This document shows, piece by piece, positions 1-64,000 of a DNA stretch of 64,000 nt. Within the stretch, counting starts at the first letter, position 1; each line of letters begins with the position of its first letter. The position numbers and the translations under genes were made by a program. The DNA comes from Gossypium raimondii (lineage: Eukaryota; Streptophyta; Magnoliopsida; Malvales; Malvaceae), in contig NC_068576.1 in assembly GCF_025698545.1 (NCBI RefSeq), positions 1,991,501 to 2,055,500 of the forward strand, written 5' to 3'. The notes beneath the pieces are model-generated. The model saw only the letters and a list, made by a program, of their open reading frames with translations. It made no database searches and was not told the origin of the DNA.

Positions 1-1176
1 TTTTAACATATAAACGAAAACATGAATTAATAATCGAATGAAGAAAATAAACAAAATATAAAGAATAAAAGGCACATAATATATGCATTGAAATTAAAAG
101 CCTTACACATAATTTACATATATAACTTTGGATTAAAATTTATAAAAGCGAGAATATATAATGCATTTGTGAAAATAAAATATAAATTATAAAGTGTTAA
201 AAAATACATATATTTGAGCATTTAAAAAATATATATATTCATATATATAAAAACTGGTTAAAAATATTAATATGTATACATACATATATATACAAAGATA
301 AATATAACATATATAGATTATACAAAAATAATTATATACAAATAAAATAAAATAAAATAATTACCTCATATTAAAAAATAAATATGCGAAAATATTAATT
401 TTTAAAAAATATAAATACGCACATAGAAACAAGTATACATATATATATATAGCTAAAATAATAATAATTACATATGAAAATAATAATAATAATTACATTA
501 ACAAAATTAATTAATTTTAAGAAAAATATAAAAAGGATTAAATTGAACTACAAGTAAACAAATCTGTGGTAAATATGCAAATAAATAAAATCTGGAGGAC
601 TAAATTGAACGAGCGAATTACATAGAGGGGCTGGAAGGGAAATTTTCCCTTCTCTGAAACGGTGTCGTTCAAAAGGATTAAATTGGAATTTAAAATAAAT
701 AAAAGGGTAAATTAAAAAAATAAAGAAAACTTAATTACAAAAACATTAAAAGACGGTGGGGCTAAATAATAAAATAAAATAAAATTCGCAGTGGTATCAC
801 CTTCTCCCTTTTTTAAAGTCGTAAATAAGTAAAAAATAATCGAAAGAAAAAAATAGTAAGCCACCTTTAAAAAGCTGCCAATCGTTCTTTTTTTATTCCT
901 CCTCCTCTTTTCTCTTTTTTTTTTCACAATGAAGGGAGAGGCCTCTATTTATAGTTGAGCCTCCCCAAATCCAACGATACAGATCAATTACATCAACGGC
1001 TGAGATTAAAGGGAATCTACAAATTAAATCTCTAAGATTACAAAATCATATATTCTAAGATTACATATCATATCTAAGATTACATATCATATCTAGGATT
1101 GCATATCATATCTAATATTGCATATCCTCAAAATTATGTTTTCATATGTGAGCCCGGGCTAAAATTGGGTATTACA
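1..1176 (-). mobile_element. Partial LTR, probably Ty3/gypsy, running off the left edge
   Basis: Read on the minus strand, the block opens at 1176 with TGTAATACCC, the usual start of long plant gypsy LTRs. A TATA-box-like stretch (CTATAAATAG, 944-953) lies about 230 bases in, followed by a purine/pyrimidine-skewed leader. The lower half (1-700) is very AT-rich with ATAT and AATAAT runs. The other end lies outside the window, so neither a target-site duplication nor a second LTR can be checked. The open frame on the minus strand at 712-927 is lysine/phenylalanine-rich low complexity and not a gene. The family is inferred from the terminus only. Confidence 0.45.
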
Positions 1177-1668
1177 ATTAGTAATTGACAAATACCGTAT
1201 AGAAATAAAAGTAAATATAAAAAGGTACACTGGAATATCAAATACTTACCCCCAAGAAAATCTTTTGTTTAAAATTACGAAGTTAAACTGTAAAAAATCA
1301 AAGTCAAAGAAGATAATGTGTTGCTTAATGAACTTACAAAAGTGCAGTATTTATAATTGTATAAGGTAAAATCTCTTATCAACTAATTGATAATCCCATT
1401 CAAATTTTAAAACATTTTGGGTATTCTTAACACTGCAATCAAATAATTCCAAGAGAGCTGGAAATCGGAATGAAAGTTGGGATTTGTGAATTTCGAAACA
1501 TCATTGTTTTGACTTCAGCATTTTACCCATGGCCGAAAAGGTCGAATAAAAAGACCCTGTCGTTAGCGAATCGGTAATAAGATAAAATACAAGTACAAGA
1601 AAGATTGGTCCATATTGAATCCACCGCCTCTCGACTCTCCAAATCCAAAGGCGACTCCTCCTCCAAGG

Positions 1669-3076
1669 ATGGGAGAAGAGAGGGTGAAAGAAGAGGCCTT
1701 GCAGCTTATTGGGATGTTCCAACTTCTTCCTCGTTTGGTGGTTTTCGATCTTGATTACACCCTCTGGCCTTTCTACTGGTTTCTTTCTTTCTTCTTCTTC
1801 TATATAATTTCTGTTTTCAAATGAGAATACCCACAAATTTTTGTCTTAATTCTATTCATTTTAGTGCTTTGATCTTAGTTTTAGTATATATTATAGCAAC
1901 CCTTTAATCAGAGCTTACTGTTTATCTATTTTTTAATGGAACAGAGTCAATTTTCAAAATTCTGCTTTTTTTTTATTATTTTATCACCATTTACTAATAC
2001 TTAAAACCAACCAAAATACTTGGGTTTTCATGTTAGTTGTAGAAACAATATGACTGCCTATTGTAAGTGTCCTTAGTTTATGTGCCTTGCTCTTTATTTT
2101 ACAACCCAGACAAGGCATGAAAAGAAATGACATTTTATGTTGTTTTTGTTGTTGTGGATGTTTGGATTGGCATGTTTTCCTGCTGATGCTTAAAATTTTC
2201 AGTCTGCGCCGCTCCAAACGTGAAACCCCATCTTTGTACCCCCATGCTAAAGGCATATTATATGCACTCAAGGACAAGAGGATTAATTTAGCTATTGCTT
2301 CAAGATCTCCGACTGCAGATACAGCAAACACGTTTCTTGACAAATTGAGCATCAAATCTATGTTTGTTACAAAGGTGAGACTGTTAGAACTCCCCTTCTA
2401 CTTGTTTATTAGCAAGGTTGTGTTTTGAGCTGCAGTGTTTACAGGCTAATGTAGAGTGATGTAGCTAAAAGATTATCCTTGTCAATTCATTCATGGGTAA
2501 CCTTATTTATAACAAGCTGACCCATATGCAAAGTTGCTCTTTTGCTGCTTATTGATAACTGTTTGTTTCACGTTTCAATTATTCTGGTTTGGATCATTCA
2601 GGAAATTTTTTTCAGCTGCAAGAACAAGACAGATCATTTCAGGAGAATTCAGTCAAGGACTGGGATTCCCTTCAACTCAATGCTCTTTTTTGATGATGAG
2701 GATTGGAACATAGAAGCTGTAAGAATGGTTTCTCCTATATTCTCTGCTTGCCTCTTCTTTTTTATATTTGGTCACTTGCTGTTATTCTATGGTATTGGGT
2801 ATTTGGACCTTCTCTACCCTTTCTCTGTCATGGTCTATTTTGCTTGAACTCTTCTTCTTTTTTCTCTCTCTGAAACACTACATATTCAAATGAGTATGAG
2901 TAACATAGATATGGCTATTGGGGAAATGAGGTTTGAATTAATGATAATGGCAGGCTTCCAAGATGGGAGTGACGAGCATATATGTTGATAATGGGGTTAA
3001 TCTGAGAGCGTTGAGACGAGGGCTAACTCAATTCACTGAAAACCAAAATGCATCAGACAAGAACCAGCGGAAATAG
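1669..3076 (+). CDS. MDP1: Magnesium-dependent phosphatase 1-like HAD phosphatase
   Basis: Four exons fit GT-AG rules and keep frame: 1669-1778, 2203-2374, 2602-2718 and 2954-3076, giving 173 residues. The product is a HAD-superfamily aspartate phosphatase of the MDP-1 family, proposed to act on protein phosphotyrosine and sugar-phosphate or glycated substrates in the cytosol. Motif I, the nucleophile loop DLDYTLWPF, lies near residue 29. Motif II is the serine in IASRSPT, and the acidic motif FFDDED is in exon 3. The start is the ATG that gives the typical MGxExVKEEALQ beginning; a further upstream in-frame ATG at 1615 would add an atypical proline-rich leader. Two oddities: DDED is followed by W where I expect R, and the protein stops at a TAG about a dozen residues earlier than I recall for relatives. 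A slightly eroded duplicate copy is possible. Confidence 0.85.
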
Positions 3077-5819
3077 GATCATAATGTACTCCAAAAACCC
3101 AAATTCATAGGGGAGAATGGGTTAAAAATTCAAGATTATTTGAAACCAGTCATTTATACTTAGAAAGATTGTTCTTATTTGCTGCATACAAATTACTTTA
3201 GCACTTGTGTTAGCGTTGATAATGGTTCCGCTCGAAATGATTTTGGAACAAAATTGCATTACCATTTATTATTTTAGTTTTAAAAAATCAAATGGTAAAA
3301 ATAATTGAACCGAATTGTATTGCTCAAAAAAATAAAAATAAAATCGGTGTAGTTAATCGATTTTTAAATTTTGCATTAAAACAAATTTTTATACTCGTTA
3401 TTCTCATTAATTTATTATAAAATGTTCCATTTTATTTCATAAAAAATTAAAAATATTTATATATTTTATATAAAATAAAAATTAAGAGTGTCCTATAAGT
3501 GGGTCTCGCTCAATAACCGACACTTCTAATGCCAACTATTATGTCCTATCTAAAGTGATTAATATTGTGTTCAATCGTCGCCTTACCTAGGGGTGTTCAA
3601 TTGGTTAACCGACCGGTTAATCAACCCGAACTAACATTAATCGAATTAACCAACCCTTTTAAACTCTTAACTGTTAACCGAACCGAAATTTTTTCAAAAA
3701 AAATTTAACCGAACCAAACTTTTTCGGTTAATTCGGTTGGTTAACTGAATTAACCAAAATTTATATTTTTTTTTATTTTTGGTTAAAACAAGTATAAAAC
3801 ATATAAAAAATTAACCGACTTAACCGACCGATTAATTTATATTTCCAAAAAATTAACCGAACCGACCGAATACTTATATATTATAATATTATTTATTAAA
3901 TTCGATTAATTCGGTTAGCCGACCGATTTGGAACCGAATTAACCGTTAACCAAACTTCCAAAAAATTATTAACCGGTCCCTGACCGAATTAATTCGATTA
4001 ACTGACCGATTAATCGAATTCAATCGGTTAACCGAATTAATTCAGTTTTACCCAAAATTTGCACACCCCTAGCCTTACCTAAAACTATGATGGCTAACCA
4101 ATTGATCAACTTGTCTTTGGCCGATCTAGGGGAAGATGACACATGGCACCTTAAGATCATAGAGAAGGGTATATAAACCCTTAGTTCTTGCCTAGAAAAT
4201 GATCCATTTTCCTCTCTTCTCTCTTTTCTCTTTTCTTCCTTTCTCCCTCCTCCTTCCCCTCGACTCTATCAATTACCATAGCCAGGCTACCGCACACAAC
4301 AGCTCTCCGCCTTACTTTAAGCAATATCCTCACAGGTAAAACTCAAGACAAAACCAATATCATATCCACCTTACTTGATTCTTATATCAACAATTAGTAC
4401 AGTAAGTGTGGGCCACTTTCATTGCAATATTTTCCTGATGCAACATTCCTACTGGTCAAACTCAAGTCTAACCCAAAATACTAATCAAACTTAGCCAAAT
4501 CAAAACTTTGGAAGTTATTATTACTATGGCACCCGACACTTTACTCGGCCGGTGGGTCTAAAAGCAAGATGTCACCCTCTGTTGCTGGAGCAACTCAGAC
4601 TATCCTCACTTGCTTCATTGAAGCTAAACACACAAGTGTTGAAAAAAATCATAATTATCCATATTGTCCAAGTGAAATACACGTGAAAGAGGTCAAATGG
4701 GCCCACAAGTAATGACCTGGGGATATATGTGGTCAATTACGAAGTCAAGATGCAAGTCTTAACTCAAAGTGTCAAAATGGAGGGCTTTATCTTAATACCT
4801 TAAGGATAGGTCTCAATACTTGCCTCCTTTTTTTTAGAACCTCAGTTTCGATGTTTTCAGGTCTCGATACTTTAGTCTCAAGTCTCAATACCTGAGATAC
4901 AACATTTTTAATTTAGTTTCGATGTTTTGAGGTCTCGAGACATGGGGTTTATGTTTTGGTCATAAGTGCAAAGCCCAAAGCCAAAATATCATAGGGTAAA
5001 CTTTATGTTTTGGCCATTAAACTATTCAAAAGTTTTCATTTAAGTTATTAAGCTGTTAATTGTTGATGTATGGCCTTCTTTTTTCGCACCACTTGCACTA
5101 ATCGAAAGCTCTCTTTCCACTTCTCTTCTACAGTTCAGTCATTTTCTTTAAATAACTTTGAATGTCATAAATCTATGAACCAAAATACAAACAACTTGAA
5201 TATACGGTATGTTCTTTTACTTGTTAATGTATTTTAATTCACCATGCCAATTATAAAATCGTGCTTAGAGTTCGCTAGCCCGACTTAGAAAAAACTTAAT
5301 AGCTGAATGACTTAAATAAAAAAAATTGAATACTTTAATTACTTACATGAAAATTTTCGAATAATCTAATAATTTTATAACATTTTAGAATTAAATAGTC
5401 AAAATGTAAATTTATTAATAAATTAATCGCATCAGTGTAGGTTACCGGATATTATAGTTCCGGTTGCGGATTTTAGCGGTTGGTTGGCGAGGGCGGGATA
5501 ATTTCACCTTTGGGCCGGCGGTTAAATTTCACTGGCACTTGTCGGTTGTCGAATGGAACTACAGATTCGTGACGGTTATGCTTGCGTATCCATCTTGTTT
5601 TCTGATAACTGTGTATCCATTTTTTATTTCGTCGAGATGCGGTCCGCAGACTAAAAACAGTTCTGACCGTTAGATTTCATCTTATCGAACGATCAGTAAT
5701 TGACTGTTCATATTTAATTAAAAAGATTATCAGTGAGTGAGTCAGAGTGATACGTTAGCTACTATCATTAAAAGAAAAGAATGTTTTGATTTCGGAGCAA
5801 TAATTGAGGGAATCAGAAA
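3077..5819. other. Spacer between MDP1-like and PYD3 genes
   Basis: No gene is seen here apart from the MITE at 3588-4071. Bases 3480-3580 and 4080-4330 contain a TATA-like GTATATAAACCC (4171) followed by a CT-rich stretch, which may be a decayed LTR or a lost promoter. Bases 4790-4960 repeat short phrases such as GGTCTCAATACTT and GGTCTCGATACTT, a phrase family common in cotton-type repeats. The open frame at 5464-5673 shows no recognisable domain. The last 150 bases are the probable PYD3 leader. Confidence 0.5.
3588..4071. mobile_element. hAT-type MITE with perfect 8-bp target-site duplication
   Basis: A 484-bp element is bounded by inverted ends TAGGGGTGTTCAA (left) and its counterpart TAGGGGTGTGCAA (right, read on the minus strand). 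It is flanked on both sides by the identical 8-mer GCCTTACC (3580-3587 and 4072-4079). The interior is largely self-complementary, with many GGTTAACCGA / TCGGTTAAC words, so it would fold as one long hairpin. It has no coding capacity. Short inverted ends with an 8-bp duplication are the signature of non-autonomous hAT elements. Confidence 0.88.
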
Positions 5820-8412
5820 ATGGAGAAAACTGATGGAATTGGGAAAGAACATGGAAGCACAGAAGAAAATCAAAGTTTCAAAGATGGATCAATTTGTGGG
5901 TATAATTCGCTTCACCACCTCTTGAGCGCAAATCTCAAGCCTCAACTCTACCAGGTCTTTTCTTTTTCTTTTTTCCCGCTTTCCGAGTTGTAATTTATCT
6001 GCCTTCACTTTGTTGATTTAATTGGGTATTTTTGTTTTTCTTAATCTGGCCATGCACTGGGCAAAAAATTCCAATCTTTCCTGTTATTTTTCTTGCTTAT
6101 ATATATATATATATATTGTAAAAGCAAATTTAATCATGAAAAAGGAAACCCCAGTTCAAATTGTCTATTATGAATCGATTGGTTATTGTTATTTTGGTCA
6201 GTTTTTGCCACTGAAATGATCATTGCAGTCGATCCTAGAATTTGTAAACAGTTTATCTCATTAACAAGTAACATGTTTTGCCTATTAAAAGTCAAAATCT
6301 ACTGATCTTATTGCTGATGAAAGTAACAATCTTTTGGAATTTTGTTATGGTTTATTAACAGGAAGTCAGCCGGTTGCTTCTGGGGCTGAATTGCGGAAAA
6401 GCACTTGAAACTATTGTTCCACCTGAATCAGCTAAAGCCCTCTCTTCAAAACATGATTTTGATCTTCAGGTGCCTATTTATTTATCCAACATTACTGCAT
6501 TATAACGATTCGTTGATATAGAGATCCATCATCTTAGCTCATCAATATTGGAAAACAATAACCACAAGGTTGGCCTGGCTGAAATCGTAATACTCTTATA
6601 AAACAATCAAAGTGAAGGAACAATATATGTTTTGGACACGTTAGATATACAAGGCACTACCATGCATTTTGACTGCAACTGAAGATTATGTTAATCTTTA
6701 GGCAGGGTTAGTTAATCTATGTCATATGTTCTGATATTTGTATGGAATATTTTTCTTCCTCCATTTTCCGCCTTTTCCAGTTTCTAGTTCATACATTTGA
6801 ACATTTGGTTATAACACTTCTAATGTATAATTTTAGTACTACCAGGATCTCCTTGAAATATGTTGATTTTCATTCAATCCACTCTTATCTAAGTGGTTGA
6901 AAAACATCCCTTTTCTCATTACAAAATTATTCTCTTACCGACCTGACCTGAGCATACTTGTAGCTATTATCTCCGTAGATTTTTGTTATTAATACAAGTA
7001 TATTGTAGAAGGCAGTTATATGTGCTTTTCCATTTCAAATCATTCCAGGCTTTCAAATTTTCTGCTGACAAAGAGTTGTTAAGAGAACCCCGGGTAGTAA
7101 GGGTCGGTCTTATTCAGAACTCCATTGCTCTCCCAACCACTGCTCCCTTTTCAGACCAGAAAAAAGCTATCTTTGAGAAATTGGGACCAATAATTGATGC
7201 TGCTGGTGCTTCAGGAGTCAACATACTATGCTTGCAGGTATGGTCAATTTTATTGATCGTTGCATAATATTCTGAAAATGCAAATTAATGAGTCTATGAT
7301 GCAAGTTCAGGAAGCATGGATGATGCCATTTGCCTTCTGTACACGAGAAAAGAGGTGGTGTGAATTTGCAGAACCTGTTAACGGGAATCTACACAATTTC
7401 TTCAGGAATTTGCACTCAAGTATAACATGGTCATTATAAGCTCAATTCTTGAGAGGGATATAAATCATGGAGAGACTCTCTGGAATACTGCTGTTATAAT
7501 TGGAAATCATGGCAACATAATAGGCAAGCACCGTAAGGTAAATGCAGTAGTTTATCTGGGTTTGGGCTTATGTTTCTTGGAATTTTTATTGATTTTGCTT
7601 AATTGACTGGCTTCTGGCAGAACCATATTCCTAGAGTTGGGGACTTCAATGAGAGCACGTATTATATGGAAGGAAATACCGGGCATCCTGTATTTGAGAC
7701 TGCTTATGGGAAGATTGCTGTTAATATATGTTACGGAAGGCACCATCCTTTGAATTGGCTAGCTTTTGGTTTGAATGGTGCTGAGATCGTTTTCAACCCA
7801 TCAGCCACGGTTGGTGAACTTAGTGAACCGATGTGGCCCATTGAGGTTATTCTTTACCCTCATTTCATATAATACTTAACTATCTAAAGATTGGATGTGA
7901 TACTGATTTAGTAGAGAGTCATTTATGTAATATTACAAGTGCAAATGACATTTTGATACAGATGTTAGCATTATATCAGTTAATGCCTGCCTACCACTGA
8001 ACTGTCTTCTACAAGTCGTTTGACATATTATTCCTTTATATTACAGGCACGTAACGCTGCAATAGCAAACAGTTACTTTGTTGGGTCAATCAATCGTGTA
8101 GGGACTGAGATTTTCCCCAACCCATTCACCTCAGGGGATGGAAAGCCACCACATCCAGATTTTGGCCATTTCTATGGATCTAGTCATTTTTCAGCACCTG
8201 ATGCTTCCTGCACACCATCACTCTCCCGTTATAAGGATGGACTGATGATCTCAGATATGGATCTTAACCTCTGTAGGCAACTGAAAGACAAATGGGGGTT
8301 CCGAATGACTGCAAGATATGAGTTATATGCAGATACGCTTGCCAGTTATCTGAAACCAGACTTTGAACCCCAAGTCATCTCTGATCCCTTGTTACATAAG
8401 AAGTCTTTTTAA
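5820..8412 (+). CDS. PYD3: Beta-ureidopropionase (beta-alanine synthase), with a one-base frameshift in exon 4
   Basis: Six exons: 5820-5954, 6362-6469, 7049-7237, 7311-7537, 7621-7845 and 8047-8412. The product hydrolyses N-carbamoyl-beta-alanine to beta-alanine, CO2 and ammonia, the last step of reductive uracil breakdown. It belongs to the carbon-nitrogen hydrolase (nitrilase) superfamily and would be about 416 residues if in frame. The catalytic triad is visible: Glu in LQEAW (about 145), Lys in KHRKNH (about 220) and Cys in NICYGR (about 257). Every exon is a multiple of three except exon 4, which is 227 bases where 228 is expected. The reading changes frame at the G run 7383-7385: before it the protein reads EFAEPVNG, and after it the conserved [15 protein letters not shown] appears one base out of register. 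As written, translation stops about 16 codons later. All splice sites and both flanks are otherwise intact, so this is either a very recent null allele or a base-call error in a homopolymer. Confidence 0.9.
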
Positions 8413-9027
8413 GTACCTGTCTTCTTAAGTTCCAGGTACTAATTGCAGCTTAATGTATGAAGTTAATAAATGGAGATGAAAATAGAAACTGTATTGATTT
8501 ATCATATTGAATCATCCACAAGAACAAGTTCGTTGTGTTTGTAAGTATTTGTGCCCTTTTCTGTTTTCAATGAGTCAGCAATTTCTGATCACTCCACCAG
8601 CTTCCATTTTTATTAAGATGAAGAAAAAGGAATCTTGGTGTCTGCGTTTGGTGAAAAAATATAAAATGAAGTGGAATGAATGTCGACAAGCTCACCGACT
8701 CTCTTTTTCCCTCTTTTTTCTGTTTCTATAAAATCTTCCAAGTCTCATCATCTAAGCTTATCCACAATTAAAAGTATATACATACATATATATATCTACT
8801 ACTTAAACAGACTTTTCAAAGCCTTTTTAGAAGCAGAGAGATAAAGTGAGAAAGAGAGATAATTGTGCTTATTAACAACAAATACACGGCATTATAATTT
8901 TGAAGGCCCACTGTGTAAGAGTAAATGTTCAACTTAACAGTTCATACATACTTGATCTCTATCCAAAAGAAACTCGAGCTTCTAAATTCAAGATACGCTA
9001 TTTCAGGCTTCCTACTAGCTTATGAAC
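8413..9027. other. 3' flanks of convergent PYD3 and NIC1 genes
   Basis: About 600 bases separate the two stop codons. The PYD3 side carries AATAAATGG (8466), a plausible poly(A) signal. Short AT microsatellite steps lie near 8775-8795. No open frame here resembles a known protein. Confidence 0.5.
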
Positions 9028-10370
9028 TTATTTTAAAGCACCAAATAAGACTTCATTTGCAATCTTGGCTCCCCTTTCTTTTGCCATGTATAGCCCTATA
9101 TGGTGCATCAATTCCTGCAACATTAAAAGCAGCAGCATTCAAGTTATTCTTGATGCATATGGTGTGGGGATCTCTTGTTTCCATGTAACAATTTGGGACA
9201 TTTTAAGAAACGAAATACCTGAGGGTGAGGCAGAGCTCCTTTTGTGTTTGTGGCGATGTGAAGAGGAACGTCAAAGGTTGCACAGGCACGCGAATACACG
9301 ATAACATCCTTGAGCGGAGCCAGAAATCCTCGATTCCTCACTGATAATGTCGAACACACGAAATCCAGCACACATATATCTGTGCACACCCCTACTACCA
9401 ATATCTGCAACCATCATAATCATGGTTTATATAAACTCATCATATCCAACAATTGATTAAACAAGCTCCACACTAGGGTTCTGATTTGTTTTGCCACTGA
9501 AAACAAGTTCGAGGCTGCAATGTAAAACCATTCTTGACACTAGTATACGCTACTAAAATCTTCAAACGAGTTCTTACAGCTTCAATGTGATTGTTCTTCA
9601 CCCAATCCGCAAAAACATTTGAACCATCAGCTTCCATGGAACCCAGATACCCATCATAGCAATCTTTCCGCCTGATTGTCACGTTTGTTTCGTTTTGTAT
9701 CCATTGCAAAGCTGCATTTTATTTATTTGTTTTGCAGAATCTTGATTTAGAAATTCGTTATATAAAGCTAAAAAGGGAGAAGTAAATATATATATATATA
9801 TATGTAGGTACCTGGAACCAAATTAGATTCATCGGTGCCTTGAATGCAGTGAGGAGGATAAGGATCCTCGGGCTTGTCAGGATGATGAGAATCAAGAAAC
9901 GCCATAACAGGCAATTTCTTGTCGCAGAAAAGTCTTGCCAGCCTCACTGATTCGCTGATCATTCCTGATATTTGTCTGTTGGGTTCTCTTGGGGCCTAAA
10001 ACCCATAATATTAGTGCTATAAACTTTTCCTGATTCAATGCACAAAGCAGATCCTGCATACATCCTCTTCGACATATACATGCGTGTGTAGTTTAAGGAA
10101 TCGTTTATTACATCACAACTTAATCGAGTTGATTCAACTATTGTTTTTTTAAAGTTAGCATCTAACATATGTAAATTCGAATACTTGTAACAAAATATAT
10201 ATCAATAGTTCAAGGGTCAGGCACTTTACCAGGTTTCCAGCACCGACAGTGCAGAAGCCATTGATGATATCGACAAGAACAAGGCCAGTGACAACATCTT
10301 CAGGCAAAACCACAAGCTCCTGCTCTAGAGGCAGCTCGTTCTTCAACACATCAATGGTTTGGGACACCAT
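9028..10370 (-). CDS. NIC1: Nicotinamidase (isochorismatase-like hydrolase)
   Basis: Five exons on the minus strand: 10230-10370, 9812-9995, 9578-9711, 9219-9404 and 9028-9114. All have GT-AG introns and consistent phases, giving 243 residues, the usual length of the plant enzyme. It deamidates nicotinamide to nicotinate in the NAD salvage (Preiss-Handler) route. The expected triad is Asp34 in LVLVDIINGF, Lys124 in IRRKDCYDG and Cys164 in GVCTDICV. The metal-binding cluster DSHHPD is at about residue 82. The start MVSQTIDVLKNE matches the usual beginning of the plant protein. No disabling change is visible. The gene is convergent with PYD3 and 615 bases from it. Confidence 0.93.
9786..9804. 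repeat. (AT)n microsatellite in a NIC1 intron
   Basis: An uninterrupted TA dinucleotide run sits just downstream (in gene sense) of the exon 2 donor, inside the intron. A similar run lies at 6098-6116 in the first PYD3 intron. Both are probably length-polymorphic. Confidence 0.8.
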
Positions 10371-12045
10371 TTTTCGAAATTTAGTAACAGGTGACCTCGA
10401 AATTACAAAACCAAAGTGAAGGAGTTTCAGTAGAGCAACTTCAGTTATATTGAATTTTGAAAACGGTAGCCATGCTAAGCTCCAAAAAGAGCCTGAAAAG
10501 TATCTCAATTATTGCTGTATTTCAAAAGAGGTTGTATCAAAGGATAAGACGTGGGGATCTATCCAAAATAATTTTCGAGCTTCAGTTTCAACTTTTATCG
10601 ATTATACTAGTTTCAGCCGTCATGCTTGGCTACATTTGATTATTAGAAGGATACATACGGCATAAATAATTAAATATAGTAGGAATAGCTTCAACTTTTT
10701 GTGCTGCTTTGGATGAAAAGTCTTATTTCAACAGAAAATATATATTATGGCACAATTTTAAATTAAGATTTTTTTAAGCTCAGCTGATTCATTCCAATTT
10801 GATAAAAAAAATTTATTTATAGATTCCTACATTCAAGTTTAAGCTTCAACTTGAATTAAATGTCTTTTGCATATAAAATTTATATATTAATTAAAGTTAA
10901 TATATTACTTATACTATTAATAAAATCTATGATTGAGTTGGTGTTACGGATTAACTGAGTACCAACTTAGTTATTGCGTGATGGATGTGAAGAAGTGAAC
11001 CATTATCTCGGCGGTAATGAGCCAAGCTAGTATTTGCAGTGAACCCACCTCTTAAGTAGTCATGCATTATGAAAGGAACTCTTAATTCTCTAACACACAC
11101 AGCGCTTTTGATCATTTCTTCATATGTACCTGCAGTAGGAAATGATTAATATATCCTTTATTAAAGGGTTACTATTATTATTTTGATGATTTTTTTATTT
11201 TTTCATACTTCTGCATATTTTTAAATAAAATAACTAAAATTAAGATATTTAATAGTTGAACACATGTTTAATAAATTTATAAACAAATATTTTACTACTA
11301 CTACAATAATAATTCATGATTAAATTTTTAAAAGATTACTTTTAACATAAAATGTTTTTCTTACCGATTTATGTATCTATACTATTTATAAAACCCCGAC
11401 TAAGTTGGTATCATGGATTAACGGGTACTAATATCGGTGAGTCTTGAGCTTTCACCAAAATTAAAACATTGTGATTATTGAGTTAGTTTTCTCTTTATAA
11501 AAATGTTAAAATTTATATAATGAAATTGTTAATGTATTTAAATTTATATAAAAATAAAATATGATTATTATATAAGATGAATGTAAGACATTGACACCAT
11601 ATTTGGTTCGTGTGAATATGACCTTATTTAGCTCGAGTTCACAATACCATTACTTGCTTGACTAGATTAATTAAATGGCAGGATAGGTATCTTATAATAG
11701 CCATTCAACATTATTACCAAAGAATAGTTGTAGTTGGACAAAACACGTTAGCAAATAAAATAAATATATATAAATATATAAAAAATAAAATATAAATAGA
11801 ATGATTTATATTTAATTTATCAAATACGAAAAACAATCAAAACCGTAACAAAAGTTAAAATAAAAAAGAAGAATAGAGTTTTTACTAAACGTTGAGGCCT
11901 GTTGAAAAACAGTTTTCTTAAGACAAATTTGGCCACTCCTACAGTACTTGGAGAAATGTAGACAAAATCTGCATTAAAGGAGCAATTGAATCAATTTGAT
12001 TAAAATCAAATCAAATTGATTAAAATTATCTCCTACTCGTATCGA
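10371..12045. other. Gene-free AT-rich spacer upstream of NIC1
   Basis: The first few hundred bases are the presumed NIC1 leader and promoter. The two small plus-strand frames at 10450-10665 are antisense to it and show no domain. From about 10905 the sequence holds two copies of the phrase GAGTTGGT..TTACGGATTAA / AAGTTGGTATCATGGATTAA, at about 10935 and 11400. They sit next to CTATACTATT-type starts, so this looks like decayed non-autonomous Helitron or MITE material. No protein-coding signal is seen. Confidence 0.4.
11989..12021. repeat. Perfect 13-bp inverted repeat with 7-base loop
   Basis: AATCAATTTGATT (11989-12001) is followed after seven bases by its exact reverse complement AATCAAATTGATT (12009-12021). 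It lies immediately left of the plastid-derived insertion. The role is unknown. Confidence 0.8.
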
Positions 12046-12049
12046 ATAG

Positions 12050-12622
12050 AACATGTTGAGACAAACCTTCTTCATGTAAAACATGTTTGATTTAGATCGA
12101 GAGAATCGTACGGTTTTATGAAATCATGTGTATATGGATCAAATCCGTAGTCAATCCTATTTCCGATAGGAGCAGTTGACAATTGAATCTAACTTTTTCC
12201 ATTATTTTCGTATCTGTAATAGTGCGAAAGGAAAGTCTGGCTCCAAGTTGTTCAAGAATAGTGGCGTTGTTAAGTTTCTCAATCCTTTGACTTAGGATTA
12301 GTCAGTTCTATATCTTGACGGGGGCAGGGAAGGGATATAACTTAGCGTTAGAGTGTCACCTTGATGTGGTGGAAGTCATCAGTTCAAGTCTGATTATCCA
12401 TAAACCTAATGTGAGTTTTTCTATTTTGCCTTGCCCCTCGCCGTGATCGAATAAGAATGGATAAGAGGCTCATGGGATTGATGTGAGGGGGTAAGGATGA
12501 CTATATTTCTGGGAGAGAACTCCAGGTGAATATGAAGCGCATAGATACAAGTTATGCCTTGGAGTGAAAGACAATTCTGAACCGGCTTTGTCTACGAACA
12601 AGAAAGCTATAAGTAATGCAAC
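12050..12622 (+). mobile_element. Nuclear insertion of plastid DNA (NUPT): spacer, trnV-GAC and rrn16 leader
   Basis: I recognise the plastid inverted-repeat segment that runs from the rps12-trnV spacer through trnV(GAC) into the 16S rRNA promoter and leader. The leader portion includes the stretches around GTGATCGAATAAGAATGG and GAAGCGCATAGATACAAG, up to GCAACTAT, where plastid similarity stops at about 12622. The match is long and collinear but carries scattered changes, many of them C-to-T or G-to-A, as expected for an old methylated nuclear copy. The left limit near 12050 is approximate. It does not include the 16S gene itself. Confidence 0.85.
12331..12402 (+). pseudogene. Decayed plastid-type tRNA-Val(GAC) gene
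   Basis: The 72-base cloverleaf of plastid trnV-GAC can be traced from AGGGATATAA to TATCCATA. Compared with the plastid gene as I know it, the anticodon-loop GAC reads GAT, the T-loop TTCGAGC reads TTCAAGT, the D-loop GCGGTA reads GCGTTA, and the acceptor pairing is broken by CCAT for CCCT. Several changes are at former CpG sites. It is part of the plastid insertion and is not expected to be a working tRNA. Confidence 0.82.
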
Positions 12623-13620
12623 TATCCTTTTATATCAATATATTTTGTAGGCAAACTTAAATTTCGTGTTGGACTAAAATATTTGTAGGCTAATTACGGG
12701 CCCGACCGATCAAAATATTTTTGCATCACCTACATCGGTGCTCCCAACCCCATCAAGTTTAAACCTACATCCCCTTTGTGCACAAGACAAAGTTCCAAGC
12801 TTAATCATTCAATCATCTTTTAAGAGGGTTCCCATATATAAACACATCTCATACTTGATATTTAACCAATGTGGGATCTAAGCTTTTCTTTTCCTCAACA
12901 AATATTCCTAAGTAGCTTACTTTGAGCATCAATTTCTCATTCATCATTCAACCATTTTGAGCATATGATATATCATTGTAAAGGTCACATGGAGTAGAAT
13001 AAGAAACTATAATTTTATGATTCAACTCTCCACCTTTATCTATTGAGAATATGCCTCAAAGTTCCCAAAAAAAATGTAATTTTTTCAACAGTTATTTTGG
13101 CCTTTCAGAATAGCCACCAATTTTTTTTAAAATGCTTCAAACTAAAAACATTATTCTAACCATAATTTCAACAATAGGATACTGCTATAGTAACAAAATT
13201 ATTTTTTTCTAGAAACATAAACATCATAAAAGAAGAAACTTAGGCTGATGTTGAGTTTGATTGATTTGAAAGGATTTAGGGTTCAATTTTTGTGGAGGGA
13301 AAGGATGAGGAAGAATATATATAGCAATCAAGTGGTGGCCAACTGTGGAATGAGGATTGTCTGTTGTTTTACATTCAAATTGCATGTGCAGGGAAAAACT
13401 AATTAGAAAATTGGAAAGAGAGATAGAGGAGATTACTCCTAAAGTTCAAGAATCCAAGTTGTTTCTAGACTCGAAGAAGTTTGATCGAATTTTCCTTGAA
13501 AATCAACTTGAAAGAAATTGCTTGGAATTGCTTTCTTGATCTGAAAAAAAACTGAAGATTGAATGTAAATAAGTCAAGAAAAACAAACCAAGTAATAAAA
13601 TAACCAAAAACTGAAATAAG
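12623..13620. other. Gene-free spacer
   Basis: AT-rich sequence with no recognisable gene. The small plus-strand frame at 13357-13539 (rich in Lys, Glu and Leu) has no upstream exon, splice context or domain that I can support. Confidence 0.4.
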
Positions 13621-13639
13621 TGATGAGTTATGGCAGTGG

Positions 13640-13945
13640 TTGATCCTGAGACTAAGTTTTGGGGGTTTAATAAAATTTTCAAAAATTTTAGAAGTTCAAT
13701 CAGTTTTTTTTAAAAAAAATGGGGGGTCTAATTGAAATTTTTAAATTTTTTGTGAGATTAATAAGAATTTTTAAAAATTTGAGACCTAATTAAAATTTCC
13801 AAAACTTTAAGAGAAAAAAATTAAAATTTCCAAAAATTTTGGGGCCTAATTAAAATTTTAAAAAAATTCAAGGGAAAAATCAAAATTTCCCAAAATTTTG
13901 GAGGGACTAAGGTCCCTTAGGCCACCATAAGGATCTGCCTCTAAG
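13640..13945. repeat. Degenerate tandem repeat, roughly 30-40-bp unit, GGGGCCTAATTAAAATTT type
   Basis: Six or more diverged units follow each other, each with a G-rich head (GGGGTCTAATTGAAA, GGGGCCTAATTAAAA) and an AT tail with TTTCCAAAAATTTT. The array ends in GGGACTAAGGTCCCTTAGGCC and GGATCTGCCTC. Plant transposons that end in a TGGATCCGCC-like terminus often carry such arrays, so this may be a transposon end. No transposase is present. Confidence 0.55.
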
Positions 13946-14769
13946 TTAGGGAAAGATGAAACTGATTGAGATGGATAAATGGATAAGATGTCCAATGGGG
14001 CCATTCGAGATAAAATTATCCTAACAAACTCAATTATTGGCTCTAATTATTGACAAATTGAAGTTTTAAGAACTTTCTCCAAAATCTTGAATAAAATTAA
14101 GTAAAATTTTTTTTTGAAAATAAACAAGAATTGAATATTTCAAAAGAATAACTCCATCGAGTACTTGTCTTAATTTCAAAGAAAGATTTAATTTATAATG
14201 AATGAATGCCTTTATATAGACTACATAAATTGGCAAAACAAGACGTAGTTTTAGTTGAACTAAAATTTCTTGTCAAGTAGAAAACATAAAAACTTCTAAA
14301 CAACTTAAAAGACTTAAAATCTCTTAAAATTCAAATAAATAAATACTTAAAACATAAAACTTAATAAATACAATATTGATATTATATATAATCAAAATTA
14401 AACATTAAAAGTAAGCCCAATATGGATTAAACACGAATCTAAAGTCCAATAATTGAGTTTTAAAATAGTCAATTTAAAGCATTTGATTATTTTAGAAGAA
14501 AACTTTGTTAATTACCAATTTATTTATTACTCAAAATTTTAATTATAATTAGCAATGGAAAAGTGATATTTACTATGTTTTTAATAAAAATCGGAGTTCA
14601 TGCCTAACTAATTAATATTCATAAGTTGATATCCTAAATCAAATTAAATGTAGTGCAAGCTATATAAAAAAAAATCCCAAATCCTATGTCCCATGCCACA
14701 GTTCAAAACAAAATTATATAGTCTCTAAATAATAAAAATATCAATTAATGGATCTAAAACATTTTAATA

Positions 14770-16060
14770 AATAAAACCGAGCCAAGACCCTCTGGATGCC
14801 TTGTTCATGTCCTAATCTGGTGGGTTATCTGTAGAGATGGAAATAAAAAGGGGTGAGCTATGAAGCTCAGTACGAGTCCTATCACAAGTGAACTAGTGCA
14901 GAACAATAACTAAGCATACAATTTAACAGTTATCATCACATTAACATTCATATAGGATAATAGTATTTAAACAATTCACTCAGCATGCTTTAAGAATGTC
15001 AATACAAATGCGATTTCAATTTAACGGGAATAATCCTACCCATACTCCACTACACTCCTCAGTAAGAGTTCCCTAGAACTCTTCCAGCCGTAACACTCCA
15101 GTTTGTGGCTGAGCCACCAAGGTTGCAGGTTAATATACTGCTAGTAGTTGTGATTACACAACGAGTTTGCAGATAAAAGATGCTAGATGAATTATGGATA
15201 CCACCAGTGTTTGCAAGTTAATACGCTGCCAGTACTTGTGAATACACAACTTAGTTGCAGATTAAAGCTACTGGTATAAATTGTGGATAAACCACCAGTG
15301 TTTGCAAATTATTAAACTGTCAGTACTTCCACCATACAATCGTCCCACCCCATGCAATACAGTATGTCATGCTTGCAATAGTATAATGTAAAACAATAAA
15401 CATGCTCATCATGTTTCTAGTTCATAAGCATGCTCATCATGTTTCTAGTTCATCAGTAGCATTAGTCATGTTTATCATGTATTCAGTTTAGCAATAGCAA
15501 TAAGCGTGTTGATCATGTAATCGGTGTATAGTAGTACAAGTAACAATAACAATTCATCAGTTATTTAGTCACAGTAGGCATGTAATAGTCCTAAATCATG
15601 CATATACAATAGTAATTTAGCCAATTAAATCATAGATTCCAACATTATTCATAATACCAGGGACTCAATTAAATGAAATAAATCACTAAAACAAATTGGG
15701 GATCATGCAAAGTCTAAATTGAACAGTTTACGAAAATTCTGGGCAAAATTTTAAAACAGGGGCATACGCCCGTGTGGTTAGGCCGTGTGCAATACCTTAA
15801 GTCGTGTGGAGGGGTTACACGGTCGTGTAGCTAGGCTATGGCCGTGTGGGACATGCAAAATTAGGCTTTAAGGGAGACACGACCGTGTGGGAGGTTGTCT
15901 GGAGGGTCATAGGCCATGTAATAATCGAATATCCTAGGGTTTCAAGAGAAACATGGTCGTGTAAGGGAGTCATGTGGTCCATACTGTGGCCCTATTTTGA
16001 GGCACGATTTGTCCCAATTAGCTCTAAAAAGAACACTTAAAAGGAAAAAAAAAACTTAAA
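14770..16060 (-). mobile_element. LTR-like fragment with ACACGG/CCGTGT motifs
   Basis: The block has a G+C-richer tail (15760-15990) holding repeated CGTGTGG / ACACGGTCGTGT words, the same kind of motif that appears in the LTR at the right edge of the window. It also holds a minisatellite (15105-15340) and the duplicated phrase GCTCATCATGTTTCTAGTTCAT (15404-15455). No LTR terminus with a target-site duplication could be set, so the limits are approximate. The frame at 15846-16040 is a by-product of the motif-rich tail. Confidence 0.45.
15105..15340. repeat. Minisatellite of about 90-bp units, nearly three copies
   Basis: Units begin CCACCAAGGTTGCAGGTTAA (about 15115), CCACCAGTGTTTGCAAGTTAA (about 15202) and CCACCAGTGTTTGCAAATTA (about 15292). 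Each is followed by a CTGCYAGTASTTGTG phrase and an ACACAAC/GTTGCAGA segment. The third copy is truncated. Confidence 0.7.
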
Positions 16061-16522
16061 ACGAAAAAATATGAAGACCAATTAACTAAAATTTTTGTTT
16101 GAAATGATGATTTAACGTGCCATGTCAGCTTAACATTACACCGTTAACAATAATTAACGGCTCAGTGACTAAAATGTAATTTAAAAAAATAAAAGTGACT
16201 GTTTTGATAGTTTACCCTTATTTAAATGATATTGGGATATTTTTAGAAAAAAAATGGAATAGTACCTTAAAAAAGAAAACAGCTACAGAACCGAGCCTTC
16301 ATAACAGACATTTTTCCGTATCACTACACTGTTTCCTAATCACGTTCTCACACTGCTACGCTATATCCACCCAAAACCAAGCCAAATCCCACCTTAAATT
16401 CCTTTGAAACGTTCAATCCTCAATCTTCAGGTTCTGATATGATCCCATGATTCCATTTCCCATTACCAGTTCTTTTCACCTCTTTACTCTTCCAACACAT
16501 TAAAGCAACCTCTTATACTAAT
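16061..16522. other. Upstream region of the plastid FBPase gene
   Basis: AT-rich DNA passing into a C/T-rich leader (16290-16520) typical of a plant 5' UTR. No separate gene is seen. Confidence 0.4.
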
Positions 16523-18339
16523 ATGCGACAATTATTGTCTCCCACCATCTCCTACCCATCTCCACTTCTCCATCTAACTTCCCATCCTTTCCCTCCAAAA
16601 CCCCACTTCTGTCCTACCCACAGGTTGAGCTTTTACCCCCCACCAAAAATGGCTTCTTTTTCTGGGTTTTTGGCTAAGTCTCAGATGGGCATGACTGCTG
16701 CTGCTGCTGCTGGTGATGGTGCAAATGGGTTCTCTTCACTGATGGACTATGTTGGGAAAGGAGGACTAGATGTAGGAGATGATTTACTTGTTTTGCTTTA
16801 TCATATACAGTTTGCTTGCAAGAGAATTGCTGCTCTTGTGGCTTCTCCCTTCAATTCTGCTCTCGGGAAACATTCAGCTCTCACTGGTGCCACATCCGGG
16901 GCCGCTGCTTCTGATAGGGATAAGCCAAAGCCGCTTGATATTGTGGCAGTATGTTTAACTATGCTAATTTCGTCATTGAATTTCATGAAAATATTGCTCT
17001 TTTTTCCCTTTAAGTAGTATTTTCATGGTGCACTGGTATATTGTTGGGCATATAACTCTTAAATAGTTTGGCTGCGATTATAATTGACATGAATTCTTAA
17101 TAGTATGAATGATTGCATCATTGCAAATTATTAGAGCAAGAAAAGAGGTTGAGTTGATACAGAAACAGATTGATTTTAAAGATGCAAATCAGTCGAACTT
17201 TAGGTTTTCAATGCCCCTTTCAATTTTTTTTTAAACTAGAGTAAAAGGAATTGAGTAGGGAAAAAAGAATTAAAGTTTTCTGATATGCTAAAATTTTGGT
17301 TTTTTTTCCTGCAGAATGAAATCATATTGTCATCTCTTAGAAATTCAGGAAAAGTTTCAGTGATGGCTTCAGAAGAAGATGATGCTCCAATTTGGATCAA
17401 TGATGATGGTCCCTTTGTGGTTGTATTGGATCCCCTTGATGGTTCTCGAAATATAGATGCTTCTATTCCCACTGGAACAATCTTTGGGGTATATAACCGG
17501 CTCACAGAGCTAGATAATCAACCGACGGAAGAGAAGGCATTGCTGAATTCGCTACAGAGCGGAAGAAAGCTTGTAGCTGCTGGCTATGTCCTCTATTCAT
17601 CTGCCACAATCCTATGTGCTAGCTTTGGCTCAGGAACACATGCATTTACCTTAGATCATTCAACGGGAGACTTTATTCTCACACATCCAAGCATTAGAAT
17701 TCCGCCTCGAGGTAAACGTACTGGAATTTTGAGGGTTAAAATGTTATGCTCATGGAATTCATTGAGATATCTGATATTTGCTTCACAAATTCAATGGTAT
17801 CCTATTTGGATTTTCTTACTGATGGTCTTCATTAACAGTTTGATTAAATGGGAACTCTTAATCATATGAAAGTATGAAATTAATATTGTTTTTTTTATCC
17901 CATTAATAATTCAAGCTCGGCCTACTTGATGATTCCAGGTCAAATATATTCTGTCAATGATGCAAGGTATTTCGATTGGCCTGAAGGTCTAAGGCAATAC
18001 ATTGATACAGTAAGACAAGGCAAAGGCAAATTCCCTAAGAAATATTCGGCTCGGTATATATGTTCGTTGGTTGCTGATTTCCATAGGACCGTGTTGTACG
18101 GTGGAATAGCAATGAATCCAAGGGACCATCTGCGGCTGGTTTACGAGGCAAACCCTCTAAGTTATCTTGCAGAGCAAGCTGGAGGCAAAGGTTCGGATGG
18201 TAAAAGTAGGATACTTTCGATCCAACCGGTGAAACTGCATCAAAGATTGCCTCTGTTTTTGGGTAGTTTGGAAGATATAGATGAGTTGGAAAGTTATGGA
18301 GATGTTCAACAGAAAGTAAACCCTGGGTATGAAGTTTAA
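16523..18339 (+). CDS. CFBP2: Chloroplast fructose-1,6-bisphosphatase, redox-insensitive type (cpFBP2-like)
   Basis: Three exons: 16523-16948, 17315-17711 and 17939-18339, giving 407 residues. It hydrolyses fructose 1,6-bisphosphate to fructose 6-phosphate. The first 43 or so residues are rich in Ser, Pro and His and low in acidic residues, as expected of a plastid transit peptide before MASFSGF. The metal and phosphate motifs are present: SEEDDAPIW, then LDPLDGSRNIDAS, GRKLVAAGYVLY, and the FBPase signature LRLVYEANP near the C-terminus. Between IFGVYNR and the GRKLVAAGY motif the loop is short and has no cysteine. The light-regulated isoform (cpFBP1) carries a longer insert here with the redox disulfide, so this is the non-thioredoxin-regulated isoform. 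No disabling change is seen. Starting at the second Met (16649) would remove the transit peptide, so the first ATG is preferred. Confidence 0.92.
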
Positions 18340-18589
18340 TCACTTTCGTTGTTTTAAACAGATTCATTGCTCTGTTTCTCTAAAGTTCACTCTTGTTTCA
18401 CGTTGTTAATACTTTTAGCCTGAAGATCACATCACAAAATAAAATCTTCAAATGATGTAAGTTCTCTAAAACTATCTCCAAAGGCTGCTTAATCTCCAGC
18501 CTTTTCACTCATCTTGTCTCCTATAGGAATCATGGTTCAGTGACAGCAAAATGTGCTGTTATTACAATGTCAACAGTCATGGTTAATTG

Positions 18590-19260
18590 TGAAAGGCAAT
18601 AGGCTCTATGATTTGAGACAAATTTGACAAGCTTTTAACCCACAACGTCCACAACCTGATGTCCTGCACTATCGCACGTAAACCGAATCTCGATAACATA
18701 AATGCCAAAGGTTGCATGTCCTCATCTAGATACGGATCGGGTTTGTTGTTTTGATGCGTATTACCATGAATTGCCATTCTATGACCTACTCCTCAATTAA
18801 TGTCGAATATAGGGTATTGAATGTTGCCAGAAATCAATGGAGGGGCAAATTGATACAGATTATCCGAAGGTAAATTAAACTGAAGATCGTCCCTCTAGAG
18901 ATGCTGATGATATATCCGTGTAAAGCTTGCAAAATCTCGACACTAGTGGGAAAATATTCACAGGCAGTTTGGGTGAACTTGGAACTTTAGCTACCACATT
19001 TCCCTGCTCAGCATGATCCAACTCCACGTACAACTCTGCTGCCATATTTTTAGATTTGCAATTAACTGGTAATTTGTCTGGACATCTTTCATCATCAATA
19101 AGCTTAAGCCGGTTATACATGACGGATTTGATGATACTGAAAATCTATAAAAGATTGTGGATAATATCTTTCCGTACTGAGCTGCGATTTTAGTGCTAAT
19201 TTTTAATTTCAACTCATCAAGTTTGAAATATTTTTCAAACTTCATACTAATTTGACGTCA
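18590..19260 (-). pseudogene. Relic of a MULE-like transposase N-terminal region
   Basis: Read on the minus strand, broken frames carry phrases such as LKLKISTKIAAQYGKILSTIFYR (19245 down), then LIDDERCPDK, and AELYVELDHAEQG. These resemble the PB1-like N-terminal module of plant MuDR transposases, as I remember it (an IFYR-type strand, a D-D-E segment, an ELFVEL-type strand). Frames at 18583-18777, 18875-19120 and 18991-19245 would be pieces of one gene broken by frameshifts. No transposase core, zinc knuckle or inverted ends were found. Recognition is moderate at best. Confidence 0.38.
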
Positions 19261-19389
19261 GATTCGAACACAATGACATTTTCAGTGTAACAAATTTATT
19301 AGTTCGGTAATTATAAAAAATGAAATCAATATTAAATTTAACTGAACTTAAATAGTAGAAGTTTAGACAGAGGAAAAGTGGAAAACTGA

Positions 19390-21224
19390 CCGCAAGACCT
19401 AGGGAATGGGGCGGCAGCAATTGCTATTGCTAGGGCCACCAAGAAAGTCAGGTTTCGAGATGAAGAGAGCTCTTCTATCGCCGATGGGCTAGCGTCGACA
19501 GCGGGGGACTAATGCTCCGTTGGGGAGTAGTGGATGAATGAGACTACCAAATGAGAGGGTAATTGAAGATGAAGATATCGCACTCAAGGATAGGGATGTG
19601 GTTACTGAGACTATGAATGGGTGTCGTCGATCAAATTCTCGTCGCGGGTTCATCAGTTAATAGAGGAGAGTATGAGTAGGTCGATTATTATTAAACTACT
19701 AGGTCGACGAATTGGTTATAGTGCATTTCACAATAAATTTTATGCCCTATGGAAGCCATCTCGACACTTTAGGTTGATGGATTTCGATAATGAATACTTC
19801 TTGGTGCGATTTCAAGCGAATGAGGATTAGCTGGCTAGAGGGCCGTGGGTTATCTTTAGGAAATATTTAATGGTGCAACCATGGCGGATGGGGTTTGATC
19901 CGTAGCTCTTTTGACAGAGGTGATGGCTTGGATTCTGTTTTCAGGGCTATTAGGTAATTTATATAAGGGGAGCCTATTAAAAGTGATTGGCGAACTAGTT
20001 GGGTGAATTATAAAGATTGATGATAACACAAAGATTGAAAGCAGAGAACAGTTTGCCTGGATGGCGATATGTATTGATCTAAAATTCATATTGAGGATCA
20101 ATTGCATTGAGTTGAGTACGAGTCATTGTTGAATATATGTTATTGTTGCAAATGCTATGGCCACATGAAGGAGGTATGTCCTAAGAACAAAGACTGGGTG
20201 GTTCTAGATGAGGTGGTGGAGATAGCGAAGGAGAAACCGATTAATGTTGCTAAGAAAATTGAGGATGAGGACTTCGAGTCGACCACAATAGACAAGTAAG
20301 CAACGTGGTACGTCAGGCATTAAAGATTGGGGTGGTGTGAGGATCGGATTAAAGTCCAGTGTTCTTTTGGATATGGAGGTGGATGATGAATGTGCGCATC
20401 TGGCGCAATTTGTGCAGGGATTGGGAGATGATAGACCGGTGGGGATATCACCGTAAAGCATGGGCAGCAAAGGTGTAACTGAATGCTGATTTTTAGCTAA
20501 GGAAAAAGGTAAGCGAGCAGTGGCTTCTGAGCCTAGACATAATAGTGAGGGGAGTAATGCCCATGCGAGCTTCGTACTACCTCTATCTTTGGGAGCCGAA
20601 ATGACAAATGTATTACGACTTGCTCCTTGGTATCCAATGGCCAGATGGATGGGGAGTCAATTTGGTTCTCTACTAAAAGGGTTACTTCCATCTTGAATCC
20701 TCAATGTCATACGATTATTGTGGTTGACGAGAATTTAGACCAGAATGTTCAGCGGGAGGAAGGATCTATGGAAGATAAAATAGGGGAGGAGGATGTGACA
20801 TTGGTTGAATGTTCTGAGAATGATGTTAACATAATCAAATGGCGAGATGACCGGAAAGAGATCCCTTGTTGTGGGGTGTGCATGCGAGGAGGTGTTGCTT
20901 TAGTTATTGTACGTTCGACTATGGAAGGTATTGTTGAGCGATTGGAGACTACTGGGGAATGTGATAGTGCCGATGGTAATTTTACCTGGGACGGTGTTTA
21001 ACAGCTGGGATCAGGGCCGTCAGAGAGATAGTAAGAATTATCAAGTTGTTGCTTATCTCTTTTCTCAATGTGCTTGTTATGGAGTTTAATATTCTTAGTT
21101 GGAATTGTAAAGGGGCTAGACATCCCCAATTTAACCGTATGCTACAAGAGTATCTGAAGATTCACAATCCAGCGGTAGTAGTGTTGCTTGAAACTAGGGT
21201 TAGTGGTTTGAGAGCGAACAAGGT
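19390..21224 (+). mobile_element. LINE (non-LTR retrotransposon), 5' part: ORF1 and start of ORF2
   Basis: ORF1 begins with a leader like KKVRFRDEE (about 19445). It then has a DUF4283-like gag domain (19621-19860: IIIKLLGRRIGYSAF, RHFRLMDFDNEYFLVRF, ARGPWVIF), broken by a TAG at 19828-19830, and a CCHC zinc knuckle with spacing C-x2-C-x4-H-x4-C (20138-20179). ORF2 starts at 21076 with NILSWNCKGARHPQF, the first strand of the AP-endonuclease (EEP) domain. It is cut at 21224 by the copia element and resumes at 31640. The 5' limit is approximate, and several frames are broken, so it is not active. Confidence 0.85.
21220..21224. repeat. Target-site duplication of the copia element, left copy (AAGGT)
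   Basis: AAGGT precedes the 5' LTR and is repeated exactly at 31635-31639 after the 3' LTR. Removing the element plus one copy rejoins the LINE endonuclease frame. Confidence 0.92.
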
Positions 21225-21386
21225 TGTTATGAGTATCAATGACTGTTAGTTTAGCAGTTGACAGTTAGTATAGTTAGTTAAACGGTTAAGAAACAGTTAT
21301 GAACTTTCTCTATTAAATGGGCATGTATCCTCTCTCCAAATCAATCAAGAAAGAAGTTTACTTCACGTTACTTTTATACTTCAACA
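21225..21386 (+). repeat. 5' LTR of the copia element
   Basis: Starts TGTTATGAGTATC and ends ATACTTCAACA. It is unusually short for a plant LTR. It differs from the 3' copy by about eight substitutions and has no length difference. Confidence 0.94.
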
Positions 21387-21401
21387 TGGTATCATGAGCA
21401 A
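21387..21401 (+). promoter_or_regulatory. Primer-binding site (initiator tRNA-Met) of the copia element
   Basis: TGGTATCATGAGC directly abuts the 5' LTR and differs slightly from the common plant copia site TGGTATCAGAGC. Confidence 0.85.
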
Positions 21402-24400
21402 CAGGTTCATAATTTTTTTTCTCTTCTTCATGGCTTCTGATCCTGTACTTGGGGATGATACTCCTTGTCACTCTTCTATTTTTTGGGTAGATCCTTCGCG
21501 AGGTTCTGGAAGTGCTGTGTCACACACAATCCATTCCTTTTCTAAGCATGACACTATCAAGCTCACCGAGAGTAATTTTCTTTTCTGGAAACATCAAATC
21601 TTGCTCATTCTTGAGGCTATGATCTTGAAGGTTTTGTATAATGTACTGTTTCGGTTCCTTCCCTCATTGTTCCTGGTGTTGATGGTTATTTGGTTGATAA
21701 CCCGTTGTTTCTTGCTCACAAGAAACAAGACAAATTTCTTGCGTCTTGGCTATTGTCTATAGTGTCAGATGAGATTCTAGTTCATCTCACGTCCGCAAAG
21801 AGTAGTTTTGACATTTGGTCCGCTATTGAAAAGCGATTTGGTGTGAAGTCTAGCATTAAGATTTCAAGAATGTGACATGATCTGTATTCCTTCAAGAAAG
21901 CCAGTCTTTCAATTAAAGAATATTTTTCAAAGGTAAAACGGCTGAGTGATAGCCTCATTGTTGCTGGAAGTGTTGTATTTGAGCAAGAACAGATCAACAT
22001 TATCTTAGCTGGACTCTTGTCAGAATTTGAGTCTGTTCGTGTGATTGCTTCAGCTACACCGATGTCTCTAGATCTATTGACTGAGTTACTTCTTGACTGT
22101 GAAGCTCGACAGTTGGATATGTTGACTGAAGTTCCTATGCAAGCAAATGTAACCTCTTATTCCAAGAATTCTCATTCTTCCAAATCTACTGATGGTTCAA
22201 ATAGTTATGGTTCAAGTTTTAGACAATGTCCTAGGGAACATGGTAGAGGCTGGTTTCGTGGTCGGAGTCGCAGCAATAGCAGGGGGTGGACACGTTCCAA
22301 ACCACAGTGTCAGTTGTGTGGTAAGGTTGGGCATGTTGTTCAAACTTGCTATCATCGGTTTAATGAAAACTTCTCTGGTGTGGACACTAATGTCTCAAAA
22401 ACTGTTAACTATCATTCTTATGAACAAAGTTCTTCTTCCTGTTGTAACTTTCATTCTCAAGCTCCTGCACAGGCCTCTCGATCTCCTACTACAGGTTCTT
22501 CTTTTTAGGCTTGGTATCCGGATTCTGGTGCCATGAACCATGTCACTCCAGACGTGGACAATCTCTCGTCCCCTTCGCCTTACACATGTATGGATAGGGT
22601 CTTTATAGGAAATGGTGAACGAGTCTCGATAGCTTATGTAGGCTCCTCATCGATGGTCTCTAGATCTAGATTGTTTCATCTTAGAAATGTACTTCATGTA
22701 CCTACTGTTTGCGAAAATTTATTGTCTGTGGGTCAATTTGCTAAGGACAATTTGGTGTATTTCAAATTTCACCCCTATCTGTGCTTTGTGAAGGACATTC
22801 AGACAAGGAAGGTGCTCTTGGTGGGCCACATGCATAAAGGCCTCTATAGGTTTGACGTGTCTATAGCTGATTCTTTCAAGTCACCTGCTGCACCAAGGGT
22901 CAATTCTGTGAGTATGTGTAATACTTCGCGTATCTCAGTGCCTTTGTTGTGGCATCAACGGCTCGGGCATCCATGCAACGGTGTTCTCTCTAAAGTTTTA
23001 CGAAGTTGTAATATTTCCTTCAAAAATAATTGTCTGCCGAGTGTTTGTTCTGCTTGCCAATTAGGCAAATCTCATAAACTTTCGTTTAGCACGTTTACAA
23101 CAGTGTATTTTGTCCCATTTGAGCTTGTTGTGTCTGACGTTTGGGGACCAACTCATGAGAAATCAAATGGATTTTCTTACTATGTGTCCTTTGTAGATAT
23201 GTACAGCCGATATACGTAGTTGTATTTTATCAAGGCTAAGTCTGAGGTATTGAACTGTTTTCTTCATTTTCAACGAATGGTTCAAGTTCAGTTTGGGTTC
23301 TCCATAAGTATGGTTCAAACAGATTGGGGGTGAATATCAGTCCCTATCTGCTGAGTTGTTCAAATGTGGCATTCAATATAGACTTACGTGTCATCATACC
23401 TCGGAGCAAAATGGTGTGGTTGAGAGGAGACATCGACAAGTGGTTGACATGGGGTTGACACTTCTAGCACATGCACCTCTTCCTTTGAAATTTTGGTCCT
23501 CTACTTTTTCCTATGCTGTACATATAGTCAATAAGTTACCCTCGTCTGCTTTTTAAGGTGCCAATCCTTATGAAATGTTTCATAAAAGTCCGCCTGACTA
23601 CTCCTGCTTGAGCATTTTTGGTTGTGCCTGCTTCCTTTATTTGCAACCATACAATAAACACAAGCTACAATTTAGGTCTAAGTGCTGTGTGTTTCTTGGC
23701 ATTGAGGCTAATCATAAAGGGTATAGATGTCTTGATGACATTGGTCGTATATTTGTGTCTCGACATGTGGTTTTTGATGAGACTCATTTTTTATTTCAGC
23801 AACGCCCTCTTTTCAAGACTTTGGTTAATTGTCATCAGCAACCTTGTCAACAACCATACATTCCTCTTGTTGCACCTACAGTTCCCTCGAATACTATGGT
23901 GACTAGTTCTGACAACTTGAACCTTGTGCCTGATTTTACACCAAGTCACCCTATTCCAAATATATCAGCTCAGCCATCTGACTCTTGTGATGAACAATGT
24001 GAGTCTTGCCTATAGTTCAATCTGATTCTCCAGTCCGGGCTACTGAGAATGTTCATCCTATACAAACCCGATCTAAGTCTGGCATCTACAGGCCTAAGGT
24101 GCTTACTTCAGTTGTGACAACTAGGGAGCCAATCTCTATAGAAGAAGCCTTTCAGAGTTCTGAGTAGACAACAGCTGCACAAGCTGAGTATCGGGCTTTG
24201 ATTTCAAATAACACCTGGGACCTTGTACCATTACCTGAAGGTAGAAAGACGGTCGGATACAAATGGATATTCAAGGTTAAAAGGAATGCTGATGGCTCGG
24301 TTGCACGGTACAAGGGCCGTTTAGTAGTTAAGGGATATCTTCAAGAAGCTGACATTGACTTCCACGAGACGTTTAACCCTGTTGTGAAAGCTACTAAAAT

Positions 24401-24841
24401 TTGAGTGGTCTTGACACTTGCCGTGTCTTTGAAATGGTCTCTCCGTCAGATTGATGTTAATAATGCATTCTTAAATGGTGATTTAAGTGAAGAAATATAT
24501 ATGGTACAACCACCAGGTTTTGAACAACAATGCGGTAATGGCCAGCAGCTGGTATGCAGGTTGAGGAAAGCTTTGTACGGGCTCAAGCAAGCCCCTCGAG
24601 CTTGGTTCCACAAGTTAAGGGAGTTCTTACTTGGAAATCAGTTTGAAACTTCAATGGCAGACAATTCCCTCTTTATTCATAAAGTTAGGAATTATTTGAT
24701 GTATGTCCTCGTCTATGTTGATGACATCGTGGTTACTGGTTCTAATTCGAGAGCTGTAGATCATTTTATTACACGTCTCAACCACCAGTTTTCTCTAAAA
24801 GATTTGGGGAGGTTAAACTACTTTCTAGGTATTGAAGGAAC

Positions 24842-25661
24842 TGATACGAGCCAAGGAGGTGACACTCAAGGGGTTGTTTTTCCTAGTGGTCCAATTACTC
24901 GAAGCAAGGCACGACAATTAAAATTAAAGATGAATGCTTTTGTCCAAGACTTTGTTGCTACAAATTTAATTCATCCTGTTCGTGACATTGACAAATACGA
25001 GAATGCAATTCACTGGACCAATCTTGGAATAGTGAAAGCCCATAAATTGGTGGATTAATCTTTTATGTATATTATTATTATTATTTACTTAATTCTCATT
25101 GGTTGGGACACATCATTTATGAGTTAAGTAATTTTATTGGTTAGGTTATTATTTATTTATTTTCTTAGATAATTTTAAAGAGTTTTATTAGGATTCAATT
25201 ACTCTTTAAAGAGTTTTTATTAGGATTCAATTACTCTTGAAAGAGTTTTATTAGGATTCAATTACTCTTGTAATTTGCCTATAAATAGGCTTGTTTTCTA
25301 CACATTGAGGGAGAATAAAAGAAGAGTATTTGTTTTCTTTCAAATTTGTGTGAGGCAAATTTTTGGGAGTAGAGTGATTCTTCTCTTGCTATTTAGTTTG
25401 GAGTTTGTTACTTTGAGGTATTTGAGTTGCAAATATTCAAATTTCTTTCCGTTCATCGGTGTTTCTAGAGGTTCTTCTTCTAGGGGTTTCGTGAGGAGCC
25501 GCTCAATCATTGGCGTTTTGGTTACAAGTTAACCAAGGATTTCATAGGTAAATCTATCCTTTTATTTATTTATTTATTTATTTATTATTTAACTAATTTT
25601 ATTTATTCTCGTTTTATTTCTAATTTGTGTTTCTCTTGTGTCTAGATCCGGTTTCGTATCG
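24842..25661 (+). repeat. 5' LTR of the gypsy element
   Basis: It contains a TATA box (TATAAATA, 25280-25287) preceded by three tandem copies (about 31 bp each, 25177-25270) of AAAGAGTTTTATTAGGATTC followed by AATTACTCTT. This is an array in the U3 position that could act as an enhancer. A TTTA microsatellite lies near 25560-25590. The small open frame at 25275-25532 is LTR sequence and not a gene. Confidence 0.92.
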
Positions 25662-25663
25662 GT

Positions 25664-25676
25664 TGGTATCGATTTG
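25664..25676 (+). promoter_or_regulatory. Primer-binding site of the gypsy element
   Basis: TGGTATCGATTTG begins two bases after the 5' LTR and resembles the initiator tRNA-Met complement TGGTATCAGAG, with changes. Confidence 0.6.
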
Positions 25677-26438
25677 AGCCATTCGATTGTTATTTTCGGC
25701 TAAAATCAAATCCAAACGAGTCAAAATACCTAAAACACTTTTCATCGGTTTCTTGATTCTCTTTTTTGTGAAGTTTGTGTTTATTCTCCTCTTATTCTTT
25801 AAAAAAACAAAAAGCCAAAAAAAGTGAGTAAAAGCAAAAAAAAAGCAAAAAGCAAAAAGCGCAAAAAAAAGTTGCCTACCTTTCATACGTAGGTTTCTTC
25901 TTTTCCTATTATTGTTATTATTTTTATTTTATTTTTCCCAAAATTGAATTTTTCCCCTTCTTTCTTGACTCAAGTATAATTAAAGCTTCAATTTTAAAAA
26001 TCTTAAGACACCAAACGTTTCGATTTTTTGTTTTCCTTTAAATTGGGTAGAGTTTTCTTAAGTTTTCTTCTTATTAAAGCTTTTCTTTGACTCTAGAGTT
26101 AGGGATCGTTGCAGGTCTACGTTTTTTTTTGTTTCTCTTACGTTTTCTAACACTTTGTTTCTTCTTGTGTTAACAGATATTAAAGGCACGCACAATTTCT
26201 TCATCCATGTAGCCTCCATTATAAATTGCTTCGTCAAGTTTATTGGCCTATTAAAGCAATTAGGATCTTCATTGTTTCTTTGAAGTTTGCACCTCCATTA
26301 TTTGATCTTGATTAGTAACCCTCTCCAAACATATTTACAAGTTTTGAATCATTCAGAGAGTTATTCTTTTGAGAGCTAACGAGTGAGGTTATTATTATTT
26401 TTTCTTGTTCCTGTTTGTGTGATTTTTTCACAGATACC

Positions 26439-29400
26439 ATGCCGATCACTAGATCCCAAACTAGTAAAAATGAAGAGGATGAGCAAAAAAGAGATAACAT
26501 TTTCCACACGAGATGTTTGATTGGTGGACAACCTAGTTCATTGATCATCGATAGTGGAAGTTGCACCAATGTGGTGAGTTCTTCCCTTGTTGAGAAACTT
26601 GACCTACCTTGTGTGAAGCATCCAAGGCCATACCGCTTACAATGGCTGAATGATAGTGGGGAGGTAAAATTATCTAAACAATGCTTAGTTTCATTTTCTA
26701 TTGGTAGATACTCTGATAAAGTTTTGTGTGATGTTGTTCCAATGCAAGCTGGGCACATATTACTTGGACGGCCATGGCAGTTTGATCGACGAGTAAATCA
26801 TGATGGTTTCCTTAACCAATATACTTTTGTGTTCCTTGGAAAGAAGTTTACTTTGGCTCCACTTCCTCCTCAAGAAGTCTACAATGATCAACTCAAACTT
26901 GCTAGTGAGATGGGTAAGGGAAGTGAGGTAAAATCATTGAAAAAGGCTGAGAGTAAAGAGGCCCTTAGTGTTAAAAGCCAACTTAAAGGCCCAACATTGG
27001 TGAGTGATTGCACACACAAGTCACGAGATGAGAAAGTGAGTTTATTCGCTAGGTTTCGAGATATCAAATTTGCTCTTTGTACAAAACAAACATTTGTAAT
27101 TATTAGGTTTAAGGAAAACTTTATTTTGACTAACCTTAATACACATTTGCCTAGTTGTTTTGTTGATCTTTTGCAGGATTTTGAGGATGTATTTCCTTCT
27201 GAAATGCCTAAGGGATTACCTCCTTTACGAGGGATTGAACATCAAATTGACTTTGTGCCTGGTTCGAGTATTCCGAATAGACCAGTCTATCGAAGCAATC
27301 CTGAAGAAACTAAGGAGTTGCAAAGGCAAGTTGAAGATCTCTTAGAGAAAGGGTTAATTCGTGAGAGTCTAAGCCCTTGTGCGGTCCCTGTACTTCTCGT
27401 CCCAAAAAAAGATGGTTCTTGGAGAATATGTATTGATTGTCGTGCTGTCAACAAGATTACGGTAAAGTATCGATATCCAATTCCTCGATTAGATGATATG
27501 TTGGATGAGCTTAATGGTGCATGCATTTTCTCTAAAATTGACTTAAAAAGTGGTTACCATCAAATAAGAATGAAACAAGGTGATGAATGGAAAACTGCTT
27601 TTAAGACTAAGTATGGCCTATATGAGTGGTTAGTTATGCCATTTGGCTTAACTAATACTCCTAGCACATTCATGAGATTAATGAACCACATACTTAGACC
27701 TTTTTTAGGAAAATTTGTCGTTGTGTATTTTGATGACATACTGATTTATAGCAAAACTTTGAATGATCATGTTGGGCATGTTAAATTAGTATTGGATGTG
27801 TTAAGGCATGAACGACTCTTTGCTAATCTTGAAAAATGCACCTTTTGTATGGATAAGCTTATTTTTTTGGGTTTTGTGATAAGTTCTACAGGAATCCATG
27901 TGGATGAGGAGAAGGTAAAGGCAATTCAAGAATGGCCTATCCCTAAAACTGTTTCTGATGTAAGGTCTTTCATTGGGTTAGCCGGTTTCTACCGCAGGTT
28001 TGTTCGTAACTTTTCCACAATTGCTTCACCTTTGACTACACTTATTAAAAAGGATGTATCTTTTCATTAGACAGATAAGCAAGAATTAGCATTTAATGAA
28101 CTTAAAGATAAATTGTGTAATGCTCCTATTCTTGTTTTACCTAATTTTGAAAAGACCTTTGAGATTGAATGTGATGCTTCTGGTGTAGGTATAGGTGCCG
28201 TCCTCATGCAAGATAGTAAACCAATAGCCTACTTTAGTGAGAAACTTGGTGGAGCACATTTGAACTATTCGACCTATGATAAAGAGTTGTATGCCTTGGT
28301 AAGGGCATTAGAAGTTTGGCAACATTACCTTTTACCAAAGGAGTTTGTGATTCACACTAACCATGAATCACTTAAGCACTTAAAGGGACAAGGTAAGTTG
28401 AACAAGCGACATGCGAGGTGGGTTGAATTTATTGAATCTTTTCCTTATGTTATAAGGTATAAGAAAGGTAAAGATAATATTGTGGCTGATGCTCTATCAA
28501 GGAGGTATACTTTACTTAGTACTTTGCATACTAAGTTATTAGGTTTTGAGTATCTCAAAGATTTATATGCAACTGATTCTGATTTTACAAGCATTTATGA
28601 CGCATGTGAACATGGTGCATTTCACAAATTTTATAAGCATGATGGCTATCTTTTTCGAAATAATAGACTATGCTTACCAAAGTGTTCAATGCGAGAATTG
28701 TTGGTTCGAGAGGCTCATAGTGGTGGTCTTATGGGTCATTTTGAAGTCACTAAGACTTATGATGTTTTACATGAGCATTTTTATTGGCCTAACATGCGAA
28801 AACTTGTTGAAAAAATTTGCTCTACTTGCATTACTTGTAAATAAGCTAAATCCACTGTGATGCCTCATGGTCTATATACTCCTCTTCCTGTTCCTAGTTC
28901 ACCTTGGACTGACATTTCAATGGATTTTGTAATAGGTTTACCGAGGACAAAGCGTGGATGAGATAGCATCTTTGTGGTTGTGGATCGATTTTCTAAAATG
29001 GCTCATTTCATTCCATGCCATAAGACTGATGATGCAACCCATGTTGCCGATCTATTTTTCCGTGAAGTTGTGAGATTACATGGAATCCCTAGGACTATCG
29101 TTTCCGATAGAGATGCAAAATTTCTTAGTCACTTTTGGAAGGTGTTATGGGGTAAGTTAGGTACTAAACTACTTTTCTCTACTACATGCCACCCTCAAAC
29201 TGATGGTCAAACCGAGGTGGTAAATCGAGTTTTGGGATCTTTGCTTAGAGCCATAATAGGTAAGAATGTTAAATCTTGGGAAGAATGGATACCCTATGTT
29301 GAGTTTGCTTATAATCGTTCTGTTCATTCTTCCACAGGTTTTACTCCTTTTGAGATTGTATATGGCTTTAATCCACTTACTGTTTTAGATTTGCTTCCTT

Positions 29401-29867
29401 TACCTTTGAATGAGATTGCTAATTTAGATGGTGAAAGGAAAGCTGATTTAGTGAAAGAGATCCATGAGAAGGCTCGTAAAGCCATTGAGAAAAAGAATGA
29501 GTCTAATGCACATCGAGCTAATAAAGGGCGAAAGCAAGTCTTGTTTGAACTTGGAGATTGGGTATGGGTGTATATGAGGAAGGAACAATTTCCTTCTAAG
29601 AGAAAGAATAAACTTGATGCACGAGGAGATGGACCATTCCAAGTACTCGAGAAAATAAATGACAATGCTTATCGCATTGATCTTCCTGGTGAGTATAGTG
29701 TTAGTGCTACTTTCAATGTTTCTGATCTTTCTCCTTTTGAATTTGATGCGTGTTCGATTCGAGGACTAATCTTCTTGAAGAGGGAGAATGATACGAGCCA
29801 AGGAGGTGACACTCAATGGGTTGTTTTTCCTAGTGGTCCAATTACTCAAGCAAGGCACGACAATTAA
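26439..29867 (+). pseudogene. Gypsy Pol: protease, reverse transcriptase, RNase H, integrase with three in-frame stops
   Basis: One continuous frame encodes the aspartic protease (LIIDSGSCTNVV, about 26540), then the reverse transcriptase with LVPKKDGSWRICIDCR and the catalytic YFDDILIYS (about 27727). RNase H follows ([26 protein letters not shown]), then the integrase HHCC-type module and DDE core (VVVDRFSKMAHF, SDRDAKF, a late catalytic-region Glu), and a GDWVWVYMRKEQFP tail. The frame is interrupted only by TAG at 28068, TAA at 28842 and TGA at 28959. Each fits one C-to-T or G-to-A change (Trp, Gln and Arg expected). The N-terminus MPITRSQTSKNEE joins directly to the protease, which suggests that gag was deleted. 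The frame continues into the 3' LTR and ends early there at 29867. Confidence 0.92.
29775..29788 (+). promoter_or_regulatory. Polypurine tract of the gypsy element
   Basis: TGAAGAGGGAGAA lies directly before the TGATACG start of the 3' LTR, the expected place for plus-strand priming. Confidence 0.8.
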
Positions 29868-30607
29868 AATTAAAGATGAATGCTTTTGTCCAAGACTTTG
29901 TTGCTACAAATTTAATTCATCCTGCTCGTGACATTGACAAATACGAGAATGCAATTCAACGGACCAATCTTGGAATAGTGAAAGCCCATAAATTGGTGGA
30001 TTAATCTTTTATGTATATTATTATTATTATTTACTTAATTCTCATTGGTTGGGACACATCATTTATGAGTTAAGTAATTTTATTGGTTAGGTTATTATTT
30101 ATTTATTTTCTTAGATAATTTTAAAGAGTTTTATTAGGATTCAATTACTCTTTAAAGAGTTTTTATTAGGATTCAATTACTCTTGAAAGAGTTTTATTAG
30201 GATTCAATTACTCTTGTAATTTGCCTATAAATAGGCTTGTTTTCTACACATTGAGGGGAGAATAAAAAGAAGAGTATTTGTTTTCTTTCAAATTTGTGTG
30301 AGGCAAATTTTTGGGAGTAGAGTGATTCTTCTCTTGCTATTTAGTTTGGAGTTTGTTACTTTCGAAGGTATTTCGGAGTTGCAAATATTCAAATTTCTTT
30401 CCCGTTCATCGGTGTTTCTAGAGGTTCTTCTTCTAGGGGTTTCGTAGGGAGCCGCTCAATCATTGGTGTTTTTGGTTACAAGTTAACCAAGGGTTCCATA
30501 GGGCAAATCTATCCTTTTTATTTATTTATTATTTAACTAATTTTATTTATTCTCGTTTTATTTCTAATTTGTGTTTCTCTTGTGTCTAGATCCGGATTTC
30601 CGTATCA
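29789..30607 (+). repeat. 3' LTR of the gypsy element
   Basis: Ends in CCGTATCA against the copia sequence. It carries the same three-copy U3 repeat (30123-30215) and TATA box as the 5' LTR. Relative to the 5' copy it lacks one G (ACTCAAGC for ACTCGAAGC near 29848), which truncates the Pol tail. Most other length differences are extra bases in short homopolymers (for example near 30255, 30268 and 30400). Confidence 0.92.
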
Positions 30608-31461
30608 GTAACTCCCACCGCAAATGGACTCATGCTAAATCAGAAGAAATACATACTGGATCTTCTTAAGAAAACATCGATGGAAAAGTCAAATTACTCT
30701 CCCACACCAATAGTCTCCACTTGTTGTTTGTCCGCTCGTGAAAGAAGCATGGTTGAAGATGAGAGTTTCTTCAGGAGCATCGTAGGTACTCTCCAGTACA
30801 TAGTGATTATCAGACCAGACATTGCATTTTCTGTAAACAAAGTCTGTCAGTTCATGCATAGACCACTCGATACACACTTTAAAGTTGTAAAAAGGATTTT
30901 GAGGTATTTACAAAGCACCTTAGATTATGGTCTTCATTTCCATCGTACATCTAAGTTTGTGCTTGAAGGTTACTCGGATTCCAGCTGGGTATCTGACATC
31001 GATGATCGAAGATCCACATCGGGTTACTGTGTTTTTTAGGGAGGAAATCTGGTTTCGTGGAGCTCTAGGAAGCAATCTGTTGTCTCCAGCTCTACAGCCG
31101 AAGCAGAATACAGGAGTTTGGCAAACGCCACTACGGAAATAGTCTGGCTTCAGTCATTGTTAACTGAGCTATGTGTCTTTACTCAGAGGAAATATTTGGT
31201 CTGTGTGATAGCTCCGCTGCAGTTACTGTTGCCGGCAACCTAGTCATGCACTCAAAATTCAAGCATGTGGAACTAGACATATTCTTTGCAAGAGAGAAAG
31301 TAGCAGCAGGAATAATTCAAGTTGGACATGTGTCGAGTCTGAATCAGGTTGCTGATTTGTTAACAAAACCATTGGCTGCACTTATGTTTAACAAGTTCAG
31401 ACAGCAGCTGCAGGTGGCTCCAAATGAAGAACAAGTCAGTCAAAGGAAAGGAAGTCAGGAC

Positions 31462-31472
31462 AACAAGGGAAA
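31462..31472 (+). promoter_or_regulatory. Polypurine tract of the copia element
   Basis: AACAAGGGAAA sits directly before the 3' LTR. Confidence 0.75.
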
Positions 31473-31634
31473 TGTTATGAGTATCAAGGACTGTTAGTTT
31501 AGCAGTTGACAGTTAGTATAGTTAGTTAAACTGTTTAGAAACGGTTATGAACTTTCTCTATTAAATGGGCATGTATCTTCTTTCCAAATCAATCAAGAAA
31601 GAAGTTTATTTCACGTTACTTCTATACTTCAACA
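31473..31634 (+). repeat. 3' LTR of the copia element
   Basis: A 162-bp copy ending TTCAACA, followed by the target-site copy AAGGT. Confidence 0.94.
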
Positions 31635-33003
31635 AAGGTGATTAAGAAATCCAGCTTTAATTGGTCTCATAGAGTGGAAGCTAAAGGTTTTTCTAGTGGG
31701 ATTTGGATTCATTGGGATGAATCAGTGCGCGTCGAGGTTCTATGTAATCATAGCCAGTTTGTGCATTTTGCAATAGTTTCGAATTCGTTGCAGCAACGAG
31801 TTTTATGTACTGCAGTTTATGGTAGTTCAAATAACTGGAAATAGAGATCCCTGTGGACGGAACTGAATGCAGTAGCACAGGGTATAGTTAAACCATGGGT
31901 ACTTTTGGGTGATTTTAATGCTTTGTTGCATACAGATGAGAAACAGGGTGGGTTGGTGAGGCGTATGGCAACTTGCAAACGCTTTCAAACCTTTCTATTT
32001 GACAACAATATTAAGGATTTGGGGTTCAAAGGACTTAAATTTACATGGTGTCAAGGTCGGGTTCACGAGCTGCTCAATCGAGTTCTTTATAATGCATCAT
32101 GGGAACGACGATATCAGTTTTCTTCTGTGTATCATCTCCAGCACATTAAATTTGATCATTGGCCTCTTCTCTTTGTGTTGAATGACTCTAGTCGACCTAG
32201 TGGGACTAAGACGTTTAAGTTTCTTTTTTCTAGTTGGTTATTTCACAGTGGCTTGATACGTTGGTTAAGATGTGTTGGGATGACAATTGCTCACTTGTTG
32301 AATTGGTCCAATAGTTTGTGGTTGATGCGTCGGATTAGAATGAGAAAGTTTTTGGTAGTATTGGTAGGCGAAAAAGGGAATTGATGGCTCGATTACGAGG
32401 TTTGCAAGCAGCTAGGATGCTTATAGGATGCTGGGATCTATGTTGCTATTGTTTTGGAGAGTTGGAGGCGAATGGGGACTGGAAATTTACGATGGCGCTG
32501 TCTGGAGCTAGGATGGGTGAAGACGAATGTTGATGGGGTTGTGTCGGAAAGAACTTGTCAGGCGATGACTGGGGGCTGTTCCAGAACTATTATGGGAGCT
32601 GGGATGTCGGGTTCTCCAAGAAGATTGGAATCACGTCGGTGCTCCACTCGGAGCTGTGGGCGGTGTTAGATGGATTAAAGGTGCCTTGGGCTAAGGGATT
32701 TTGATAGGTGGTTATGGAGAGTGATAATATTGAGGCCTTACAATTACTATGCCGAGGATCGAGAGGGGAACATGTATGCTTGCTTGTTCGATAGATTAGG
32801 GGGATGCTTTAGTGACACTGGACTATCAAGCTAGAGAATGTGCCGAAAGCTTGTAATATTGCTGCAAATTTTATGGCTAAGTGGGTACAGGGTACTGGTG
32901 ATGGTTTGCACTTAGTGAAGAGACCGTCGGAGAGCTGTTGGAGGTCGTTGCTTTCTGACGTAGTCATGGCTGTCGGAGTTGATATAGTTGAATAGTAGAA
33001 TTT
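31635..33003 (+). mobile_element. LINE, 3' part: rest of the endonuclease and RNase H, reverse transcriptase missing
   Basis: The endonuclease domain resumes with KKSSFNWSHRVEAKGFSSG and contains LLGDFNALLHTDEKQGG, DLGFKGLKFTWCQG and a late FDHWPLL where family members have SDH. A TAG lies at 31842. From about 32340 the sequence jumps to an RNase H domain (WVKTNVDG at about 32514, HSELWAVLDGL, VVMESDNIEALQLL) with frameshifts. The whole reverse transcriptase, normally well over 1 kb, is absent. The element ends near 33003 without a clear poly(A) tail. Confidence 0.84.
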
Positions 33004-33529
33004 TAGAGTTTTCCCAATATTTTAGGCGGCTCGATTACAAATAATTGATTATTAAGATCTAAAACATCTATTCAACAAAAAAATTCACGATAAAAACACG
33101 TGTGACTTTGAAACTTTTTCATATACCCATTGGTTTCTCTATCGAAACCCTTAATGTTGTCCTAAGGTAAGAAGCAGCACACCACCAATCACCGTCCCAA
33201 ATCCTTTTTGTTAGTGAGTGGCATAAAACGGTAAATTTGATCATGAATCAAGGGCCTTATCTCAAGCCTCTCATCTCCTTCCATCCTCCCCAACCTGCTT
33301 CCATTCCGTCTCAATCGCTTCACCTTAATTAATTATTTATTAAGCCCAGAATTTCACTTTAAATTTTGTTTCATTATAAATTATTGTTTTTTTTAATTCT
33401 TTAACCTTAGTTTTAATTTCTCTTCCTGAGTTTCTCTATATATTTAATTATATAATATTCTGTTGCATTTCTTGTTTTTATTTTTCCCCTTTTGGGGGAG
33501 ATTTTGTGGTAATTTGTAATGTTAAACGA
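33004..33529. other. Promoter and leader of the GATA factor gene
   Basis: AT-rich DNA that passes into a C/T-rich segment (33255-33320) and a T-rich leader up to the ATG. No other gene is seen. Confidence 0.45.
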
Positions 33530-35781
33530 ATGGCGAATTCGAATCACCAGCGAACGCCAATGTACGGTTCAGGTGCCGCGAACATGCAACGGAACATTGA
33601 CGAAGAAGAAGACGATGACGTTCCAGGCGGAGCCGGAGGAGGAGGGGAAGAGTCCGTGGATAACCCTCAGATTGGATTTCAAGAAAACGGTGCCGTTGTT
33701 GCGGTTATGAATAATGGCATGGACGAAGCTTCTCATGCCCACGTTTATGGTCAAGGATCTGATTCAACCTCTGCTCCTGGTAATGGTGGTGCTGATCAGC
33801 TCACTCTATCGTTTCAAGGGGAGGTTTATGTCTTTGATTCCGTTTCTCCTGACAAGGTTCGTTTTCCTTTTCATCTGGGCCTTTTAGTTTTGAATTTGAT
33901 TCGTATGTTTGTTTTTTAAATGTTGAATTTTTTATTAAAATTGTTCACTTGTTGCATCTGGTTTTAGGCTGATTGGATGGATTTAATAATTTTTTTGTTA
34001 GTTTGGTGAATTATGTGGTGGCCTATCCTGTTTTAATGCTAATTTAGCTGATGACTCATTGGTTTTTGCATCTATATTCTCGTTTATACAGTCAATTACT
34101 GAATTGCTTTGTTTCTAAATAATGTCGTGGGTTATGCAAGAAAGATCCTCTCTTTTCTCCTCAATTGAAGTGGATGCTATTAGGGCTTAAAGTTTCAAAT
34201 ATGAAGTAAGAAAAGGGAAGTCATGATTTGTGGTGCTTGATATTTTCAGGTACAGGCGGTGTTGTTACTTCTAGGTGGATATGAAATCCCTTCAGGCATT
34301 CCTGCAATGGGGACAGTGTCTGTTACTCAAAGGGTGCGCGTTAGATCAATCATCCTATCTATCTTGTGATTAGTTCTTTTAAGAGGATTCTGTTTTTGTT
34401 CCTTTTCTTTTTTTTAACATCTTTAATGGCATTCTCCTAGGGCTTAAGTGACTTTCCTGGGAGGTCAATTCAGCCACAGAGAGCTGCTTCTTTAAACCGG
34501 TTCCGGGAGAAGAGAAAAGAGCGGTGCTTTGAGAAGAAAATCCGCTATACTGTGCGGAAAGAAGTGGCCCTCAGGTATTTCAACAATTGGTTTCACCTCT
34601 TTTTCCACATTCTTCTTTCTTCAAGACAAGATTGTTCTTCAAGTCGCTTGCTAACATTCTAGGTGTGGTTTGTTAGGATGCAACGTAAGAAGGGTCAATT
34701 CACATCATCCAAGGCAATTTCTGAAGAAGTAGCCTCAGCCTCTTCAGGATGGAGTGGAACACCAGGTTCTGGGCAAGATGAGAATATTCAAGAAGTTTTG
34801 TGAGTAGCTTCTCCCAATGATCAAATGATGTTGTTTTTAAAAGAAATTATCATTGGATTGATATCACCCCTCAGTTGAAGTTGTAGTTTTCACTTCAGCT
34901 ATCATTTGTTATGTTCCTATAGATTCTCTCCTTTATTTTGCATGTTTTTTCTGTGTAGATGTACACACTGTGGAATCAGCTCTAAGAAAACTCCTATGAT
35001 GCGTCGTGGACCTGCTGGTCCAAGGACTCTTTGCAATGCATGTGGACTCAAGTGGGCAAATAAGGTTTGTCTAAACCAGGAAAGAGTTGTTCATAAGTCT
35101 ATTCCCCATTTAATTGCATGTAGATTGTGAACTCAAGAGAGAGTACTATAAGATGATTGACAATCTTCTTTGTTGATAATGCGTTCTTTGCAATTCTAAT
35201 GATATTTAATCACACAAATTTATGATTAGTCCTTCTGATTGTCAGAGAGGTGTATATTAAGAGTTTGGCAAGATTATAACCTTAATATTCAGTTCTATAC
35301 TTCCAGTTGATTTGTTTCTGGCACCACTTAAACTTAATTTGTTTGATGACTCAGAAGTAAACATATCCTTTAAGCAATACATCATGTCTTCTGCATTCTA
35401 GTAACTTGCGGAGGATGATTCATGATTCTTATAATCTTCAATAATTGCTTGTAATTCTTTGGTCATTCACTTGGGAAGTTCTCATTTGCAGGGTGTTTTG
35501 AGAGACCTTTCAAAGGTTTCTACAGTAGCAATCCCGGATCCAACTGTAAAGACTGCTGAGCAGGTTTTGCTAGCTCAGAATAACAGTATTGATGATTGTT
35601 ATTTATTACCTTTTTTCATTGTGATAAAATCCTGAATGCCCCTTGAATCTGATTACATTGTTACTCCTTGGGTGTTTATCAGAGTGATGCTGAAGCTAAC
35701 GAGTCAGAGGCTGTAACTGTAACTCCAGATGTTGTATCTTCATCTAATGGGGATAACTCCACTGTCACTGCTGAAAGATGA
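33530..35781 (+). CDS. ZML: TIFY-CCT-GATA transcription factor (ZML/ZIM group)
   Basis: Seven exons: 33530-33856, 34250-34333, 34441-34574, 34677-34799, 34959-35064, 35492-35563 and 35683-35781. All have GT-AG introns and consistent phases, giving 314 residues. Domain order is a TIFY motif ([11 protein letters not shown], about 92-102), a CCT domain (about 151-195: [29 protein letters not shown]), then a GATA zinc finger C-x2-C-x20-C-x2-C (224-251, CTHCG to CNACG). The acidic/Gly-rich N-terminus ([10 protein letters not shown]) precedes them. Only the GATA-class ZML1/ZML2/ZIM proteins combine these three domains. They are nuclear factors that bind GATA-type elements, with reported roles in light responses and cell elongation. 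Splicing at the CCT and zinc-finger exons matches the domain borders. The start at 33530 gives MANSNHQ; an in-frame ATG at 33506 would add eight residues and is less likely. Confidence 0.93.
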
Positions 35782-37938
35782 TTAACAAGATCCTTCTGCT
35801 GTGGTGAGTGCTATGTAACTTGATGTTTAAGGGGCACATGTCGAACTTTGTTGTAATAATTGAGTTCGTTTGACAACTGTATATATGGTTCATTGCCGAT
35901 CATTATGTAACTGCAGAATTGCGAAATACAGCCTACATGGTGTCTGTAGGAAGATTAGAAATGATTTCTTCCTTCAATATGCGTCGAAACCAGAGCTTGT
36001 TTTGACAAATTCCTTTCCTTTCCTTGTAAAAAAGTGGAAATATTAAGATAAGCTTGAACACAAGCAGCTGGGAAAAGAGGCACATTCATTTCGCCACTGA
36101 ATGTCCCAAGTCTTGAGGCTGCAATTCCTAAAGAATGTCTGCTTAGCTACTTTCTTATTATTCTCAGTTCTGCCTCCTGATTGTTCTGTTGTGTCGTGTG
36201 TTTTGTCTGTACACTTTTGTACGTTTGGCAATACATGCACTGGATGTGTTGTATATGTGTTGGTTGTGATTTCGTATCGTGTTTAAACCGGTCAGGTAAA
36301 ACCCCTGCTACAGTAGCTGTTATGGGTCTTTTCTTGCCTTCCCCATGCTGCTCTACATATCGGTTACCCAGAGTCCAGGCACTAGCTGATTCAACATTTT
36401 GGTTAACCATTCTTGTCCAATTTGCAACATTTTCAACACTAACGATATTCAGCATTATAAGAACTAGACGCTCACCTAAAATACTGCAGTTTAGGGCACT
36501 CCATTGCAATTTACCGAGGTTTTTATTATACTTATTAGCTCCTTTTTTTGCCTACTTGTTTTTATAATTTTTTAATTTGAATAAATGAAATTATTGTACT
36601 TATTATCTGAAATATAGGGTAAATAACTGAAGGTAATTGGAAATGATTGTTTGCAATTTTTTTTAAGGTACAATTATAATTTGCAAGTATAATTAATACA
36701 TTTGTATAAACAGAATTTCAAATTCAATCGACATGTATTAGAATCAAACTATATTCATTTGATGAAAATTACAGTGAAAATGCAATAAAATTTCTAAATG
36801 GGAAAATATAAATCAAAATGAAAATTCCATTTTGTATTATTTACTAATATAGATAACGTTAGAAATCGTAGTATGAGGTGAATTCAACTACTAAATTTTT
36901 TTTATTTAGTATTAAATAAAGATATTTTATTTATTTGTAAATTCTTTAAATGTTTTTATTCATCCCCAATAAAAAGCTTAAATATATCTTCAAGGAGAAC
37001 CGGAACGCTATTGCTTTGGCTACATTAGGAAGCAATTCCAAGCCCCAGCTTACTCGGATAGTGCTAGTTTTAATGCTTTTATCATGTTTGTAATGAGCCA
37101 GCTTAGGCTATTGTTTCCATAATTTAATATATCATGTTCCTCTTTCTAACCAAAAATGAAAGAAAAATAACTTATAAAAGAATTAAGTCCTTTTTTTCCC
37201 ATTATAAAAGATCAAACCCATTCATCACATCTAAAAAATGGGATAGAAAATAAACTTATCCCTCCCTTATAATTAGCTATTGAAAATTTTCACCGGACTT
37301 CATAAAAATAAATCCACAACCATAAAAATGGGGGCAAATTTCAGTCTTCAGATCATGCACAAGTTGGATGACAGCAAAATCTAAAACTTTTACAATGAAA
37401 CAACAGTAATTTTCATAGCTTTTATGATTATTATTCTTCAACTTCTGCCGAAATTATGGAATCCAAAATTGCAATTATCCGTTTCTTTACAGGCAAAACC
37501 AAAAAACAACCAGGCCAACGGACACAGACTCCATGGCTAACATTCTTGATCCAAATGCATTATCACCCAAATAGTCGGCTGTGTTTACTGCCTGATGTTA
37601 ACAAATAGGGGAGCGAAAAGAGATTGCGAAAAGAATGGTTATAGGAACAGAAAACTATCATTTCTGACAAAAAAAAAGAGCAAGTTACTTCTTCCCGGAG
37701 TGATAAACAATGCAAATAACCCTATATTATGGCAGTAGAACAAGGAAATATATGGAGTCAAAATAAAATGCATAAAAGCTAGGAAATAACACCAACTTAC
37801 CGATATGCCAGCTTTGGTTGGAGGAGTTCTGAAGATCTTGAGGGAAAAAAATTAGACTAAGCAATCAAATGAATATAACGCCTCCATATTTGATAAAAGA
37901 AACTTGGACCAACCTGCACAGTTTCACGTTCAAATGGC
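35782..37938. other. 3' flanks of convergent GATA and DRP3 genes
   Basis: The first 250-500 bases are the likely GATA-gene 3' UTR. The overlapping frames at 36043-36567 on both strands lack any domain. The stretch 36590-37450 is plain AT-rich DNA. The region from about 37460 up to the DRP3 stop is probably DRP3 3' UTR with perhaps a 3' UTR intron (37800-37860). Confidence 0.4.
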
Positions 37939-40900
37939 TTACAGATAAACTGTGGGATAGAGGCCTGGCATGTAATGGCGCCCATTTCCATTTGAATCTG
38001 CATTGTCAAACAAGTGTGACTGTAGTTCGCCCGAGTGAGCTGACTTGCGAGGTTTTGGGTTTTTGGAAGAAGCTGTGTAAGAATCATTTGAACTACTACT
38101 TATAGAATACATTGATGATGTTGGCAGTCCATGAATCTCCGGCAGCCCTGTTGGATCAGAACCCAGACTATATCCCCTCTCAACTGTTTCAGCTTCCAAT
38201 GGCAATTCATCCAATGTCTATTCAAAACGATTTAAATAAATAAATAAATGTGGCTGCAGCTGCACTTAATGTTGTAATTTAGTAAGAAATTAAAAATTAA
38301 GCAATAGTACGCATTAACGTGAATGCAGACAAGGAAAAAGACATTTGGGTCATGTCCTCTTCACAAACAGATTAAAAGTCTAGTGATTGCTCTAATAATC
38401 AACATATGTAGATATGCAGTTAAGAGAACCCACCCTGAATGCCAGTTGGAGAACTCGAAGTGTTTCTCGAGTACGTTTTCTCTTAGAAGCGATCTCATCA
38501 GGTTCTTGTAACATTTCTTCAAACAGGTTTTCTCTGTTTTGGATGATAAGACATACAGGACACTCGAAGGTAAACAAAGAGATTATCACAGAGATAAATA
38601 ATTGAAATCAAGTCAAATGGCAGAAAGCTTTATATCACCTGTAGAGCTTTTTGATAAAGACATTGTGAAGTTCACGTTTTGTATGGTTTACCTAGACATT
38701 GATATCAGAGATCACTACTCATGTAATGCTTCAGCTTAGCAATGCAATATTGCACCATAAACTATCATTAGAAGACATGGCTTATACGGTTATATTTACA
38801 AAGTTACAACAGTTTCAGGTTCCAAATAAGAAATAAATGAGCAAATTTCAACCAACTAGCTAGCTCCATGTTACAGAAGTCAAGCTGGATACATTCACAC
38901 AATCATGTATTTCATCACTGTTCTAACATAACTAAAATACATCAACCACAGACAAAAGAAATGGTATCCTAGTTCAAATTACATGATATATGCTCCTCTA
39001 CAGATCAAAATAGTTGAGGATAGAGATCAACATACTTAGCACCAAATATTGTTTACATCAAGCCACACAGATGCTGAACTGATAAGGTGAAAATTTGAAC
39101 TTAATTTCACTAGAAAGACTTACAATCTTCTAACTTGAATACCATAATGCCTTCTTTCTTTTGGCCAGACCCATAATGTGTTTTTGGATTTCAGTCATCA
39201 GGAGCTTGAATGTGAACATGGATAGATAGCAGAAAGAGACCAAAAAATACACAATTAGCAAATCTACTCAGGTTAAACTTACCAAGAAGTGCATAATTGC
39301 TTTGGGCACAGAGTCCTCTATGTTCTTCCTAACAATGTCATAGTATGATCTTAAGAGCAGTTTGGTAATAGCAATTTCAATAGCTTGAGTTTCTGAACGG
39401 TCTTCTGAAGGCCTCAATACAGTTGGGGGCTGAAAAGAGTAAAAAACATGCTTGTCAAGATCAGAATAACATTCTTTTTTTAATTTAGCACTGGATCCTT
39501 GATGAATTTATCTGATGTGTACGCACCTCTCTGAGATGGATCATGGAAAAGGAATGTTCAGCATCATGAACAGGTTCACTATATGGCTTGTTGTTTGTTG
39601 AGCTCTCTTTCACTGATGTGCGGTTATCACTGCCACCAAATATTGATGGAATACCCCAAGTTGAAATACTTGTGCTTCCTGAAAAGACCCACACTCATTT
39701 TACTCTTATGCTGCTTGATAATTAATCAAAATAGGGTGAGAACTATAAACACAAAATTCACATTGGAAAATCAGCCAGATCCCTTTCAAAAGGAAAAAAG
39801 GGAGAGAGAATCCTCAATATTTGGCCATCCTACATAACTATCATAAAGAACATCAGATATTGCAACAACAAATTCAAAACGACAGCCTAAAATGCAGTAC
39901 CAGTAGATGGAAGTTTTTCACCATCTGCAACAGGACGGACTCCCTGCACAAAAAATGAGTAAAAGGCTTCTCAAGTTATTTACGTAGAAAACAGACAGAT
40001 GAAGGAGAAAAAGTTAATGGAAAAAACGAAAAAGAACAGGCAGGGAAGGAAAAGCATATATTGGGCAGCAGAAACACAAATTTTCATGCCTGATCAGCAA
40101 CGATTCCATTAACTTGTCTTGCAAGAATAGCCCGAGATTTATTACTTCTTTCAGAAGTAAGTGCCTTATCAGGCTCTGAACCATCCTGATTAAGTCAACA
40201 AAGAAACACAGGAAAAAATGAAAAGGAATTGGGATTGGTATTGGTATTTGAAAAAGAACAGAAATAATACCAGAGAAATTACCATAAGTAGAAACCTACC
40301 TTTGATCTGATAGGTAAAGGAACTCTGGAATTCTTTATCTGCTGATTGGCAAGTTCTACAGCCTTGCTCCCACCAATAAAACTTGGGTGAGAAGTATTTA
40401 TGTAATCCATCTGCAAAATTAAATGGCATATAGCACAAATCACTACAGATCTTTGAAAAGAACATATGAATGTAACCAGTATTGCACTCAACTGTATCAA
40501 CTTCATCTCTTGTAACAGGATTAAGAATAGATACATAAAATAATATATAAAAATAAAATTAGCAGAAATACCTCCATTTCAATAATATGTCCTATCATTG
40601 TCTCAGATGGTTCGAGGCCTTGTCGGAGAAAGTTCCCAATAACTTGGTCCATATGTCTTCTCAGAACAGGAAATCGCTGCAGTTCATTCACCATGCAGCG
40701 ATGGCTAATCTGGAAAGAGGACAATTCTATTATAAATCTAGATTGTGAAGCAATAAAGATGAGGGACTACAATAATAATCTGGAAGAATCACCTTTATTA
40801 ACTCATCATATATGAACCTTGCACATTGAAGGCTTGGATCTAGCAAACGTGCTATTTGCCTTCGAACAAGCACTTCAAACGGAACCTATACATAAAAACT

Positions 40901-43900
40901 AGAATTATAACCAATATTCACTGAGATTAACATGAAATAACCCCAGGGAACAATTTGGAAAACAGCAATGTAGATCTGTATAAAACAAAAATAATCTTAG
41001 ATTAGACATTTGAATTAGAAGACACTATAACCTACTTCTGGAACAAATAGTGCAGATCGAGGACCATTCGCATTCTCAATGGCAGTTCGAATGCCATCGT
41101 TGGTCAAGTCTTCACATGGATCAACCTCCTGTGAAACAAATCAATTAACATGGAAAATATTTACATAAAAACCCTCTTACAAAGACATGTTATGCATCAC
41201 CAATTTATAAAGTTGCACTGCAGGACTCCTAATGTCTGTTTTAAAGAAAGCAGTAGCTCATGCAGGAAGTCAAAGGTTTTATTGTATTGTTAAAAAAGGG
41301 AGGGAAGGTGAGAAATTAAGATCATGAAACCAGATAACCAATTATATAGATAAGGTTGCCATTATTTAACTTTCTTATCCTGCCGTAGTAGAGAGACTAC
41401 GCAAAATCACTCATGGGGTAGTGAAATGCACATATCAGTAGATTGAATAAAAATATTAATCGTAAAAGATAGTATTTTATAACCAATATTTTGTACAATT
41501 ACGTGCATAGTAATTAACAACTAACTATTGTAAGACGGTGTGAGGAAACACCCTAAAGACAAAGAGATGTATAATAGAATGCACATCTAACTTCAAATGG
41601 AAAGCGAATCCAACTAACTAGGCAAATATCAAAGCACAAATATCAGTCTACAGTCTACGCACCTCTAAGCTCTTGACAAAAATTGATTGGAAAATGTAAT
41701 GAATTCTTGCTCCACCAGACAGCTCACATGTAGACATTTCTTCATTTCTCCCCTCTACCATTGATGAGAATGCTGGTTCCAACAAACCATTATGGTATCA
41801 TTACCAATTTAGTAGATTGTAAATGATAGGTGTTTCAGAATATTAATTTTACAGACAGCCAAACAAAAAATTTACCTTCACAGTACTTCGAAAGAATATT
41901 CAGGAGAAGAGCTCCCTGGCCAGCCTATAGATTATAAAACCATAATTTTGTCGTAAGAAAATTATTTCAGTTACGACTCAACAAGGGTCGTGGTAGACAA
42001 ACAAATATACATGCCTTTGATTCTGTAATTTCTCCATAGCTTGCATGCTCCTTTGCCACAGAAACCAGTGCAGAACTAATGCGTGATTTCAGGCCAGGAA
42101 GTATTGCCTTTATATGTTGTACTAAAATCTACATTAGAAACAGCATAGAAAGACTCATCACTTAGATAAAAGAAATACAGCACAACTAGGTCACAAGGCT
42201 CAACTAGTAGGATCGCAAGTCAGTCCCCAACTACTAGCACAAGGCCTTCAACAGATGCTATAAGCATGAGGGTGATTTGATTAAGATAAAAGGCAAAAGG
42301 AAAGAAGAAACACTCCAAACATAACCAAGCCTACAGAAAATTGCTCTAGATAAGAGTAGAATGATGCAAGTTTACAATCTGGTCAGAAGTAAATGGGAGA
42401 TTTTTCTACCAAATGCATAGCACAGAGGAAAATTAATAGGATGACAGGGTTAAGTAAACATCAATAGAAAGTACGAACACTAGAAAAAAGCATTGACATT
42501 TAGATTTTTTTCAATTATACCCCATAAAAGTTCTGGAAACTTCAACTAGCAAATATTTTACCTGGTTCAACTTCTTTGCCAATTGAGGAACACCACAACG
42601 ATCAGCTAGACTAGTATATACCTGTGTAACATCAAAAACGAATAAGCCAATTGTAGATGGAAACTGTATCAAACAATGAAACTAAAGGTTGGCGCAGCCA
42701 TACTGGACGACTGCGGAAGAACTTCTCCTCTGCAACAAGGGCATCCTTGATACTCCGGTTGAGTAAAATATCCTGTTTAGAAGACAATATTAGAAGTGCA
42801 ATCAAGTTGTCAGCACTAGTAAAATAAGGTACCTGATAATCAGTATATGAAGTACAAGTAAGAGCAAAAATGATAACTTATTAACCATTAAAATTGCGTT
42901 TAGTTGCTTTGGTAAAGGGAAGAAATAAATGGGTTCAGGAAGTAGAATTACCCATATGAAAGTTCTTGTACATGGTCCGAGTAACCATTAAAGAAGTCAT
43001 ATAGAAGCAAAAACATGATAACTTACTAACCATTAATATTTCTTACAGTTACTTTTGAGGAGGGAAAGAAATAATTAGGTTTTTGAGGCAGTAGAGTTAC
43101 CACAAGAAACAAAATGACAGGACATTTAAATGGACAGGAAGATCTCAAAATGAAAAATGACTAAAAAGATTGACATATGTCTTAATCCAAAGAAGAAATA
43201 TGAAGAAAGACAAAATTGCCTTTAGAGCATCTTGAATTAATAACTATGGCATAAATTTTAAGAAAATAACTGTAAAAATGAGAAACCTTCCACATTAACA
43301 ATGTACAAGAAATAATTTATTAAGAAAAGTTTTATAAAATACAGATTGATGAATTAATATCTTTATTTCTGTTAGGTTCCATGGTTACCTCCTGACTTCG
43401 ATTTACAACACCTACATAACCAAGTCGAAGAGGAACCACTTTTCCAAGCAACAGGTTACGAGCATCAGTACCTCGGTCCATTATATCCAACTAATCAGAA
43501 ACCAAAAACAGCTTAAACATAAGTTTGTCATAATTAGAAAGGAGATTTTCACGTTGACAGATGCACCTTTGTAATAACACCAATGGTTCTATAACCTGCC
43601 GAACACCAAAAAATTAGAAAGATTGTTCAACTAAATAAATAGCAACTCAATGCTGAAGTGAGATTTTGATAGTAGAAATTACCATCAGGATCAGCATTTC
43701 CAGCAATTTGAAGTGCATCAGAGTTTGCCAAGTCTGAATTTGCAGGAGTAACAGCAAGAATCAGACAGCTTGGCTGTTTAATATACGACATGATCATTGT
43801 TCTAATTCGAGCTTCAATGTCTGAGGGCTGGTCACCCACAGGAACCTTTGTGATTCCAGGAAGATCCACAAGATTGATATCAAGAACATTTGGGGAGAAA

Positions 43901-44865
43901 ATCTTAAGTCGAATTTGCTTGTCTGACGCACCTTTGTTTCCTCCAGCCTCCCTATCTGTCTCAGCCTGAAGTCAATAGATATTTATTTAAGGATTTTACA
44001 TTAACAGAGAAAAAGGAAACACTCAACACCACAAATTATATATATTGTTCCTTGATTTGATAAAACTATTATTAACTAGAAAACAATAAAAAGGCTAGAG
44101 TTTTTCAGATACCCAAAGGGTGAGAGAAAAATTCTACTTACGATCCTTATCCAAGAACAGCTAGATTAAGTGATTCACTTTTCTACTCATTGTAACCATC
44201 AGTGCAAAGCCTAAAGCCAAATAATTCCTTCTGGCAAGCTCCCAATTTCCCTAATTACAAATTTCAGTACCACCAGCTACTGCATCTTTGTTATTCAACA
44301 TAGAATCTAATAATATCTTTCTCGCTTCAATATTATATATATAGCAATTCTAATACTCCTTAAGCAACCAGTTTGCAAAGGAAAATTTAAAAATGTCAAC
44401 TTAACAAAAATACAAATTAAAACCCCAAATTTTTGAATTGTATAATCTAAATGAGTAACTTTTGAATTTCTCAATCATAAAAGGTAAGCAATAAAGAACC
44501 TGAATCTCCCTGCGAATCTCAGAAAAGTCATAGAAGCGCTTTCCAGGCAAGTGAAGGAACTCGCCATACTCCTCCTCAGAACCATCAGGTTTACGCTTGG
44601 TCTGGAGGAGCTGAAGGACGAGAGGGCGGCGCGTGCAGATATCAGAACCGCGAGGCAAGAAGTCACGGCCAACGAGTGACTCAAGTACGCTGGACTTGCC
44701 ACTACTCTGGCTTCCGACCACCGCCACCTGCGGCAACTCTATGGTGGACTGGCTACCCAGCTGCGCGAAGATGTCTTGTAGCTTGTTCACAATCGGTATA
44801 ACGGAAGATCCCAAAGGAGCCGCGGATAATTGAGGCGGCGTCGATGCAGCCGCTTCTTCAGCCAT
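37939..44865 (-). CDS. DRP3: Dynamin-related protein 3 (DRP3A/B-like), 20 exons
   Basis: A large GTPase that constricts mitochondria and peroxisomes during fission. Minus-strand exons: 44500-44865, 43683-43965, 43567-43595, 43389-43490, 42704-42772, 42562-42621, 42015-42128, 41876-41924, 41663-41772, 41036-41128, 40793-40885, 40572-40709, 40300-40410, 40090-40185, 39901-39943, 39523 (or 39527)-39678, 39283-39431, 38639-38691, 38434-38533 and 37939-38217, about 830 residues. GTPase motifs: GSQSSGKSS (51-59), [17 protein letters not shown] across an exon border, and VNRSQ. The middle domain and C-terminal GED ([19 protein letters not shown] to the [12 protein letters not shown] region) are present. 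There is no PH or Pro-rich domain, as expected for DRP3. Introns after exons 7 and 14 use GC donors (AAG|GCATGT, CAG|GCATGA). At the exon 16-17 border the nearest donor gives a frameshift, and a GT donor four bases further on restores frame. The rest of the gene is clean. Confidence 0.92.
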
Positions 44866-45328
44866 TGAATTTTAATGATTGATCGATTGATGAAAAGATT
44901 TACAGGATTTTATATGAAAATGCTATCAAGCTAGGTTTTGGAACTGACTCTTTATTTTTCTTTTTCTTTTCTAATGCTTTGTGTTTACTAGAGATAAAAG
45001 AGATCTTGAAGCTTTGATCGTATGATTGAACTTGAAGCAGACTATGTAATTGTGGCTTGGGAATTATATTAATTAATTTATTACTGTGGTATTCATTTTA
45101 GCTATGCGTTCTCCAATGCTTCGGGAAATCAATATGAAGTTCTAATTTTGGTATTTATATTATAAATAAATAAAGGTTAAAATGTGCTAAAAGATCTTGT
45201 ACTATCCATGGATTTGGATTTTAGCCCTTTATTTTTATTTTAAAGCTTTTGCTATTCAATCTCCAAATTCCTATTTCTCAGCAACTGCCCAGTTGTTTAT
45301 CTCCATCAGTCAAAAATAGGGTTCCTAA
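44866..45328. other. Divergent region between DRP3 and the UGT pseudogene
   Basis: Contains the DRP3 leader and promoter (minus strand). The sequence is AT-rich with no further gene. Confidence 0.4.
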
Positions 45329-46587
45329 ATGCTACCGACCCAAAGCTTAAAAGAACATGTTGCCATCTTGGCCTTCCCATTTGGCAGTCACGATCTAACC
45401 ATCCTAAGACTTGCGTGCAGGTTAGCTCGTGCAGCTCCGAATGTGCAGTTTTCTTTCCTAACCAAAGCGAAGTCTAATGATTCCATTTTTTCCACTTTTA
45501 AACTTTGATGTCCCGAATAATATCAGAGCTTACAATGTGGAGGATGGTGTGCCCGCGAATGATGTTTTTAGTGGAAACCCAGTGGAGAGATTGGACCTTT
45601 TCCTTAAAGCAACTCCTGCAAACTTTCAAAAGGGCTTAGATGTTGCAGTCATGTAAGCTGGCAGGAGGTGCTAGCTGCTTCGTCACGGATATGTTTTTGA
45701 CATTTTCCGCAGATATGGCCGAGGACATGCAAGCTTTTCGGACATGGTGGTGGTGACGAAAATGGTGGCAAATTCCAACCAAACTTTGGAAGTTATTCCA
45801 GGGTTATCTCCAATGCACGTTAGACATTCGAAAGAAACGTTCTTTTCTTACACATTGAGTAAAATCGGGTGTGTTTTACCTCGATCTACCGCCATTGTTA
45901 TGAATTTCTGCCAAGAACTCTATCCCACAGCACTCTTTGATGATCTCAAATCCATGTTTCCAGCTTTGCTGAATGTTGGTTTCTTAACGCAAGAACTTCC
46001 CTTGCCTCCATTACCACCATCGGATTCAGATGCGGCAGAGTGTTTATCATGGTTAGACAAGCAAAGTTCCAAGTCTGTTGAGTATATTAGCTTTGGGACA
46101 GCGGCAACGCCAGCAGGGTTGGAGTTAAGAGCCTTAGCGGAGGCAGTTGAAGAGAGGGGCATTCCATATCTTTGGTGTCTCAAGGATGACCATAAGCATC
46201 ATTTACCGAATGGGTTTATTAAAAGGATAAGCAAGCAAGGGAAACTCGTTTCAACAGGCGTGTTTGTGACACATTGTGGGGCGAACTCAGTGTTTGAAAG
46301 CGTCGCAAATGGAGTCCCAATGATCTGCGGACCGATGTTTGGGGATCACTGGATGAATGGACGTGTGGTGGAGGAAATATGGGGAATTGGTGCTAAGAGT
46401 TGAGGGGGATGTGTTCACTAAGAGTGGGGTACTCAAGAGCTTGAAGATCGTTTTGGGACATGAACACGGGAAGCAAATGAGAGAAAGGATTAGAACACTG
46501 AAAGAGCTTGTTTTGAAAGCAACAGAACCAAGTACAAGTGCTTCACAAGACTTCAAAACTTTAGTAGAAACAATTTTAATTTCTTAA
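45329..46587 (+). pseudogene. Broken UDP-glycosyltransferase, UGT78 (flavonoid/anthocyanidin 3-O-glucosyltransferase) type
   Basis: The start (45329) reads like a UGT78 N-terminus: HVAILAFPFGSHDLTILRL, then RAAPNVQFSFLTKAKSN. The frame is lost near 45500 (a TGA at 45508 in the first frame; the homologous NNIRAYNVEDGVP continues in another frame). A second break lies near 45655, and a stretch is missing near 45735. A long open part (45744-46403) carries FLNVG-, SWLDKQ- and SFGT-type blocks. The PSPG box is gutted: about 20 residues are absent between the GKLV segment and GVFVTHCG, including the WAPQ start of the box, and the nearly invariant HCGWNS reads HCGANS. The final part is frameshifted (46402-46587). 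The donor-sugar site is destroyed, so no activity is expected. The intact gene would attach glucose or galactose to the flavonoid 3-hydroxyl. Confidence 0.9.
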
Positions 46588-47115
46588 TCTGAATCCATTT
46601 TTCTGAAAATGTATCTAATAATAATAATTCATATAATATTAACATTATATTCCGGCTATCCCTTAAGCAATGAATTAAGTATAACAGTTTCCATCCAATC
46701 CAGGATATTTATGAAACATCCCTATAGATTAAGTTAGGTTTTCATTTTGAATCTAGTCTCCCACTTCTAAATCAACCCCAGGTCGTTAAAATGAGTTAAC
46801 AAAAAATAAAAGCAATTAAAAGAGGTTTTCTAAGGTCTAGCCTCCACCATTTATGCCAGTTTCAGAAGATAAACTAATCAGAAGGGCGGTTCGAATTCAA
46901 GATGGGTTTCCAAGCTTTTATCAAGTTTGCATTGATGCTCTTGCATGTTAATCTTTTTTTTTTTTTTTTTATTAACATGTTGAACTATGGGTTTCCTAGC
47001 TTTTATTAAGTTTGCATTGATTTGCCTTGATACTCTTGCGTGGTTTTTTTTTTTTTTATTAACATGTTGAATAGTTAGGATTTTGTTGTTTCTTTTGTTT
47101 AGTTCTCTTACCTTT
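46588..47115. repeat. Spacer with an 85-bp tandem duplication
   Basis: The block 46903-46985 is repeated at 46987-47071. Each copy runs from a GGGTTTCC start through AAGTTTGCATTGAT to a poly(T) run and then ATTAACATGTTGAA. The copies differ by about ten bases and by poly(T) length. The rest (46588-46900) shows no gene. Confidence 0.7.
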
Positions 47116-47579
47116 TGTTAAGTATGACTTCTATTTTCAGTCAAATTTGAGAAATAAACTTACGACTCCTATTTTCAGTCAAATTTAAGAAATAAACTTT
47201 TATTTAAACTCTGTTTATTTGTTTCAGTCAAACACTGATTAGTTTAGATTATTTTATTATTATTTGACATATGAATTTAGCCTATAAATAGGCTCTTTTA
47301 CAACCTTAGTAAATACACCCATTAGATTAGAACTCATAACACATTCAGAGAATTTTGTGTTTACATTTTGAGGGTTCTTTGTTTTTCGGGTTTTCGGGGT
47401 TTAGTTTTATCTCCATATTTTGTACTCTTCATTCTTTTGCCATTATAGTAAAATTATCTTTGCCCGTAATTTTTTATCCTCTTTTGAGGGATTTTTCCAT
47501 GTTAAATTTGTGTGTTCATCTTCTCAATTTCTTCCGCTATTTTTATTTGTTTGTTACTTAATCGGGACGATCCCTAACA
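47116..47579 (+). repeat. 5' LTR of the short copia element
   Basis: It has a TATA box (CTATAAATAG, 47281-47290) and a 40-bp direct duplication with TATTTTCAGTCAAATTT in both halves (about 47130 and 47170). The 3' LTR has only one copy. Confidence 0.9.
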
Positions 47580-47581
47580 AG

Positions 47582-47593
47582 TGGTATCAAAGC
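47582..47593 (+). promoter_or_regulatory. Primer-binding site of the short copia element
   Basis: TGGTATCAAAGC follows the 5' LTR by two bases and matches the common plant initiator tRNA-Met site. Confidence 0.88.
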
Positions 47594-47626
47594 TAGTTCA
47601 ATTTTCATAGATCAACCCATTCAGAT

Positions 47627-48916
47627 ATGGCAACAACAAGATTTGAAATTGAGAAGTTCGATGGTGAGACAAATTTCAATCTGTGGCAAGTTCAGATGAT
47701 GGCAATTTTAGTTCAATCCGGTTTGAAAAAGGTTGTTACCGGGAAAAAGCCTGAGAATCTAAATAAAACAGAATGGGAAGAGCTTGATGAAAAGGCCTTG
47801 TCTGCAATCCAGTTGTGCCTTGCGAATACGGTATTGCAGGAGGTATTGATGGAGAAGACCTCATCCGCTTTGTGGAAAAGGTTGGAAACTCTTTATGCGA
47901 CTAAGTCTCTGGCTAACTGTTTAGTGTTGAAACAACGTTTATTTACGTTTCGCATGAACGAAGGTGAGCTTCTTAGAGATCACATCAGTCAATTCATTAC
48001 TCTTTTAAATGATTTAAAGAACGTTGAGGTTCATATTGATGATGAAGATCAAGCTATGGTATTATTGTGCTCTTTACCCCCTTCATACAAGTCTTTCAGG
48101 GAGACCCTGATTTATGGCAGAGACAAACTCTCGTTCGAAGATGTAAAAGGTCATTTGTTGAGTAGAGACAAACTCGACAATGAGCTTCATTTGGATAGCA
48201 AGGCAGATAGGCAAGCTTCCGTTTTGATAGCATCAAAGAAAATAGACAAAAGGTGTTGCTATTGTAAAAAGTTAGGTCACATCAAAGCAGATTGTTATAA
48301 ACTGCGAAATAAAATAGCTGCTAAGAGTAACGAGGAAGATGTAACTGGTGCTAATTTGATCGATAAAAGCGGTGATGATTTCTTGTTAGTGTCAACGAGC
48401 GATAACTCCAAGCTCACGTCTGAGTGGATCCTAGATTCGGGATGTTCTATCCACGTGTGTCCCAATAGAGAATGGTTCTCTACATACAGTTCGGTTGAAG
48501 GTGGATTTGTGCGCATGGTAAACGATTCATCTAGTAAGGTAATTGGTATTGGTACTGTTAAAATTATGATACATGATGGGACGATTAAGACACTTTCAGA
48601 TGTCAGGTATGTACCTGATTTACGAAAGAATCTCATCTCCTTGAGTTTTTTAGACTTGAAAGGATGCAGAATCAACATCGAGTCAAGCGGCATTAAAGTA
48701 TCTCGTGGAGCTCTCGTTTTGTTAAAAGGTAAAAGAACTAGCAGTCTTTATATTCTGGAAGGTTCTACAGTGATCGGTGAAATTGGACGTCCCTTGTCCG
48801 TTACAGAGTCGAAGTCAACTCGTTTGGAGTGGAGGCAACTTGGTCATAGGAAGGAAAAATGTATGACCGTTTCGTTGAAGAGAGGTTCTCTTTTGGATGC
48901 AGGTTTTAAAAGTTAG
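47627..48916 (+). CDS. Copia Gag-protease, intact 429-residue frame
   Basis: The uninterrupted frame contains the copia Gag (DUF4219/UBN2 type: FDGETNFNLWQVQMMAIL near residue 12, then a long helical part). It continues with a CCHC zinc knuckle CCYCKKLGHIKADC (about residues 208-221) and an aspartic protease WILDSGCSIHVCPNR (about 267). The last 30 residues (RLEWRQLGHRKEKC) are a damaged start of the GAG-pre-integrase region, and the frame then ends. It could assemble particles and be packaged in trans by a related complete element. That an old element keeps this frame open while its pol is gone is notable. The start ATG follows the primer site by about 35 bases. Confidence 0.9.
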   Translation: MATTRFEIEKFDGETNFNLWQVQMMAILVQSGLKKVVTGKKPENLNKTEWEELDEKALSAIQLCLANTVLQEVLMEKTSSALWKRLETLYATKSLANCLVLKQRLFTFRMNEGELLRDHISQFITLLNDLKNVEVHIDDEDQAMVLLCSLPPSYKSFRETLIYGRDKLSFEDVKGHLLSRDKLDNELHLDSKADRQASVLIASKKIDKRCCYCKKLGHIKADCYKLRNKIAAKSNEEDVTGANLIDKSGDDFLLVSTSDNSKLTSEWILDSGCSIHVCPNREWFSTYSSVEGGFVRMVNDSSSKVIGIGTVKIMIHDGTIKTLSDVRYVPDLRKNLISLSFLDLKGCRINIESSGIKVSRGALVLLKGKRTSSLYILEGSTVIGEIGRPLSVTESKSTRLEWRQLGHRKEKCMTVSLKRGSLLDAGFKS

Positions 48917-49102
48917 GGCACTGTGTTCGTGAAAATCAGACCCGGGTTAGTTTTGATTTGGCAGTGTACAAGTCGAAGACTAGAAGTCTTCCAGTTTCTA
49001 AGCACAGATTCAACTCAGTTAATTCCCTACATAGTTCAAGATAGGCTCGTGGCGGGCTTTGGCAAAGATGGCGTTGTGGAAATATGAGTCAATGTGGAGA
49101 CT

Positions 49103-49526
49103 TGTTAAGTATGACTCCTATTTTCAGTCAAATTTGAGAAATAAACTTTTAGTTAAACTCTGTTTATTTGTTTCAATCAAACACTGATTAGTTTAGATTA
49201 TTTTATTATTATTTGACATATGAATTTAGCCTATAAATAGGCTCTTTTACAACCTTAGTAAATACACCCATTAGATTAGAACTCATAACACATTCAGAGA
49301 AGTTTGTGTTTACGTTTTGAGGGTTCTTTGTTTTCGGGTTTTCGGGGTTTAGTTTTATCTCCATATTTTGTACTCTTCATTCTTTTGCCATTATAGTAAA
49401 ATTATCTTGGCCCGTGGTTTTTTATCCTCTTTAGAGGGGTTTTTCCAGGTTAAATTTGTGTGTTCATCTTCTCAATTTCTTCCGCTATTTTTACTTGTTT
49501 GTTACTTAATCGGGACGATCCTAACA
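49103..49526 (+). repeat. 3' LTR of the short copia element
   Basis: A 424-bp copy ending GATCCTAACA, followed by target-site copy CCTTT. Confidence 0.92.
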
Positions 49527-49531
49527 CCTTT

Positions 49532-50680
49532 ACTCTTTTTGTTTTGACTTATCATATTAACGGCATCCTAGTTTATAACTTTAAATTACATTTCTTTGCT
49601 TCTTAACAGACGTGCTTCAGTTCATTCAATTGAAACTAATTCGAACTCTGACACCAAGAAACTGGTTACCTACCGGGTAATCTTCTCATTTATTTTCCTG
49701 TTTGAACATGATTTCATGGGGATGCTTCAATGGTAATATTGCTACTCAGCAAATGCATGAACTTCTTCCGTTTGATTTCTCTATTGACAAAATGTTGGGT
49801 TTTCCTTCAATTAGATCTTCCTTTTATTGAGTTATATATTTGTGTTGAGTAATATTTTTCTCGTATGATATTATACATGTTCCTTCTGTTACTATTACAG
49901 CTCACAATAGGGCCCGCTATTTTGTCTCGGTCCTAGGGTTGATGGCACTGGCATCCTTGTCTCTGGTGCTGACATTCTCTGGGAATCTCTTGGCTTATTA
50001 GACGCGTGTCTGTGGAGCACACGGTCCTTTTTTATCTTAAGATTGACTCCTCCAGCGAGCCTCGTACCCGCTATTCACGAGCGTGGGTATCTTGTAGGGC
50101 TCGCGATCCCTTCTATGGACATAGCTCACGATCTCATTCTTGCAAGGCTTACGCGAGCTCTCCTTGGGAGCTATTTTTTCCAACATCTAGCATTCCAACA
50201 GGGTCCCTAGCAAACTACCTCTGTAGGCGAACATTCTTCTTCCTGGTCGGGTCTATCCGGGTCAGAGATACGGATCCTATTAGGTCATTTGGGCTGGCGA
50301 TTACCAAATCCTAACAATCCAGTCCCCCCTTAGTGAGCCTAAAGGATGTTATAAAATGGTGGGCCTTAGGTCCATTTCGAACATAACTTACAAGGTACGC
50401 CACGGGTCGTGGTGCATAACAGTTACCTTGCCACGAGTGAATCCAGATATTGGGTGCGCACATCTAACCGTTGAGAGACGAATCGTTTCTTCTTACTCAC
50501 ATTTGGGTCGTTGGTTCATTTTTGGCCATCCGAACGGTTTAAGAAAACTCTCCCTAAAAGGGGATCTTCGAGGGTTTAGGTTTCTTCACTGTTTGGTATT
50601 TTCTGCAAATTAGAATTGAGGTAATTTTCACAAATCCTTTCTGCTTCTTAGTTTCTATTTCTGTTTTTTACTCAAATCAA
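49532..50680. other. Spacer and transposon leader, no firm gene
   Basis: A short stretch 49609-49676 has an AG before it and a GT after it and could be read as a lone exon, but I cannot tie it to any family. From about 49900 the base composition turns G+C-richer, and the sequence looks like transposon leader preceding the Transposase_28-like remnant. The open frames at 50006-50314 and 50356-50613 show no domain. Confidence 0.35.
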
Positions 50681-50681
50681 G

Positions 50682-51300
50682 GTGAAGATGAGAGAATCCC
50701 ACAACCATATCGTCTCGGTCCATCCAACTCCAGTCGTTGTAACTGAGAAGCCCTACATCTGCACCACCACGCCGGAGAAAATGGAACGGGCTCTAGCTAT
50801 GTGGGGAATCAAGCTTCCCCACTTTGCCTATGAATTTTCCATTCCTTCAAGGTCTCACCGTGTGTGCGAGGCAACGGATGATAGTTTCCTTCTCCCGTTG
50901 CACGACATAGAGGCGAGATTCTACCTCCCCCTGCATCTCTTCTTTTGTAACCTCCTCAAGGATTACCGATTCGCTCATGGCCAACTCTTTAGTTTTTTCT
51001 AATGGCTAGCAATGGCGTACTCTCTCGATAGCTGCCAACGCGGTGAAGTGACGATGCTCTTTGTCTTTCAGCACCTGTACCAGTTGAAGGGGACTAATGT
51101 GAGGGGTCGGCGGAGTTCTACTACTTTTCCCCTCATCGGAAGGTGAGGACGATCATACGAAATCAGTATAAGAATATTTGACTGAAACGGGGGAAGTATA
51201 TCCAAGTCCGCAGCATCCTTGGCTAAGATTTTGGGTTCCCTACCAGGTGGTCTTCCCCTAGTGAAGACATGCGTGCATTTCAAAAGAGTATTACCACTGA
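50682..51300 (+). pseudogene. Remnant of a 'putative gypsy-type transposon' (Transposase_28-like) protein
   Basis: Frame 50682-51002 reads like the N-terminal domain I associate with PF04195 plant transposon proteins: a segment ARFYLPLHLFFCNLLKDY followed by FAHGQL. These correspond to the usual R-F-P-L-P-F and LAPGQL blocks. It then breaks at a stop (51000-51002) and continues in other frames with LFVFQHLYQLKG. The rest is lost. Assignment rests on remembered motif shape only. Confidence 0.45.
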
Positions 51301-52103
51301 TGAGGTTTTCACGTAATTTTAGAGGTTGCGCGTTGGTCGCCTGCTGGCTCTGGAGGCGGTCCTGACTGCGAGGAATATCTTTAGATCTATCTGGAAGATC
51401 TCAGCTCAAATGGTTGGGGGGTTGGTGATAACCAAGATGTCGCACAATCAATTGGTGGGCGACCAACAAAATAATACAATATTCCTTTATCTAGAATACT
51501 AAGAGGGTGGAGGCACACCTTATTCTGCATTATGGTTTGTCGCCTCTCTTATATGGGATAGGTCTGTTGGGCTTGTCTCGTGTGCTGGATATAATTATAT
51601 GTGTTTTCTGAACTTTTAACCAATACATATAATTTTAACCTACCCAATAACTATTTTTCTATTTCCCAAAATATTATTTATTTAAATTTATTTATTTATT
51701 TATTCAATTAAATTACTTTTTCAACCCAATTCTAATTCCATTAAAGTCATAACAACTTTACCGCATTAAAATTTATGAAGAAATACATTTAATTTCCCAT
51801 TCAATAAAACTATCACAACTATTTTATTAATTCTCACATCAAATTTTAATAAATTAATTTCAATCAATTAAATAACTATTCAAAAAATTTAATTTAATCT
51901 TTAAGTCATCTTTTTGTACTTAGCGAGAAAATGCATTCGCTGCAGATAGTGATGCGACTTATTTCTCTTAATCGTCATTTTCATTCATTTCAAATTATCA
52001 ATTTTACATGCAATTTGTTTGGGTTATGTCGAGCTAGTAGAGAGACCGCTTTGACATATATAATAAGAGCTCAAATAATTTGTAATTGAGTTTTGACTCT
52101 TTA
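51301..52103. other. AT-rich spacer, probable retroelement fragment
   Basis: No open frame of interest. The AT-rich part 51590-52100 appears continuous with 56977-57230 across the solo LTR at 52104, so both belong to one older block, possibly a copia-type LTR on the minus strand. Confidence 0.35.
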
Positions 52104-53620
52104 TGTCACACACCGAAATTGGGCCTAGAAGTTTTGAGGGTAATTAGGGGATTTTGGCTCCAAGTGAGTTCGAAAATTTAGAAGTATGGTAACCCAAAAA
52201 TATATTCGACTATGGATTTTAGAAAATTAAATCAACTTTTGAAAATAATGTAGAAAAGACCTTTGATTTAAAAAGTGGATTGTTTTGAAAATTGAGTTGA
52301 AGTTAGGAGTACCACAAAGCTAAATATCCTAAATTTTTAAAAATTGCCCTATTTTTCTCCCCACCTACCGGAGACTCACGAAAACCTCTTCTACCCAATT
52401 GTTTTTGCCATCCCTTGAAATCCCCAAGAAACATTCACTTATTTCAATTCTTTTGGTTCCCATTAACTTCCAAGCATTAAACCTCCTTAGAATTTCAAGA
52501 AAAGCATAAAAAAACATCATTGATTTTACCATTGTGCAACTTGTGGGTTTTCTTAGATTTACACCAAACATCTTATTTTCTTCTAGTGAAGGTAATGTTT
52601 CGTTTTCCTATTAGTTTTTGATGATATCTAGCCTTTTAAATTGAGTTTTTATCTATTGAATCCAAAGTTTTGAATAAATGTTGAAATTTGGGTCGTTAAT
52701 GGTGAAATTTGGGATTTTGAATGAAATCGATGTTTCAAAGTGCTTTTCAACTCGTTTTGATGTGATTGGAAGGTTTCTAAGCTCTCCTTAAAGTTTCATT
52801 AAAAGATTATAAAGTTTTATTGAGTTTTCATGAAAGATGGTCATTGTATGTCAAAATTTTGGAACCGTGATTCTGAGTAGTTTGGAGTCGTTTGAAGATT
52901 GGGAATTACTTTTAGATAAGTAATTAGATGATTGGAATAAATTTGAGGCAAATGAAATGAGTCAATATTAAGATATTTGGGTTTCAAATTTGCAATTCAA
53001 AAATTTTAGTTCTAAGAGAAGAAACCTTAGATCTGCGTTTTGATTGTTTAGGTCTGGTTAATTTTGGTGAAGATTTAGAACCGTTGGAGCCTTCGACGAA
53101 CAAGGCAAAAGAAAACGAAACGTTAGTTTAGGCTTTCGGCGACTAGGCAAAAGCGCAAACGGTAGTGTTTAGAATCATTGCTTGTAGACACGATTCATAG
53201 TGTTAAATGAGATCTTAGGAGTAGCTTAAACCACTACTCTAAGTTCCAAGTGTAAGCTTTCCTATTCCCTTCGTTAATTTTGCGAGATATGTGATTATGC
53301 GATGTGGATTATGTATTTTGATGTGTTAGTGTGATATGAGATATGTGTTTGTGATAACTATTGTGAATGTGTTAATTGTAGGCATGTTAAACATGCCAAA
53401 TGACAGTGATGATGTTGTGTTAAAGATGTAAATATGTAGTGAAAGTGTGCAGAAAATGGTAAGTATATACATGTTTTATTGTAGATATTTTGGCCTTGTG
53501 ACCTTTTGAGACCGTTAGATATAGTTGGTATGCCATAGGATAATGTGAGTACTCATCATTATGTTATGTTTTTGGGGATTTGAGGCCCGGGACAGTTTTG
53601 GAGCGATAAGGGAATGTGAG

Positions 53621-55701
53621 TGCGACACCCCAAACCCGGCCTAGGAGTCAGGCCCAAATCTGGCGTGTTACATTGAATTGTTTTTCGAAAACCATGTTTT
53701 CATTAAAAACCCTTCTTGAAATTTCAAAACTTCTTATCACAAGCTATCGTGATTTAAAAAGTTATTCCTTTTAAAAGAAAAGTTATTACCTTCAAAACCT
53801 TGTTGTTGCGGAAGCTTAATTTAAAGCAAATGATTTGCGAAAACGTGATATATAAAAATTAAGTTGTGAAAGCGTAGTGTTTCGAAAATAGTTATTGTTT
53901 TGGAAAACCGCGATCTTCTTTCAACGGATAGAAAACATAATAAATTGACAATCCCAATTTTAAAACCAGAAATTAACAGAGGCCTTATTACAACCCAAAT
54001 CAAAATATAAGTACTTATAAGTAGGTAACTTAAAAGAAAATCGAAAACAATAACAGTTGTGTGGCCATCTCCGAGTCCCTCGCAACACCGATCCTCCTAA
54101 TGCTAAGGATTACCTACACAATTAATAAACGGGGTGAGTTTATGAAAACTCAGTGTGTAATCCCCTTACTAAAAAACAGTCAGTATACAGAAACAGAAAA
54201 AAAATAGAAATAGTCAGGGCCAATGCCCTTTTATCAGTAACGGTACTATCCAATTTAGAGCATACGTTGGCCAAAACCCACTACAATATCATTTGCGTCA
54301 CAGCCCACAACAGAATCAATTGGGCCTAGCCCATTCTCAACATCGTTAATAGATGGCCTAGCCCAGATCAGTAACAGAACAGAACAATGTGGGCTTTAGC
54401 CCAATACAGAACAAGGTAGGCCTTAGCCCAATGCCATATCAGTACAGTACAATCTTAGCCTTATATAAAATCAGTGTGGGCCTAAGCCCAAAACAGTATC
54501 AATGTGATGCAAGTATGCAACCCACCCCAATCCAGCCCAACACACCACTCGTACCAACCTTACACACCATGTGGGGACAAAGTCGACCCACCTAGCCCTA
54601 CACAAAATATTACAAAAAGATGCCAAGATAATTACGCAAAGAAAGTGCTGAGCGATATATGTGGCAAAGCTACCAGTAACAACACTTCCTCCATAACAGA
54701 ATCCCAACCCCATGCAATATATTGTGAATGTCATGCTTAACCATTACACGTGTATGCAATATGGTCATGCAAAGTAACAGTCATTTACACACATATTAAA
54801 AACATACCAGTCATTCGACCATAGTCAAGTCAGTCAAATTCAAATGACTGGTATGTAAAACGGTCATTTTACCCTATAAAGGTATTTCGGTAATTTTTTA
54901 AACTAAAGATATTTTGGTAATTTTGCAAATTCAGGGTACTTTAGTAATTTCACAAATTGAGGGGATTTCGATAATTTTGCAAACTGAGGGCAATTCGATA
55001 ATTTTACAAGTCGAGGGTATTTCAGTAATTTTGTAAATCGAAGTATTCTAAACAGAGATAACAGTGCGAATTGGACTAAGGCCCATTCTCGGCCCAAATG
55101 AGCCCATATTCTAAACAGAGATAATGATGCGAATTGGCCTAAGGCCCATTCTCGACCTAAATGGGCTCACACCCTCGCACATTTAGCACAGATATGAGTC
55201 AAATTAGCAAAATAGTCACATTTCATATGCAAGGAGTTTTGAACTCAGGCTCCTTTGTAACTTAATCCACACCACTAGCCACCTTACCAACTAACTCCTT
55301 ATGTAACAAAATAAGCACAACTAAATATAAGCCTATGAGCCAAAGTCTAAGTTAATTTAAAGAAAATCAAAATGAATTACAAGCGCCAAGACTTGAACCC
55401 ATGCTCCCTTGCAACTTTAATGATGCATTACCACTAGACCACTCACTTCCTTGTATCATATTTTAACCAAACAAATTTATAAGGCCTTCCAGCTAACGCC
55501 AACTCCCCTTTAAGGAAAAACTAAAATTTTTGCTAAAGCTCTGGTTTGAACCCAGGACTTCTCCAACACTCCCAACTCTTCCCAAATCACTTAGCCACTA
55601 GACTAAACATGCAATTAGTAAAATTTCCTCACACAACTAAAATCCAATTGCTCCGATACTCAAAGCCCATTTCTCCTAGGCCCAAAATTCGGGGCATTAC
55701 T
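53621..55701 (-). mobile_element. Nested solo LTR-like element with GTGAG duplication
   Basis: The insertion starts TGCGACACCCCAAACCCGGCC and ends AATTCGGGGCATTACT, close to a decayed TGTGACACCCC...GGGTGTTACA pair. GTGAG is found on both sides (53616-53620 and 55702-55706). It contains repeated GGCCTAGCCCA / GGCCTTAGCCCAAT phrases (54340-54500) and a minisatellite. It resembles the LTR at 62864 in its opening and in a shared AATAAAC..GTGAGTT segment, so the two appear related. Confidence 0.6.
54885..55046. repeat. Minisatellite, about 35-bp unit, GGTATTTCGGTAATTTT type
   Basis: Five diverged units in a row each contain a TTTYGGTAATTTTNCAAAYTNAGG-like core, for example at 54885, 54910, 54945, 54980 and 55020. 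The embedded frame is a by-product. Confidence 0.75.
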
Positions 55702-56976
55702 GTGAGCTTAACTCCATGTACCGGGATATGTTGGTGTGTTGAAGAGTGTTAACTAAATGCTACGCTTTTGGGATATGTTCGACTCATTGAGTCATTGGTG
55801 TGTTGGAGATCCATGTATCCAATGTGTGGTGATAGAGCCCACTTTTATATTTCATAGCCTCAAGTGCCAATTTAATATTAAATGAAATGTTATGAAATGT
55901 GATGCATGTCTAATTATGTGATTTCAAAGTAAAATGAGTTGACAGTTGATGCATGAATATTCTAGTATGCCACTTTGGTTAAATATGTATGAAGTTGTTC
56001 TTTAGATGTTCTCATTTAATGTATGAAATCATGCTTATTTTGTTATTTTTTCGATCATTCGCTGAGCTTGTTTTAGCTCATCCACTCTTTCTAAACATTG
56101 TAGATAGTTAGCGTTGTAGTGTGAGCTGTGTGAAAATCCAGGAAGTGGTCCAAGTTAGGCTTAGATTTTGAGTAGGTGAAACTCATATTTTTCTTTGAAC
56201 TGTGGAAATAAGGCAATGTGGTAGACATTTTGGTTGATTATTATTATGTCTTAAATGGTTGATACGATTTTAGACTCTTAGGAATTGGTGGATGTTTGAT
56301 ATTATGTTATTGGGTTGTCTTGGCTGGAATTATTGGCATTACTATAAACTGCAAATATGGACATTTTGATGTTGAATACTAAAGTTTTGGTCGCATGTTG
56401 AGGTGGCATGTGATTGAATATGTTAAATGACTTGTTTTGCTGTAATTTTTGTTGATTAGTACAGAGGTATCTATATTTGGGGAATATGTATTGATACCTC
56501 CATGTTGAAACGAATGTGCAGGAAGCCAGTAGCTTAAATTGGTATTGATACCCTTATTCGAGTATCGATACTTGGGGTGAAAATATAAATACTTTTTGCT
56601 TTGTATCAATAGTTTGTTTGGTTTCATTATTTTGCAAATAAAAAGAATGCTAAAAAAGTATCGATTGTTCTAATAGTATTGATACCTATCTTCAAAAATA
56701 TCAATACCTGAGATTGAGTATCGATACCTACGTGTTTTCTTTGAGAGTTTTTGTTAGATGGTCCTCATGCATGATTAACTTGTTATTAATGTCGATAAAC
56801 GTTTGGTAAGTCATTTTAAATGTTGCCTAAGGTGTTTAAGACTCAATACTCCTTTAAATATTTGAGAATGACGATGGTTGCATGTTTTTGAGATTGTGTG
56901 AATATGTGTGAGTTTGATGTTTGATGTAGCATCTTGTTACTCGGGCCAGGCGATCAAGCCAGGTGCAGGGTGTTAC

Positions 56977-57231
56977 ATTTTATCTATTAATTACACATTA
57001 TTTAATCATGGAGTCATTCCACTAAAGTATCATGATTGAAATCTCCCATATTATATACCATTATGAAAGCAATTTAATAAGTGCTTGTCCAATGACTTTC
57101 TCATAAGTGTGTTATACTCATAGGATATCCTTAGTCTTTTTGGGTTAAATTTATTCACCCAATAGGATCCTATTTTATCTCATGGTAACCATTACATCAT
57201 TCTTCATGAAAAATTCAAATTAACAAATAGT
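56977..57231. other. Short AT-rich block between LTR remnants
   Basis: No gene is seen. It is probably the continuation of the block left of 52104 (see there). Confidence 0.35.
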
Positions 57232-58463
57232 TGTAACACCCCAAAAAATCGGGTTACTAGAATCGGATAAGTAGGATCGGGTTAGCAAATCAGAAACCGT
57301 AATTAGGTGAGATAATTAAATAATTATAATTGAATATTTTAGGTTAAAAAATTGAAATTAGGTGATCGAGAATTAATTTTGTTAAAATGAATTTTAAAAA
57401 TGAGATCGGATTTGAAAATAAATTTGAAATTGACTTCAATTGGAAACTAAGGACCAATTTGTGTGGTTTCAATTTGTGTGTTTATAGAGCTAAGCAAGAA
57501 ATCATAAGATCTATGGTTTTAGAGTTTAGGGTTTGCTCATTTTCGACTGGACTATAGACATGTTTAAGTTCGTCTACTAATACAAGTTGTCTTTCCATAC
57601 TACGATCCGACCACATAATGTCGTTTAGTATTAGTTAAACATTTAGACAATTAATGAGTAACATTTGTTTCTATTTTACTTTGCGTGCAAAAACCATTTG
57701 AAGGCAAAATACAAAGTATATTAATTTAATTCATGAATAATTTTATTAATCAATCTATTCGAAAAAATTACAAGTGTAGTTAGACGAAAATACTACACTT
57801 GGGGCACTAGATCCAACAAGTAATGCCGTGACAAATTGGTTGAATTGTGTAATAATTGTATGTTTAATTTTTTAATTAAATGTTTATATTGTTTAGACTC
57901 ACACTGGGCTTTTTAAGCTCACAGCCACCCTAGTTTACTCCTTACAAATAACCCTCAAGACTAGGCTCGGATTTGACATTCGGAGGTCTCATTATGGATT
58001 TTCAGGCATTAAAGTTTTTTAATTACTCTATTTATTTTTGGTATTATTTTAACTTGGGACTATAGTTTTTATTTAAGTATGGACTATAGTATATGATATT
58101 TTTATTGAAGATTTTTGCATGTATAAGCTTTGACGGAAACTGGACGAATTTAAAAATCGACCCAATAAACAATAAAAATTTGACTTTTTCTACAAAAATC
58201 AAATGCAATATTTTTAATACAAAGGTTTTAAATGGGATTTTCCGACATAAAACTGAGCTTTATTTCAAATAACACGACACTTTAATAAATTGAACTTAGC
58301 AATGGATGACCTAACAAACTGATGTTTTTGACTTTATGCAACCACACCAAGTTTTTTGAGAATTTAACAAAATAGTGATTTTACAACCGGACGTTTGTAC
58401 TTAGCCATTTCAGTGGCCTTCAAATTTTGGTCATAACGCCTAGGTCAGGTTTAAGATGTTACA
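57232..58463 (+). mobile_element. LTR-like block (TGTAACACCCC...GATGTTACA), with an inserted copia LTR fragment
   Basis: Ends match the gypsy LTR pattern, but flanking 5-mers (ATAGT and TTACT) do not agree, so it is not a clean insertion. The inner part up to 57818 ends GATCCAACA. Read on the minus strand it starts TGTTGGATCTAGTGCCCC, a start I recognise from a plant copia LTR family. That inner piece begins around 57545. Confidence 0.5.
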
Positions 58464-58770
58464 TTACTTGTAAAAATCATTGAGGACAGTATAGTATAGA
58501 GATAATGAATAACATTTGTTTATTTCTATGAATAATCAATTTGATTATTTTAGTAATTTATCTAATATAATGAAATTATTATACTGAGGGGGATCCTAAC
58601 ATTCTCCCACTTGTCCTAGTGGAGTAAATGAATCATATTCCGCATCTTATATTGCCTGACATGCTTTACTAAAACTTCTAGCCACTAGAACTCAGTGAAG
58701 ACAATCGTCGCGTTGTGAAGAATATCACCATATAAGGCTTTAGCTAAATTTGATAGGTGCTTTGAGAGAC
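58464..58770 (-). mobile_element. Copia LTR start and polypurine tract on the minus strand
   Basis: On the minus strand, GGACAAGTGGGAGAA (polypurine tract, about 58602-58616) precedes TGTTAGGATCCCCC (from 58601), the usual junction of a copia internal region with its 3' LTR. The LTR would extend to lower coordinates and is broken up by the insertions listed above. The internal part is short and has no recognisable protein. Confidence 0.5.
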
Positions 58771-58778
58771 GCTCTTAT

Positions 58779-59201
58779 TATGGCTATAAATGAACAAAGG
58801 GTTCGATGAACAATTTGATTTTTGTTCGTTTATACTCGTTTATCAAGCTAAATAAATAAGATTTTAAGGCTCGTTTGTTAAACGAACCAAACACAAACAA
58901 AGCTTGTTCAGTTCATTTATGTTCATAAAAAAACTCGTTTATGTTCGTTTAAATCTCGTTTATTGTTTCGTTAGTATATATTAATAAAATTATTATGGTT
59001 TGTATGTTTTTTTCATATATAAAAATAATAATGTTCACAAATATGCTTGTTTAACTTAAACAAATGAATATGAACACACAATTTTAAATAAACGAATATG
59101 ATAAAAAATTTAAAATTCTTAACGAACACAAACTGAACACGAATAAACTTAAAAATAAACAAACGAACATGAACAAAAATACGTTTATTCAAACTGCGGT
59201 A
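58779..59201. mobile_element. hAT-type MITE, palindromic, 7-8-bp target duplication
   Basis: The interior is a long imperfect palindrome of GTTCGTTTA / TAAACGAAC words. Ends are TATGGCTATAAATGAAC (left) and, on the minus strand, TTACCGCAGTTTGAATAAAC, both decayed forms of a TAGGGCTGTAAATGAAC-type end. It is flanked by GCTCTTAT (58771-58778) and ACTCTTAT (59202-59209), which differ only in the first base. No coding capacity. Confidence 0.68.
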
Positions 59202-59209
59202 ACTCTTAT

Positions 59210-59693
59210 GAAGAATATCACCATCTGACAAGAAAAGATTATTACCATCTCGAAGTCGCCAGTGTAAGCCTTTTAACAACAACTCTCTTCATTGCAAAAT
59301 ACTTTTCCTTGCCCAGTTGTCTGCAGGCTTTTGCTTTGCTCTAAGGAAGTATTCATTCTTGCATATTTAGGTTCCAGTGTATTCTTTAGAAGGGAACGGT
59401 CACCTTTCAAGATCCTCCAAGCTTGCTTTGCAAGTAGGGCTTGGTTGAATAGCTTGCAGGATTTGATCCTTAGACCACCTTTTGGGAATGGTTGACAGAT
59501 TTGATTTCAATTAACGAAGTGCAAGCTATTATTATTTTCAGTCTGGTTCCACCAGAAGTTCCATATAATTCGGTTAACTGTTGAGCAAAGCCCTTAAGTG
59601 GCTTTGAAACATGACAGGTAGTATATAGGAAGGCTCGTCAAAGTGGACTTGATGAGTGTTAGCTTGCCTCCAAGGAGTTTGCTCAAATTTATA
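59210..59693 (-). pseudogene. LINE reverse-transcriptase C-terminal fragment
   Basis: On the minus strand a single frame from about 59693 reads LLGGKLTLIKSTLTSLPIYYLSCFKAT, then NRIIWNFWW and PKGGLRIKSCKLFNQALLAKQAWRIL, the well-known thumb/C-terminal region of plant LINE polyproteins. After a frameshift it continues LLLKGLHWRLRDGNNLFLSDGDILH, the GLRWRVGDG block. Stops interrupt it at three places. It is a 5'- and 3'-truncated copy, unrelated in position to the LINE at 19.4-33.0 kb. Confidence 0.85.
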
Positions 59694-60920
59694 TTTTCCT
59701 ATATATTTCAAGAATAATGATCCCATCTAAATTAATGCTAAATTTACAATAAATGAAGTTTAACTCAGGTGGATGGATATTAGCAAAAAAACAATCCAAG
59801 TTTAGAGCAAAATCAGCATTTGTTTTTTTTTTTTTTATGCTTTTTGCATTTACAGCTAGCAAAAGTGATTAAAATAAAAGATGCTCGTATATTTATGAAA
59901 TCAATAATTAATCCAAGTTAGCTGCCCGACGTTTATCCTTTCCCATTATTTAATTGGGATAAATTTTCTTCTTCTTTTGTGAGATGAATGTGAACACCCT
60001 TTAAACTATTCCAACTCCACATGATGGATGCAATATATATAATTTATATACATACCTGTCTAGGGATTAAGGATTCATTTCGTTGCTTTCCGTATTATTA
60101 TTATTTCACATCCTCGCCTATAAACTATGTTTCTTTTTCTTGACTACTCTGCCCATGATAGCCCAAATTATTATTTAAAATAATGTTAGTATTAAATTGC
60201 AAAACTTTTGTCCGATACCTCTTTTGGACAGATCTAACATTGACTATCAAGACTAGGAAAGATGGTAACTTGATCTCATCAACTGTGTTGCACTGTTGGG
60301 ATTACGAATAGTCAAAGCTGAAATTAATAGATATGATCGAGATTTTGGCAAATCCCATACTTGAAGGCATGCATGAAAACTTAGTACTTTGCGTTGTACT
60401 TAAATTCCGACGTTTTTGGTTTCTACGAAGAAACATGTCATCGTATCTCCCTATTGGACATGAGAATCCTCATCACATGCGTCTGCCTGATCAAACCATC
60501 CTAATAAACAATTTACACTTCATCCTATATAATAAAAAACTTGGAGAGATGTATACGTAATACCAGTCTAGGGATTAAGTTATTATTTTATAAAATTTGA
60601 TGTTTTTATAGAATTGTGGGTGCATATATATAAAAACTGATAACCAACCAGTGCTTAATTTAATTAAATGTAAAAATTGTAAGCTTGTGGCTGATTAGTA
60701 CGACTGTTTTTTCAGTACGTTTCCCATTTGACTAAGCTCGAAAGAGGCGTGCAAAGGCAGAAACTTGTGGGCGATGATTGTGTCTTCCACATGCATCCTC
60801 TGCCCTTTGTGTATGTCTTATTATATTTGTATGTATCTTACTGTTATTAATTTCTTACCTCAGTATTTAATCAAAGATGCATGATCATTTATTTTTATTT
60901 CATGTAATATAAAATAATTA
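59694..60920. other. Gene-free AT-rich stretch
   Basis: No domain or intact gene is seen. The frame 60333-60560 is short and featureless. Confidence 0.4.
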
Positions 60921-60924
60921 AAAT

Positions 60925-61560
60925 GTTTTTTAATAAGTTAACCTACGCTTAATTCGCTTTGCATTGGCATTGCTGTTAGTATTGGAAGATGTAGGTTCAA
61001 GCATACTGAAGTATGTTTATCCTCCTATTTAAGGGTTGAGGGGAGATTAAAGGTAGTTCTAAGCATTGCATCAAAAATATGTGTTTTAATAAGATATTTT
61101 TTATTTATAAATTTTAATTATAGATAATAATAAAAGTGTAATTCAATATTTATCCAACTTAATCTACCATTTTTTTAATTTTAATATAATATTAAAAATA
61201 ATAGTATAAATTACAATTCAAAATAAACTTCAATATTTATTCAACTTCACCTATTTTTGTTTTATATTTAGTTGTAATATAATAATAAAAGCAATAGTTT
61301 AAATTAAAATGGAGTATAATTATAAAGTATAATTCCATATTTTATCGTACATTATCTATTTAAATTTTTTATTTAGTTTTAATATAATAATACTTCCTTA
61401 TGTTCAAGTAAGAAATAATTTAAACCAATAAGATGTTTATTTATAAATTAATATAAGATTTTAAATTAAGATTTAATGCAAGGTGTAATTCAATATTTAA
61501 ACTATTAGTATAATAAGAAATTGGTTGTTTATAAATTTTAATAGTTTAAATTATAATGAA
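60925..61560. repeat. Degenerate AT-rich tandem repeat, unit about 100-150 bp
   Basis: Successive blocks repeat the phrase AAAGTRTAATTCAATATTTAT followed by a CCAACTTAATCTACC-like piece, then TTTAATTTTAATATAATAA (about 61130, 61215, 61310, 61480). A further copy lies at 62760-62840 beyond the Helitron-like pair, so the array was once longer and has been interrupted. Confidence 0.6.
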
Positions 61561-61565
61561 AATGC

Positions 61566-61926
61566 ATTTCAAGATGAATATAAAGTGTGCTCGCAAGCTA
61601 TTTGAGTTCGACTCGAAAAAATTCGAATTCAATTTAGTAATTATCAAACTGAGCTCAAGTTATCGACTAAGCCGAATTTGAGCTTAGTAAAACTTGACTT
61701 GAACGGTTTGCGAGCCTTATCGAGCTTTTTATCTTCTTATATTATTAAATTATGCCATTGCCCTTAATATATATTTTAACCATGAGTTTAATTATTGAGT
61801 CGAGTTCGATCTTAAGTACAAAAATTGGTAAACGAGCTTAATCGAGCTCGAGCTTAAAAATAGATGTTTGATCGAGCTCTAGCTTGGTAGTCTTCGGGTT
61901 TGGCTTGGCTCGATTACACCTCTAAT
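61566..61926. mobile_element. MITE-like palindromic element rich in GAGCTCGA words
   Basis: The right end reads, on the minus strand, TTAGAGGTGTAATCGAGCC, a common hAT-MITE terminus. The interior contains matching GAGCTTAGTAAA / TCGAGCTCGAGCTT arms. The left end is cut off at TGCTCGCAAGC inside the AT-rich array, and no target duplication is found. Confidence 0.5.
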
Positions 61927-62039
61927 GGGAGAACTTATGCCATTTACCCCAATAAAACTTTAACTTAAACACTCAACCCAAGCATTTTTTATGTATATAT
62001 ACTTTATTACCTCCATCGATTGGTTATCTATACTTATCT

Positions 62040-62340
62040 AACCTAATTCTTATATTTAAGCACTTTGTTGAGTTGGTGTCACCCTTAATCAGGTCACCAA
62101 CTCAATTATGAAATTACAAAAATACTTCTTCTTTTAAATTATAAGTAATATTATTACAATGTAACCTTTTTTATACTTTTATATAATCTTTAAGTAAAAC
62201 AATTACAAATTGAAAATTTAAGGATCAAACAAGTTTATTACCACTCCACCAATATTCATTATTGAATAAAATTTAAAAGAAAATGCTTTTAGCATAAAAT
62301 ATTTTCTTTCACCCGCATTACAGGTGTGACAAAATCTAGT
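62040..62340 (+). mobile_element. Helitron-like non-autonomous element, copy 1
   Basis: It ends in a short hairpin (CACCCGCATTACAGGTG) followed nine or ten bases later by CTAG and then T, the form of a Helitron 3' end. It carries GTTGAGTTGGTG near its start and AGCATAAAATATTTTCTTTCACC near its end, as does the next copy. It has no open frame. Confidence 0.48.
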
Positions 62341-62645
62341 ACTATATAAGTAGTTAAGCACTTTATTGAGTTGGTGTGGTCACCAACTCAGTTATGAAGT
62401 TACAGATATATCTCTCTTTTAAATTATAATTAATATCATTATAATATCACTTTTGTCTTTCTGTGCTTTTATATCATCTTTAAATAAAACAATTATAAAT
62501 TATAAATCCAAGGATAAAACATGTGTTCAATAGTACTGAAATACAAATTTATTACCATTTCACCTATTTTTATTTTAAAATATTTTTAGCATAAAATATT
62601 TTCTTTCACCTATATTGTGGGTGTGGTGGTTAAATATACTTTTTG
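62341..62645 (+). mobile_element. Helitron-like non-autonomous element, copy 2 (tandem)
   Basis: A second, diverged copy of the preceding unit in the same orientation, starting TACTATATAAGTAG. The 3' hairpin is decayed (CACCTATATTGTGGGTG). Confidence 0.45.
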
Positions 62646-62863
62646 ATACCCATGTCTTGTTCTGATATGATGAAATGGAAGCTAAAATAGGTACCAATTT
62701 AAATTAAAATATATATAGTTATCAAAAAAGTATATTTACCCTATTTTAAATTACAATGTTAGTGTATTTCAAGATGAATATAAAATGTAATTCAATATTT
62801 ATTATATTTTATTTATTAACATTTTTATTTTTAGTATACTAATAAAATTCTTATGTTTAAGTT

Positions 62864-64000
62864 TGTAACACCCTATATCTAGCCTAGGCGACAAGCCAAG
62901 TCTGGTGAGCTACATTAAATATTCTTGGAAATCCAATCTTTCAAACACAATTTAATAGCAGTTCGAAACCATATAAAAAAACATTCATAAAAACTCCAGA
63001 AACTTAGTCCAGATAACAAAAATCTTAGGAAATTCATTTATACGAAATTACTGAAAACATAAAAGCCAATAAGAAGAACGATCGAACTCCCGACACGCCG
63101 ACCCGATCAAGTTGGTCAATTGCCTGTAATTCAGTCAATAAACAAAGTGAGTTGATAATTTAATGTACGTAAAAATTATAAATTCAATCACAATTATGAA
63201 TATATCAGTAAATTCTCAAATTCAATTTCAAAACCAGATTCATTGAACATTTCATACAGTTTTAACAGATCAGACATAAAACAGATAATTATAATTTCAG
63301 GTGCAGAACAAATCAGAAACAGATGTGGTTTTCCTACCCCCATGCGCTACACACCATCTCCAACCAACCCTACGCACCATAAAAGGTATTTAATATCCAT
63401 CCAACCTTACACACCACATAGTGTCAGTATGACACGTTTCCCTAATTGCAGTCTTACTGCCAAATCAAATTGCGATATACGCCAAATTCAAATACAATTT
63501 GTGGTTTAGCCACTGAATCAGTACAGGTCACTTCCTCATTAAACAATAATCACCCAATGCAATTGCAGATTACAAATGACAGATATCAAGCATGCATATA
63601 CAGCTATACAGACATAGTTTTAAGTCAGACAATACAGATTAATAACATTATCAGTCATCGCGTTCAATGAACACACTTATAATCAACTAACCAGTCTCAG
63701 ATCACGGAATAACAATTTCTACAGTTCAAGTCAAATCATGCGAACCCTACGGAAGGCCCACGTTCACTTCGAACGACACATACGATCCTAGGAAAAATCC
63801 CAGTGACATAGTCCACACGCCCGTGTAGATTCAAACAGCTTGAGTGTCTGGCTCATGTGGTCTACACGACCTAGCACACGCTCTTGTGGCCCCAAATAAT
63901 GGTTCACACGGCCTGGCACACATCTGTGTCACCGGTCCGTGTGACCCCTACACCAAAACGGTGAGCTACATGGTTTGGACACACGTCCGTGTCCCTAGCC
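62864..64000 (-). mobile_element. Partial gypsy-type LTR running off the right edge
   Basis: It opens TGTAACACCCTATATCTAGCCTAGG, the mirrored form of a gypsy LTR end. It continues with a GTGAGTT block (63150) and AT-rich DNA, and after 63780 has clustered ACACGCCCGTGT, ACACGGCCTGG and ACCGGTCCGTGTG words. The frames at 63243-63670 are by-products. The far end lies outside the window. Confidence 0.6.

Follow-up and report, generated by a model that had tools for sequence, protein, structure and literature searches.

In Arabidopsis, a single gene serves each step of the pathway that degrades uracil to beta-alanine, as described in an excerpt of PMC2713857. The Arabidopsis pyd3 knockout is a T-DNA insertion. 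The beta-ureidopropionase (PYD3) gene of Gossypium raimondii considered here resembles the plant PYD3 of Arabidopsis (At5g64370) in belonging to the CN_hydrolase family and in having its splice sites and catalytic residues preserved. In contrast, the assembled sequence has a frame break in exon 4. Should the base really be absent from the plant, the biochemical lesion would be the same as in the Arabidopsis knockout, although it would come from a natural one-base loss and not from a T-DNA insertion. The single gene per step in Arabidopsis also differs from the many transposon-borne PYD3 copies in this genome. A limited literature search on PYD3 capture or PYD3 pseudogenes returned nothing on point, which does not prove that no report exists.

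These copies resemble Pack-TYPE transposons in their inverted termini, their captured exons and introns, the presence of several copies, and the TAA flanking several of them. One copy subfamily also carries a PPR-like fragment. They differ in that one copy, C1, carries all six exons within its 3303 bases.

A third comparison is with sequencing error. For the ONT base-callers current at the time, excerpts of Wick et al. 2019 (PMC6591954) place about 70% of errors in Dcm sites (5-methylcytosine in CCWGG), with homopolymer length as the next error class, and part of PMC9749173 names plant methylation as a likely cause of lost nanopore accuracy. The PYD3 copies share with the Dcm case what appear to be CWG-centred errors and homopolymer length errors, although here the pattern is read from a comparison of copies in a plant.

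The PYD3 gene and its break

The window analysed is a stretch of 64,000 nucleotides (C12:1991501-2055500, NC_068576.1, forward strand) from a G. raimondii assembly of 750.8 Mb in 281 contigs, and its genes are those expected of a plant. It contains a six-exon PYD3 gene at 5820-8412 on the plus strand:

5820..5954, plus strand: exon 1, 135 bases; start codon 5820-5822
6362..6469, plus strand: exon 2, 108 bases
7049..7237, plus strand: exon 3, 189 bases; contains the GTA codon 7094-7096
7311..7537, plus strand: exon 4, 227 bases, a multiple of three minus one
7383..7385, plus strand: frame-breaking G run within exon 4
7437..7439, plus strand: premature TAA in exon 4, in the frame as assembled
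7621..7845, plus strand: exon 5, 225 bases
8047..8412, plus strand: exon 6, 366 bases; stop 8410-8412
5781..8566, plus strand: stretch common to the window and the C1 whole-gene copy (C1 3079969-3083271), 97%

All five introns are GT...AG, and the coding sequence as assembled has 1250 bases. Three-frame translation of exon 4 shows that the conserved reading switches frame at the G run. A second break was looked for across the coding sequence and none was found, the rest being in frame. As assembled, the gene is not open in a single frame between its start codon and its final stop, and its product ends at the TAA after 186 residues of about 417 codons. With an X at the break, the protein aligns with the solved beta-ureidopropionases PDB 2vhh, 8pt4, and 6ftq (E values 4.6e-161, 5.4e-151, and 3.5e-150) from query residue 28 or 30 to 407 or 408, a near full-length similarity to beta-ureidopropionase (PYD3/UPB1). 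The putative catalytic codons are GAA (Glu, 7311-7313), AAG (Lys, 7535-7537), and TGT (Cys, 7729-7731), and we take these residues to have their catalytic roles in this protein. The Lys and Cys codons lie downstream of the premature stop.

An initial annotation, made from the letters of the window, had described a gene with six exons, splice sites and catalytic residues intact, perfect apart from a shift at the G run that leaves exon 4 one base short and stops the protein before the catalytic Lys and Cys. This description agrees with the present results. It placed the stop about 16 codons after the shift; the premature stop is there, but the TAA lies 17 codons past the run.

PYD3 copies in the genome

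Searching the genome at the DNA level with window positions 5821-8450 (2630 bases) gave at least 39 matches. Grouped by hand, they comprise the window itself, at least 23 further places that each match over 250 bases or more in total, and at least three under 80 bases. The initial annotation had seen the gene in its own context only, and these further copies and fragments show that PYD3 sequence is not single-copy in the genome. Eighteen of the 23 places were examined, the other five matching just the first 274-286 bases, short of the break. The examined copies begin at window position 5781 in 14 cases of 18, and their 3' limits fall at about 7664-7667 (eight), 7523 (eight), 6079 (one), and 8566 (one, C1). 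Their outer sequence is common among them and absent from the window.

The copies end in GGGTCYGTTTG and CAAACRGACCC, inverted with respect to each other. TAA flanks both ends of C11, C5a, and C6b, is unclear in C7a and C1, and is replaced by GAA in C6a; in the remaining copies one or both ends are not in hand or are ambiguous. The inverted termini, the TWA target duplication with C7a, C1, and C6a as exceptions, and the capture of a host gene for which the window PYD3 would be the native donor fit Pack-TYPE PIF/Harbinger elements, a class assigned from these sequence features. In the C5 copy, the PYD3 exon-1 and exon-3/4 pieces are separated by about 1.6 kb that includes a PPR-like reading frame. 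This frame matches PF01535 at a level below the curated cut-off (E 0.00025), and the copy is perhaps a chimeric capture of two genes.

The full 2630-base query is matched at two places, the window and C1, among the matches listed; no third whole copy was found among them. The C1 copy has all six exons and the introns, is 97% like the window, and lies in a transposon-like element (C1:3079969-3083271) with a perfect 13-base inverted repeat. It also lacks a clean frame: exon 4 is missing two bases at 7476-7477 and exon 3 is missing one codon. Because of its own two-base loss in exon 4, the C1 copy as assembled cannot replace the window gene. Its unrelated flanks and transposon-like ends rule it out as a homeologue. 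The comparison with a homeologous or sister-species locus suggested in the initial annotation was made inside the genome, where 15 other copies cover the site.

The window gene as donor

The window PYD3 has no transposon ends. The exon-3 codon GTA is present in the window and missing in all seven copies that cover that part, and an alignment with solved structures shows that it is also present in animal proteins. The lack of this codon in the seven copies and its presence in the window suggest that the window gene is the native donor and that the G run was originally longer. An FBPase gene lies 8 kb downstream, and the neighbour of PYD3 in Arabidopsis is presumably also an FBPase gene (At5g64370/At5g64380). 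The window gene is thus likely to be the native PYD3 and the donor of the captures. The FBPase gene itself (16502-18336) has its exons in frame, is about ten residues shorter than solved plant FBPases over the matched stretch, and is possibly of the second plastid type.

Between the window and C1, 19 of 1245 exon positions differ, and 40 of 1503 other positions. The exon differences comprise 13 nonsynonymous and 6 synonymous changes, compared with a neutral ratio of possible changes of about 3.6 to 1. Both results are as would be expected under continued constraint on the window gene. When only those positions are counted at which C1 together with three quarters or more of the copies departs from the window, there are 3 among 699 exon positions and 14 among 1181 others, with exon limits that are off by one or two bases. 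These figures fit a window PYD3 that stayed under constraint after capture. Neither relaxed constraint nor further lesions, the marks of a unitary pseudogene, were found in it.

State of the G run

The run at 7383-7385 is covered by 15 copies, of which six have GGGG, two another four-letter form, four GGG, and three a rearranged form:

GGGG: C1, C6a, C13, C6b, C5a, C5b
Other four-letter forms: GGGA in C2, GAGG in C8
GGG: C7a, C11, C10a, C5c
Rearranged: CTGGG in C9 and C10c, CTGG in C5d

Because the copies form one group that excludes the window, four letters are likely to be ancestral, and the three letters of the window would be a later loss or an error. An ancestral loss common to the window and the GGG copies is ruled out by the exon-3 codon, which all seven covering copies lack and the window keeps. 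This indicates that the loss in the window, as judged from these alignments, either postdates the transposon capture or is unreal. Over the 185 bases at 7291-7475, the only difference between the window and C1 is the length of the run.

Indels at CWG sites

In the 15 copies covering the run, indels lie on 53 of 531 CAG/CTG (CWG) sites. The control motifs in the same copies have indels at 3 of 214 GWC sites, 15 of 720 CWC/GWG sites, and 16 of 432 ACT/AGT sites; overlapping sites can count a single indel twice. The concentration on CAG/CTG is seen in C5c, C10c, C5d, C11, and others. The load is uneven, with 8 of 21 sites hit in C5c, 8 of 16 in C10c, and 9 of 18 in C5d, compared with 0 of 18 in C5a and C5b and 0 of 93 in C1. 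The same one-base losses occur in both structural families at 7236, 7274, 7370, 7405, 7455, and 7481, and 7455 is not a CWG site.

In a tree with CHG and CG sites masked, C5d clusters with the undamaged C5a and C5b (support 0.854), and the damaged copies do not form one clade, several nodes of this tree being poorly supported. The damage is also unrelated to branch length: C10c is short and heavily hit, and C2 is long and nearly clean. Because damage does not track branch length, a real CWG-specific mutation process in the copies is disfavoured and much less likely. The pattern resembles nanopore miscalls at methylated cytosines.

Among the nine copies with CWG damage, 7 have an altered run (GGG, CTGGG, or CTGG), compared with 0 of 6 undamaged copies (Fisher p = 0.007, at damage thresholds of 0.05 and 0.07), a post hoc comparison among related, non-independent copies. 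At the stricter threshold of 0.12 the post hoc proportions are 4 of 5 and 3 of 10 (p = 0.12), and for strict GGG they are 4 of 9 and 0 of 6 (p = 0.10, not significant). C8 (GAGG) and C13 (GGGG) have CWG damage without base loss in the run. Indels concentrated on CWG sites and recurring in unrelated copies characterize the transposon copies and not the window gene, in which no CWG damage was found; its coding sequence holds 49 CWG sites and 22 homopolymers at least four bases long.

Accuracy of the assembly elsewhere

A hand count of GRAS matches in the genome gave 94, of which 77 have the full domain in one frame, one of these with an internal TAA. The remaining loci include four fragments and five split loci, with no clean single-shift gene among these nine. 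The split loci are:

C3:77625: pieces in the same frame
C9:47258502: 985-base gap and TGA
C8:311496: shifted, two TGA
C9:48883376: shifted, incomplete
C8:54446039: scattered, with stops

Because the GRAS genes are clean, an isolated frameshift in a gene of this assembly is unusual, whatever its cause. The gypsy pol region in the window contains 36 CWG sites and reads in a single frame for 3.5 kb. The gypsy LTR pair 24838-25660 / 29786-30606, unrelated to PYD3, has more indels (13) than mismatches (10), few CWG sites (3 and 1), and, near a GGG/GGGG difference, a CTG/ACG difference resembling that of the PYD3 copies. A second LTR pair has 13 mismatches and just 2 indels. Shifts are nearly absent from the GRAS genes, from the pol region of the gypsy element, and from the second LTR pair, which rules out uniform assembly noise.

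Explanations for the missing base

The initial annotation had left the choice between a fresh null and a homopolymer base-call error undecided. The comparison of copies favours the error over the null: the missing G is probably (about 0.6) an uncorrected error of the consensus and not a mutation. Nanopore reads would miscall cytosines methylated in ways foreign to the training of the base-caller, as well as G runs close to them, and bases would be dropped in this way. Most genes would come out clean, and PYD3 exon 4 has 15 close copies. Because 7291-7475 is identical in the window and C1 save for run length, correcting short reads that carry the longer run would align preferentially to C1, and a miscall made early in the window could escape correction. 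The use of nanopore data, methylation as the cause, and the window site as an instance are all suppositions of this account. It is this setting, the identity of the window and C1 around the break, that tips the balance towards error. On this account, the window gene is the native PYD3 and was working until recently, or still is.

A true absence of the G, from slippage in the run, would be a recent and perhaps heterozygous null of the only native PYD3. This is a serious but clearly less probable reading. The gene lies in a clean context, frameshifts are rare elsewhere, as in the GRAS genes, and the window PYD3 itself lacks CWG damage; the sole other whole-gene copy (C1) has no clean frame either. 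The lack of a second lesion and the signs of constraint mean, however, that such a loss must be very recent, and copies with an error-like pattern have alterations at this very run. The null keeps its weight because the loss is tolerable: an excerpt of PMC2713857 describes Arabidopsis pyd3 knockouts without obvious phenotype in optimal conditions. It is very improbable that programmed frameshifting or alternative splicing keeps the gene functional, and no support for either was found in the sequence. Use of the splice donor GCACC|GTAAGG, which lies five bases upstream, would bring the later exons back into frame, yet the stop at 7437-7439 remains, and by the rule for a canonical slippery heptamer the run at 7383-7385 is not one. 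Both rescues are ruled out on these grounds. It is equally hard to sustain that the window gene is a dead duplicate of a functional gene elsewhere. The many PYD3 copies in the genome would allow it, but only the window and C1 match the full query among the matches listed, C1 is broken and inside a transposon-like element, and the window keeps the exon-3 codon of orthologues and has the FBPase gene nearby.

Consequences and context

If the G is truly missing, the protein would be cut off at 186 residues, short of the catalytic Lys and Cys, and the conversion of uracil to beta-alanine would fail at its last step. On that rather doubtful reading, judged slightly less probable than the missing base itself, the only native PYD3 would just have been lost, and some two dozen transposon-borne copies and fragments would remain, one with six exons. 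The locus would then represent a naturally occurring null for uracil catabolism, located in the donor gene of an amplified capture, and epigenetic pressure exerted by the captured copies would possibly act on this donor. It would also allow proneness to loss to be tested among donors of much-amplified captures.

If the break is instead a base-call error, a false frameshift can persist in a gene whose exons are also borne by transposons, while single-copy neighbours get corrected, and annotators would label such a gene a pseudogene. The copy set could serve directly to test how well CWG sites are base-called in plant assemblies.

Matches to PF01180 on C3 and C9 correspond to dihydroorotate/dihydropyrimidine-dehydrogenase-type exons, which belong to the context of the uracil pathway but gave no assignment to PYD1. 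The window also contains a tRNA-Ile gene with anticodon GAT at 12331-12402, which has no bearing on PYD3. This anticodon is unusual for a plant nuclear tRNA-Ile gene, and the gene is possibly of organelle origin.
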